A stretch of DNA of 64,000 nucleotides from Echinococcus granulosus (Eukaryota; Platyhelminthes; Cestoda; Cyclophyllidea; Taeniidae). The stretch is from contig NW_020170405.1 in assembly GCF_000524195.1 (NCBI RefSeq), positions 352,970 through 416,969 of the forward strand, read 5' to 3'. The position numbers and the translations under genes were made by a program. The stretch's first letter is position 1; every line of letters begins with the position of its first letter. The notes beneath the pieces are model-generated. The model ran no database searches, was not told the DNA's origin, and saw nothing but the letters and a program-made list of their open reading frames with translations. Positions 1 through 64,000 of this stretch are shown one piece after another.

Positions 1-725
1 TTAAGCCAGACTGTGATTTTACCAAATAATGGCCTAAAAATAAATGGCAAGACGTCCATTCTTTTTTGAGCAGAGCAATATCATTTCGTGTTTCCCTCCA
101 TATTTGAACATAACTTTACTTAAAATACGTTACATGGCATAAGAAATAGAATGCGGTTATTTTAGCAATTAAAATTATCAACTGTAGCTATAGGAACTAC
201 GGACATAAAAGCAATTGATATGCAGAGCTTAGTGTCAATATTATTAGGTTTTTTCTGTTCGTACTGAACTGCACCAGGGGAAACAGATACACCCTTCAAA
301 AAGAAGATTCTAATGCTACTGCGAAACTAGTTCTGTCGCCATTAGAAAATGAGCAGCTACAAATGCTGTACCAAATCTTGCCACCATGGATTTAATCATC
401 GTTTCTACCTTATGCGCTAGTAAGTAGACCAATACAGCCACATCTTAGTAAGGTGAGGTTACAATTATGGCTCAATTCGCCAATATCCTCGAAGTGAAAT
501 TTTACGGCTGTCAGAAAGACCATTAAAAGGTGCATGAAACAGTTAGGTCACGTCTAAAAGTCACCCATTTTGTAGGCAAAAGCAAGGTTACAAAAAACTA
601 AGGCAATAGAATGTTTACAATTTTTCTTTCACAGTCAGCTGAGAAAAATGGGTAGCGCTTTATTCTTAGGCATCACCGATCTATACCCATTCACAAAAGT
701 GGCAGAAGTTTCTCGGATCACTTAC

Positions 726-3605
726 ATCTGGATCTTCCTCGCCGACAGCCGTCGGATGACACTGAAGGTAATTTTTTACGGGCTTGAGAACACCGTCTTT
801 CACAAGTTCGATGAGCGGAGTGGATTCCAATTCACTTCTACCGCTGTTGTCGTCGATCAGCTCTACTGGTCTGCTCACACGCGGTCCGGTCTGATTATGT
901 GATGTCTGAAGCAAAAAACGCGGTCAGAAATGTGGAGAGTTGGTTTTTAATGCATGAGGTAAACGGCAAATGAAAGACTTCAGTTTAGCTCGAAATTCTG
1001 TCCAACCGACCAAAACTTTGAAAAGGAATGTGCCAACTATCAGACTTCGGTTTAGTTAGGTAAAAATTGTGCAAATTCTTTCCCATAACACGGAAACCGA
1101 AATCACAAGAATTCACAGTATTCTTTTAAGAGCAAACAGTCAAAGTACTACAGCAGTTGTGACAAAGTTCAGGTAATTTCTAATCCTTTTTGGTCCCCAT
1201 TTGTAGCATTAACTGTTCCATCAATGATGCTTTATTCATAAAGTTTAGTATATTTAGTCAGAGAACGCATTTACGATGGCAAAATTGATAGAATAACCGA
1301 ACTAAATCAGCATTCAACTATTTAACAACATTGTGTAAAAGGGAAAAGATGCAAAGTCAAGCGATGGGACGGTAAAGATACTCTAGTTCAACATCCGATT
1401 TACAGAACTTTGAAGATAATGCCAGACTACGTGACAAGCATGAAATATTTGAAATTAGGATAAGGCAAACATGAACAAGCCTTCAAATAGTATTTGTGAT
1501 TCTTGAACGAAAGTCCACACTTGACGATGCTAAAAGGAAATTCGAAACTTAAGTGTAGGCTTCAAGGCGTTATCTCGCAGCTCTACAAATGGAAAGAGCT
1601 GCTTTGTGTCTTTCTGTTGAACGTCTTTTTACTAAGAAGACTTCATGCAAGATAGAATAAAGTGCGACAGGATTATGGCTAATTATAAAATTCTCTGAGC
1701 TAGTCCTTATATCCGCCAACCAACTCTTTGTAGCAAATTTGAAGTCCTAATAAAGAAAGTGAGTTGCGTTATGCATATTTCAAATGAATCAAGGGGAGAC
1801 GGTCATGCATCATGAGCTGTCGCAATAAAACGGTATCGCATTTGACAGCTTTCAGCCTGATTGAGGTGAACTATGCCCGACATCTACACAATTCGATAGT
1901 TTTTTTAAACAGTGGAGTCGTTCGGACTAGGGACAGAAACGTTCTAAATAGTACTCGGAAATATGGTATCCACTGCCAAAAAACTTTTTTAAAAATGCCT
2001 AAATCAAAGCCCCATCATGTAGCTTTAGCGTCACCTCACTGCTCCAATCGGGTGAAATTTCCGTCAGTTTCCGTACGTACTGCTGCTTTGCATCATCCGC
2101 AGGGAGGTTGCCTAGACTCTTCCAAGCCATCCTGAAAAGGAAATGCGCGCAGACTTGCGATAGCAGGAAGAGAGGAGGAGTACACCTCTTTCACTGGTCT
2201 TAGTTGTCTACCATTTTTGGCGTGCCTTGTACTGCGAAAATCCCGGTTTTGGTGTGCTACACGGACCCTCTGTTGCCTGTAAAAGAAGAGGTGGCAAAAA
2301 TCGCTGCCTATCTAAAGTAATTAACTGCTTATTGGATATCAAAACCTTATTAAAATTAGCGATAAGATGGAAAATTTCAGCATACTTTTATTAGGGGGTT
2401 CTAAACGGCGGTTTGTCAAAGCATTAAATCAACCTGTACCAATCGGATTAGAAACTCTATGTGAATCAAATTTTTACAGATTTTCGAGGGAATAAGGCAT
2501 AACGCCTGCGTGTTATCAACGGGTCCATCCTAACGTCTAGCATGGTTTGGTGCCATTGAACTCGGCAAAATGATAATATTAAACAAGAAACAAAGGCATC
2601 TTACTGAAATGCAGAACTTAGCTTAATACGACTTAGCAATTTTCGGACCCTGTGTAGGCGAAAATTAAAAACTCCTATTCAATTCAATAATGAACACCTT
2701 TAAGAATTACTAGATTACGAGGAATTCGTATGTTCTGAAATACTCTTAAAAGGGAATGCGACACTATCACCACCGCTTTGCTTTTCAAGTAAAGTCGCTC
2801 GACTCTAACAATAGGCGTCCAAAAGCTCTCATTGTGCCCCCGAAAACGACTATAATCATCCATTTCGTATGTTACGACATTGCATAGATCCAGCACGATT
2901 TGAACAGCATCAAAGTTGAGTTAAAGTTGACTACCTCAATCTACTGAAACAGTTTAATAAAGGTCAGCATCTAATAGGTAGTAAGACAGTTTGGCTACTC
3001 AATTCTTGGGCATTGCAACATTCAAGCTGAAATAATACAATGGCTGATTCCATCTATAATATTTTCGTCAGTATTCTAACAATAACTATATTCAACGTCA
3101 AATAATGTATGAATATTGGTCCTGATGATATTCACAAAATGGCAGAATCGAAAAACAACCCAATCTTATGACATCTTGACCTTAACGGCATAAGGGGCTG
3201 AACTCGTGTTATATGAAATAAGAGTACCGTTCACTGCTTTCAAAGCAATCGATAAAAGTTCAAAAAAGGCAGCAAAGGCACCGAAAGAAGCGCACTCATC
3301 AACACTAAATGTTGCATCACGATAAAGATAATAAAGTGATGTAAACTTATGACGCCCATTCATGCCATAATTCCATGTGTCAAATCATTCACCATGCCTG
3401 ATTGTCACAAGCCATCCCACTTAAGACTTGCTCATTGGCAACACCTCTCCACCCTTAAATGACAATTTTGCAGGGAAGACAAAGGACATACCTGTTTGTA
3501 CCTAGAGTACAGATAAAGAAGATCTTCAGAGGAAAGAGATCCTGCAATTTTCGGCACATACGCCGTAGCCCGAGTGAATTCGTCTTCCAGTTTTGGATTT
3601 GACAT
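726..3605 (-). CDS. ACBD6: ACBD6-like acyl-CoA-binding protein, 3' end outside the window
   Basis: Four exons on the minus strand are in phase: 3605-3492, 2276-2212, 2131-2035 and 905-726. The first three encode a complete acyl-CoA-binding domain of about 90 residues. It carries the family signatures LLYLYSRYKQAT, CSTPKP and MAWKSLGNLPADDAKQQYV. The fourth exon (TGPRVSRPVELID..., 60 residues) aligns with the linker that precedes the ankyrin repeats of ACBD6. It ends at a strong GTAAGT donor, so the ankyrin exons should lie beyond base 1. ACBD6 proteins bind long-chain acyl-CoA in the cytosol and nucleus and supply it to lipid-modifying enzymes. The start ATG at 3605 is preceded in frame by a stop and sits directly on CTAG, a possible trans-splice acceptor. 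The gene begins 182 bases after the lipin stop on the same strand. The domain identity is firm; ACBD6 rather than another ACBP-ankyrin protein is likely. Confidence 0.85.
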
Positions 3606-3787
3606 CTAGTCAAGGATGGATCGCCCGATTAGGTTGGACGTCAAACAGTACCATGAGCCGTTAAGTAGAGAAGCAAGTGCTCAAAAAAATTTAATGGTCC
3701 ACAAATAACAGTGACAAGATAAGAAAAGTCCAAGCAACTTTTGCCTGTCAGAGTAAATGCACGTGGAGCGAAGATTGTCCATTCTAC
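3606..3787 (-). promoter_or_regulatory. Intercistronic region between lipin and ACBD6
   Basis: Only 182 bases separate the lipin stop from the ACBD6 start. The stretch holds an ATTAAA variant poly(A) signal (3695-3690), a T-rich tract next to it, and an AG directly abutting the downstream ATG. No separate promoter motif is evident. This is the arrangement expected of a flatworm polycistron resolved by polyadenylation plus spliced-leader addition, though no transcript evidence is available here. Confidence 0.4.
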
Positions 3788-5904
3788 CTAAGAGGGGGTC
3801 GGTGTTTCGGAAGGAATGGGTTCACGCCAGAAGGAGAAGGACGAAAAGAGGGACATATCTACATCAGAGGTGGGGACATTGTAGTCGGTGAATGAGACCT
3901 CTTCGTTCGCCTCTATTAGATCCGACTCGACTAACCTTGGTGAAATACAAGGGAAGAGGTAATCAGCGAGACTGACCATGTCGTTGAAAGACTTGCTGAC
4001 ACAGGGTAGGCGCTCGTTTCGTAGCTCACCTCCCGGATTCACCGTATATATTCGGCCTAATTCGAAACCCGATTCAATGTAAGCCTTCACATCATTGATA
4101 CGATTTCCAAATGCAGCATAGAAAGGGTTAGAGTCCGGTCCAAACAACTCCCTCACTTCTTTAAGACACTCGATTTTGAATAACTCTGGTGTCCGAGCGA
4201 TCACCTCGAGATGAAATGCATCGAGTAGGGATGTAGGCGACAGGAGAATTGGTCCACCTGGAAGGTGATACTTACCACGTTGACAAACCTGATCAATGTA
4301 ACCCCGCGTCAAATTTGCTTCACCGATGGCTCTAGCCGAGAGATAAATGAATTTGTAACCATTGTCAGCCAATCTGGAATACAGTTCAGCAACTCCTTCG
4401 TGGGTCCAATCACGCCCCAGCGCAGGGAGAAGGTGGCCAAGAATGTCTGAACGGGTTATAGTTCCGTCGACGTCGGAAACAATCACCTTGTCATCTGATT
4501 GCCAGAGATAAATCTTTGCCAAGCAGCTGGCGGTGCCCTGATACTTTGTGACTATCCGAAACTCAATGTTATTCGCACCTGGTCTCAATCCCAGACACTC
4601 CACCTCTCTTGAAGTAAGAGTGATTCTGCGTTGAGGCACTTGGCACTCCTCAGCCAAGGAAGCAGTGGCAGATGGAGGATGGTCGTTTCGTGTTTCTTGC
4701 GGAACCTCGGCCGTCGTTTTATCAGCATCCGTACTCGCGGTAGGCTGTGACTCGGGACCGCTCGTGCTCCAGGTGAACCAGGCTCTGCGGCGTGGTTGTT
4801 TCTTTGGCATAAAGGATTCCTCTAACCGAAGAACAGAGCCGTACGGTAATTCAGCTTGAAAGCAGACACGACTCAGTATCATAGGAGCAACAGTATTCCA
4901 ATTATAAAATTTTCCGTCAAATAAAAGGACGAGATTTGGGTTGGCAATGACGCCAGCGGGATCCTTAGAAAACTCCTCAAATGTCACCAAATGAGCGCAA
5001 AAGCGTTCGTGGTCCATTTGACCGTCAGTGGGAAGACCACCACATAGTGAGATTTTGAGTTCCAAGTTATTGGAGGAATCAAGCTTCAAGCAGGAACCAT
5101 TTCCTGAGTCCGATTTAGATCCAGCATCAGTAGCCTTCTGACCCGGATTCAAACGCTCATTCGATTTTCTAACATACAAATATGCTCGCTTAATATTTTC
5201 ATCAACTGATGGCGTCACAAGATCTTCCAAGTAAACACCCTTTTGATCAGAAGCTTGACAAGTCTGAAAACTCTTTGAGACTGAATCACCAACGGTTGGG
5301 TCTTTTTGAACAATATGCCCCACATCTGAAATGGCACCAAATCTCCTTGAATCCATATCACCACAAACCTGAACCATTCCACGAGATTGACTTCCCACTT
5401 CACTATCCGACAGACATTCAGGTGAAGTGGGAGAGGAAACGTAGTATTTAACATCCTCCTCCGTATTTGACTGGGACTCGCTGACGGACGCATCCCTCCT
5501 TGGCTTTTTAACGCGTAGAGGGTGTTTATGTGGATTTAAAGTCTTTCCATTAACATCTTCAGCTGAACGAATGCGTCCAATGGGCTTTCCTGAATCAAAA
5601 AATCCTTCCGCTGATGGTAAATCAGAATCACTGTCAGAAAAGAGCGATTCGACATAGTCCACAAAGTAGCCACATCCAGCCCTACCTAAACGCATATGTA
5701 GGTTTACGGCCTGCTGCCCGTTTATGTAAATCTCAACGAGCTTATCGGTTGGGTTGATTGCACCCATTTTACCAAATCGAACATGGAACGGTCCACACCT
5801 GAAATTACCACTCTTATCTTCCACAATAATTATGTCGTTGGCTCCAGTAAGTGTAGCAGGATTGATATCATTGTATGTTTTCTTAAACCCTGACCAAAGC
5901 CGGC
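3788..5904 (-). CDS. LPIN: Lipin, phosphatidate phosphatase (main exon; first exon not located)
   Basis: This one long exon encodes about 704 residues and ends at TAG 3790-3788. The N-lip domain is at its start (NDINPATLTGANDIIIVED, then GPFHVRFGKMG). The acceptor CTCTAG|GC lies at 5905, so a short upstream exon must supply the initiator Met and the first base of a Gly codon; I could not place it. Basic nuclear-localisation-like stretches KKPRR and KKQPRRR lie between the two conserved domains. The C-lip catalytic domain carries the DVDGT motif (DxDxT) at 4474-4460, followed by the family's SARAIG, GPILLSP and FGNRINDV segments, so it looks catalytically intact. Lipins dephosphorylate phosphatidate to diacylglycerol at the ER and also act as nuclear co-regulators. 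At roughly 710 residues it is shorter than the vertebrate proteins of about 900, mainly in the central linker. An ATTAAA poly(A)-like signal lies at 3695-3690. Confidence 0.93.
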
Positions 5905-7675
5905 CTAGAGAACGTCTTTAATTGGTAAATAGGCAACGCGAATAAAACATACAAGGGAATCATCCAACCAGAAAAATGTTTGCCCAAACAGTTTTAAAAC
6001 CGATGACCGAATGTGAATACACCCAAATAGAGCATTCAAATGATGGAAATTTTCAGGTGAGAACAAATGTCCTAGACAACAAGGCAATGAAGTGAGTAAT
6101 TTATAATAAATCAAAGTTTGACCTATAAATATCAGGGAACCTAGCACATTGGGCTATACGGACCTCTGTAGACGATAAATTATGATAGGATTCCAAATGA
6201 CAAATTAACGTATGAACATAAATAACGAACAATAACTATAATTACAACTTTGGCTTGCTAAAGGTAATTTGTTAGGATCAGATGTGCATGCGCAATACTT
6301 CCGGCGGGTACCGCTTCCACCCTATGAACCAGATCGACGGAACAAAAGGATTAACTTGAAGACGATATCGTAAGTAGTGTAGTACGAGGATTGTAGAAGT
6401 TATCCCATTTCAAGGTCTTCCGCTTTTATTTTCTCCTTCAGAGAGAGACATTCACCCAGCCATGAGGCTAGTGTAAGCTGACCGCTTATCACATGAAAGG
6501 CTTATATGTGCACCACATGCATGCACACATATGAGTATGCAGTAAACCCCCAAAACAACGCCATGCACGTCCCTTCTTAGTTCACTCAAAAGGCTTCGAC
6601 TAGTAGCATTATTTTGCCTTTGGTACATATTTTATTCCAAGACTTCGGTAAAGTACAAGTAGTTTGAAGCAATGTGGAAAAACGTGTTTCTTTATAAATT
6701 ATCGGATAAGCACGGGTATAAAAATATAGCCCAAGCGCGAAAACCCAAAGGCCGGTTACAGCTAGCAGAGTTGAGGGCGTGAGTAGATGAAAATGGCCTA
6801 ACAAAGTGGCAAGTAAACACATAGTCTTTCACTTTATTTGAGAAGGGTTCACTAAATCTATGTTTGTTTGATCTCTCGTACTGACTATCACAGAGCAGAA
6901 TGGGATTTAGAAACCACCCGCAAACTAAGGACACCAACCACCGAAACACCGCGTTTAGGAAGACATTTGATCCAATCATAGTTGAAGCGTGTACACAGCT
7001 CACCGTGTCGGAAGCTTCGTACCATTGGTTGACCGCATTAGAGAGAATGACTTGCGCTGACTTTGCAACTCGCATGCTGATTGCTAGTCGTGAAAGCATT
7101 GACCTAAACTAAAGCCACTTATTAAAAGATAAAAACTTGAGGCGGGTTTTCGGAACGGTTAATCCACATATGCACTCTTTCGCGCAATGTGCTTATTTTA
7201 GAGGTGGACGAAAATTGCCATTGTTATCCTCATGCGGCTCCCCCAAGCACCTAGCTAATTTACTGGTCCAAGTCGCTCAGGTAAATCGCTGGTGCGTTTG
7301 CTATGGCGCTCTTTCAGGACACTGAATTAGGGTAATTGCTAAAAGCATTTATCACTTTTGCCCTTATGTCAAAACTGAGCGCTTGCAAAGGTGTTTAAAA
7401 ATTTTCTGCTTTCGGCGAAAGTATTAAATTACTACGATATTGTATAAATCCTACATTTTCTTAAGTTTTTTAATTACAAAAAACTCTGTACCTATAATTA
7501 TTACTAAACGCCTTCAAGCTTTACTTTAGATTTGCTCTTGATTTAGTAAAATGTTTGGATGAGCGCAAGATATATATCCAGAAACCCGACTTTCAAACGT
7601 TAGGAGCGCACTACTTGAAACCCGCGAAAGTTAGACCGGGGTTAGGTTGGTCTCTTCCTTACCATTTGCTTCTAA
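5905..7675. other. Divergent intergenic region between lipin and ZFPL1
   Basis: This AT-rich stretch must hold the lipin first exon and both promoters. Short ORFs (for example 6692-7099 minus and 6900-7112 plus) overlap each other in conflicting frames and show no splice-site support or recognisable protein. I see no repeats or RNA genes. Confidence 0.4.
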
Positions 7676-9179
7676 ATGGGTCTTTGCAAATGTAAACGGA
7701 AGAAGGTCACCAATCTCTTCTGCTTTGAGCATCGCGTTAATGTATGCGAGTTCTGCCTTATAGCGAGCCACCCTAAGGTTGTGAAAGTTAAGCGTTTATT
7801 TTTGTCTTAGTGCGTGGTTAAATCCTATCTTAATTGGCTCAAGGATGGTGATTATTCGTCGCAATGTTCACTTTGTTCCAAAGAACTTGATAATGGCGAA
7901 GAGTGTATTCGTTTATTGTGTTTGGGTGAGTGTCTTTCTTCCAATGACCCCCCCCCCCCTTAGATATTTTCCACTGGCGGTGTTTAGACAATTATGCCTC
8001 GCAGCTTCCAGCGACAACGGCGCCAGCTGGTTATGAGTGTCCGTCTTGCTCCATGTGCATAATACCACTCACAAACCAGGGCGGCCCTGTCGCCGAAGCC
8101 TTGCGTCAAAAGATTTTGTCTGCTAAATGGGCGAAACCGAACCGCCAAGGGAAGGCTTCCTTCCCAAAATCAAAGGCTGCAGTCCAGCCCAGATCCAACG
8201 AAACCCTTGCCGCCTTTGATGGTAAGGAACGCGCCTCATTGATTTAGAATCGAACATGTAGTGAAAGTGACGTTTCCACTTAGATTCAAAACTTCTTGAT
8301 ACATCAGTGGATACCTATGCAAGTCAATTTCTTCGTGATCAAGAGATGGTCACCCCTCCTACAATGCCATCTCCCAAGTCGGCGGAGACAGTGGTGCCCA
8401 TTGAATGCCCTACAGTTGACACCTCGTCAAAATCCCGGTTTGAGTACAAGGGCAACTGTCTTGACGACCCAAAACAACCTTTACAAAAGTTTGCAAATCC
8501 TCGCAACTTAGTAATTGACGACGAGGATGCAGATAAATATAGACGTCGTCCGGTTCCACCCTTCAACTCCAATGGTCGACTTCTGGGGTGAGTACGTCTT
8601 ATACACACTTGATAGAATGCGTGATGCGCCTTGTGGTGCTTTATATTGTTTTTTTTACAATAAGCCAGTTGTGTAAATGGAAACAGGTCATTGTGGCCGG
8701 ATTCTGGTTAAATCTCGTATGTTCTTCAGCTTTAGTCATTTCGAATTTGCTGTAGATGTGTGTCCAGATTCATGTCCTCGTCGCACTGCCAAGTATCCAT
8801 TTGTAATGTAGATTTAAAGCTGACCCAATCCTCCATATGACGTGTGCTGGTCTTTGTGGTGTATTTCTTTTGACATCTACAAGAAAAGAAGTTCCTCCTC
8901 CACCGGCATACCTTCGGGAATAATTCTTCACGTATTACAAAATTTACCAGATGTGAACTTATCGATACCCTAAAACTACGTTGTTTGGGTTTTAGCTTGA
9001 CGCGTTGCATCCCCTCGACCGCACCGCGGCTCTCCTACCGACGCCGACTTCTTTACATATTTGGGCTTGTCGTCTTCACCTGTTTCGCAACAATACTAAT
9101 CACAAACCTGCTCTCTGCCCTCCCACCCCCGGAAGACACCCTGGTGCCCGCCCGACCCCACCTCCCCGTTGGTGTATGA
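7676..9179 (+). CDS. ZFPL1: Zinc finger protein-like 1, Golgi membrane protein
   Basis: Five exons are in phase: 7676-7777, 7811-7925, 7964-8221, 8284-8587 and 8996-9179. Together they encode 320 residues (human ZFPL1 has 310). The order matches the family. First comes an N-terminal B-box-like zinc motif starting [20 protein letters not shown]. Next is a RING-like motif (CSLC, FHW, YECPSC), then [14 protein letters not shown], then the conserved [13 protein letters not shown] single membrane span ([20 protein letters not shown]) lies near the C-terminus. ZFPL1 is an integral cis-Golgi protein; in vertebrates it binds GM130 and helps maintain cis-Golgi structure. The first two introns are only 33 and 38 bases, and the second uses a run of C as its polypyrimidine tract. 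The start is the family-typical MGLCKC. Every exon junction preserves the frame, so the model is strong. Confidence 0.95.
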
Positions 9180-9688
9180 GCCAGCCGGCCAGCACCAATC
9201 TGCCGCTCGACTGTGATCCCCCTAAACGAACGTCACTTAAATTACCACTTTCTCAAAGTCATATTCATTTAATACTAATTGCGGGGTACAAAAGCTCATT
9301 ACTGAAGTGGGGACCTGTTCTACTCGTCAAGGGAAGCCAAAAGACTACGTAGCTAGACTAACTGACGTAGGTTACCGTCGAGACAGAATCGATGCGAGGT
9401 CACTCGCTAAATTCGTTACGGAGTCGATGGCGCCCGCACATGTATGAGCGTGCTGCAAACCCACATTTGAGCACTACGGGTATGCTGAAGTAGAGATGGT
9501 GCGCGAAAGTTGGCGGAATGGCCAGCGTGGGGGTCAGGTCGTTGTGGAAGCTAGCTCCCCACGACGCGCCGTCGACAAGGCATCCAATATGGTAAAACAA
9601 CAATGAATGTGGATGTATTATGATTAAGAAACGACACACAGGATTAAGGTAATGGCAAGGGGAGTACAAGTGCGGGGGAGTGCCAAGC
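9180..9688. other. Convergent 3' region of ZFPL1 and histone H4
   Basis: The two genes end tail to tail here. I looked for the replication-dependent histone 3' stem-loop (GGYYYTTYTRARRRCC) downstream of the H4 stop and did not find a convincing match. ORFs such as 9400-9705 minus show no protein similarity I recognise. Confidence 0.4.
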
Positions 9689-10018
<330 letters not shown>

Positions 10019-10244
10019 TCAAACTAGCCAATAACGAGCCGCCTCCACAATGGCTTCCAGTGGCGCTCTTTATGTTTTGTTGTATTTTGGATCTGGTTAA
10101 TTAAAACAATCATACTCCCCATATTTTAAAGCCACATGCAAATGATAAAACCCCAAAAAATCAAAGAAAAGGACTTCGCGGGTTAATATAAATCACTTGT
10201 GACAAAATAAGCACCACTACAGACAAGCACCATCCTCGCCCCAC

Positions 10245-10620
10245 TGTGCTGCGAAACAAGCTCGAGAACGTACAAGCCAACACCGACCCCCACACCCGTC
10301 CAGCCCGCGGACCGACCCGAACAGTCGTCGTCCCGACCCCAGCACGGACTAACAACAACGAGAGCCAGCCCGCCCAGTTAAACGCGACCCGAGAGTCGAC
10401 GGCCGATTCAACGCCCAGCAAACCTGCTTCAACGCGAGCGTACCGACAGGCCGTCGAGGAAGTCTAACGCAAACTGCAAGCAACTGCCAACTAGTGCATA
10501 CTACCACAAGTGCGCGGAATTCAAGGGTACCGGCACGAAGAGTGCAGATCGGATACAAGGATAGACCAGTACGACGCCAAAATGTTAGATAGCATTGAAT
10601 AGAAACTAATGACAGCGAGG
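10245..10620 (-). mobile_element. GC-rich island, possible leader or gag remnant of an LTR retrotransposon
   Basis: About 375 bases are markedly richer in G+C than their flanks. On the minus strand, a stretch ending ATCTAACA is followed by TTTTGGCGTCGTACTGG at 10585-10569. That looks like an LTR end followed by a TGGCGTC-type primer-binding site, as in flatworm Ty3/gypsy elements. An open frame without ATG runs through 10246-10467 on the plus strand but matches nothing I know. No reverse transcriptase, integrase or protease frame follows. The call rests on composition and the primer-site-like motif only. Confidence 0.25.
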
Positions 10621-11067
10621 CAGAGGCGAATGACAATGAAAAAGTCAAGGTGAAGATGTCTTCACGAAAGACCAATTCTTAGATGAATTTTGGAGCCTGT
10701 ACAAACCTCTGTCGACGTTCTGAAAAAAGGGCATTACCCTTATGTTAAATTTAGCAATAAATAATAAATAATAGTGCTGGTAATCAAGAGTAGACAGTGT
10801 GTCATCTAAGATACGCCCATTGACAAAAAAGTCACACCATTATGAGGCGCATAATACTAAAACCATGAACAAAACTAACAATTCAGTCGAAAATGTTATG
10901 TGGACAGCGATCTTCAGTTCCTATCGTCATTATTATGGTTGAAAGCTGCTTGATTAGGCTAAGTTGTTTCAGAGAAATTCACGCATGCTTAGAATGCAAG
11001 GGATAAGTCCACTGCAAAAAAAAACTTGTAAGATCAATTTCTTGTGCGATTGCTTCACTAACTTACC

Positions 11068-14000
11068 TTAGAAATGACGACCTGGGCAGATTGCAAATAC
11101 AGATAAGTTTAAAAAAAAAAACTAATTTTCCAGACAAATGAAAAGCTCGTCAACACTCGAGCCATTGTCGAATTTACAGCTACAAGTGCATCCTTCACTT
11201 ACGTCCTTGATAAGCTGAAACTCCTACAATCGAATAAGAATAATTATGAAATATCAAGGAATTATAAGAATTTTTAAAAAAAATGTAGTAAAATATCTAC
11301 CTTTAGGTCCAGAAATCATGCCACCGCGATTATCAATCAGCTTCTCGTTCATTTCCACGATGCTGTTCACCTTATCTGCCAGTTGAATAGCCAAGTTTTG
11401 CAATCGAGATCGCTCACCCTTATGCATCGTGAGGAAATCCGCAGGAACTTCTAGGGAGGCCTTGACAAGGAGAATCAAACATGGCACGCATGAAACCAAG
11501 TCATTGATCAATACTAATGGTAAATCAACGTCAGCACCCTCTCAAACTTGCATCAAGGAGGACTTATATCACACACAGCTAAAACCCGCAACAAGGATGG
11601 GATAAAAGGATGGACCTACGGCAAGTTCCTGATTGATTATCATTTTGCTAATTATAGAGTAGATTTGGGATCTGGGGAATTCGAAGTGTTCAGCCAGCCT
11701 TGAGAGGCTAACCGACTCGTGGACCGAGGAGTAGGCGAAAAGGTAGCATCTCAAGCACTCCTGCTTAATCTTCTCCTCCAGCATCCTCTTCACACTATTT
11801 TGGTCATAGAACAGGACCCAAATCTGCACAAAACAATGTCATGAGAAAAACGGGGTGATCGAAAGGAAGTATATCATACCTTGGCGTCCATTTTAGGGCT
11901 GAATATGTACTTTGCAGCGCTGCGCCAATTGCCAAACCGCATGGCTTTGGAGGCAGCGATTACATGATCTCTCGGGGACTCGGGCGGACCAATTAATGTG
12001 GCCCTGTCATGAATCCTTAGGACAGTTAAAAAGGCCTTGCTGAAGACACGCGCCCGGATATCATCTTGTGAAGCTGAAAGATGAATCAAAATTAATGATT
12101 TGCTATCCAAAGTCCCCGAGGAGCTGGCTTACAAAAAAGGAACTCACCAGCAAGAATAGGGACCTCTTGCAGCATAGCACAAATAAGGAAGACAGTCTCA
12201 ATGAGTTCCGTGTTAATATGCATATGGTAAGGCATCTGGAGAGCCTTTTCACGTTTTTCTTCTTCCGGAGTGCGCTCGTAGCGCTGACCCTGGGCCAGCA
12301 GCTCGCGGATTTTGTTGGAACCGGTCAAATCGGAGAGAGCGGAGTGCGCATCCTTGATGTGGCCTTGACGGAATGCACACAAACCCATTTGCACCATGGC
12401 ACGATTGTAGAGAATCTACAATAGTACGGATTTGCCTCAGCCACAACACTCTTCTTGCCTAAGTTGGGAAATGAGCAAAGTAAAGCATACCATAGTGGAA
12501 TGGTCGGCATGATCGATGGTGGCCTGGAGGTTAGACATAAGCATCAGATCACGCGCCTTGTACCAGTGATCAAAGAGAGCGAGAAAGTAGATGTGGCAGA
12601 GAATGGCACGTGTACGAAGACGATCGGTTTTATCATTCTTGTAGATGTAGTGACAGAGCCTTTCTACCACCTCGTAGTAAGGATTCAATCCTGCAGCCTC
12701 GAGCCCCTCAGACTCCACCTTCTTTCCCCACTCAAAATCAAACTAATGCAGAGATAATGGAGATGAATAAGGCATGAGTCATGTAGCTAAACGCTATGAC
12801 TGACCTTAAAAAGGTAGCTACCATGACATGAGTAAGTTGAAACGCTAACTGTAGAGCTTAGCACAGACCAAAGATCGTGGTTAATGCGAAGCTACAAAGG
12901 AGGAACTGTGTTTGCTCACTTTGTAATACAAATGTTCGACTTTGCGCAGGTAAGCCACACACAAGGCCTCAGGGGGGGCCTTAATCCGTTCAAGGTACTC
13001 GATGAGCGAGTCGATCAATTCGCAGACTCTTGGCTCATCTCGCAGTCTAAAGACAATGGACAGAATATTCAAAAAGAATCTTAAGCCACTTTCGGAGCTT
13101 ACACATGACTTATCAACAAAACCAAACATTTAAACGGATAAAAATATCAAGGAGGTGAACAGTCCACCTTGGATTAGCATAGTATAATGAGTGAGGGAAA
13201 CGACATACCTTTCGTCATACTCCATTTCGTGACCATTGGCATTTTGTAGAATCTTGAAATACTCATCATCCAGTCGACCAACACAACCCAAAATTGAGCC
13301 ACGAATTCGATAGGGACGTTCCTAAAAGGAGCTCAAAATATTAACATAAGTTATTGAGGCCAATTATTGTGCAGAACAAAATGAAATATAATACGCTACT
13401 AACACCTGATACAATGAATCCTTAACAATATTGGGAGGATAGAAAGGTGGTGCAGCTGTCACTCACTATTTAACATGGGGAAAAATTTCTCACACATTGG
13501 AATTTCATCAGGTTTATCGTAATTAAGGACAGAAAAATCCTTCGCATATTACCGTTTTAATTGGCTGAAAACTCGGGACGTAAATAGAGCATCTACTTAC
13601 CAAAACAGATTCAGTCTCCTCCGTTATAGATTCTGAAATCTCGAGATCTTTCGGGTTGTTTTTTAGAATTTCGAAAAGTTTTTTGAGCTGTTCGATGGTC
13701 CTAAAGTGGAAGCAAAGTAGCGGTAAAAAGTTGTAGTATAAGTACTAAAACATGGCACCCAACAAACCTCTGAAACTTCGCAACTGGCATAAACGCAGGA
13801 TGCCTTGACTCGTAGTCGAAGAATACGGTAATTAAGGACAAGATAGCTTTTACGTTAACACCAACACCAAAACGTAATTCCTCTAAAAAAATTCAATAAG
13901 GGAACAGTGGTAAATAAATACGAAAGATTTCACCAGCAAAATACTACAAAGCAGACTAACCTGCTTTCTGGCAAACTTGATCAAGAAGACAGATTTGTTC

Positions 14001-15091
14001 AGCAATACTAGAGGTACGCTTGCCACGGTTAGCAATGATTTCGGTAACTTTTTTGATCACCAACTCCTGAGTAATTTCAACACCTTTCTCAAAGGCCTGC
14101 ACCGTGGGCTCGAGCGCAGAACCGTCTCCCGGAGCAACAACACGCCATTCATCACCACTCTCCTCGCTGCTAAGCTTCGCTACCTGTTTCACAGGTTTCG
14201 GTTTGGGAGCCTTCTTCTTCGTCTCCTCCTTAATTATTAAAAGCCTTAATCAATATAATGTATACACGCACACCAACCAAGTTACGTTGGAGAACCAAAA
14301 TACTACCGACCTTTTTAGGCTTTCCTTCAACTTTCAAGAAGTATGTGTAAGGATGCTCCATATCCATTTCAGGACCGCTATCAGTCGATTCGGATTCATC
14401 AGAGCTTCGAAAGTAGTCATCCTCATCATCCAAGGACTCATCAGAGGCTTTGGGAGCTAGTGTTACCTAAAGGGAAAAAAATCCACCATAATTATGGGTC
14501 AGGTATAAAGGAACACAACCACAGATAACGCACCCCAGGCTTAGTAATGGCTTCCTCCGTCCCCTGCAATTCCTCTCCTTCTTCAATTTCCTCTTCGGCC
14601 TCTTCCTCAAACAACTCAGGATTTTCGCGATATTTCTTAATTTGTTCCTCGAAATCCTTATTATATTTGCGGATTTTTTGTTTAAGGATAGTGAGCGACT
14701 TAGCTGCCACTTTGCTGAGTGTCTTTTTTTGACTCCACGATTCATTAACAAAATCCTCCATTTGAGCAAGAACTCGAATGTAAAACTTTGGATAGATATC
14801 AACTTCGTTCATTTTATGAGCCTTTTCGTAGAGTTTTACCAACTCGTCGAAGTCTGTCTCAACCTTGGATATATCCTTGATTTTCTTATGGTTGTTAAGA
14901 TTCCTCAGAACGCTTTGTATTTCCTCATGGCGTTTGTCTTTAGCGCTACGTACGACGCGCTTTTCATCCTCACTGTCACTTTGGACAGGGCGCATAAAGC
15001 GCTTCATAGGGGCCTTGCCCGAAATTTCGTCACTTGATTCATCATCACTTGAACTGTAAGCAGCGGTATACAAACGCGATGTCATTGCCAT
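11068..15091 (-). CDS. EIF3C: Eukaryotic translation initiation factor 3 subunit C
   Basis: Fourteen exons join in phase: 15091-14534, 14466-14311, 14228-13961, 13882-13768, 13700-13601, 13321-13209, 13046-12920, 12742-12491, 12415-12148, 12073-11880, 11823-11620, 11460-11301, 11223-11203 and 11081-11068. The sum is 2550 bases, giving 849 residues (human eIF3c has 913). The N-terminus is [20 protein letters not shown], with the acidic/serine-rich stretch typical of the family. The middle carries [12 protein letters not shown] and [13 protein letters not shown]. The C-terminal PCI domain is clear ([36 protein letters not shown]). eIF3c is a core of the eIF3 complex and helps recruit the 43S preinitiation complex. 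A TTTGTAG acceptor lies five bases before the ATG. The last two small exons are inferred from splice sites and phase only; the rest is firm. Confidence 0.93.
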
Positions 15092-15965
15092 TTTATCTAC
15101 AAAGGGGATACTAAGCACAGCGAAACAGATAATAACTAATAAGTAGCCACATTTAATAAAAAATATGTACATAACCCCCACGATAAAAGCAATGCCTATT
15201 TTCAGTAATCGTTAGGAAAGGAATTGAAGCATAATGTCGGTAAGTAAGATGCCAATACTCTACGCAACAGAAGCAAACATTATGGACCACTAAAGGTCCA
15301 GATATTGACAATAATTAACACCGATTTCTGACGAAGCATTAACGAATGTTAAAAAAATCAAAGGAGGCAAAAAAGACAGGACCATACTAGTGAAGGCACA
15401 GGGACCAGCAGTAATGAAAACACAAGTAACAACCAGGTCCAATTAACCAATCAATAAACAGAAGATGAAAAAGTACAAAAAAAGGAACCCGCACTTTGCT
15501 AAATAAATAGACCTTATAACCACAACAGCAGACGAATGAGCGAAAGTGCAAAGCGTGCCAACACCATACACCAATTAGTTAGTTCAAAAGTGGGCGTTTG
15601 CTAAAACAAAGATCGACAAGAAAATTCAAAATTTTTGAGGAAAAATTAAATTTTAAAACACGTTACACGTTCTCTAAAGCACTAAGTAAAATTAATAAGG
15701 TAGTCACCTTAGAAAATGTGGATATTGTATGTATTTATTCCCAAATATAGACACAAGAAGCCAAATTTAAACTGAAAACGGTGGAAGAAGACCAAAGTAA
15801 ATGGTCATTCCATTAAAACCACTCCACTAACTTTATAACTTAGGCCAAAAAATAAAAAAATGATCGTCTAAATAATCATGCCGAGATTCGTATTAATGTC
15901 ATGTAAGCATATATGCGTGATTCGCCAAAAGATATGACACTTATTTGAGAAGTTCACGACAAAAG
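15092..15965. other. Upstream region of eIF3c, no gene seen
   Basis: This is AT-rich sequence 5' of eIF3c. The acceptor CCCCTTTGTAG just upstream of the ATG suggests either a 5'-UTR intron or spliced-leader addition. I found no other coding or repeat signal before the LTR copy that starts near 15966. Confidence 0.4.
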
Positions 15966-16163
15966 TTTAGCGTCCCAGGACTCCATGAAGACGAAAGAAG
16001 GCACAATACTCGGGCAGAATATATATATTCAGGACGGAGAAGGTGTCTGGGCTATTGGCATCGCTCAAAAGGCCAGCCCGCCCAGCGAGGTACAAGGGGG
16101 CTAATTCAACGTACAAAAGTTGCGCCTCGCCAATGCCGAGGGATAAACCACTATCGCATTACA
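15966..16163 (+). repeat. TRIM-type solo LTR, subfamily A
   Basis: This copy of the dispersed LTR-like repeat begins TTTAGCGTCCC and ends CTATCGCATTACA, about 198 bases. It contains the family core GAAGACGAAAGAAG and CTCGGGCAGAATAT. Its 3' end reads GGGATAAACCACTATCGC, a variant shared only with the inverted pair at 16494-16866, which defines a subfamily. Confidence 0.75.
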
Positions 16164-16493
16164 AAGGTCCACACACTATGAAAATGTGTAGCTACATAAA
16201 CACGTTTTTATGTTAAATACCGGCGCATTAAGGGTCCAAATCGTTCTATTTATGATTAATCATTTTTAAAAATAAAACAAGACATGCTCGAATTAGCGCA
16301 CACAACTTTCTACTTGTACATCCTTAATTGAGCTAAGTGTATTGGGATTAACGGCACCAACATTCCTCCTCTAATCTTTTCCCACTTCGCACTTATTTCA
16401 GAGCTGCCTAGACCTACATCCGATTTCCATTCAGGAGCAACTTCAGATTCATCTGTCAATGCATTTTATAAGCACCAAAATAAGCTATAGTGC

Positions 16494-16866
16494 TGTAGCG
16501 TCCCGAGACTCCCTGAAGACNNNNNNNNNNNNNNNNNNNNNNNNNNNNNNNNNNNNNNNNNNNNNNNNNNNNNNNNNNNNNNNNNNNNNNNNNNNNNNNN
16601 NNNNNNNNNNNNNNNNNNNNAGTGGCGCCTCACCAGAACCGAGGGATAAACCACTATCGTATTACATTGCAATACGTTAGTGGTTTATCCCTCGGTATTG
16701 GTGAGACGCCACTTTTGTGCTTTTAGATATGCCTCCTTGTACCGCGCTGGGTGGGCTGGCCTTAGGGCCACGCCAGCAGCCCAGACACCTTCTCTATGCT
16801 GAATACATATATTCTGCCCGAGTATTGTGTCTTCTTTCGTCTTCAAGGAATTGTCGGGACGCTACA
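16494..16866. repeat. Two TRIM LTRs joined tail to tail (inverted repeat) around an assembly gap
   Basis: A plus-orientation LTR (16494-16666, with 100 N at 16521-16620 inside it) is followed after a single base by a complete minus-orientation LTR (16668-16866). The junction reads GTATTACATTGCAATAC, so the two 3' ends face each other. The visible parts of the arms are closely complementary, with a few mismatches, and could form a hairpin of nearly 200 base pairs. The gap inside one arm is probably an assembly consequence of that inverted repeat. Confidence 0.75.
16521..16620. other. Assembly gap of 100 N
   Basis: Exactly 100 ambiguous bases, the usual placeholder for a gap of unknown size. 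Reading frames that run through it are artefacts. Confidence 0.99.
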
Positions 16867-18653
16867 ACAGAATGGACCAATGTATGTCGCTCAAGTCTAG
16901 TTTTGCAGCATTTTTACAGCCGTATTGCAGAAGACAAAATTATTATTATAAATGCCAAAGATAAGTGTCAATTTGAGCATTTTTAGTGCAATTAGTATCT
17001 AACATAGCAATTAAGAAAAGATGTTTTCTTTGTGTGAATTTGGATTCTTATTTCTGGCACTTGAAAAAGGATTTCTTTAACCAAAGTACATATATCAGGA
17101 TGATAATGGCCTGACTTAAGAACTGCAGTCGTTATTCAGTTATCAACCCTTTTGTATTCTTATCTTAAAGGATTCTGGCGTCTTTATAAGTTAGTAATAT
17201 GTACTCTTTTGCACAGTTCGGTCCTAAAAAATATTTTAGGTTGCAATAAAATAAAGCATTTTTTAATTGTTAGGTCTTGGGTTTGTGGTTTTGCCAAAGC
17301 TTTTGGTTGATTATTTTTCTCCACTGGTAGTGTGTTCTTTCAGTAGCCTTCGTAAACAAAATGAAAACTCCAAATAAGGCCCTAAAGCTAAATTGTAATT
17401 TTTGCAAGGTTTTTTTTGTAGGACAGTCTGTCTTTGTGTTCTGTCTTTTTTTTGTTTGACTAATCCAAACACGCATTCGACTTTAGTCAGCGGCTGACCC
17501 GAAGATTGAGGGGCAGTCTGGTTGTTTTAATTCAGGTTGTGTGGTCGATTTACTTCTCACTTTAAATTGTTTGTGAACTCTGCGCTTTTCCTTTTTTGAC
17601 CCTATAGAAATGCTGCTTTTGCTTCTGAATAAGCTGTTTTTTTGATTCAACAATTTCAACTGGTTTCATCTGACCTTGTTTTACGCAATAGTCCAAAACA
17701 GCTATTGTTTGTTTGGGAGTTTTTGGCAATTTGAAGCAATAGTATGTGTAACATTTACTGCTGTACATCTTTCGATAATCAATTTCGGGCCGCCTGTATT
17801 TATTTTACCAAGTCCTTAAGTAGGCCATCCATAAAGTGTTCATCATAAAGAGAGGTGTTTTGTGCCTGATATTGCAGCTTATTTACAATTAATTTTTGAT
17901 TAAATGGCTATTTTGGATAGTTCTTTTCTTATTTTATGCTTTTGCTTCACTTTTCTCTACATTATGTAACTCTTGTGTTATTTTCAAAATGGTTTACTTT
18001 TGCACTGCATCTTTATAGTGAGGGTAATTTCTTTCCTCCAGATATCCTAGGGGTTGTATTTTGAATTTATTGGAAAAGTTTCACTTATAGAAGTTCTGAC
18101 GATGCCCTTTTTACAAGACGCATGCTATTCATATTACACGATTCATAAATACTCTTGTTATTGTTCAGTGGATGCGTCTAGTGCACGCTATTTGTTACTG
18201 AGTGTGTAATGTTTGATGCACAGTTTTGTTTGCTTGTAGGAATCTATCCTTCAAAAACAGTCTAATCCAAGAATTCGTTTGCCTATTTGAATTATTCAGA
18301 CGATATGACTTAAACACCAAAATATGGGATACCAAATGTTTAAACTTTGGTCCATATAAACGCATAGTGTATTTTAATGCGCCTTTACCAAACTTATAGG
18401 TCTACATATTTTTTGTTGAGGTCTAAAACAGCAAAGTTTTTGGCATATCTTACATGTAAACAGTTATTTCTTGGTTAAATTTGTCTGTTCCATCCGAGTT
18501 TTTTGCATATGAAAAGCATTTTTTGGTGTTTTCCTGTTTTAATTTTTTTTCTAGACCTTCCAAGCATTCTAACGCACCAAGTCAATGAAAAAGAGGATGG
18601 GAGGTAAAAGGAAATCAGGTAAAACAGGATCCTCATCTCACCATGACTTATAG
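16867..18653. other. T-rich region with no confident gene
   Basis: The stretch is strongly T-rich on the plus strand. Small minus-strand ORFs at 17270-17476 and 17562-17768 are lysine/glutamine-rich by composition and have no splice or homology support. A splice-bounded open segment at 18555-18603 (TTTTTCTAG acceptor, AG|GTAAAA donor) is out of phase with the next candidate exon, so I do not call it. Confidence 0.35.
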
Positions 18654-21600
18654 ATTCCCACGCACGTCGGACGCTGCAGCCCTCACAGCCGGAACTTGAG
18701 GAATTTTTTGAGTCTGTCCATGAACGAATGAAAAGGTATATTACGTTGTCATTTTATCGTAGCGCCAGTCTTCTTCGCTTTGAATCATATTTTATTCTAA
18801 AGGAGTAAAATCTAAGAAAGAGAATCGTTTACTCAAGTCAGTGTTATGTTTTGTCCATGAAGTTTCTGGTCTTGACGTGTTGTGTCCCACATCTTAGGGT
18901 CTTTGGTGTCCACATTTCCTAGTTTAAAATTGTGAAGCTTATTGCTGTTCAAGTGGCAAGCCACTAGATTCATTTTTGAAAAATGCATATGCATCAACCA
19001 TTATTGCAAATGTGATTATATTCACATTTTCACCGAATTCGCGTGGTAGTCTGAGCATTACTACTTTTTATACTTTGTCCCTTTTCTGTGTCAGAGGGTG
19101 TAATATGCAAGGGTGAATGCCTAGGTCGTTTTCTGGTGCGGCTTTGTAGATTAAGATGCAAGTAGATGGCACTGGTAAAGTGTAACTGAGTCAAAAGACA
19201 CTCTGGGCGGTATCCAGGTGTACATGAGCCTAAATTACGTGGGTATTAATTAAGTGTGAGTGAAAATTAAAGATTCACTAATTTTTTTTACTTTTCACCT
19301 CAAGCGATAGTCCATAGTCGGAAGTATGAGCTCTCTAAAGCCTTCTGGAGAAGTTAGATTGTCTGAACAGTTTAATGACACGAATTTGGTTTCCCTTGTT
19401 GCCTTTCTTTTCCGATGCTTTCCCACTAATGCATCCGAATACTGAAATATTTTGAAAGTCATGATGGATTCTACTACAATTAAGAATGAACCTTTATTTA
19501 GCACTTTAAGTCATTTCCAGGCTTTAATAATTCCATTCAAACGGAAATTTGTTTCTAATAGAAGTAAACGAATATTGGATTCCTGGTTGGCTTTCAGAAT
19601 TGATTTTCATTACACCTACGTATTACCGGGTTTGTTTGATTAAGTGGCCGAAGCTTTTCATCGATATTTTCCCTGCTCATTTTGTTCACCAATTACCAGG
19701 CTGGTGCATTTCTCCCACTTAGATTAATCTAGAGGTTGTTAACGCGTAATTAATGCACCTCTACAGTTGTGATTGGGAATTAAACAATAAGGAATCAACT
19801 GACAGATGTGCTATTTTTAACTCCATAGATACCTAAATACCTAGGTTCTTCAATTCTGCTGCTTGTTGCTCTGAAACAGAGGATAGTTAGCGTTTGGTTT
19901 TCGTTTGAGCCATTGTTGCTTAAATAAGAGCTTCACCTCAAATTTCCACAGATAAGCATAAAATCATTCTGTTAACTATATGATTAAGCTGTTTCTTATG
20001 TGCTCGTAAGCAGTACGTCAATTTTCCTGGTGATTAGCCCGTAAGCCTTTTAACAGTCTTGAAAGTGGAAATGAGCCACAGGTTGAGTCCTTAGGTTGAA
20101 TGCTTCGGCACTTCAAAGCACCAGACGATCAATACTGATGGCCTCGTTGAAACGATTTCCAGTGTGTGCGCCATTCCACACTACCCTCCCAGAGAGAGAG
20201 AGAGAGAGGCATTAAGGTGGACCCCTTGGAGCAGCAAATATTCACATGGTGCCGTTAATAATCAAGCCTACTGTTACAATACATCACGTTTTTCCCTTTC
20301 AATATACTCTACTGACATCCCGTCACTGGCTGTAAACTGTTATTCTCCTTCGTTTGGCACGCTTGCATTCACATAAGCAAATTAGAGCAAATAATGAGGA
20401 TTAATTATATTATCACAAAAGTTGTGTGAGTGGGCACTTCGAGATCATTCGCCAACCATTAACCTGTTCACGGCTGGCGTTTTAGACGCATCACTCTCGC
20501 ATAACCAACCACGCAGCACGTCATTTGAAGTTGGCATTGATGGCACCGTGTGGATGAAGGCATTAGTAACCTGTTAGGACTTACCGTCGAGTAAATTTCG
20601 CGAATGGTGCCTCACTTTACTTCCTTTGCTGACCTTATGTCACACCCCTATATCGCCGTGCTTATTTGACTGTGGAGTTCATTCCCTAAAGTGTCATAAA
20701 AAGAACGCTGATTTTAATACACTTTGATTAATTATCGAGTTGGAAATTAAAAAAGGGGATAATTAACAAACAAATTAAATCTTTGTAAGAAAAGCTTTTT
20801 GGCCAACAATTGCATATCGTAATGCCCAATAATAACTGGTACCGGATCAGGAGTGAACAGGTTACTTCCTACTACTCCATTAATGTCTTTATTTCATGAA
20901 TGCGATTAAAAAATGCGGATGTAGCGTTTGTTTGTCAAAATATAATAATAACTGCCTCGTTAAAATATTGCGTTGTGTTTGGAATAAAAATATTTTAAGG
21001 CTGGATGCCTGCTTTTAGCAATGTCTCAGAGGCGTGACTTTGTAGGAACTGATCCTCGACAATTTATGCTATTCCTTGGATGGTGAATCATTTATGAACT
21101 ATTAAATGAAGCAGTGAGGGATGTTAAATAAGATTAAAGGTAGAGCAGAGTTTTGATAAAACTTAGTTTAAGTTTCGTGATCCTGATGCACAATGAACTA
21201 GATTTTGTCATTCCACGCAGACACGGGTGCAGTTGGAATAGTCAGGGAAAACCAGGCGATAGTAAAGAGTTCCTTCCATTTTCAGTTTGGCGATCGCCCA
21301 GAAATCCTACAGGGCACGAAACGATAAGGAACTTTCGGTTCAACCTGGGGAATTTTTCGAGGTAATTGGTTACTTTTCTAAAAACAAATTTGTTTCTGTG
21401 CACTTAAATCAAGAACACAAACTCCGTCGTGATGGTATAAATTACTGGCAAAACTCAAGTAATTCACATGTATAATCTCTTTTTATTTTTCATTTCGACA
21501 AGCCATCATATGGGTGTAGATAACTATCAGTCACACTTGTGCCACTTTAAAGTGGAAATATACATTTGTTGAGGATAGTTGGTTGATCACCCAGGCTCAT

Positions 21601-24597
21601 GACCTTTCCTCTGTGATGGCTGAGGGCTGTGTGCTGCAAATACTGTGATTAAACACAAGAAAATTCATGTGCACCAAATCTGACTCAAAACAATGAGTGT
21701 TTAATTTCATAAAAAATATGACGGAATGGCCGAATACGGATTTCAGCTAAGACACAAGTAGTCCTAGGTGAGTGCTTTAACATTTATGCTTTGTTGAAAT
21801 TATCGTGAAACTATCTTCATAGAGGTAAAACAGTAAAACTGGGGAACATTTGGCCACTTTAGTTAATGCCTAGACAGTGACAGTTCCAGTTCTGGTGGTT
21901 CATGGCATCGTAACAAAAGTAATAAGGATTTCACTAGACTGGCCAATCTGATTGAGGTGTTGTGAATCACCCAAGGCTTGGTCACTTTCTGACCTGTGAA
22001 AATTGCCATTAGAAGGCTAGTCCGCTATAATTCTCCCTTAGCAATGCTGAGTTAAATCGGGATGAATTTTTTTCTTTAATTTAACGCTTTCACCGAGGAA
22101 GAAAGCTGCTATATTTATCATGTCCTACCAATGCCTACTAATGTGTTGTGCTGTCAGAGCAATCTTGTACTTGACAAAGCTCACTGCGGTTTCCAATTCT
22201 AGACTAGTGGGTTATGTGCCAATTATTGTTCTGCGGACGTGAGAAGTGGAGGAACTTTAATTCATTGGGACAGTTTTTTGCGATACGAATTTGAAGCATC
22301 TCTGTCAAGTAATTCTCACTACGTAAAGAAGTCGTTGAGAAAATATGAGAGATGGGAGCAAGGCATTTCCATCGAGACATTGGTTCAGTCGAGTGCTTGT
22401 CACTCGGTAGTCATTAGGGGGATGATTATTTGGCTAATTACGGCTTTGAAAAGTGGTGGCGTGTGTGAAAATTTGCTAGATTTATTACCATGCCTTCGCA
22501 ATTTGGTTAATTTGATTCATGGAAATAAAATTTCCCAGTGAGCGCTATACTCAGCATCAGATAGGGAGTATGGAGATTCATTGTTATTTTATGCGTTGCT
22601 GAGTCAATTGTGGAACCCATAATGTCATCTGGGGGACCACTTACGTCAGGTACTAACTGCCTTCATCTCTTCAATGGGCACTGATAATTTGAAATTCGCC
22701 TTGAGATTTTATCAAGTTTTTTTTCTAATTGAAGCAAGGGCTCAATTTAATAAACTTCATATGCCATTGCAATTCAAGTAGAAATTGGGTTCCCTCGGTN
22801 TTTTACCCCCCCCCCCCCCCTCCCCTCTAATCACACCGTTCATTAGAGCTAGAGTTTGATTATACGCGTGCAATGAATCAACTAAATGACTCGTAAGTGC
22901 TTTAATATAAGTAAAATTGCTTATGCCTCATCATCTATGCACTTTTCTCTCAAGGTACTGTCAATCCCCTTGACATACAAGAATGGCTCCCTGGTTTGAA
23001 AGAAGACCAGTATTTACTTACTGATTCATTTTATCAAATTTCCTAATGTATATTTAATCAGTTTTTATCAGCTTATCATTAGACAGGCGAATACTTGCAC
23101 TTCAACTAGCATTAAATCTGGGAATGAAAATTGACACTAGGTGACAGAAGCCCTTGTCGTTAAGTGCTATCTCAGATCATCAAAAATATGCGACTTGTGA
23201 TTATGTAAATCGATAACATATCTAAAAATATAAATGGACGAAATTCTTCAGGTCTAGGTCTAATTAATTACCGCAAAGCATTGGTTCATCTTTTGGCAAT
23301 TAGCCATTCTTGTAAACAGATCATTGGATTTCTTCTTATTCGAATGGATTCATTTTTTAGATCGCACCAAAAATTCGACAATATGTTCTACTTTTACTGA
23401 TGCTAAGTCTCCTGACACTTTCGGATATTAACAGTGTCGAGTCGAAAAAGAAGTATTTTTTCCACTTCTTCCCAGGTTTTGGATGACGTGGGTTCTTGGT
23501 GGTGCCTGCGAGCCCCCTCTGGTCGTACGGGACACGTCCCAAAGACGCATCTCGAGATTATTCCAAATCCCGCCAAGGAGGCCGAACGGTTTAACGACCA
23601 ACCCATTGATCCTATTGTTGTGAAGGTACCCGTAATCGTCAAGGCCTCAGTTCAGCATCAAGAAGTTGAAGAGCAGGTTAAGTCAAGTGCTCCGAAGAAG
23701 CCAGTCACACCACTACCCACCATACCGCCATCAGAGTCAACTCCTCCACCGAAAAAGCCCGAATCTCTGGTTCCTGCACAGAGCGAACAGAAAGTCACTC
23801 CTGTCCCACCCCCTCAACCTATTTTCCCTCCTCCCATGAGCTACCATGATAGACCACCCTACCATACGGTGGTGAAGGAGGTCATTCGGGAAGTGCAGCC
23901 TCATCGCCACTATCGTCGTGCAAAGTCGAGGCACCAGAGCAAACGGGACACATCTCCAGTGTACTCCGACGGATCAGGCAGCTCCCGCACTTCCAAGACT
24001 AGCTCATCTTCAGGCGTCGCCTCGTGGATCTCTGACGGCGGGTACGAGAGGACGTTTCAGCGTCAGCAGCCTCCCTCTCGACATCGACGTCCAAAACCAC
24101 AACCACAACAACAACGCTCTACTCACCGTTCCGTGCCTCAGCCTTCAAAACCCCCGGAACCGTCGACACCGTCACACCCATCGGGACAATGCTGCCATAG
24201 CGGAGCTAGAAACTCCAACTGTCGGTACAGGAGCGTGTGCTGTTACTCGTCAGCTCATTCACGAGCCCGCTCTTCAATAACAGAAATGTCACATCGTGGA
24301 TCGAGTAAAAAGGAACAATCACAGCAGTTGCAGCAGCCCCAACAGCCGCAACAACCGATGATAATTCTGCTTGAGGCACCAAAACAGGAAGCCCCACAGC
24401 CTGCCCAAATGGCTGAGGAGCAGTCAGCGGATGATTACTACGATCCTAATAATCAGCCGCAAATCTCGATTGTGCTTCCCCCCAACGCACAGGTCACACC
24501 CCAGCTGTCTGCCTACACCCAGCTACAGCAACCGCAGTACGCACAAGCGCCCATGTACTACAACTGGTCGCCGCAATACTACCAGGGCTATGCGTGA
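18654..24597 (+). CDS. EPS8-like SH3-domain adaptor, 5' part not resolved
   Basis: Two exons are secure: 21286-21361 and 23476-24597 (stop TGA). They join in phase to give an SH3 domain. It begins with the EPS8-like ARNDKELSVQPGEFFEV, continues DDVGSWWCLRAPSG, and ends GHVPKTHLEIIP. EPS8 proteins link receptor signalling to actin remodelling. A further candidate exon at 18654-18735 (QPELEEFFESVHERMK) has a good acceptor and a compatible phase (AG plus T), but its family match is not clear. The remaining 5' exons, with the PTB domain expected in EPS8, were not found. After the SH3 the last exon encodes about 320 residues rich in Pro, Gln, Ser and His, with a PxxP stretch and a final YYNWSPQYYQGYA. 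I see no match there to the C-terminal actin-regulating region of vertebrate EPS8. The intron at 21362-23475 contains a lone N at 22800 beside a poly-C run. Confidence 0.65.
20190..20210 (+). repeat. GA microsatellite
   Basis: A short (GA)n run of about nine units lies between the EPS8-like candidate exons. Nothing suggests a function. Confidence 0.8.
22800..22821 (+). repeat. Ambiguous base followed by a poly-C tract
   Basis: A single N is followed by TTTTA and a run of about fifteen C. The ambiguity probably marks uncertain homopolymer length in the assembly. It lies within the SH3 intron and does not affect coding sequence. Confidence 0.85.
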
Positions 24598-25553
24598 TGG
24601 AATGAGAAAGGCGGTTTCTTGACTTGATGGTCACTTTGTCAATTGACTTATTTCTCTTTTGTCTTCCTAACTATCTTAAGCAGTTAATTTTTTTTTCTGA
24701 AGAAGTAATACGGTGGCGCTTCGAACTGAGACAACGTGTTACCAACCTGTGGGAAGTAATTTTTGGCTCCACTGGATGTACTTAGGTTGATGGAGTAAAA
24801 CATCCTTATTTTCTTCAATTCTTTTGTAGTTTATTCAACTTTGATTTAGCTTATAATCTGGTATCTCATTGGCTTGCTTGAGAAGGTGTGATCATTGAGT
24901 TATCGAAATGACTTTTGAGGAGATATCTAAGTCAGATTTACACCCTTGATTCCTTTAGTAATTACGGCGTAATCTTGCTTCTGCTGCTGCTACAGTTGTC
25001 CTGAATGTAACAATATAGAAAAATGAGAAGAATCTGAATCGAGGTATTAGGTGGTTTTTTGCTGTATTAAAGTTTGATTGAACAAAAGGTGGATAACTAG
25101 ATCAGAACTGAGATGAAGCACCTTAAAATAATAGAAATTTTGGAATTTGTTGAGCGAAGACTTAATGTTGAATCTCAGCACTTTACGTCAACTTCTTAAT
25201 GGTAGGTTTTGGCATTGAATTTGTGGACAAGAGCCCTTAAGAGGTAGGCGTCTGAAGTCACGTAGCAGCTAATCACGAATAAGAATTTGGTATCGCTACG
25301 AAATTGTCAAATATATATATATAATATGTATATATATTTGCTTTTAAGTTATATGAAATGGTACAGATGTGTGAATCTGGCTTAATACGATTTTGCTGGG
25401 ATTTTTTTGCAAGTAAGCCATTTGTGTGAGTGGGCTGTGCATAAATTTTGGTATTGATACACATATGTGTATATTACAACTTATTATAATCCTTAAATTA
25501 CAGCGCGAAAGAATGTAATGAGTGTTATTGAGTAATCAAGAAAGAGAGGCACT
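24598..25553. other. 3' flank of the EPS8-like gene, with an AT microsatellite
   Basis: Presumed 3' UTR and intergenic DNA. A TA-rich simple repeat (TATATATATATAA...TATATATATA) occurs at about 25310-25338. No gene is supported. Confidence 0.4.
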
Positions 25554-26512
25554 TGTAGCGACTCCGGTCTTTCCTGAAGACGAAAGAAAAAATAATACAG
25601 GAGTAGAATATGTCTCCGTGTGGAGAAGGGTTGGGTGCTACTGGCTAAGCCCTGAGGTACAATGGTGTAGCCCTAAGTGGCTCGCTGCCAAAACCGAGAG
25701 TTAAGCAAACAAAGCATTAAGTAGCTCGTCCCCTCTTTTGAGCGTCGTCTCCCGCGCTCCCCTTGGTCAACTGCCCGCATCTGCCATCACAGTGTTGTTG
25801 GTGTCGTAAGGAAAAAAAACACCCATGAGCCATTTATCGAATTCGCATGCAACTGAGATATTTGACCACAATGTCAGCGGTTCTTCTTGCCATTTCTACT
25901 GGATCTGGTGTATCGTTTTGTACGGGAACTACATTAAGGGGAGGAGAAATGTGCTGACGATCTCATATGCCCATCAGCAGTCGTAGGAACACTAGCATAA
26001 AAGCAAATAACGGGTGTTAACATCCCATCAAATCATCCTTGTGACTTTGTCCTCACTTCAGTGCTGCCCAGCCACATCTATCCGGGTTCTATGCGGCTGG
26101 TAGACAGGTGGAGGGGCATCGTGTTTTTACGGTTAGTTTCGCTTCACTTGCTGATAGCATTCCTGTAAATCAAGGGACTAGAGTAGTCACCGAAGGTTGA
26201 TGTCAATTTAAACTCTTCCGTTAGGGGTCGTCACGGACTCACCCATCCTCACCATAGGGCTTTCTCCCATCAAGGTTTAGCATTCAGGAATGAAGGGGGT
26301 TTACTTTCCATTGCCACTAATGCAACTCTCTGAATCTTTCCGGAAGGCGAAAAAGTCATAATACTAGAGCAGAATATGTATTGCCGACGTACAGAAGAAC
26401 TGGGGGCTTCTTTCGCGTCCCGGAGGCCATTCCGCTAAGCAGAAGTACAAAGACATGGCCTTAAGTGACCACGAAACCAAAATGAAGTTGGACGAATAAC
26501 CAAAGTATTATG
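25554..26512 (+). mobile_element. TRIM-like element 1: LTR, about 600-base non-coding interior, LTR
   Basis: A 5' LTR (25554 to about 25720, starting TGTAGCGACTCC) and a directly repeated, diverged 3' LTR (about 26322-26512) flank an interior with no coding ORF. The interior shares several blocks with element 2: TTTTGAGCGTCGTC (25736-25749), a block around CCCAGCCACATCTATC near 26068, and another around GTTAGGGGTCGTCACG near 26221. Direct terminal repeats with TG...CA-type ends, a total under 1.1 kb and no gag-pol fit a terminal-repeat retrotransposon in miniature. Confidence 0.7.
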
Positions 26513-27854
26513 CTGCTTATAATGCTCGAACAACGAATTGTTTGGAAACGCAGAATTTCTCCCAACGCACCATCTTTCAAAGTCGACCATGAACCGACTA
26601 CGTTCGGACTCTCAAACCCAACTAACACGGAGAATCCTGGAATGTAAGCGAAAATAGCATTGCGTATTGAACACATTCAGAAAGCCTAGCTCATTTCCAC
26701 AGCTGAAATAATTCCGGTTACCTTATCCAATCATGAAAGTGGGAGGTAAATTACACGCTTCAGTATCTTTGCGAAGGTGAAATATTACATGAAGTGCCTA
26801 ATGAAGAATTGAAAACGCCTCCAAGAGATGTGACCCCTAAAACCGCTGCATACCCAAAAAGCAACATATTAATTACCCTCATAGATGACAATAAATTAGG
26901 TATTAGGGTAGGAATGAGTGGAATGTCATCAAAATCTGGTGAGAAGAGTATCTTTGGTGGGGCGGCTTGACACTTGTGTGCATACCGCACAGGTATGGGT
27001 GGAGCTGATTCATTAGTACTAGCTGATTCATGTATCTTGATAGAGAATCCCACTGACTTTGATTATGAGTGAAAAAATAAATCATATTCTATTATGGGAT
27101 TATATTTAAGGTCAAAGTAATTCCAACAATTGGTAGATAATTCGCCTCGCCATTCTTCCACCTATGTCTTGTGTAGTTGTTCGGTCAGTCTGCCAATTTC
27201 CTATCGTGTATACCTATAAATGACCTGGATAGTGAATCTACTAAGGAATGCAACTGACTTGAGACAGTTTTTAAGCATTATTATGAGGAAGCTACTATTA
27301 GTATTTATAATTAGTTCACTATTGATACATAAAATTGTATTGCTTTTCTAGGAGTACCTGTTATATTTGTGTTGATTGTAAAGAATCGCTATGGTTTAAA
27401 ACAGACAGTGTAGTTCATAGGAATCACTAAGTAGGAAATCGCACACAAAGCATCAGATGATTAATTTGTCACGCAGAACATACTGAGCTCAGCATGTTGC
27501 TCTTTTACGTGACATCAAGTTGCGGTGGTAAAAACACTTTATTCACTGATTCCAAGCACCTTGCTCATGGCTGAAGGGGATCACACACTTGAGGCAGAAG
27601 ATGAGGCACTAAAGGCACGAGCTGTTGGCGCGTGGAGCCCCATCCACTCAAGTGCATGACGCCCCATCAAGCCGCATTCGACTTCTGATTGTGGTGCCAC
27701 ACCTCGTGATTGAAAATTTTAATTGGATTCACGCATTTAATTCTTTTATTTAAAAGTCCACTGAGTAACATACATTTCTCGCTATTCTTTGGTTTTTGAG
27801 TAAAATGTATTCGCATTTTCAAGTGTTTGTGAAAGATTATCAATAAGGTCATCT
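26513..27854. other. Spacer between two TRIM-like elements
   Basis: AT-rich sequence with a few short ORFs (26760-27053 minus and others) that lack splice signals or recognisable similarity. I see no gene. Confidence 0.4.
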
Positions 27855-28904
27855 TGCAGCGCCCCAAGACATCCCTTAAGACGAAAGAAGACAAACAATT
27901 CGGGCAGAATATGCATCGCCTACGTACAGAAGGACTTGGTGGCTACTAGCATGGCCCAAAGGCCAGGCCGTGGGCCAGAGTTACAACGGCGGGGCACCCA
28001 AGTAACCTCTTTATCAAGGCCGAGAGTTAAACAAGCAATCGACGTATTGTGCAACCCCTCTCCGCTTTTGAGCGTCGTCCTCGGCGCTTCCCTTAGTTAA
28101 CTTTGCTTGATGGCCGCAAAACTTAGTTGATGCTGCAAGGAGAAATACACAGAAGCCAACCTCACCAATCATCGAATTCTTGTGCAATTGCAAAAATACT
28201 TGACCGTAACATACTAATTCTCCTTTACATTTCTCTTGATTATAGTTTTCTTCCTGTTTGGGAAATGAATTCGGGGAAGGGGAAATGGACTGGCCATCAG
28301 GAGTGCCCATAGCTAGTCGCTAGAATTTCTCCACTCTGCGTTGTCCTCATTTCAGAGATGCCCAGCCATATCTATCTAAGTTCTATCAAGCTACCATAGA
28401 AGTGGACGAGGCATCGCGTTTTCAAATATTTGATTTCTTCATGCAGGAAAGTTAGCTTCGTAACTATTTTTTTCAGATGGCTCACGGGTAATGAGACCTC
28501 AGTTGTTAATAACCTTCCTGCAGACCACGGGAATGGAGTAGTTGTCGAAGGTAGACATTTTCATCTATTCTGTTAAGAGGCATCACGTAATCTCCATCCG
28601 CAGTATATGCAATTCATCCGCCCAATTACGGCTTATCACCCATCAGCAGAAATCAAGACAAGTTCTGTGAGATCATTTTCGCCTTCCTTTGCCACCAATT
28701 TATCATCTCAAGACTTCCCTGAAGACGAAAGAATACAATACCAGGGGAGAATGTATATGTATATATTATCAACCTACGGTAGGGCTTGGGGCCTCTTGCA
28801 TCGCCCAGGGGCCAGCACACTCGGCAAAGGCACAATGCTAAAGTACCCAAGTGGCCTCTTTACTAAAACGAAGAATTAAACAAATTAACAACTAGACTAT
28901 TACA
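27855..28904 (+). mobile_element. TRIM-like element 2: LTR, non-coding interior, LTR
   Basis: The 5' LTR (27855 to about 28051, starting TGCAGCGCCCC) and the 3' LTR (about 28701-28904, ending ACTAGACTATTACA) are in direct orientation. The conserved interior block TTTTGAGCGTCGTC lies at 28066-28079, about 15 bases after the LTR, the same spacing as in element 1. Other blocks shared with element 1 include CCCAGCCATATCTATC near 28362 and GTTAAGAGGCATCACG near 28574. Total length is about 1050 bases with no protein-coding frame, so the element must depend on enzymes made elsewhere. Confidence 0.72.
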
Positions 28905-29565
28905 ATCTTCCTAAAATGCCTTCCTTGGATTTTACGTTACAACAACACTAGTTAATGAGTAGCAGCTAAGTTTTAATTAAAAGCCGTCGCATTTGTTCAT
29001 TTTTTACAAACTACTTAAATATATTACTCAGAATTGCGTAGGTGATGATTTTTTAAACCTTAAGTAATTAGGAGAGAGAAAAAGTACCGAGAACTAAATG
29101 CCATTATAGCCACATATTGCACTTTTAAGACTGTATGGCAACAGCTCAATGATTTGGCTGCTTCAAGGATTTTTCCAAAAGTCTAGGGTGTGCGAGAAAC
29201 TCTTGTATGCTGACTAGACTGGCGCTATTAGACAGACTTTCTGTAGCACAGGCACTTATGTTAATCTGCTTATGCGTAAACACGTGTGAGATTGCATTGT
29301 GACTTTAATCGGCAGAACTGCAATTCCACCCTCCTTTAAGCATGCTGCTTCCTTGAAGCAATGGAAACTTGCATCTTAACACATAATCATTGAACGAGAG
29401 CAGGTTTTCTAAACTGTTATAAGCCTTTATAATGATTAAGCTAACCAATTTTGCTATAATGGTTGAACCCAAAAAAGGTGAGTTCGTACAGTTTGAAAAT
29501 TAACTTCAAAAGTATTTTTTTAGACTAAATATAAGCATAAAACAAATTATCATAAATACCCCAAT
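28905..29565. other. Intergenic, no feature seen
   Basis: AT-rich sequence between LTR copies. No ORF, RNA gene or repeat could be supported. Confidence 0.4.
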
Positions 29566-29764
29566 TATAGACCCTGAGTACTTCACTGAAGACCAACGAC
29601 GACATAATACTCGGGCAGAATATGTAAATTCGACATCAGAAGGGCTTGCAGGCTACTGGCATGGCCCGAAGGCCAGTCCACCCGGCGAAAGTACACTGGT
29701 GAAGCACCCAAGTGGTCCCTCTTCCCAAACCGGGAGTTAAAAAAAAAACAACTAACGCATTAAA
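29566..29764 (+). repeat. TRIM-type solo LTR
   Basis: A diverged full-length LTR copy running from TATAGACCCTGAG to CAACTAACGCATTAAA. It keeps the core ATACTCGGGCAGAATATGTA and GGCTACTGGCATGGCCC. No interior sequence follows, so it is a solo LTR. Confidence 0.7.
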
Positions 29765-30049
29765 ACATGATTTGGGGTGTTTCAGTTCGTTGATAGGTAA
29801 TTATTTATTTCCGATTTATTCGGTGCTAGTCATTTAGAACAAGCATACAAATCACTTAACCATTCTCCTGATAGTAAAAATGAAACAATACTTGAAATTT
29901 AGAGAGGAATGCTGCATTAATACTCCACTTCCTCTATCAGCTTTATTTCAAAGATATGAAAATTTTTAATTGTTATACTTTACTTGGTTAACTCTTCAAT
30001 TTGGGAAAGTGGACACTTAAGGCTCCGCTAATGCACTTAAAAACATGTT

Positions 30050-30135
30050 GGAAGCCCCTCATTAATTCTGTGCGTTGGTAATGCAATTTCTTCCTCAGTA
30101 TTGTGGCTCCTTTCGACTTCGAGGTAGACCAAGCT
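30050..30135 (-). repeat. Partial TRIM LTR fragment
   Basis: A degenerate fragment in minus orientation keeps the 5' half of the LTR. It is recognisable by GGTAATGCA, CAGTATTGTGGCTCC and TTTCGACTTCGAGG. The 3' half is missing. Confidence 0.45.
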
Positions 30136-30433
30136 TTTTCAGAAGGGCGATATTCTTATTTAAGATTTGGCTTTAAGCAATCAAGGATTTTTAAATAAGC
30201 CAAATTTAATTCAGATCATCAATCAGTGGCAAAAATATGCATTTTTTCAGCATTGACATCTGAATGTTAAATCAAATAAAGAAAAGTATAAAACCAACCC
30301 AGCCAGTCGTTCAACACGTTACTAGGACAAGAAGAAGTTGCTAAGATTTCTGCTTAATTACTGGCCCTTTTTACGATAAAAAAGTTAATTCACAGGGCAA
30401 TAAATAGTGAAACCAATACGCGCCTCAATCGCA

Positions 30434-30490
30434 CGATAAAATGCTGTTTTTCTGGCTTGCAGAACACAGCATAGAAAAAGCATTTATCGT
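30434..30490. repeat. Imperfect hairpin, about 17-base arms
   Basis: CGATAAAATGCTGTTTTTCT and AGAAAAAGCATTTATCG are nearly complementary across a loop of about 20 bases. The structure ends about 145 bases upstream of the orphan gene at 30635. It might be a small inverted-repeat relic or a structured regulatory element. Confidence 0.4.
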
Positions 30491-30634
30491 AGGCGAAAGA
30501 ACAGTGTCTCTGCAACCTATCACTGCGTGATAACTCACCAATTAAAAATCGATACTTTGAGGTCACAACACTGTTAACTACAATGCTAAAAGTCGAATTA
30601 TCGATTGGAAATTTCTATTTAACTCGTGATAAAA

Positions 30635-31990
30635 ATGGGTAATGGTGATTGCTCTGCGAGCAAATCCGATCCTCATGGTAGACACGAACAAACAGGCACT
30701 GCGCCTTGGAAAATGTGGAAACATCTTATCCTGAGAAGGAGGGTCTCCACCAGTGGATTGGACAAGATAATCGCGGCTCAAAACTCTAAAACTTCTACTT
30801 CTTTAAGAAATAAAGTCTTTGTCATCTCAGAGCTAAAAATTGTGAATATTTCCCCTCATCTTCACCCCAAGAGGCATTCATCTATGCAGACTGAGGAAAA
30901 TAGTTTGAGAAAGGAAAATGTTGGCTTTTGTCAAAAGAAATCGTTTGAAATATCGAAGCTGGTTACCTTGACCATCCGGCCTCGTATATGTTTATTAACT
31001 GAATCAACTGTGCAGGTAGGAGCAGTGACAGAAGCTGTATCAACTCAAACTTTAGACGTGAGAGAAAGAAAAAACAAAGACTTACTCGTTCATGCCAATT
31101 TCCAAAATTATGAACCAATTCCAGAATCTAAAAAACTTCAGCTGTTGGAAATCTTGCAGAGTAACCAGCCTTGTGAGCACATCAAAGGGAAGAGCACTAA
31201 ACAATCACAACCCGCTGGCCCGCGAACATTTGGTTATGGCGATTGCCAAAGTAGCGCCTCAAACACCGTGAATTTCGAGGATCAAGTAGGGGAGAAGAGA
31301 TGTAAGGAAACTAGCATTCTGATGGCTGCCTTTGAAGAAGAACTGAACCGCATTACTGATTCGATAAAAGTCTGCCACAACTCCGGCTGTAGTCCAAATA
31401 AACGAAGAAGACTGGACACCCGATGTAACCCACCCAAAGCCGACCAACATGTTTTCACCGATGAAATGCTGCAGAATGCCACAAGTGAATTAATCAAGGA
31501 ACTTGAACGAGTGAGAATGGGAAATATCAGAAGGAATGAGATCCCTCTCTCATCTTCAGCTGAAACTACAAATCGGCCGATGTTAAAAAGTTGTTTACCA
31601 AAGGCAGAGCACGACTGTGTCCTGGCGGATGGACAGACAAAGCATCAAGTAGATTTAAGCAGTACCAGTATGTGCTTGAAGAGTCAGATTAAAACTGACT
31701 CAAGAAAAACCGTGGAAGAGGTCGACAATCAAAAGACCCAACAATCAAATCAGGAGCTTGAAAAGGTAAAGTGTCTAGAAGAAAATAGGAAGTTAAGTCT
31801 ATCAGAGAGTGAAGGCACTTTGGAGCCTGACAACTTTGATTGGTTGGGATGGGTTAGACGAGTCACCCATGACGAGACCTTGACACCTCAACAGAAAGAC
31901 AGGGAATTAGACCGCATTGTTAACGCTATGATTGAACAACAAAACAAAAGGATACGTATTAAATTAAAGGCTAACCGACCTGTTGAATGA
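30635..31990 (+). CDS. Intronless 451-residue protein of unknown function
   Basis: One uninterrupted frame of 452 codons starts at AAAATGG (a good initiation context) and ends TGA at 31990. An AATAAA signal follows at 32068-32073. I do not recognise the family. The protein is hydrophilic and has no membrane span or signal peptide. It begins MGNGDCSAS, which satisfies the loose N-myristoylation pattern. Near its middle it carries a basic cluster, NKRRRLD, that could be a nuclear localisation signal. A charged stretch follows (ATSELIKELERVRMGNIRR). The last 55 residues look most like a folded, possibly conserved module (DNFDWLGWVRRVTHDETLTP, then a helix ending MIEQQNKRIRIKLK). It lies between TRIM LTR copies. 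The length makes a chance ORF very unlikely in DNA this AT-rich; a retrogene or lineage-specific gene are both possible. Confidence 0.75.
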   Translation: MGNGDCSASKSDPHGRHEQTGTAPWKMWKHLILRRRVSTSGLDKIIAAQNSKTSTSLRNKVFVISELKIVNISPHLHPKRHSSMQTEENSLRKENVGFCQKKSFEISKLVTLTIRPRICLLTESTVQVGAVTEAVSTQTLDVRERKNKDLLVHANFQNYEPIPESKKLQLLEILQSNQPCEHIKGKSTKQSQPAGPRTFGYGDCQSSASNTVNFEDQVGEKRCKETSILMAAFEEELNRITDSIKVCHNSGCSPNKRRRLDTRCNPPKADQHVFTDEMLQNATSELIKELERVRMGNIRRNEIPLSSSAETTNRPMLKSCLPKAEHDCVLADGQTKHQVDLSSTSMCLKSQIKTDSRKTVEEVDNQKTQQSNQELEKVKCLEENRKLSLSESEGTLEPDNFDWLGWVRRVTHDETLTPQQKDRELDRIVNAMIEQQNKRIRIKLKANRPVE

Positions 31991-32067
31991 ACACTTCTTT
32001 AGCAGTACAGCCAATTGCATAAACATCAAATTCTTTTATTTTTGAAACATAAATTTGTTTATAATTT

Positions 32068-32073
32068 AATAAA
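32068..32073 (+). terminator. Poly(A) signal AATAAA of the orphan gene
   Basis: A canonical AATAAA lies 78 bases after the stop codon of the 451-residue ORF, in an AT-rich 3' flank, consistent with a short 3' UTR. Confidence 0.5.
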
Positions 32074-32178
32074 TAGTTCTTTGGATATTCTCCAAGTTGT
32101 TCGGAAGTACTTGACAGAAAAATAGTAGGTGCCCATGTCATATTCCCCATTGATGTGTTCAAAACCTGCGCTGAATAC

Positions 32179-32371
32179 TGTAATACTGTTTTTTTACTCT
32201 CGGTTTTAGGAAAGGATTACTTAGGGCTCAGCCATTGTGTTGTCACGGAGCGGCCTGGCTTCTGGGTAGTGCTAGTAGCCACCATCCTTAGCTCTTCTTT
32301 ACATCAGCAATACCTTTGCTGTTTCTGTGGGGTAACTTCTTTCGTCTTTAGGAAAGACTCAGTGCACTACA
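32179..32371 (-). repeat. TRIM LTR, probably the 3' LTR of a partial minus-strand element
   Basis: A 193-base copy in minus orientation, from TGTAATACTG to AGTGCACTACA. The sequence that follows at 32440-32600 shares a block with the interior of the other elements (GACTCTTAACAGAAGAG at 32494-32510). The order therefore fits a 3' LTR plus part of an interior; I could not identify the 5' LTR beyond it. Confidence 0.65.
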
Positions 32372-32439
32372 TTGGTGGCAGCAGAGAGCGAATTCGATGC
32401 TAAAAGGCAAATACCTCTAATTTCTATTACTAAATTCTG

Positions 32440-32600
32440 TACCTTAGCGTGACGGAAGATGAACATATGCTACGAATGGGAGAATCTGCAATGACTCTTA
32501 ACAGAAGAGTTGAAAATGATGTCTGCTTGTCCGCAGGGATCCTATTGACACCTGAAGCGATACTAGCCGTGAACCATCTATAAAGTTAACATTCAAGTCA
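32440..32600 (-). mobile_element. TRIM interior fragment
   Basis: This block is closely similar to 36780-36960: both contain GGGAGAATCTGCAA, then CTCTTAACAGAAGAG or CTCCTAACAGAAGAG, then AAATGATGTCT. On the minus strand it matches the interior blocks of elements 1 and 2 around GTTAGGGGTCGTC. Confidence 0.55.
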
Positions 32601-35600
32601 GAAGAATAAATGCTTGGAAATGCTTAAAATACACGTATTAGATTTGAAAATTAGTAACCGAAGAACTTCCACCCTAAAAGTAGCATTACCATGTTTATGA
32701 CCTGGACTTGAACGTTTATTTTCTAGTAGATTAAGTGAGTATGATGGTACTATTAGCACTCCCACTTTCTAATGTAGAGTTGGATTATACTAGTACAAAT
32801 AAAGTACTTAAGTGTGTTTGATAGTTTCAAATCCACACGGCGTTATCTGTGATACCTGACTCCATTAACAATAATTGAGGGTAATTGAGTTTCTCCTCTA
32901 CTCGTGGGAACGGTTGGCTAAGAAGGTGTATGAGACTTCGTTGCTATGCTATGGGGTTTCAGCAGGACTTTCGTAGGTGCAACAACCTCTGAAGTGGGTT
33001 GCGCCTGCTTGAAGAAAGTTGGATCACTTAGGTTGATCCTCTTTTTGCTTCCCTCTTAATGCACTTAATCCTTCTCTATAAAAATACTTTATGCTGAGAG
33101 TAGTAACCACTCCTAACGTGTAAATGGCTTCTTATAGGAGGTTGAATAATTATCGGTTAAAGATCCCCAGAACAAATCCTGGGTCATGACCTAGGGTATT
33201 CCATTATTGAGGGCTAAAGAAGGCTATGTTAATCTGTCTTGAACAAAGCTTCAATTATATAACTAGAATTTCGGGTTTTCCTACTCTATTCCAATTGACA
33301 ACTTAATGCAATGTTTCAAAAATTCCTATTGAAATGTAATTAAATTTCATACGCCACATTTACAATAAATTAACTTCATTTTGTCCTCCTAGATCAGTGG
33401 AGGAGCATAGCAACAACTTCTGGAATATTTGGAGGTGGGCAAATAATGGTTAGATAAAAAACTTGGTCAGCATTCAATTTTACAAACCCTTGTCTTTTCA
33501 TAAACAATAGATAGTGAATAGTTGAAAAAATAGAATTGCATCTCCGCAGCAGTACCTAAATTCGACTTTTGTAGAGATGGCAAGAAAACCCTAAGCTACG
33601 ACAGAAACTCTCATGGGGAAAATAGGAGTGACATGGCCCTCTTTTCAGAAGGCTCTTGTGATGTGAAAATACAACGGCAAGGTAAATTAGAAAGGCAGGA
33701 TTGCTTAAGGAGGGTAAGGAGGAAGACAGTAATGCTTTAAAATAAACAACTATTAACCCCAACGTGCCTTGAGGATTCTCCTGAGCGTGTGAAACCCAAG
33801 CTCGAGTTTGCTAATGAGGCATCCGAATTCACACCGACAGGAGAGCAGGTTACATCTGACCTCTAAGTGACATTGCAGGAATCAGGTTGAGGTGGTCTGC
33901 CTCTAGCATCAATGCACTATGTCGCATAGTCACGATTCTTGAACAGAAGAAAGCTTTCAAAGCCTCGTCAAGCATTGCCTGGAATAGACTGAAATTATAG
34001 ATGTAAAAGTGACGTTTGAAACAAGAAAAGGAGTGCTTACTCTAGCACAGATTCCTTCCTTGGAGGTCATGAAGGCAGTAGCATTAAGGTGTTATGTTCA
34101 AGGTGGAGAAAATCCCACTTTAAAATTAGCCACGAGGAGGTTTTAGTGTTTGAGCTGTAGAATAAAACTCCACTTGTAATAGTTATTCTTTCAGTGAACC
34201 AAAACATGAAATGAAGCCCGTTTTTTCTAACTTTTATTGCTTTCCAAAAGATAATCTGATTTAAACACACCTGAATTTCACTTCTCACCTTACTAACTTC
34301 TTTAATCCGTAAGTACAGTCAAAATCACACATGAATACTGAAGAACCACTGCCTTTTGTGGTCAAAATGTAATTTATTTTGTTTAAAAAGCGATTTTTGA
34401 AGTTAATTTGACTTCATATTCTCGGCTCGTTAAATCTTTAGGCCCATTTGCTTGACGCAACCTAAAGTCTTTCATGCAAGGGAAATGTTGTTTTCAAAAT
34501 ATGTTTAAACACGTCTTTTCCGATGGCGAATGGGAGGATCGGACCAACTTCGTGAGCGGTAAGGAGTTATCAGGCTCCGAGGAGAAGACAAACTGCGATT
34601 CTCTCTTTTCATTACCACAGTACATGATGTCTCCCACTAACCAATATTGGCTACCCAGGAATCTGAAACTGGAGGCAGAAGAAAAAAAAATGAAAATGTT
34701 ACAGTGCATGATTTTACCATATGTGCAAGACTTAGGATCGTACTTTTTCCCAGAATACTTTCGCCTCGTATGAGAATAATGTAATTTTACCAGTCAGTGG
34801 TAATCTTTGCTATCCGAAGCATTTGAACTCGGAGTGCCATTTTGCAAATTACTGAGAAATCTGAAGCCTTTCTAATAAGGAATTGTCAGTATTCTTAGAA
34901 AATACCTTGTAGGTTTAAATGAGCAAACACTAGTCAAGGTTGAGGGAGTTTTTGCAAAAAATAGTCACGAATTCACAGTCCACAATTACGAGAGGTCTGC
35001 ATTGCTTCGGGGGACACCCGAATTACCTTACAGTGTTCCAGAATGGACTCAGTATTCACTACATCTGTGCACAATTGCAAATTTTGATGGTATGGGGAAC
35101 CATTGGTGCCTTAATATTTACCACCCGTTTTTTGATAGAAAAAAGCTCATTCTAACTAGGATTGCCAGTTTGGAAGGTGAAATAAAACTTTCTGACTAAG
35201 TCACCGGTATCTTCTTCCCCAAAATGAGTAATCGTGCTCCTCATGCTAGTCTGATTTTTACGCAGTCGTGAATTAGTAGACGGGGAGAAGGCGTTTCGAC
35301 GCGTTTACAAAGTGGGAAGAATCCAAAAGACGTTACACTGACGAAGCTGTTAATATTGCAGGTGGCACCGAGTTCCGGAAATTGAATGAGGCGCTAATTA
35401 CGGCATGCGCTTGACAGATATCGCCATTAGGAGATCTTGAAAAGCACCCAGTGGTCAACTGCACCACCTCTTTGAAAATTTCACGCATCGCAGAACTATT
35501 CAAGTAATTTATCGTAGAGTAGAATCATTCATGGTTTTTCACTATTTAACTGAATTTCACTGAGTGGCAATTCGTTATTTCAGGTGACTGCTGTCACCTG

Positions 35601-36779
35601 CCTGATTAAATAACAAATGACGTGCCTGACCATTCATTAAACTGACATTTAATTGCCCCTTAAAAGTAAAAATCGCATCTCCTTGAGCAAGCAAGTACTA
35701 AACATCAAAGTAATGAGGTGGTCCAAGCTCTTATTAGTGCAAACATATTTACCTGAAGCATCTCCACAGAAGTGAACATCTTGAAAATATCTTCCTTCCA
35801 ACTTTAAAAGGTCATTAATTTGTAAGAAGGCCTAAGCTGTCTTTATTTTATTCCCGTAAGCCTTACATTACCCGATCCTCCTCACAACACTAGCACAAAG
35901 CAAAATAAATATTTTATGCTAACCTATTACCAAAGGGATCTCCTTGAGGTATAATTGAAGTTTGCCACTTAAATTCGGCTGAAGCATAGATTATGTGAGT
36001 TTGCTATCAACTTTTAATCAAATTTGAAGTGGTATTAATTCAATCTTAATTCATCATCTTTGGTGGCATCGCTAAGTGCAGAACGCACTTTGGCGTTGCC
36101 ACCGGTTTTTTAGGCCCAGCATAACCAAACACAGCCATAAACTTAAAATGTCACTTCTAATCAGATCATGGCATAGAGAGTAGGCACCAGTTTCCTTATC
36201 CACGACGCCTCACCTCCTTGCTGAACCATAATTGCTCGTTCCACCTGCACTTCTGCCACCACTCACTTCCAACGGGCGCTTCAAATCCACCCTCACAGAG
36301 TTTTGGCAATCTGCTTTTAATGACAGGAGTAACTTTCAAGATGTGACCGTTGAGATGAAATTTCAGTAGGGAATAGTAAGGTTTACATTATGGTAAAGCT
36401 CAGTATGCAAAGAACCAATAAAAATGATGTAGAATCCTACATAACACTTTATTTAACTGTTGAAAAGTTGCGCCATATCCGTGCCATCAGAGTGAATGCA
36501 AAATTGGCGAATATTAGTCAAAAGGTCAAAATTTTTTATCAATGTAAGATTTAAAAATTTTCCGATGCAATAAATACATCTTTTGATACCTCTTTTGAGA
36601 AAGCTTATGTCAACCTTAACAAGCAATCAACAATGACAGGTTTATAAACTCTTGTGCACGTCCGTAAGATGCCTTCTGCTATACGGTTTTAGCTTTACAT
36701 AACTTCGAAAACGACTCGGGATGGCAGGGAATCCGATCCCAAAGTACAACAACCCTGATTTCCATTCCTGAATAGTAAA
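32601..36779. other. About 4 kb with no confident gene
   Basis: Mostly AT-rich sequence. A 99-codon plus-strand frame at 34474-34773 (MFKHVFSDGEWEDRTNFVS from its third Met) contains a plausible donor G|GTAAGG, but I see no partner exon. A minus-strand segment near 36340-36225 (GSEWWQKCRWNEQLWFSKE before a GTGAGG donor) reads like an exon, but its acceptor is weak. A perfect palindrome of two E-boxes lies at 35581-35600. Confidence 0.3.
35581..35600. promoter_or_regulatory. Palindrome of paired E-boxes
   Basis: CAGGTGAC-TGCT-GTCACCTG is a perfect 8-base inverted repeat. Each arm contains a CAGGTG/CACCTG E-box, the core bound by bHLH and Snail/ZEB-type factors. It is intergenic and over 4 kb from the nearest assigned start, so regulatory function is only a possibility. 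Confidence 0.3.
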
Positions 36780-37554
36780 CCTTAACGCGACGGAACAAAG
36801 CCATCTGCTGGTGTTGGGAGAATCTGCAACGACTCCTAACAGAAGAGTTGGAAATGATGTCTACCTTTGCCAACTATCCAGTTTTCCGTTCTGCCGGAAC
36901 GCCATCAACATCGGAGGCGGCACTGGCTATGAATCATCTGGAACGATTCGTTATGGAGCTGTCTGCGGTGCCTGCATGAAGGTATCAACTAAGTAAAGAG
37001 GCGATACCTCCTCTACTGGGCAACACTGAAGTAAGACCAATCTGGCAAGGAGGAATTGGCCCAAAACCTTATCCCCAAAATCTTTTCAAGCACCGTCCCT
37101 TATTAACTAACTCGGCTTTTTTGGCCAGTGTTCTGACGATTAGCGATGGGCATACGAGATGGCCAGCACATCCTTCCTTTCCGCAAACACAATTCCCAAA
37201 CTGGACAGACCTCCAGACTTAGTGGAAACGCCAAGAGGTAGCAGTAACTTTGCGGTGAGGCACCTCATCAATTGCACCCGAACCCAATAAGGGGAACGGT
37301 TGGTTCGTGAGGTTGTTCCGCAGCGCCCCAAACGTTGTGGTGAGCCGGAGACGCTCAAAAGAGAAGATGGCTTATATAATGCTTTGATGACTCATTTAAC
37401 TCTGCGTTTGAATAAGCAGCCGCTTAATTCCCCGAAGATTGTACTTTTTCTTGCCGGTTACGCCTCCGGGTCATGCCGGTAGCCTCAGCTCTTCTGTGCT
37501 TTGGTAATGTAGTCAAGACTTTTTTCGACTTTGGGGAAGACTCGATGCACTGCA
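36780..37554 (-). mobile_element. Partial TRIM-like element in minus orientation
   Basis: The 5' LTR (37554-37375) runs on the minus strand from TGCAGTGCATCGAGTC to TATA. The interior begins beyond it with TTTTGAGCGTCTCC (about 37360-37347), again about 15 bases after the LTR. The interior continues to about 36780, with the CTCTTCTGTTAGGAGTCGTT block near 36847. No 3' LTR is recognisable at the low-coordinate side, so the element is truncated or decayed there. Confidence 0.6.
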
Positions 37555-39686
37555 GTAATAGCGGATACAGTTTAAGTACCGCCGGGCATTTATTATAGTC
37601 TAAAACGACATGGAAAATATCATAATCATTCGATTACCCACTGAAGGAATTTTAGAATAGGAAGGAGTTGCGAACAGCAAAACAAAGTCCAGGGTTTCAG
37701 GAAATGATAGCGTATATTTTCGATCAACATGTTGTTGAACGTGTAAAAGCTGAAAACCTCATTTAAATGGCGTGACTTACAACAGCATTAATAATACCGA
37801 AGTTTAAAAATTTATGCAACATTTGCTGTTCAAACTCCTTTTTATCCAGACTGATCGTAAAGGAATACAAGAGCCTACTTTTCACTGGAAAGGATGGTTA
37901 GATGGCACTTTTTTTCCAGAATCGGATAATTAAAAATCACCATTCCATATCTTGATTGTCACATAAACTGCAGTCACCTCACCAGTAAACTCTGGCGCAC
38001 TTTTTTCGTATTTTCTCAATTGCAGATATCTTGGAAAGTAGGGGTGCAAGCGTCCTTAGTCTCATTTAAAATTAATCTTACAAAAAGAATCCACACTTCT
38101 TAAAATTTGCACATGATATTAGTTTCTGCAATGAAAACTCTCAGACAATCTTTATAGTGGTTTGGTTCTGGTTTGCAGGTACAACAGGCACGAGGAATCA
38201 CGGCTTTATCTTAGAAGCGGACTACAAAGCAGTTTCAGTATGGTTCTTGCTAAGTAGCCAATATTCACACACACATGCCCACTAATTTGACAGTGAAACC
38301 TTAAATAGGTGAGGTTTTTGCTGGATGGACAGACGAACCCCACTATATGGCATGTTTCTCATGCACTACAACACGTCATACCGACTTTAATTTAGCTGTT
38401 ACTTGACCCTCATCATGCCTGCATTTATCATTACACCTATCCTCAGTATGGGTTTACGGAGATTTTCATTAAACACCTCTTATCTCTTTTTATATAGCAC
38501 TTTTAAGCCGTGAGAAATTGATTACTGTGGTAAAAACGCCTGCAGTATCATAAAACAATTTCCCTTCATAAGTCAAGAAGTTAGTAAATTCAATAAAGAG
38601 ACTAAAAACATTGGGCTGCAGCATTACCCCATCAGTGCCGGGAATCCTGACATGTAATGCGGGAAGTGTTTAGGTCGGAGGAGATGGTTCGTGATCTGCC
38701 AAACCCATGAGGACCGAAATACAAAGCTCAGAAGTTTCATCTCACTGAATGAGAAGTGTGGATAAGTCCACCAAATACTATTATTCGAGACTTTTTTCTA
38801 AAACATGCGCTTTGTCAGTTGGGGTGTATTCAGCAGGAAAAATTATTCACTTAAATGAAATAAACCATTTACTAGTTAGTTATCTGTTATAAAGGGCTTA
38901 ATGTTACTTGTTTGGTTGAAGATGACCACGTCTTACAAGGGCTTTAAAACATTTTTTAAGTTTTGTGGAGAATTCTCCGGAAATCATTTTCAACAAAAAA
39001 CTTTTAGGCGCGATTGCTTCCCAAACCACAAGGTACCAGACATGCAAAAAGAGGGTGTTTTAGTAAATATTGGCGATTGTGGGGATTCCACATTGCCGAA
39101 CAAATGTAATTTTAGTTATTTGGATTTATTTCAAGTACATACGCTCAAAAGGAATGGAACTATAAACCAGCCGAAACAAAGACTACAATCAGAGTTTTTA
39201 AATAAGATAAAGTCAATTAAGTGAGGAACCGATTTCAAACCCATAAGCAAGTAATTCAACTTCAGTTTGTTCATTGAGGAACTGTGATAATTGCCACGAG
39301 ACCTAGTATTTCTCACCATCCCGTTTGCCTTGAATGACTGTTTCTGCACCTCTAATTGTACTGACGGGAAAACTCGATTGAGGTCACCCTGGGTTCCCAT
39401 TATTACTACTACTACATGGTAGGCTTCTAAAGCCAATTTTCGAAGGCGAATGTTGGCAAAGTAAAAATACAAGACTGTTACTGAATAGGGGGCTGATTCA
39501 CTGTTAGGAATGAAACGAATGATACAATAGACCCAAGTAAAATCCACTTTTGGACCATGGAGTCTCTAATATTTTAGAAATATTTTAAAAACTGCAGTTT
39601 GTGGATGAGATAACAAAAATATTTGTCATTTTATTATTTTGTTTAGACACGCCGCGCTTTTCTCCAACTCCGCCTTGTTTGGAAAC
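37555..39686. other. Intergenic upstream of SNAPC3
   Basis: No confident feature. ORFs 38901-39224 (plus) and 39131-39547 (minus) overlap antiparallel, lack recognisable domains and were not called. A TTTTGTTTAG acceptor at 39646 lies 41 bases before the SNAPC3 start and could be a 5'-UTR or trans-splice acceptor. Confidence 0.35.
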
Positions 39687-41946
39687 ATGACCGACGTTCA
39701 CGAGTATGTTACCATTCCATGTCCCACGACAAATGCCAAAGATTTACTCCAGCAATTTCTCACAGAGCTCCCGGACGAATTCTTCTGTGTTACGGAAAAA
39801 GAAGCTGACTCGCAACTCAAGTCCCATATGATATCCCTATTGGGGAGTGAAGAGTTGTTTGAGGAATTACAAAAGGATTGCGAGTGCGTCTTATTGCTGG
39901 TTGAGTCTGGTTTTACTTCTCTTCTGGAACTAAGTATGCTTTTCATTCTAGCCTAGACAATTTATACGTAGAGGACGAGTTTCACACTCTGGACGAATTG
40001 CTTCATGTTTTGCCAGATCGAGCGAGTCGCCACTTAGAGCCACTCAAAACGCTGGAGGCCATTCCAAAGGACCTTTCTGAAAAAGATATTGAGAAAAATT
40101 CACTGGGCATACGAAGCCGCTTTAGGAGACCCCTCGTGGATATGGGATATCTGAACTCGCCAGATGGTCTCTTTGACTGTGGCTTGCCAATTCAAGACGT
40201 TGTTCTCACGGTATTCGTATACCGACCTATCGCACTCAGCGTCGTCGACTGTAGTAATGCTGTAATTTTTCCCCGTATATCATGCTCACATCGTGATGTG
40301 CAAGTCTTTGCGAAATGTCATCTCTAAATTGCTTTTTTAATTCATATGTTCAATCTGCTAATCGCTTCCTTACGTTATTCGTCCAATACTGATACGTTGC
40401 TTGCCTTTGTAGCCCTGGACAATGGTGATGGAACAGCGAATTGAAATTTTGGGTTCTCAGATGTTAAGCACTTTGCGGGATGCGATAAAGTGTCCTCAGG
40501 ATATGATCTATTTGGGTGACTGTTCAGAAGCTATCGACAATCCGGATGTGCATATTCCTGCCCGGGCCATGTATCCTTCTTCCTACTTTTTTATTGAAGG
40601 AGTCTTTTACGATGATTTGCGCGATCCCAGAGCCACCAGATTGAGCACGTAAGTTTACCTTCTTTGTATTCCCGTTCCCCAAATTCCTTATATTGAAACA
40701 TAATCTGGAACCATTTTCCTTAGCATTTTCTGACTGAATACCGAGTGTTTTTGCAGCTGTTGTTTATTTTACACTACAGTAGATTTACTAGGGCTACTTG
40801 AGGTCGTCATAATGCGTTTTATACGGGTTTCAATGTTCCCATTCCCTAGCCCCGTCATTGAATGGCAAGAAAATCGTAAGGAGAGGGTTACTGAGACCTA
40901 TTCTGCTTCTACCATGGCTGATCACGTGTTGGGCGACCTTACTGTTACGCTAGGAAAGCCATATCTTTTCCTACACCAAGGGAACTGCGAACACATTATT
41001 ATCTTCACCACGATGAGGTGTGTGGTACTCTGTTAACACTTTCTGACTTCATGGCCTTAACAGTGCGCAAAAATTGAGCATTTTTATGGTTGAACTTCCA
41101 ATGTACGATTTGCTGACTAGTTTTTATTCCGATTTTTAAACGCTATGTTTTTACGGTTACTCGTAAGTATTCACTCGAGACACGTGTCGAATGGTCGGAG
41201 TCTGAACGGTTGATTGTTCAAAGCACTCAGCATTTTCCAGGACGTTAAGGCGGATGTGCTTCGCAGCAATATTGGAGTGGACAATGGAGAGATGTGTTCA
41301 TCTTCTATCTCTACTGAACAATTTTTCCCTAATCACGCCAAACAAAGCCTTTCCACTTGTGGTTCTGAAATTATCAATGTACTTTTTTGCAGTGAACATA
41401 GTTACCACGACAAGGTCTAGAGAGATGAGTGCCATGGTTTGTTTGAATACTGATTTTCGTAAAAGTGCCCACGTAGGAGGCACATGGAAAATTAGATTCA
41501 CATCGCCCCTCGGGACGATCCTCTAAGGTTGAAAACGGGGGATGGTGTGCATACCCATCCACTTATAATAGCTTCTTCACAAATTTGATAGTCGTTTACC
41601 AAATAGCAAGTCAAAACAGTAGTATGGTTGTTGAGCAATGATACCCCAGCCACTTCAGAGGACGTAGTTTTACATGACCTTTAGGTTGACCGACCGGACC
41701 TGCGCACAGTCCGTGTCGGCCTATCCCAAGTGTACGGGAAAGGCGCCGCAAAAGCGGATGTCATGTGAGGCGTGTAACAGCCTGCGGGCGCAGTGGCTGG
41801 TGCACGACGCCGGCGACTTGCTTCCCAAGGATCCCACCATGCTCTGCATCACCTGCCTGCGCTACCTCCTTTACACTCCTGACGGCGAGAAGATCCATCC
41901 TCGCTTCCGTGTGCAAAAATTTTTCGGCTATGAGTTCTGCCGATGA
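39687..41946 (+). CDS. SNAPC3: snRNA-activating protein complex subunit 3 (SNAP50)
   Basis: Five exons are in phase: 39687-39933, 39972-40261, 40413-40648, 40850-41017 and 41685-41946. They encode 400 residues (human SNAPC3 has 411). The conserved C-terminal half is clear. It includes FFIEGVFYDDLRDP, PVIEWQENRKER, LGDLTVTLGKPYLFLHQGNC and EHIIIFTTMR. The zinc-binding segment follows (CEACNSLRAQWLVHD ... CITCLRYLLY). SNAPC3 is the DNA-contacting subunit of the complex that recognises the proximal sequence element of snRNA promoters, for both Pol II and Pol III. Intron 1 is only 38 bases (39934-39971). Choosing its acceptor ACGTAG keeps the frame, whereas nearer AG options put a stop in frame or give even smaller introns. 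MZT1 follows 216 bases downstream on the same strand. Confidence 0.92.
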
Positions 41947-42162
41947 GACTGTTTTTTTCCTGCTCGAATTTGTACTGACCTAAGTTTGTAAATATATTTT
42001 ATTCATGCTGTTACTGTTTCTTCTTTTATTTTGCTAGTCCATAAAACACGGTTCTTGTTGCTGTCCTGTGATCACGCATAGGTTATTGCAAAAAATGGCG
42101 GTTGAACGCGTACCCCCAGGTTGGGTGCTCTCTAATGGGTCGATGTAAATTATTTTGCCCAG
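41947..42162 (+). promoter_or_regulatory. SNAPC3-MZT1 intercistronic region
   Basis: 216 bases without a canonical AATAAA; a CATAAA variant lies near 42041. It contains a pyrimidine-rich tract ending TTTTGCTAG at 42037, and a second acceptor, TTTTGCCCAG, directly in front of the MZT1 ATG. Both are suitable for spliced-leader addition. Confidence 0.4.
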
Positions 42163-42453
42163 ATGTCCGATTTACATGAGCTTTCTGTGAACGCGGAAGT
42201 GTTCGGAATTCTGTACGAAATCTCAAAGGAGCTAGGCACTGGTAAGCGATTCCCCTGACTCTTGGGGGCTCTGCCCTACGCATCTTTACCAGGTTTTACG
42301 ATTTTAGGTTTGAGTCAGGAGGAACTCCGAGCATCGCTGCGACTCATAGAAAATGGTGCTGATCCCACGGCCCTAGCCCTAGTGGTGAAACAGCTCAAAG
42401 AAGAAGTGAGGAGAATGAAGGCAGAGGCGGCCGGCGCGCAGGACATTCCTTAG
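42163..42453 (+). CDS. MZT1: Mitotic-spindle organizing protein 1 (MOZART1)
   Basis: Two exons, 42163-42241 and 42308-42453, give a 74-residue protein, the usual size of the family. It carries the conserved helices: EVFGILYEISKELGTGLSQE, then LRASLRLIENGADPTALALV, then VKQLKEEVRRMK. MZT1 binds the N-termini of gamma-tubulin complex proteins and is needed for recruitment and activation of gamma-tubulin complexes at microtubule-organising centres. The ATG immediately follows TTTTGCCCAG, so a trans-spliced leader would join directly to the start codon. It lies downstream of SNAPC3 in the same orientation. The frame and the family match are both clear. Confidence 0.93.
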
Positions 42454-42569
42454 CATGCCGAGAAACGGCCTTGGTGTTTTTACAAACGTTCACATTTCAT
42501 GCCGTCCACCTCGCTCCGCCCCGACGACAACCCCTGTACACAAGGCACAATGATTCTCTTAAATGTATT

Positions 42570-42738
42570 TCAGAACACAATGACTCGACTTCCGATGTCC
42601 ACAGCTAAAATAGCCGGGGACAACTTGAGGTAGCGAAAACGCTTGTCAGATAACACGTCCCGAAACAGATAATCAGCGAGATAGAAGCCCTCCGACCCCA
42701 TGTTAGCAATAGCTTGACGCCTGACCCACGCTTTTAGC
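42570..42738 (-). CDS. Probable terminal exon of an unrecognised minus-strand gene
   Basis: A GC-richer open segment runs from a TTTCAAG acceptor at 42739 to TGA at 42570. It encodes 55 residues including AIANMGSEGFYLADYLFRDV and LKLSPAILAVDIGSRVIVF, which look like real, partly hydrophobic protein. I do not recognise the family. The open frame extends up to 42818 if the acceptor is not used. The gene would converge with MZT1, ending 117 bases from its stop. Upstream exons would lie in the GC-rich stretch to 43260 but could not be assigned. Confidence 0.4.
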
Positions 42739-43260
42739 CTTGAAAGCAGACCACAGGGGTGAAATCCGTCCAATCTACGGAACATTCGCGGGGCGCACCA
42801 ACCCAGGTGTAAAAGCACAAGCCGACACCTGCAGAGGCGCCAGATCTACACTGGGGAGACCCTGCACCTCCCCACCACCCGACCGATATCCTCACGCTGG
42901 TAGCCGACACCTTTCTCGGCTTGGGTGAGCGTCACACCAGGCTCGCAGCCCTTCCACCCTGCCCCCAGTACCAGAAGCACGCCACTGCCATTTCCGAAGC
43001 TCCCAACCACCCCCGCAAGATCCCAAACTCGCCCAGGAAAGACGTGTTAGAAATACTGAAAACACCAACCAGCGATGCCCCATCGCATTTATGCCAGCGC
43101 ACCCCACGCCAATCCCTCACCCCCATTTATGCATAAGAGCCCACTGGTTGTGAATGCGAAAAGCAATTCTTGGGAAGCATACACCACAAATAACAAAGTG
43201 AAGTATGTTGTGAGCGCACCCCAGCGTTCTTCATTGAAAACCAGCGCACGTACCTAGAAC
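42739..43260. other. C-rich region of uncertain nature
   Basis: The plus strand is unusually rich in C. Overlapping ORFs exist in several frames on both strands, and none has a recognisable product. It may contain exons or the promoter of the minus-strand gene ending at 42570. Confidence 0.3.
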
Positions 43261-44571
43261 GAGGATTGCAATTAAACGAAGGCGAGACGGAGGACCACAG
43301 TGTTTACTATGATGGAGACGCGTAACTGTCAAACGCCATCATACGATGACCTCACCCGAAGCTACAATGGAAGAAAGTCTTGGGTATTCGTAGGTATAGA
43401 AGTCAGATAGGAGTTATCATTAGAAAGCAGACATATGCTTGTCGTGAGTCATCAAGTTTACACATCTCACCTCGGTTGCTGTTCCGCAACAGGCAATCTA
43501 GAAATAAACGTACACAGTCGAAAAAGTAGTAGGGACAGATCAGATTACTAAAACTTAAAGCATGAACAGGATTGGTGCACCAGCCAACGCATAAATGGGA
43601 AGAATGTGGCTCACAAACCAAACTCCACGTTGCTCTGTGAGGAATCTTTGGAGTATGAGCAAGTTAGTATCCCTTTGTCTTACACTCACATTTGCGCTCA
43701 ACTATGCGAGTAAGATTACAAAGAGTCGACACCGGTGCTACCTCAACACCCACTTCATAACAGCCTTTTTATCATCACTTACCTGTTTATTGTTAACGCT
43801 ACCGAACCGCGTGCTCCACTTTAGAACGCAACCCAAACACGAATCATGCACTGGTGGAGACAGGGAAGCCCCACAATAGCACTAAGTAAAACAAAAGGTC
43901 TGTGTTGACTAGTCCAATGTAAAGTGTTAAGGTGTCTAAAACTACGCCGAACCTGAAATCTTTTACCCCGATCCACTCTTATTTTATTACGTATTGGAAA
44001 AGTTATGCATTTATCATTTAAAGAAGTAGCGCACTTTAATAATTGCAGTGTGCTTTAAAGACGAAATTCCTATTTTTTGTTTAAACCAGTGCCCACAAGT
44101 TGAAATAAGAGTATTTAGCTCTAATGTCCATTTTAACTTCTTGCGTAGTATTCAAAATAATCACATTAGTTTATAAACTCCATAATAGCCCCCTTTGTTT
44201 CCAAAAACTTTTTTCTCACTTTCATCCTTCGACAAGGTGTTTGGGTATTATTGTACTCTTATAATAGTTTCCTGGTCCAGATTTCGCGCAAACCTTGCTT
44301 TGTTTTAGATGAACGGTCACGTTTTCAAAATTCTTTTATGCTTTTCGCTGGGCCGTATCGTCCTTATTTCCTGAGGTTTATGCATTCTTAAATCGTATTT
44401 GAGACCATATCGAACCAGATAATAATGCAAAAGCAACCTTTGAAATGAACTATAGACGAGGGCGTTGCATATTTGCAAAGAACATAAACATGTGTAGCCA
44501 AAAGTAAAAGTTTATGGACTTGCCAGGAGGAAGCATTTGGAATTTAAAATCCTAAATCTTCGAGTAATATT
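43261..44571. other. Intergenic, no gene seen
   Basis: A short plus-strand ORF at 43654 onward starts with a hydrophobic stretch (MSKLVSLCLTLTFALNYASK) like a signal peptide. It lacks further support. The rest is AT-rich with no identifiable feature. Confidence 0.3.
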
Positions 44572-44756
44572 TGTAGCACCCCTAGACTTCCCTGGTGATA
44601 GAAGAAAACATAATATTGGGCATAATATATGTACATATTAGACATACAGTAGGGCTTGTTTCAAAGGCCAGTCAACCCGGCGAAGGTACAATGGTGGAGA
44701 TCCAGCTTGGCCCCTGTACCGAAACCGAGAGTCAAACAAACAACTAACGCATTACA
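44572..44756 (+). repeat. TRIM-type solo LTR, subfamily B
   Basis: A well-preserved solo LTR of 185 bases, from TGTAGCACCCC to ACTAACGCATTACA. It shows the TG...CA termini and the subfamily B end (GAGAGTCAAACAAACAACTA). Confidence 0.8.
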
Positions 44757-45014
44757 ATTCCAGCCTTCGATTAAGTCAAGAAGTAAATGCATAGTCTTTT
44801 CTGTACTAATAAGGCTGATATTTCTTGATAGTTTCCTGCAGGTCTTTTAGGCTGATTGCATAACGCACCACCTAATTTTGATTAGTGGAATTCTCCACTT
44901 AGTTTTTACAAAATCCTTTCCTTCAATCACGTAATCCTTCTTTTTTTTGTAAAAAGGCGGATACATAGGCAACGATTTGTCCTTTTAATTCCTCATACAC
45001 AATTGCGGAATTAG

Positions 45015-45632
45015 TTATACCCCAGCTGGTTCCGAATTGTCGGGACAAAACCGCGGTGAACGCTCAGTTGAAAGAACAAAAGTGGCTTCTGATTGTTGAA
45101 GAGAATTGGAAAATAGCACATATTGCTGTGCGTTGCAGATCCCGCCGTCGCCAACGAGTGTCGCGGTGTCTACGATCTTGACGCCATCGATGGACAGACT
45201 TGGAGGAGTAGGAGAGGAAGAGGACGTTCTATTTATCACCGAGAAGACTCGAGGTGGAGGAGGCCCAAATTTTCTCTCGAGCGGCGGCGGCACCGCGGAG
45301 AGAAGGTGAACACAATGCTCACCTAATGCCGGCCCGTCTTGTTGCAGGCGATGGCACAGGCTACCGATGGACTGGAAGATGCCCATGAGGCCAAACATCA
45401 CCACCGCGATACAGAGCGCGATGACGAGGAAGTGGCTCACCACCAATGGGCTCGCGAGACTCAAGCCACCAATCCAACTGGCCAAAGCCCTCCAGAGGTA
45501 GGTGATGGGACTCGCACTTGTAGTCTGCCAGTACTGTTGTTCTTTTGAATAAAGGAAGGAAATAATCACATTGGAACTCAAAATATATAGCATATTGTAA
45601 GCGTAAAACAAGGCACTGGCATTTGTTAGCAT
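45015..45632 (-). CDS. Unrecognised multi-pass membrane protein, 205 residues
   Basis: An uninterrupted frame starts at ATG 45632, with an in-frame stop just upstream, and ends at 45015. About three hydrophobic segments can be seen in the N-terminal half: around NMLYILSSNVIISFLY, YLWRALASWIGGLSLASPLV and HFLVIALCIAVVMFGLMGIF. The remainder is a hydrophilic, Pro/Ser-rich tail (FGPPPPRVFSVINRTSSSS). Base composition is clearly GC-richer than the flanks, supporting coding. A donor-like G|GTGAGC near 45319 could truncate or alter the tail by splicing. A TTTAG acceptor lies 13 bases before the ATG. I do not recognise the family. The start and the membrane nature are fairly secure; the exon structure is less so. 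Confidence 0.55.
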   Translation of the reverse strand: MLTNASALFYAYNMLYILSSNVIISFLYSKEQQYWQTTSASPITYLWRALASWIGGLSLASPLVVSHFLVIALCIAVVMFGLMGIFQSIGSLCHRLQQDGPALGEHCVHLLSAVPPPLERKFGPPPPRVFSVINRTSSSSPTPPSLSIDGVKIVDTATLVGDGGICNAQQYVLFSNSLQQSEATFVLSTERSPRFCPDNSEPAGV

Positions 45633-45996
45633 CGGTATTCACCACCTAAACTAAGCTTTTTTAAAAAATGCGCTCCCATGAGTCGGTGTTTTAGATATGG
45701 CTGACGTTCAATTATCTAGTAAAGGTTTAGTGATTTGTATGAGAGCAGTCAATATTTACAGTTGCCTGTATTAAGCATAGTACGGAGTGACAACTTGATT
45801 TACAGGTTTTATAGTAACTTCTACTTTAAAACTACAGGTTGATAAAAGAGAAAAAGGATACAAGACATCAATAATACTGAAACTTGGTTTTGAGGATAAA
45901 AAGTTACCCAAAAAAGCTAAGAAGTCCAATATGAGAAATGAGGTAGTTCAAAGTCATAAAGCAATGATTTCACACCTAGCTGAGGCAACAGAGACA

Positions 45997-46152
45997 CTAA
46001 CTGAATTGCTTCCCCTTCTTATGCTCTTTTAACACTTTCTTTGCGATCTCTCTTTGTACATAAAGACGTTTTTGTCCCTTCAGGACGGTAACGTTCACTG
46101 GATCAAAGTCACTGTCAAAGTCATCAGAGAAATTGTGAAAACGTAAAGAGAA
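45997..46152 (-). CDS. Probable C-terminal exon of an unrecognised gene
   Basis: Reading from a TTTTTCAAG acceptor at 46153 to TAG at 45997, a 51-residue segment is open. It contains FHNFSDDFDSDFDPVNVTVL and YVQREIAKKVLKEHKKGKQ. The acidic-then-basic pattern and the stop placement suggest a genuine protein end. No upstream exon was found and the family is unknown. It lies 364 bases before the 205-residue membrane protein on the same strand, so the two could be neighbours in one transcription unit. Confidence 0.4.
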   Translation of the reverse strand, partial: FSLRFHNFSDDFDSDFDPVNVTVLKGQKRLYVQREIAKKVLKEHKKGKQFS

Positions 46153-47149
46153 CTTGAAAAACGTCGTTATAATGGCAAATCCTATTTTTTACATAAGGAC
46201 GCTGGTTTACTTAAACGTTTTAGCCAATTTCTCTACTAATATTTTCCACGTCTCTTTTAATATGACGTTTTATAAGCTTTTACATAACGAAGTTTTTTTA
46301 AAAACAGCAAACAAATTTTCATTTGTTGTAACTATAAGAGGCCAAAACGTGCTCCCAGGCTTTATTTCAGTGGCAATTTAATGCCTTATTACGTGTGGCA
46401 TTGCGTGCGCTCTCCATCACCTTTTCCAGTTGGAGTGGAATTTGTAGATTTATTTAAATGTTTCAAATAATGAATTTACATTTCGCCGGAGGCTTGATTT
46501 CTCTATCGTTAAAGAGGGTTTTTTTCTGATTCCACCTTTTTAAACCGTTGTTGACAGCTTGAGCTTTCCATGAGAGAATTTAAATGGAATGAACATTAAT
46601 GAGATTTGGAGCACCTTTTGTGGAAGTGCATGGAGGAGAAGAAACAGCAGGTATTTAGTATAAGCTTAGAAATATGGGACTCTGATATAATGAATTGGTG
46701 TAGTGATTACATCCACTTTAAATGTTGACCATAGTTAAGAGTGTTTTGACGTCTAATTTGTATTAAAGTAGCCCGATACGGAGACTTTTTTGCATGAAAG
46801 TTTAAGAAGCTGAAGCAGTCCGATACTACAAAAAAAGTTGTTAAGGGGGTAAATGTACTTTGTCTTGGACTAAAAAAATCAAAGCAAGAGACTATATAAG
46901 TCGCCACCAGTAAAGGGCAATGTATTGTTTTGGGAAAAAATTATATTACAGGCTTGAGAGGCATCTTGCAGCTCTTGATATTCATTCATTTGAAACAAGC
47001 ATTCTCAGTCACTGGAAAGGAGAGAAGGCTTCGACATGAACATTCATTTACCCAGCAAACGATTGTGAGAAGAGAAATTTTCTATTTTCAGGAGGAAAAA
47101 AAATGCTGACTTAATAGTTTTTTGTGGAAATTATGAGTCTTGCTTGCAT
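46153..47149. other. Intergenic, no gene seen
   Basis: AT-rich sequence with short, low-quality ORFs only (46154-46381 plus, 46707-46907 minus). The unseen upstream exons of the gene ending at 45997 may lie here or beyond. Confidence 0.35.
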
Positions 47150-47347
47150 TGTAACACTTTAATAGTTTGCCTAACTCTCAGTTTCGGCAACGGGCCACTT
47201 AGGAGTCCCGCCTGTGTATGTCCACCGGGCGGCCTAGCCGCCGGGCCATGCCAGTGGCCTTCCAAGCCCTTCTGTACGATGACAATACATATTCTGTCCG
47301 AATTTTATGTCCTATTTCGTCTTCAGGTAAGTCCCGGGGGGGCTGCA
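47150..47347 (-). repeat. TRIM-type solo LTR
   Basis: A 198-base LTR copy in minus orientation, from TGTAACACTTTAATAG to GGGGGCTGCA. It includes the conserved CCGGGCCATGCCAGTGGCC and ACATATTCTGTCCGA segments. Confidence 0.75.
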
Positions 47348-48026
47348 ATATTATAGCATGCCTATGACTTTAGGGTCCAAAATATAATCTGAAATATAAA
47401 TGAAACGGAAGAGCAGAAAAGGGATGTAAAAAGTTCAACCAGTGGTGATATGGATAAACATTTCCGTGTCCCTTTTTAGTTTAAAATTCATTGTTCCCAA
47501 TCTGCCATTGCCGCAGTCGAAGAGAAGGGGTATTTTTGGCTCCAATATAACAGCAGTCGCGGAACAAGGAACGAAGGAGCAAAAGAAATCGAGGCAGAAA
47601 ATTCTGTTTGCATGTTTTAATGAAGGCAAAAAAGTCTCACGCAACTGTTCGACGAAAAGCGTTCACCGCGTTGTGAAATGTTAATGTCCTTAAATTCGCA
47701 TTTAAATAGCGGGTTCACCATGAAAGGATTAATTCATTCCATGCTGCCCATTTAAGCGCGCGGGAACCGGGTTGAAATGAAGTCTAAATAAGGCTAGATA
47801 CAAAAACTACTGACTTGCACACCAAAAAAAGGCGAAATCGGAGTTATTTCATGTAAGGTTAAACGTGGTCAATCTCAAAAATGCTTTGTTTACCACAGCG
47901 GACAAAATAGCGATTGCTCATTGTAACTACCGGCTGACATGAGTCTACTGGTAGCATTGAGAAAAGGCGCTTTACGAGGCAAATTCAAGTAAGGCAAATA
48001 AAAGAAGGCGCAAAGAACAAATTGCA

Positions 48027-48230
48027 TTTATGCAATGCTTTAATTGTTTGCTTAGCTCTTGGTTTCTGTAACGATCCACTTAGGGCTCGATTTATTGCAC
48101 CTCCGCCGAGCGGCGCGGCCTTTGAGCCATGTCAGTAGCCTCTCAGCCCTTCTCTGCGTCGGCAATGCACATGCTGACCGAACATTATGTCTTCTTTTGC
48201 CTTGAGAGAAATCTCAAAGCGCCACATTTA
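48027..48230 (-). repeat. TRIM-type solo LTR with a 4-base target duplication
   Basis: A 196-base LTR (48031-48226, minus orientation, TGCAATGC to GCCACA) is flanked on both sides by TTTA (48027-48030 and 48227-48230). A 4-base target-site duplication of this kind is expected from integrase-mediated LTR insertion and helps fix the LTR ends. Confidence 0.75.
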
Positions 48231-50616
48231 TAACACCAAATTTCCAAACCAGTTTGATTGGCCATTTTAAAACAATTAGTTTTTTACAAGACTGCTCAAC
48301 ACATCAAATATTTTGTCGCTATCCAATAGCAAAATAATATTTTTTCCCCCAGACAGAGCATCAATCAACGCAATCAGATGTCGCTTTTGCCCCTGGTTGT
48401 GATACACTAACAATAACGTAGTGTAATCACCTCATAATACACGATGTTATCCTTCCGGTCGTAACTTTCTGGTCAATTTTCACTTGATTAACTTTTCAGT
48501 TCCTCTTTACCATCAGTCCATTTATCAACATTCAATATTTTTTCTGCAATGAAGCCATTTTTAAACCTGAGTATATTGAGCGACAATATTTTTAAAACCC
48601 AATCTTTCTATTTTAAAGCCGAGTGATAATTCTCTTGTTCTGAATAAGCTTAGTGTGCATTTCTAAAGAAAACAGTAAAAACTAACCTAAATCTACTTGA
48701 AAGTAAGATGATAAATGATAGTGCATTTCAAATCGTCACCACAGAAAAAGAAACACGTTGCTGTGCACCGCGTAGGAATAAAATGGGGAGACGTCATTTA
48801 CGGAAACGGTTGCAACATGATTAGATTCAACCACCAGCCTTCATACATAGGTGGCATGAGGACAATGCCAAATCCAATCATAGCTTAGCATTCGTGGGTC
48901 CCCTTGTTTTTCTTTCTTATCTCAATCCTACTTTGCCCATGAAATACCATTTGGGATACTGAAATCTTTTGTGCTCGACAATGGGAGCTAACGATGCCGG
49001 TAACACTGAACCCTGGATTGTTATTCACACGTACTAGCAGAGGAAACCCAGGTTTATATCAGGTGGTGAACAAAACTTAAATGAGTAAAAACTATTACCT
49101 TGTCCATGGTTAAACAATAAAATATGGGCAAAAAAGTGTGGCTTTAGGGGATGTAATGCCACCAATGGCAAAGCGTTTTGTGAGTAAACAAATAGGCGGC
49201 AGATCTAAGGGTTTTGCTACCTTGCCTTGTTAATTACGCGCTTTATATTGTAAACTACCGTTGGTTTATTTGTAGCTTAATAGAAAAAGAAAGATAGGTT
49301 GCTTAGACACTACTTACAAATAGCCTACGGACTTGATTCGTGTGCCAAAAAGGAAGTCAAAAAATGCAGAACTTTCTGCATTATGTTAATAAATTCCATG
49401 GCAAAGGATCATCTACGTACTCTACTCTATTACTTTTATAACAGTAAATAACCATAAAACTTTAAACAATTGTGGATGGCATGAATTCAGGTAGCCGTGG
49501 AGGGAAGCTAATAATTCCTCTGCATCTTGAGTTTGGAAAAATAAACCCCAAAGCAAAATCAAACGGGTGAATACTTTATATGGCCTTAAACGTTACAGTT
49601 TATCCATTAAGCTTTTAACGAGAAATAGGCACTTTGATTGCTACTGCCGTAAAATATTCAAGGAGCGAATGGAAGAGCAACTCTTTGATGTTACGTCGAT
49701 AAAGGTGGAATGCCAAAATTTTGAAAACCCTTAGCATTAAGCATATACGGGATGCTTGGATAAAAATTTCTCGACTAACTAATTCCAATTTCAAGGAAAA
49801 AATAAAAGATTTCAGATAGTGGATCATTAGAAATCTCAAATGAATTAGATCCACCGGTACCATTTCTCCAGAATATTTATAAACTTTAGCACCGCTCGAG
49901 TTGATAACTCTGGAAGTAGTATCAAATGACTTTTGAACAGAGGAAACATGTCAAACAATAGATGGAAACTAAGGCACTAGCAATTCATTCAAATTCAGGA
50001 ATTGATTATGTTAAAAGCTAAGTTGTAAGGCGCCAATGTTGCCATCAAGGGAAATATTATTCATTTTATTATCAAAATTAAAGATAACATGGAGGGGGTA
50101 GAGTTGAAAACACACTCAGGTTACTAAGCTGCAAAACATAAAGGAGAACAGCAGAAAAAAAGGCTTATTTGACTAACTTACCACAGAATTCCAATCCAAC
50201 TTCTACGTTTTAAAAGGTGTCACTTTCCCTAACACATTTGTGCTCATTTGCTTACATAGTAAAAACCAAATGATCGTGATTACGGGATATCATTTTACGG
50301 AGAAATGGTTTTACGGAGTGGAGAGTACAGTGAGAACAACATTAATGTAATGTCCTTTTGTGATAAAATCAGGTACTCAAAGCCAAAAACCTACTAAATT
50401 GAACTACATACTTGGTATAAACTTACATGCTTTCGTTCCACAGGATTTTAACTTTTAAGGCTAATCCGGGGTGAATCAGAATTTATCTAATAGTTTCATT
50501 TATTTAGTTTTGTATTTTGCTAAAGTGCAAATCCACTTTCAAAGAAGAATCGCAGAAAAGTAGGCAAATTCAACAATGTCGATAAGATGAACTGCACTTG
50601 AAGTAAATTCACTGAC
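48231..50616. other. Intergenic or intronic, nothing identified
   Basis: No supported ORF, repeat or RNA gene. It may be an intron of the minus-strand gene whose exon lies at 51282-51513. Confidence 0.3.
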
Positions 50617-50646
50617 CTATCAACGAAGAGACCTCGGTGAATCTGG
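50617..50646 (-). CDS. Candidate 30-base micro-exon
   Basis: A good acceptor (TTGGCAG) and a donor (GTCAGT) bound 30 bases encoding RFTEVSSLI with split end codons. The phase matches the exon at 51282-51513 upstream on the same strand. The short length makes this weak. Confidence 0.2.
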
Positions 50647-51281
50647 CTGCCAAGTAAGCAGAAAAATGCATCCATAAAGTTTCATCCAAAACCTCACAAC
50701 AGTTTAGCAAACTCAAATGCCCACGTAATTTTAACGTACGAATCTAATGATTCTAAATTTTGCGAGCAGTTAAATGTCAATGTTAAAACACCAAATTGCA
50801 GTGACTCAGCTCAAGGAGACGATAAATGCAAGTTAATCCGACACTGGAACACTACCGCATTTGCAAAGCGAAAACGATTCAAATTCACAACATCTCTAGG
50901 CTGATTTATCGCAGAGATAACAAAGGATTGCTTTTAAATAACGGCTTTGTAGCCCTTTCTTTCACCCAGTGAAGGGATGCCTAGCTCGGGCAACACTAAA
51001 AGGTTGACGCTTCGCGATTTATAAGCGAGAAAACTATGAAACATCTGCTATTTGAAATGTATGACACCGTATTGGCATATCACTCCTTACCGTAGTCTAA
51101 TTTCTCCCGAGTTGACTTCAAAGTTTTTCTAGAATGTTTTGGGGATAATACATGAGAGAGTTATTATTCCACCTCAGTCTATCTTCACCTCGGTTTGGCG
51201 CATCATTTGTAGCCCCAAAACAGATTTTGTCAGGTATAAAAATTGTCTAAGCCTTTTGTCAGTGATAAGGTAGTTGCTCAC

Positions 51282-51513
51282 TGATTGGACGGTCGAGAAA
51301 CTGTGGAAGGTGAGAGGGTTTGAGCGGAAGAAATTGGCAAAGTTCCTGTCGAAAGAGGTTTTCCACATCGACCGGCTTCATCGAGGGTGGGGAGCAGACG
51401 GATGGAATAGAAGTCTCACTGCTAAGTGTCAGAGTTTCTCCAGACCATCGTGGTTTTGCTAGAAGTCGAGCAATCTGACAGGTCTCCGCGCGAAATCGGT
51501 CCTCCACATGCCT
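51282..51513 (-). CDS. Internal exon of an unrecognised gene
   Basis: The 232-base segment has an acceptor CCACCTTAG at 51514 and a donor A|GTGAGC at 51281. It is open in one frame throughout: RHVEDRFRAETCQIARLLAK, then about 40 residues, then QELCQFLPLKPSHLPQFLDR. Codon composition and the charged/leucine pattern look like genuine coding sequence and are GC-richer than the surroundings. I do not recognise the family. The neighbouring exons lie far away or were not found, implying long introns. Confidence 0.5.
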
Positions 51514-51694
51514 CTAAGGTGGTGTCCACAAAAAAACTCATCATTATTTAAAAGGTCTTTCACTTAGTGTACGATTTTCAATCCTGGAGTAATCAGCAAG
51601 CCAAACGAAGCGCCAGAGTGGAAAAACGTTTTTTTGCGCACTTGTATGAATTTCAAATCAGCTTCATATATTATTCTTTTGTTACAGTTAGCTT

Positions 51695-51720
51695 CAAACA
51701 TCGGTGAACGCCGATGTTTG
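51695..51720. repeat. Perfect hairpin with 10-base arms
   Basis: CAAACATCGG and CCGATGTTTG flank a six-base loop. It lies about 180 bases beyond the exon at 51282-51513 and could fold in RNA or DNA. Confidence 0.45.
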
Positions 51721-54576
51721 CCGAATCTATTGCAAGCATCAACTGGGTTCTTTTAAAATTATGTGAAGTTCATAAACAAAAATAAAACTTATTACTAAGC
51801 ATACATTTCTGCGATTTGAAACTAGTTGCTTCCACAACAAAAAAATGTAGGGCAATACTTACACCATAAAAGCTTCCCATCATTCTGGGACTTTGAGCTT
51901 TTACCTTTACCCTAAAATTTTAGAAATTTCCGCTCTTGGTTTACCCAAGGTCCTGATGCAAAGTTCAAGAACTATGGGACAAATTCCATGCCATTTCTAT
52001 TCACTGTAATCTGGCTAGACTTTTGATGAAGAAATGAAGTGGAAACTTATACAAATTACCGTAGACGAAACACATCAAAAATTTTTAGTTATCATGAAGG
52101 ATTTGTGGAAATATCCGGTTCCCTTTCACAAATACAAGAGATAGCAAATTCCAAACAGGCTAACGCGGGCTCAACACCCACGACGGTTTCATTTGCGGTA
52201 GTTGATGTTGATCTTATCGCGCGTTAATCGAGCACTGCGGTCTGGGTGTACTCAAAGCCACCGGAGTATTTGCCACTGGCCAAACCACTGCGTGGGGCTT
52301 ATTAAAGCTATCTTTTTAAAACGAGTTATATTTTTGCCTTTTATGCGGGTTTTGATTAGCTGCTTGTCCAGTCTCTGAAAAAATATGAGACTTAAAATTA
52401 AATTACTTCAATAAGTAACATCAATTGTGATTAGCACTGAAGCACGAGATTTTGTCATTCTTCGTAATGCTCTGATGCAGCTATAAGGTACTAGTGGAGA
52501 AACTTTTAAGTTGGTTTGGTATGATTTTAGTTAAAACTTATTGTCAAAAACCATTTGCAAAATTAGCAATGTGCCAACCACGAATGTAGGGCTTTTATAA
52601 TAAAAAAGGAGCAATACAGGGGACTGGAAAAACGATATGAAAAGTGCAGGTAGCTTGTTAACATCTTAGCAGTCTGTGTGAGAGAAGGACTGGGCGACTA
52701 TCACATTTAAGTCCGCTTATCAGATCCCTCGTCAAGGCGGTGGATGTGATTGCAAAACTTGCTGAAGCATCTATATCACACGAAACCCTGGCTAACAAGA
52801 GGCACGAAGGAATACGGTGGATGCAGCAACCGTCATTCACTTTATCAGCTAGTCTCAATCAGGAAGTGAATTAGTCAACTTTTTGAAGAGTAGCAATGTC
52901 ATCCATTTTGGGGGAGTGGACAGGAGTGCTACGGTTATTTTCATGCCAAGAGTGTGGGCGCCACAAGTCGCGGACAGAGACACGGCAATGTCGGAAAAGC
53001 TTGATCAAACTGTGAAACTGATTTTCTCCTTTTTTTGCAGGATTTGTGATGCTATTTTAGATTCATCGAAGCCACGGACGATAAGGTACTGTACCATTTT
53101 TCAAGGATAATGTCTTGTGCAGAAGCCAACGGTGGTCCGCGGCAAATGAATTAATTAACCATTTCGGTCCCTTCTCTCAAATATGGTAATGAGAGACGGA
53201 GTCGTCGCCATGGTAACTAGCCTTTATGCAAACTTTGTACTAGTCTTTCGTATGCAACATCATAATGCTAGCTTCATCTCCTTCACTGTAATCCCTTAAA
53301 TCAGGTCGAGTTATTTCTGATTTAATCACTTGACTGCGTGCAGCTAGGTCTGTCCAGGTCTAAAATAGTTCACGCATAAACGTATTGGAATCAAATATTT
53401 GGCCTCTTTGATGGAGTTTGGTTTTCTTCTGAAAGACTTTACAATTAAAATAATTTCTAAAGCCACTGATACGTCTATAGCTTTGCTGAATTTCTTTCTC
53501 TATATACATCTCCGATTACCATGGGATTTGCCGGCGTAATTTAATGATAATGACTTTGTTTGGATAACAATAGGGATGTGGTTTCATGAAACATCAGGTA
53601 TTGGAGTGGAGAAATGAAAAGTTTTTTTTTTTCCACTAAAAGTTATTCCAAGAAGTGGCTAATAAGGTAGATTCCACGGCTCACAAATATTTTTGAGTGG
53701 AATCATTGCTGTACGCTCAGTAGTTTTTTTGCTATTGCACAACTCGTGGTACTAGAGGCCCCAAAATCCAGCGATTTTTACTTCAGATGTCACTCTACAT
53801 CTAATAGGAAAGTCATGTGAAATAACAATTATGATTAAAACACAGCTTAAATAAAAGGCCGATGATGTCTTCTTTTCAAGCAGTTTTTCGAATGAGCTGG
53901 AATGACCACAGATGGGTAGCAATTCCACTCACAAATCAAATTAACCTTCATTCACTGAAGTGTCCTCTTCTACTCTCAACGTCGTGAAATGGTCCTGCAA
54001 ACACGAAAACGACGGCGTTCATTTGAAGCCTTTATTTAGTAGAAAGTCAAATCTGAAAGCACCGCTTCCTCTGTTTCAGGTTGCTTCCGACATTTTTGCA
54101 ACGCAAATCATGTACAACTCACCAATTTCTTGCCAAATACGGATTTCCTTCAAGTTAAAATTAAATAGCTTTTATTTGACAGCGCTCAATGTATTTTAAA
54201 ATGAAAGTATTGCCCATATTTTAGACTCTAGTTCAAACATATGAAATATTAAAGTCGGTGTTATTATTTGGGGGGAATTTTTTATTGGACAAATTTTTCC
54301 TTATTAAATACTTTAATTTTATGCTCAGGCAAGCTTATAAACTGATGCTACTGGGAATCGGATGACTCGTATGACTCTCACAGGTGCAGAATTGCAACTA
54401 CCCTTCAAAGACCTTGTTTTAACCCGCATACCTTGGATCCCAAAGTTTACCATAAGCGCCAACTTTATAAATGGGTATTCTCTTTTTTCACAACATTGAT
54501 TTGCTACTTCACTGAAAAATCAGTAGCAAAACTACCCTTGAAGGCAGTTAATAGGGCAATTTGGCTACGGTGAAAA
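51721..54576. other. Intergenic or intronic; one weak exon-like frame
   Basis: A plus-strand frame at about 52712-52872 reads SLVKAVDVIAKLAEASISHE and ends TAG. It follows a weak TTTAAG acceptor and has no family match, so I leave it as a possibility. The rest shows nothing. Confidence 0.25.
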
Positions 54577-54754
54577 TGTAATGCTTGAATTGTTTGTTTG
54601 GTAAGGGGACATTTAGGGGTTCCCTATTGTACTTCCACCGAGTAATCTGGCCTTTAATCCACGCCAGTAGCCCCAAGTCCTTCTGTTTGTCAGTAATATA
54701 CATTCTCTCAGAGTATTACGTCTTCTTTCGCCCTTAGGATGGTCTCGGGACGTC
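54577..54754 (-). repeat. TRIM-type solo LTR
   Basis: A diverged minus-orientation LTR from TGTAATGCTTGAATTG to TCTCGGGACGTCA. It keeps CACGCCAGTAGCC and the TCTTCTTTCGCCCTTAGG core. Confidence 0.7.
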
Positions 54755-57700
54755 AAGGAAACCGCTCACCTCAAATGCTTTTAGAGTTGTTTTATTATTC
54801 GCATTCAACGTGTGAGCCTTTGTGCTGTGATCTCACAGATTCAGCCCGACACGAACGTAAAAGTACAGCGACTTAGATAAAGTCGCTTAAATTGCGTGCA
54901 CATACACACATACATTTGTGGATATGGACATTGATGCATGCAACACCATTGAAAATACTTTATGGTGTTACCAACGCTGAATAAGTGTGAATGCTCGCGG
55001 TGGTTGGCACAGGCGGCTGATGTCGTTTACAATGCCCAGTAATGACCCATTTAGGGAGGGTAAATACTGTGCCCTTCCTTAGTTCCCCTCTTAGACATCT
55101 TTGGCGACCACCGAATCTACTTTGCTCAAGCAGTCCTGTGAAGCCCTTTTTAATAAAAACGCTTCAACCGAGGGTTAAGCACGGTGGTTTAATCCACACA
55201 AATTAACTTTTCCGCGAAAGGAGTGGCAAAAGGCCCGATATTCCCCCTTACTTTGACCAAGTGTACTCTTGAATAAACGTGCAAAATCAGTGAACTCACG
55301 AAAATATTGTCTGTAAATCACGATAAAACGGGAAAAATTGGTGGAATTCCAGCCCTTCTTGAAGATGAAATATGACGTAAATACTAAACATGTGCAAATT
55401 TATCCTTGTTTAATACCGGGACATAATCGCGTATGTATTCAAATGTGCACATACTTGAGCTGGTCTTAGTGAAGGAAAGATCCGCTTTCATCTTTTTGCA
55501 ATGTATGGAACGGTTCAGATTATTGGTAGACGCTGCTACCTGTCATCGATAAAGGAGAAATAATGAACCAAATATGCTGTCATTTAACTTCTTCAAGTAA
55601 TTTTGAAATTAAAGATCATTCATTGCCTCCCAAGATACACTGTATCAACGGTGACATTATAGCAAAGCAGAAGCCTTAAGAAAATTGGCATAAAGTTCAC
55701 GTTTCCATTGATGAAGCGGAACGATTATTTCATAGACTTCTTTATTCATAAGCAATGCTTATCGAGCCTTTTTAAAGCAAGTCGTGCTTTGGCACGAGTA
55801 ACGCAGTCTCTAATGTTTTGTACAGACCATTCTGGAGATTTTAATTAAGAAACTACGCTTGGAGACACGAGGAAAGTGAACAAATCGAGAGATCAGAGTG
55901 CTTTAGATTATCATCATTTAAGGCACCAAAACAATGTTATTAACGGTGCAAATTCCTGGTTAATTAAATGCTTTAAAGCCGTCATAACCGCTTTTAGGAA
56001 TCAACCGTTCCGAAACTTCATTCAAAAGAGGTTCCAGTTAGTAAAAAAACATCTCAAAGCGAATGCTTTCATTGGAAGTATGTCCGTAGTGTTGAATACT
56101 CTCAAATGAAATTTCCAGCGCATTATTTCTCTGGTAAAATAACAGAACGACTCAGGGAGTTTACGGCTTTGAGTGCATAAGATATACCGGCCAACCTCAA
56201 CTGCAATTATAGGGGAAACGAAAATTTAATTCGATAAGGAATACTCATATAGGACGATAAATCCTATGACAAGAAATTAGGGCAATAATGGAAATTCCCA
56301 TACAACAGTGAGCCTAAATTTTACCACAAAATGATATTTTCACATGAGTGCATCAAGTGCCAAAAAGCAGACCTTATCGGTGAATCCGACTCTACATAAT
56401 TGTCTACACTTACATTGACGCTACCTTATGAATTTTTACGAAGCAAGCAAAACATGTGGAGCATGGAGTTTTTGCTCGGAAGAAAAACACGTTTCTAATT
56501 CACCACTTGGGTCCTCGTGAGCATAGTAGCGGGAAATATATACCTACAGAGTGCTTGTGCCTGTATATTTGTTCACTCACCCGAAAGTGCGTGTTTAAGC
56601 AAATTTTTGTGTCTAGATAAGCGCAAATGATATACGAGTGTTTGAGTTTCTAAGTCGGGTGTGTGCGTGTGCGACGGAGAGCCGTAGAAAATGTTTGATT
56701 CTGATTACCCGGTCTACTCTTGCGTGTTAGGCCGCAACACAAGACATATCTCTAATCGCTGCACCCTTTATGCAATAGAACTTGAGTAATTCAAACATCT
56801 CCTCTAGCAGTCTAATTTACTGTGCGTGCCTTTCTCGATTAGAATCTGATGTGGTAGTACTCATAACCTGCCTTTAATACCAAGTAATCAGTTGCTGTTG
56901 CTTCTTTCACTACGTTGGCGATCGCTACTGAATGTGTAATGACATTATGAAGAAAAAACGGTGTTTATAATAAAGAGTATATTCAGTCCTCTCGGTAGCC
57001 CTCATGCTTACAATACTAATATGGGAAAAAGGATATATTACAACTTGAATTTTTTTTGACAATTGTTTGAATTCTTCTACCTCAGCTACTTCGAAGGTTG
57101 TACACGTCCAAATTAACATCTACTTGTAAGGTTATTCAATAAATTGTTAAAGTTTAAAATACACTATTGCACTATATTCCAATTTCAGGTTAACTTTTGT
57201 TTGAGCAAGATCATTATCGCTGCTCTGGATTTGGGAAATATGTGTGTAAATCAGGGGCATTAATCCATTAACTATAGAAATTTGTCTATCTCATAAACAA
57301 TATTCGTGATTTGCGAATGAATATATATAACATTGAGCATCCGAAAAACCCCTTAAAATCATTTAAAGAATCCGATCTTTTCCAAAATACTCAGGTATAA
57401 GTAAGGTGGGCCATGCTCCGCTTCTAGGTAATTTTTAAGAATTTGTTTAAGTAAATTTTTTCACTTGTGATTCTGGAGGTAATCCACTTACACAGTAATA
57501 CGAAGATTTCTGCAAGTAAAGCAATATTAATGTCTACTATTTAAAAAGGTGAAAAGATTCTCACTAGATTTAGAGCGCAACGAAAGTGATGTCTCAGTAT
57601 TGCTGATGATGTCAAATATTGACACACTATTGACAACCAAATGAAAGCTTTGTTTGTTAATTCCGCAGTTTTCGTTAGCCCTCCCACGAACTAAAATAGG

Positions 57701-58555
57701 GCATTTTTAAATGAAATATTGCCACTGTTAGATGGGAGCTTTGCAGATAGGAGTGAGGCCAGGATTATTGTTTCCTGGCTATATAAGCCTCGCAGCGGAC
57801 CTAAACACGCAAAATGCCTGTAACACCTCCAATATAAATTTATATATGTGGCTATGTTAAAGTCTTGGCAGGCGATGGCGTAACAAGTCTCTTTGAAAAG
57901 TCAAACATGGGGACTTCGCACCCTATTTCCAAAAAGGTTAATTAATCTGTTAACGTTTTCATATGAAGCACCGTCTAGACGTCAGTTAGCCCATACCATT
58001 AATACAAAATTCCTCCTACTTTCAAGACCTAGCTGTAACAGCAAAGAAGCAGCATTTGATCAAGTCATTCAGACGAATTTAAAAAAACCTGATTAGGGGT
58101 TCTCTAGTAACTACAAAACAGAAAAATGAGTGCCCTAAAGCAACAGCCGAAGACTCTCACCGATTGGGTATGCGAAATTGGGATAATACTTCACTGGAGA
58201 AACTTCGCAGAGTGAGAAAAAAATTGCTCAGAATAAACGTTTAAAACACCAGCATTCAATTCAGGGGATGCTTTTACTTTCGCACTTAAATACATGGAAT
58301 AATAGGTTAACAAATGTCACGAATTTTCAAAGTCGTCATGACTATTTTTGTGAATGGTGTTAGGATGGACGTCGAATACGGTTCGCCCTTTATAGAGCAC
58401 GAAGGTTGTTATCCGCATCAACGATTTGAGTCTTCCAATGTTTGGTGTTAAAAGTGTGTGAGTTTGAAAGTATTAGGTGTACTAGAACTACTGTTCGGTG
58501 TTCGTTTCAAAATAAATTTATCTTTCGTCTTTTAAAATATAGAGATATGTTAAGG
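54755..58555. other. 3.8 kb with no gene seen
   Basis: AT-rich sequence. Short ORFs such as 55876-56109 and 57893-58096 have no domain or splice support. I saw no repeat copy, RNA gene or hairpin here. Confidence 0.35.
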
Positions 58556-58867
58556 TCAAGAGAACCTCACCAAATTGTGCTTGAATCGTTCTGCAAAGCG
58601 TTGCATTCTCTTTCGGAGTCGATATTCGCTAGTCCTTGTTAGTGATAAAGTGGCTCTGTTGAGGTTTTTCACATGATCCCTGATAAGTGTCTCTGAGTGC
58701 TTGTAAAAATCTCGTTCGTCGATTGCCTTAATACCATCATTCGAGAAGGCATTCTTAGATGATAGAAGAAACCGGTGATTCACAGAAATCGCAAGTACTG
58801 CGAGGAAGAGTATCGTTGCGCAACCGAAAAGAATGACGATAAATTGATTGGTTTTGGCGAAGGTCAT
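58556..58867 (-). CDS. Small single-pass membrane protein, unrecognised
   Basis: An ORF from MTFAKTNQ to a TGA stop gives 103 residues (116 if the upstream Met at 58906 is used). It has one strong hydrophobic segment near the N-terminus (FIVILFGCATILFLAVLAIS). A basic, helical, coiled-coil-like tail follows (SLTRTSEYRLRKRMQRFAER). This is the pattern of a type II signal-anchor protein, or of a secreted protein with an uncleaved signal. There is no intron and no family I recognise. Chance origin cannot be excluded at this length, but the organised hydrophobic and charged blocks favour coding. Confidence 0.4.
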   Translation of the reverse strand: MTFAKTNQFIVILFGCATILFLAVLAISVNHRFLLSSKNAFSNDGIKAIDERDFYKHSETLIRDHVKNLNRATLSLTRTSEYRLRKRMQRFAERFKHNLVRFS

Positions 58868-58906
58868 GTGCAATGGGGAGATACCAGAACCCCCGACCTC
58901 CTGCAT

Positions 58907-61900
58907 CGATTTGATTGGTCTAATGAAAGTCGTCGGGCTCTGCTGTTGGTGCTGGTGATATCCACATATTGGGTCACCCTAGGAAATGCAAATATATCTA
59001 CTGTCAGGGGCATATGAGTGCATTTGTCCCACCTCCCTCTGCAAAGCCGCATGTAGAATAGGCCACGCCCATGGAACACAATAGCATAATAGTAGCTCTC
59101 GATGTGAACCTTGGGCAAGGTAGCTGCTTGCTCGTATAAGTAGGACTAATGCTGCCTAATAAGTAATCAAGGTGCTAAACTGCAGTTAATGCTACTGTAG
59201 TGTTAGGACCTACAATACACGTCTGCCTCTCCACCTCAGCCACGCCTTTTCACATCGCCATGTGACCGAAAGTTCAGCTAGCATGCACGAATTATTCAAA
59301 AACACGAAAAATTTTATAAGGATTGTAAAGTTCCTGACTGTTGTCAAATTACCTGAACAAGATTGTTGAAAAATTTGTGTGGATTAATGGAGGGAAATTT
59401 TAAGCCGAGTTATGCATTTTCTCGATCACCTTTATTGTCAAAGGACCCTCATTTGAAGGATTTGTGTTTAATATTAGTGTTAGCATGACCTGAAAGAAGC
59501 TTGAGCACGAGGCAATAAATTTTTACATTTACATTAGCATTAAAGTACGCCAGGGATTCACAATATGCCCTCGATAACGTGGAGTAAGAAGTGATACTTA
59601 AGGAATTAAATATTACCTATTTAACCTTGTTCGAAAACTTTCGCTCCACGATAGATTCCCTATCTATGCAAATTTTCATTACGCCTCTAATGAGTACATA
59701 AATTCCACTTAAGTGACCGCTACGCTGACAGTTATCTGGGCTCTGATAGAGAAAGATGCGGGCCAATAAGCAAATAAATAAGTAAATTTTGGTGCAAGCA
59801 TCGGGTGGAGGTGATGAACACCTGAACAGGTGTTTTGTAGCCACTAAGTTACTCTTTGATTACTGCACTAAAGTCAGCATTTCTAGGTCTAACAATTACT
59901 GTGCTTCTTTTACCTCAACTCTCAATTATTACAACTGCTTAATTTTGCCCATTTAGGGAATTTTACACAGTTTTATAACATTCTTGCCTTACCTAAGCGG
60001 TGAAACATTAATGACATTAAGCCTGCAAAGGGCTGAGTTCACCGAACTATTGTATGAGATTTTCTCGTCAAGACAAAATTTACTAGTGATATCATCACCT
60101 AAAATTGCCTTATCAAACTACCGAAAAAGCAAAAGAGTAATTGAATTACCCTGAATTTCGTTTCGCCAACAGCAACGGGAAGCAAAGTTTGAAAATAATC
60201 GAGACTGAAAGTGACTTCAAAGTACTCGATTAAGTCACAGTGGTAAACATATTGTTCGTTTGCCCTCATCAGCCTCCTCATGAGTTAAAACGCGAGCTTT
60301 TGAATTCACGGCTCACAGGAATTTTTGAAAAATCTTAATCCCTGTGTCTTTTTGGTATGGTACTTGAGCCAGTCTCGAATAATTAAAATTAGCTGCTTTG
60401 TTTGACAGTAAGGAAACTATTTTGATGCGTTGAACCGGAAGGGGCGGTGTGAGAGCCATCGTCATCTCAATTCAGGGCAGTTATCACCCGGGAACCTCAA
60501 CCTAAACACAAACTGTGGACCATGCTTGACTTTTCGTCCAGGTGGAAGCCAAGTCTGCCATTGCTGCAAGAGTGAATTTGAGCGGTGGTATCCTTAAAGA
60601 GGGGAATGAAGTAAAGTTGTAAAGAGTCATTAGAGAGGTAAAGTTCAGTGAATACGCTGATGCCACCTCGAACAGAAACCTAATTCTGTATAGTGCCTAA
60701 TGACTACCTTCTTAAATTGAATTTTTGAAACAAATCATGATAATCACCTACGTAGGGCCCTGTTCAAATTTTTTGATTACTTTGAGGTTTATAGTAAAAA
60801 CAGATAAATCTGATGTGCAGCCTGGTTTGTATTGCCTAACATTGTAGACACAAACATTACTACATGAGGATTTAAAATACCTTCCTCCAAATATGTAAGC
60901 CGTATAATAATGACACTGATGTCATGCTTTAATACTGCTTAATCTCAAAATCTGTCAGGTGAGAAAAAGTGGACGATTTCGTACCTTTTTGTGTGATGAA
61001 CGAATATACAATTGATAAAATGTGTTTTAAAGCCCAGGTTAGAGTAAAACTGTGAAGCGGAATATGGGTACGCATTAAGTCTAACATTAGCAATTGAAAC
61101 AGCACCGTGAAACTACACATATGAAGGAGAAGTAATGTTTATTTAATTTTTCATAAGATGGATGAAATCAGTGAAATTCTGATGAATAAACTGACCCGGA
61201 CTATTGTTTTTACTTTCTTAAAATCCCATTTATTGACCTACCACGACTGGAAGTAGAACACTCTTGGAAGCAGTCAGGCATTCATTATTAAAATGCCTTC
61301 TAAACTGCGGTAATTAATAATTTAGGTGGTCTAATTAACATTTTCAACATCCCCACAGAACCACTTCACACCTAGACAATGAACACGGAAATCACATGAA
61401 TGCAATTACCACAAAACTAGGCGCGCGTATGAAAATTCAAACAAAATACTTTATGTTCTTATAGTACTGAATTTTACCCCTTCTACTCAGTTTGCACTCA
61501 ATAATGCATTCTTTGTAAAACAATTGGTTAGTTTTGGCTTAAGCGGCCATTCCATTCCTAGCTCACAGTTCTACACCGTTAGCAACTTCGTTTTGTCTCT
61601 TGTATTTTGCTTAAAAAGTTGTCAAATAAGAGCTTGCCTGCAAGGATGACATATGCTGCCCGCATGCATGGGTACACATCTCACAAACAGATGTCAGTTT
61701 GCACATTCCAAATGGGCAACGGCAACAGCACCGTGAACCTCTTTCTCTGTTTGTGTATGTGTGTGTAATGGATAGCCCCGAACGAGATCAAAAATGCCAA
61801 CAAGTAACAGTGTGCGATCTACAAACAAATTCCAATCAGAACAAAATGCATTTCCACCTTTAAAGCACCCAGAATCACCCATGGATTTAAACCAAATCTT

Positions 61901-62446
61901 ACTCTTTTGTCAATGATTGAACTTTTTTATTTTCAGCTCATAGCGATACAAAAGAAATGCTTGGACGGCTTTGGCATTCATGCATTCATTTCAGTCGTTG
62001 AAACTGTGCATAATATGGAGGAGAAGAGCGTAGTGGTTTCATTTACCCATTAAGTTATTTTAAAATATCTGATTACTTTCTTCCACTCATTTAAATACCA
62101 TTTGTAAAAACCATAAATGAAAAAGTTGGTTAAACAGAATCATTCATGAGCATCAAGTACTCGTCGTGTCCATTGTGGTTTTCTCTTAGCGTTGCTAAGA
62201 GAAAAGTAAGGCTAAGTGACAGTTTTTGATCAAGAAGAGGCAAAATTCTCAGTGATTATTTCCTAATGTATTAGTGACTACTACGAAATCGCTGGCATGT
62301 GGTCTTGAGAGCCAACCCTACCGCATGGCCTGATCGACCCACAGTGTTGGCTGTCCCTTACGCCTTAACGGCCTAATTCATGCCCAACAGGTTCCCAAAT
62401 GATTTTTTCCCCCTCTCCGCTCCCACCCTTCCCACTCCTCTTGCTT
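58907..62446. other. 3.5 kb with no gene seen, one hairpin
   Basis: AT-rich with scattered short ORFs in conflicting frames. A TG-rich simple repeat occurs near 61751-61767. A perfect hairpin occurs at 62179-62205, given separately. Confidence 0.35.
62179..62205. repeat. Perfect hairpin with 12-base arms and a 3-base loop
   Basis: TTTTCTCTTAGC, loop GTT, then GCTAAGAGAAAA. The stem is perfect and the loop minimal. It lies about 240 bases from the 3' end of the minus-strand exon at 62447-62591, so it could be a 3' RNA element of that gene or a terminal inverted repeat relic. Confidence 0.55.
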
Positions 62447-62591
62447 TTAAGCCTCATCGTCAACTGTAACGTTATCCACCCCTGTTGGTCCGTCCACTTG
62501 CACCCAATGGTCATCTGGCCGTACAACCGTTGTTTTCATCACCTTTTCTAGCAATATTTTCCGATGCCCCACTAAAAAGTTTTGCTTTTTT
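62447..62591 (-). CDS. C-terminal exon of an unrecognised gene
   Basis: From a good acceptor (ATTGTAATTGTAG, ending at 62592) to a TAA stop at 62447, the frame encodes 47 residues. It includes NFLVGHRKILLEKVMKTTVV and HWVQVDGPTGVDNVTVDDEA. The segment is GC-richer than its surroundings, and the acidic end is typical of a real C-terminus. I do not recognise the family. The upstream exons would lie at higher coordinates, possibly outside the window. Confidence 0.5.
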
Positions 62592-64000
62592 CTACAATTA
62601 CAATGATAAATCTTATTAATCAGTATTAAATCCAATCTGAACCCATGCGGAAGGAATAGGGCTAATCATATTATTTACCCACCTCGCTAATTTCAACAAG
62701 GTTATATGGGAGGCTGGAAATACCATATGTTAAGCGACATTTTTAATCATATTTTTGAGGAACTTTGTAAGTACTTTGCGAAACGTGATTAAATGTGGGT
62801 AGCGCTGATACCAGGAAGAGGTACAAGTCTCTCTGTCGACCGCCCTCCCTCACCGGAACGGGCAAAACTAAGGTCAACACAATTTACGTGCGTGTTAAAA
62901 CCGGCTCAAAGCAGTAGGTTTTAATTGAATGTTTCAACCAATTTCGTTTTTTTTTGCCAAATAGGATAGATCATGCTTAGAATGCTCTCCGTAGCAAAAA
63001 ATTAAACCACTCTTTTCGTACAGAAGGGATCACATTCTATCAAAAACCACCATATTGACTCCGTATAAAAGTTATTCTTTTAATTCAGCTGATTTCCGAG
63101 CAAAAGCGGTTTATTAAACGGCTCCCATTTATTTTTTTGTGCGTGCATGCCATAAAGCACCTATTCAAAAGTTGGGAGTGGGACTGTTCATCGCATTTTT
63201 AAGTCTTCATTTCTCAAAGCACTAACAAGGGATGTTGGCCCAAATGTAAGCATAAAAGCAAATTACCCCTTAACTATTTGATTACAGATTGCAGTTACTA
63301 GAGTACTTTCAAATATGGCAAAACGTAGTCTCTCCTCATTTGTTTATGGAGGCAACTTCTATTGCACGTGAATACTTCTTCTTCCTAACAAGAAAAAGGA
63401 AGTCACTAGGCTGTGTTCCTCCACGCAGAAACCAAAAAGGTTGGCAGTTTGTTATCAGAAACACCAATCGTTCAGTCGTAGAAAAGCCGTAACACTTCCT
63501 TGGGTGAATTTATATTTCTGGAAAAGCATGCAAAATACTCCATTGCCCACTATGCCATGTTCTGCGTGGACGCGGAAAAAGAAGTAAGGATTGGAAGTCC
63601 GCCTATACACATTATGGCGATGCTGTTATAAATGACCTCGGATCACCGAAAAGATATTAACTTCCGAACCTTTTAATAATGTTAGGTAACTGAAGAATGC
63701 AAACACTATGGCTCTAATACTGCCAGTAAAATGTGCAATTTATGTGCAGCTATTTTAAGATCTTTTGAACAATACCGAAATATGGTAAGCAGGATGGTAG
63801 CGCTAAAAATGAGCATTGAATAGCAGGTTAGAATATGACAAGTGTTTATGACATTTAGGACATCAATAATCTGACAGGAGGAGGCAATTTGCATTTGTGA
63901 CGCATCTCAGCATCCAATAGCTTACGCGTCAGTGTAATGATTTGCATGGAAATTAAGGGTGTTCCCGAAGCAAAAATTGACAGGTTAGGTAATTATTTCC
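62592..64000. other. Window end, weak exon-like frames only
   Basis: On the plus strand, 63488-63585 reads LGEFIFLEKHAKYSIAHYAM up to a GTAAGG donor. Other frames in the same place are also open, so no exon is called. No repeats were recognised. Confidence 0.25.

What the first reader, a model, noticed from the sequence alone, without database searches (positions are those of the whole stretch)
25554..28904. A family of miniature LTR elements (TRIMs) with non-coding interiors
Two elements of about 0.96 and 1.05 kb share direct terminal repeats of about 165 to 205 bases with TG...CA-type ends. Conserved interior blocks occur in the same order, and TTTTGAGCGTCGTC lies about 15 bases inside the LTR in each. 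No coding frame exists. At least 14 LTR copies or fragments lie in this 64 kb. TRIMs have been described in taeniid tapeworms; whether this is the same lineage cannot be told here.
Basis: partly seen in the sequence, partly recalled or inferred. Interest (0 to 1): 0.75.

Follow-up and report, generated by a model that had tools for sequence, protein, structure and literature searches.

The report
Old tapeworm miniature retrotransposons (ta-TRIM copies)

Summary
Two LTR-bounded, non-coding elements lie at 25554-26512 (A) and 27855-28896 (B), both with their sense strand on the minus strand. The window holds about 13 related LTR copies or fragments; the reversed control holds none. They are ta-TRIMs, the taeniid TRIM family of Koziol et al. 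2015 (PMC4558846). Better preserved genomic relatives have LTRs of about 198 bp, ~590-bp interiors, a 15-base PPT three bases before the 3' LTR, 4-bp target duplications, and exact matches to three published ta-TRIM primers (a fourth has none). Gene primers point to Echinococcus, probably not E. multilocularis. A and B are fossils: LTR pairs only about 61-64% identical in a multiple alignment, no target duplication left. Other copies have LTRs only 3% apart.

Two refinements. It belongs to a ~46-nt tail shared with lennie-like elements, the partner Koziol et al. proposed; the text I read claims only LTR-tip, PBS, PPT and TSD similarity. (2) If the tRNA's CCA is counted, the PBS is probably 12 nt, one base from the LTR, instead of nine at four bases; the primer tRNA gene was not found here. 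The family is known, so interest is modest.

The parts
25554..26512 (-). Element A, decayed full-length ta-TRIM, 959 bp
25554..25721 (-). 3' LTR of A
25722..25749 (-). PPT and pre-PPT block of A (holds motif TTTTGAGCGTCGTC at 25736-25749 on the + strand)
26308..26320 (-). Degenerate primer-binding site of A (sense TTAGTGGCAATGG)
26321..26512 (-). 5' LTR of A
27855..28896 (-). Element B, decayed full-length ta-TRIM, 1042 bp
27855..28051 (-). 3' LTR of B
28052..28079 (-). PPT and pre-PPT block of B (motif at 28066-28079 on the + strand)
28686..28698 (-). Degenerate primer-binding site of B (sense TTGGTGGCAAAGG)
28699..28896 (-). 5' LTR of B
15966..16163 (-). Solo LTR, well preserved
16494..16666 (-). 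LTR with a run of N inside, head to head with the next
16668..16866 (+). LTR, head to head with the previous one, 1 base apart
29568..29764 (-). Solo LTR, decayed; the end search did not find its far end, so the low coordinate is that of the BLAST interval
32306..32587 (+). Truncated ta-TRIM: LTR piece, PBS-like TTGGTGGC, start of interior
36726..37311 (+). ta-TRIM interior, decayed, followed by a PPT-like tail; no LTR interval there
44572..44756 (-). Solo LTR
47150..47347 (+). Solo LTR
48031..48226 (+). Solo LTR with 4-bp duplication TTTA on both sides (the end search missed these ends; checked)
54577..54757 (+). Solo LTR or fragment, 3' end weakly located

Best explanation
A and B are old, inactive insertions of ta-TRIM, the non-coding miniature LTR retrotransposon of taeniid tapeworms, in a genome that is probably Echinococcus. 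Mechanism (inferred from anatomy and from established LTR-retrotransposon biology): Pol II transcribes the element from LTR to LTR. Proteins supplied by an autonomous Ty3/gypsy element, most likely of the lennie (Saci2) type, package the RNA. A tRNA-Leu primes minus-strand synthesis at TGGTGGCAGCGG just after the 5' LTR, and the purine tract just before the 3' LTR primes the plus strand. The partner's integrase recognises the shared TGTAATAC...CA tips and inserts the DNA with a 4-bp target duplication. I take this tail to be the cis signal that lets the partner's enzymes use the TRIM. Shown here: anatomy, TSDs, family identity and shared tail. Inferred: transcription, packaging, trans-mobilisation. 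The tRNA identity rests on the published work. The confidence given is for family identity; for lennie as partner I put about 0.7.
For: Three published primers match copies of this family exactly. LTRs near 198 bp, interior near 590, total near 990 in the best copies. 26 of 50 motif sites have exactly 15 purines, CTA, then TG, the layout stated in PMC4558846. PBS TTGGTGGCAGCGG is exact in 15 of the 25 well-bounded copies (their selection used a looser pattern that includes this site). TSD: 11 of 24 exact at 4 bp and 20 of 24 with at least 3 of 4, against shuffled means of 0.94 and 3.5 (maxima 5 and 9); 0 of 24 exact at 5 bp. Homology of A and B to three other copies runs through the element with gaps. 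Partner: L051 has LTRs starting TGTAATA, 95% alike, TSD GTAG, a PBS-like site and an integrase core domain. Its 3' tail aligns with ta-TRIM at scores 46-62 against null maxima of 28-36 in 7 of 9 copies tried.
Against: In the same test the two window copies did not exceed the null against lennie (B 31 vs 32, A 23 vs 32). A and B have no TSD, no TG start, and LTR pairs no more alike than LTRs of different loci. One of four published primers has no exact match. No tRNA-Leu with the needed 3' end was found in this assembly. The 50 copies were picked by the exact motif, which favours conservation there. Outside the motif, the 12 nt of the tail match at a median of 9 of 12, which 0.25% of shuffles reach. 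The eight further lennie-like copies were picked because their match ran past the LTR. L051's PBS matches TGGTGGCAGCGG in 9 of 12 bases only.
Confidence: 0.96

Rival explanations
1. The elements are ta-TRIMs, but a Ty3/gypsy element other than lennie mobilised them.
For: Koziol et al. suggest a different partner in Taenia because TSDs there are 5 bp. Only two of the 12 regions with integrase hits were read, and only one of them (L051) gave a bounded element.
Against: 4-bp TSDs here; the lennie-like L051 shares TSD length, LTR tip, most of the PBS and a long PPT tail.
Confidence: 0.2
2. SINEs: tRNA-derived short elements moved by a LINE.
For: Short, non-coding, high copy number.
Against: Two direct terminal repeats, PPT, PBS and 4-bp TSDs; no tRNA or other RNA family in the window.
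Confidence: 0.01
3. A and B are not single insertions but chance neighbours of solo LTRs with interior pieces between them.
For: LTR pairs within A and within B are no more alike than LTRs of different loci; no TSDs.
Against: LTR, PBS, interior, PPT, LTR are collinear over ~1 kb in both, as in three other copies.
Confidence: 0.03
4. The tail shared with lennie is convergence on a generic purine tract, not common descent or a shared signal.
For: PPTs are purine rich in LTR elements generally, so a part of the match is expected; the copies compared were picked by the motif or by the tail itself.
Against: The 21 nt before the A run match at a median of 17 of 21 over 49 copies (null mean 7.3, maximum 13), while the next 24 nt upstream match at 7 of 24. 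The block is seen in the 9 lennie-like copies read.
Confidence: 0.15

Closest known systems
ta-TRIM, taeniid terminal-repeat retrotransposon in miniature (Koziol et al. 2015, PMC4558846)
   Same: LTR length and tips, PBS, PPT length and offset, interior length, no coding frame, 4-bp TSD as in Echinococcus, exact matches to three of four printed primers.
   Different: The two window copies are more decayed than the E. multilocularis LTR pairs which that paper dated (6.1-22.9%). The youngest pair here (3.0%) is younger than its youngest E. multilocularis pair, though not than its youngest T. solium pair (2.2%).
lennie, a Saci2-type Ty3/gypsy LTR retrotransposon (PMC4558846; PMC12471100, passages only)
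   Same: Proposed partner. L051 shares with ta-TRIM the LTR tip and a 4-bp TSD; L051 and eight further copies share the PPT tail; L052 has 11 of 12 PBS bases one base after the LTR end, L051 9 of 12.
   Different: LTRs of 237 bp, without detected similarity to ta-TRIM beyond the tail and, in some copies, the first bases of the LTR; carries protease-like and integrase sequence.
EgRep repeat of E. granulosus (described in PMC4558846 as a ta-TRIM solo LTR)
   Same: Solo LTRs in the window are of this kind.
   Different: EgRep was not compared directly; its sequence was not at hand.
TRIMs of plants, ants and bivalves
   Same: Same reduced plan: LTR, PBS, PPT, no genes.
   Different: [quoted passage not shown] bivalve TRIMs seen in a listing only; not tested here.

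Membership tests
ta-TRIM | Two LTRs of about 198 bp, TG...CA | tested here: met
   196-200 bp in the best preserved of the 25 well-bounded copies. In window copies A and B: 192/168 and 198/197 bp, TG starts lost.
ta-TRIM | PBS complementary to a tRNA-Leu near the 5' LTR | tested here: inconclusive
   TTGGTGGCAGCGG present, 15 of 25 exact; the tRNA gene itself was not found in this assembly.
ta-TRIM | PPT of 15 bases, three bases before the 3' LTR | tested here: met
   15 purines, CTA, TG exactly in 26 of 50 motif sites; not in A or B, whose tracts are altered.
ta-TRIM | Interior near 590 bp, no ORF over 120 codons | tested here: met
   Interior 589-594 in six copies, others shorter or longer; longest stop-free run 90 aa in L001, 101 in B, 58 in A.
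ta-TRIM | TSD of 4 (Echinococcus) or 5 bp (Taenia) | tested here: met
   11 of 24 exact at 4 bp, 0 of 24 exact at 5 bp. Not met for A and B themselves.
ta-TRIM | Sequence identity to published ta-TRIM | tested here: met
   Exact match of three of four printed primers in copies of the family. Full published sequences were not at hand.
ta-TRIM | Expression in larval stem cells | not testable with these tools
   No RNA data.
ta-TRIM | Placement in a phylogeny with published copies | not tested
lennie (for L051) | First eight LTR bases as in ta-TRIM | tested here: met
   TGTAATAC in the 5' LTR (TGTAATAT in the 3' LTR).
lennie (for L051) | 4-bp TSD | tested here: met
   GTAG on both sides.
lennie (for L051) | PBS of eight bases for the same tRNA-Leu, at the same distance as ta-TRIM | tested here: inconclusive
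   Same place, but L051 has CGGTGGTAGCGC (9 of 12 bases of TGGTGGCAGCGG); the related L052 has TGGTGGCAGCGC (11 of 12), holding the eight bases TGGCAGCG.
lennie (for L051) | Ty3/gypsy Saci2 Pol | tested here: inconclusive
   Integrase core PF00665 above cut-off; a protease-like match below cut-off. No tree was made and the published lennie sequence was not at hand.
SINE | Pol III promoter from a tRNA or other small RNA, no LTRs | tested here: not met

The most novel reading that the evidence does not exclude
The ~46-nt 3' tail (20 nt before the PPT, the PPT and the LTR tip) is a functional module, kept in common by ta-TRIM and lennie although the rest of the two elements has diverged beyond recognition. 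It would be the recognition unit for plus-strand priming or integration, which makes the partner of a TRIM readable from sequence. The primer-binding site is 12 nt, one base from the LTR, in place of the published nine at four bases.
Probability: 0.5. Interest if true: 0.45.

Novelty: already known. Interest (0 to 1): 0.3.

Why it matters
The family is known, so the window copies add fossils to it. What is useful is the link to a partner. PMC4558846 states that no specific mobilising element had been proposed for TRIMs in any species, and it argued for lennie from the LTR tip, PBS, PPT and TSD length. A shared tail 20 nt longer than the PPT strengthens that case. It also gives a simple sequence test for the open question of which element mobilises ta-TRIMs in Taenia, where target duplications have a different length.

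Tried and rejected
Global pairwise alignment with cheap gaps gave 75-85% identity even between an LTR and a shuffled one, so its identities for A and B were dropped in favour of local scores with a null and a multiple alignment. Three tRNA-Leu patterns and the Rfam tRNA family (63 of 4447 candidates scored) found no tRNA-Leu with the required end. In the two chance hits L049 and L050 neither ARAGORN nor Rfam finds a tRNA; the two sites, two mismatches each, were not followed up. Clustering of LTRs: the window has 14 intervals, against 10 in 114,318 bp of flanks of other copies (5.6 per 64 kb). These flanks were not random and the window was chosen for its repeats, so I make no claim. A SINE reading was rejected. 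A BLAST of L051 pieces against all held DNA found no lennie copy in the window. The first LTR-pairing script stopped with an error after five elements and was run again with changed scoring, where 36 of 50 sites gave an LTR pair above the cut-off.

Full report
Setting. Rfam (gathering scores) and ARAGORN find nothing in it.

Identity of the family. I read 50 motif-bearing sites: the two in the window and 48 of the other 154. Read on the sense strand (minus in the window), the motif precedes a purine tract and an LTR. In the better preserved copies an LTR of about 198 bp, TGTAATAC...GACGCTACA, is followed by TTGGTGGCAGCGGAAAGC, an interior of about 590 bp, the purine tract AAAAGAGGAGGGAGG, CTA, and the second LTR; 26 of the 50 sites have exactly 15 purines, CTA, TG. 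This is the anatomy given for ta-TRIM in PMC4558846, of which I read the abstract, parts 2 and 3 of the text, sections 18, 19, 20 and 24, and passages. Of four ta-TRIM primers printed there, three occur exactly in 13, 12 and 18 of the 65 sequences held; the fourth, over the motif region, has no exact match.

Window copies. Element A is 25554-26512 and element B 27855-28896, both on the minus strand. Alignment with three genomic copies shows LTR, PBS, interior, PPT and LTR in one order. LTR pairs score 67.5 and 111 against shuffle maxima of 33 and 39; under a stricter scoring A's pair was below my cut-off. They have decayed: in the multiple alignment the pairs are 61% and 64% identical, no closer than LTRs of different loci (medians 58-66% to 44 LTRs), no LTR start is TG and no target duplication remains. 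Their LTR divergence of 25-39%, by method, is near or above the intron divergence of 30.3% between E. multilocularis and T. solium quoted in PMC4558846. I infer insertion around or before the split of these genera, with the caution that 160-190 sites of degraded sequence are a poor clock.

Other copies. Of the 50 sites, 25 had all four LTR ends located by pattern. Two of these (L010, L011) are the same duplicated sequence, and dropping L011 leaves 24. Of the 24, 11 have an exact 4-bp target duplication and 20 match at three or four of four; shuffled pairings give means of 0.94 and 3.5; none is exact at 5 bp. LTR pairs of 23 of these (one holds N) differ by K2P 0.031 to 0.39, i.e. 2.2 to 27.5 million years at the intron rate of PMC4558846. 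The lowest raw difference, 3.0%, is below the lowest reported for E. multilocularis (6.1%) and above that for T. solium (2.2%).

Organism. The primer for EmuJ_000465100 is found exactly on C242 (one further site and one control hit, within two mismatches) and that for EmuJ_000118100 with one mismatch. The LTR primer of the solo LTR before EmuJ_000465100, which PMC4558846 finds in E. multilocularis and not in E. granulosus, has no exact match among 14 sites within two mismatches, and none of these is on C242. With 4-bp duplications this points to Echinococcus other than E. multilocularis. The species remains open.

Partner. Integrase domains are few by profile (12 matches from 20 candidates), but a piece of L051 finds 154 matches (150 of 205 candidates scored), many with stops. 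L051 contains an LTR element with LTRs at 3714-3950 and 6377-6612, 95% identical, starting TGTAATA, with duplication GTAG and an integrase core. After the 5' LTR it has CCGGTGGTAGCGC, 9 of 12 bases of TGGTGGCAGCGG. I take it for lennie, the partner proposed in PMC4558846; PMC12471100 (passages only) places lennie with Saci2 of Ty3/gypsy. L052, 79-86% alike to L051 in two blocks, has TGGTGGCAGCGC at the same place. The published lennie sequence was not at hand.

Shared tail. In L051 and the eight further copies fetched because their match ran past the LTR, the LTR is preceded by forms of TAGCACCGGGGACGGCGCTAAAAGGACGAGGGGGCTA, in four of them with N further upstream. The best local alignment of L051 with ta-TRIM copies falls on this tail in eight of nine trials. 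The score exceeds all 60 dinucleotide shuffles in seven; window copies B (31 against 32) and A (23 against 32) do not. The 21 nt before the A run match in 17 of 21 (median of 49 copies; one was left out for N) against a null of 7.3 (maximum 13). The 12 of these outside the selected motif match in 9 (0.25% of shuffles reach this), and the next 24 nt upstream match in 7. Four further 3' ends, found by the interior upstream of the motif and lacking the exact motif, keep decayed forms of the block to a varying degree (by eye). The parts of PMC4558846 that I read name only LTR tip, PBS, PPT and duplication length as shared; its figure 3 could not be seen. In the listings no title or start of abstract takes this up; beyond PMC4558846, only passages of two listed papers (PMC5327563, PMC12471100) were read.

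Primer-binding site. PMC4558846 compared the region with predicted tRNA genes and gives nine complementary bases at four bases from the LTR. The four bases are TTGG here, and TGG is the complement of the CCA added to tRNAs after transcription (general knowledge). Counting it, the site is TGGTGGCAGCGG, 12 nt, one base from the LTR. The tRNA gene could not be found in this assembly, so this remains an inference.

Verdict. It is a known family, the window copies are fossils, and the novelty lies only in the extended tail shared with the likely partner and in the corrected PBS.

Noticed in passing
window 16494-16866: Two LTRs head to head, one base apart, on opposite strands; the first holds a run of N.
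   Followed up: partly
L063 (G000:C245:659020-659680): Two ta-TRIM solo LTRs tail to tail with the same four bases at three places: CTAA-LTR(+)-CTAA-LTR(-)-CTAA (by eye), as if the second insertion used the target duplication of the first. L061, L062 and L064 also have neighbouring or nested LTRs. These are four places among the 40 scored candidates; no test against chance was run.
   Followed up: partly
window 36726-37311 and 32306-32587: Further ta-TRIM interiors, decayed or truncated, on the plus strand.
   Followed up: partly
window 3788-5824 (-): Long ORF (678 aa) that reads like a lipin/phosphatidate phosphatase exon; the name is recalled, not searched.
   Followed up: no
G000:C128:71179-77179 and 141979-147979 (L010, L011): Two places about 71 kb apart gave the same ta-TRIM alignment and flanks, and the lennie search also found an equal-scoring pair on C128: a segmental duplication or an assembly duplicate.
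   Followed up: no
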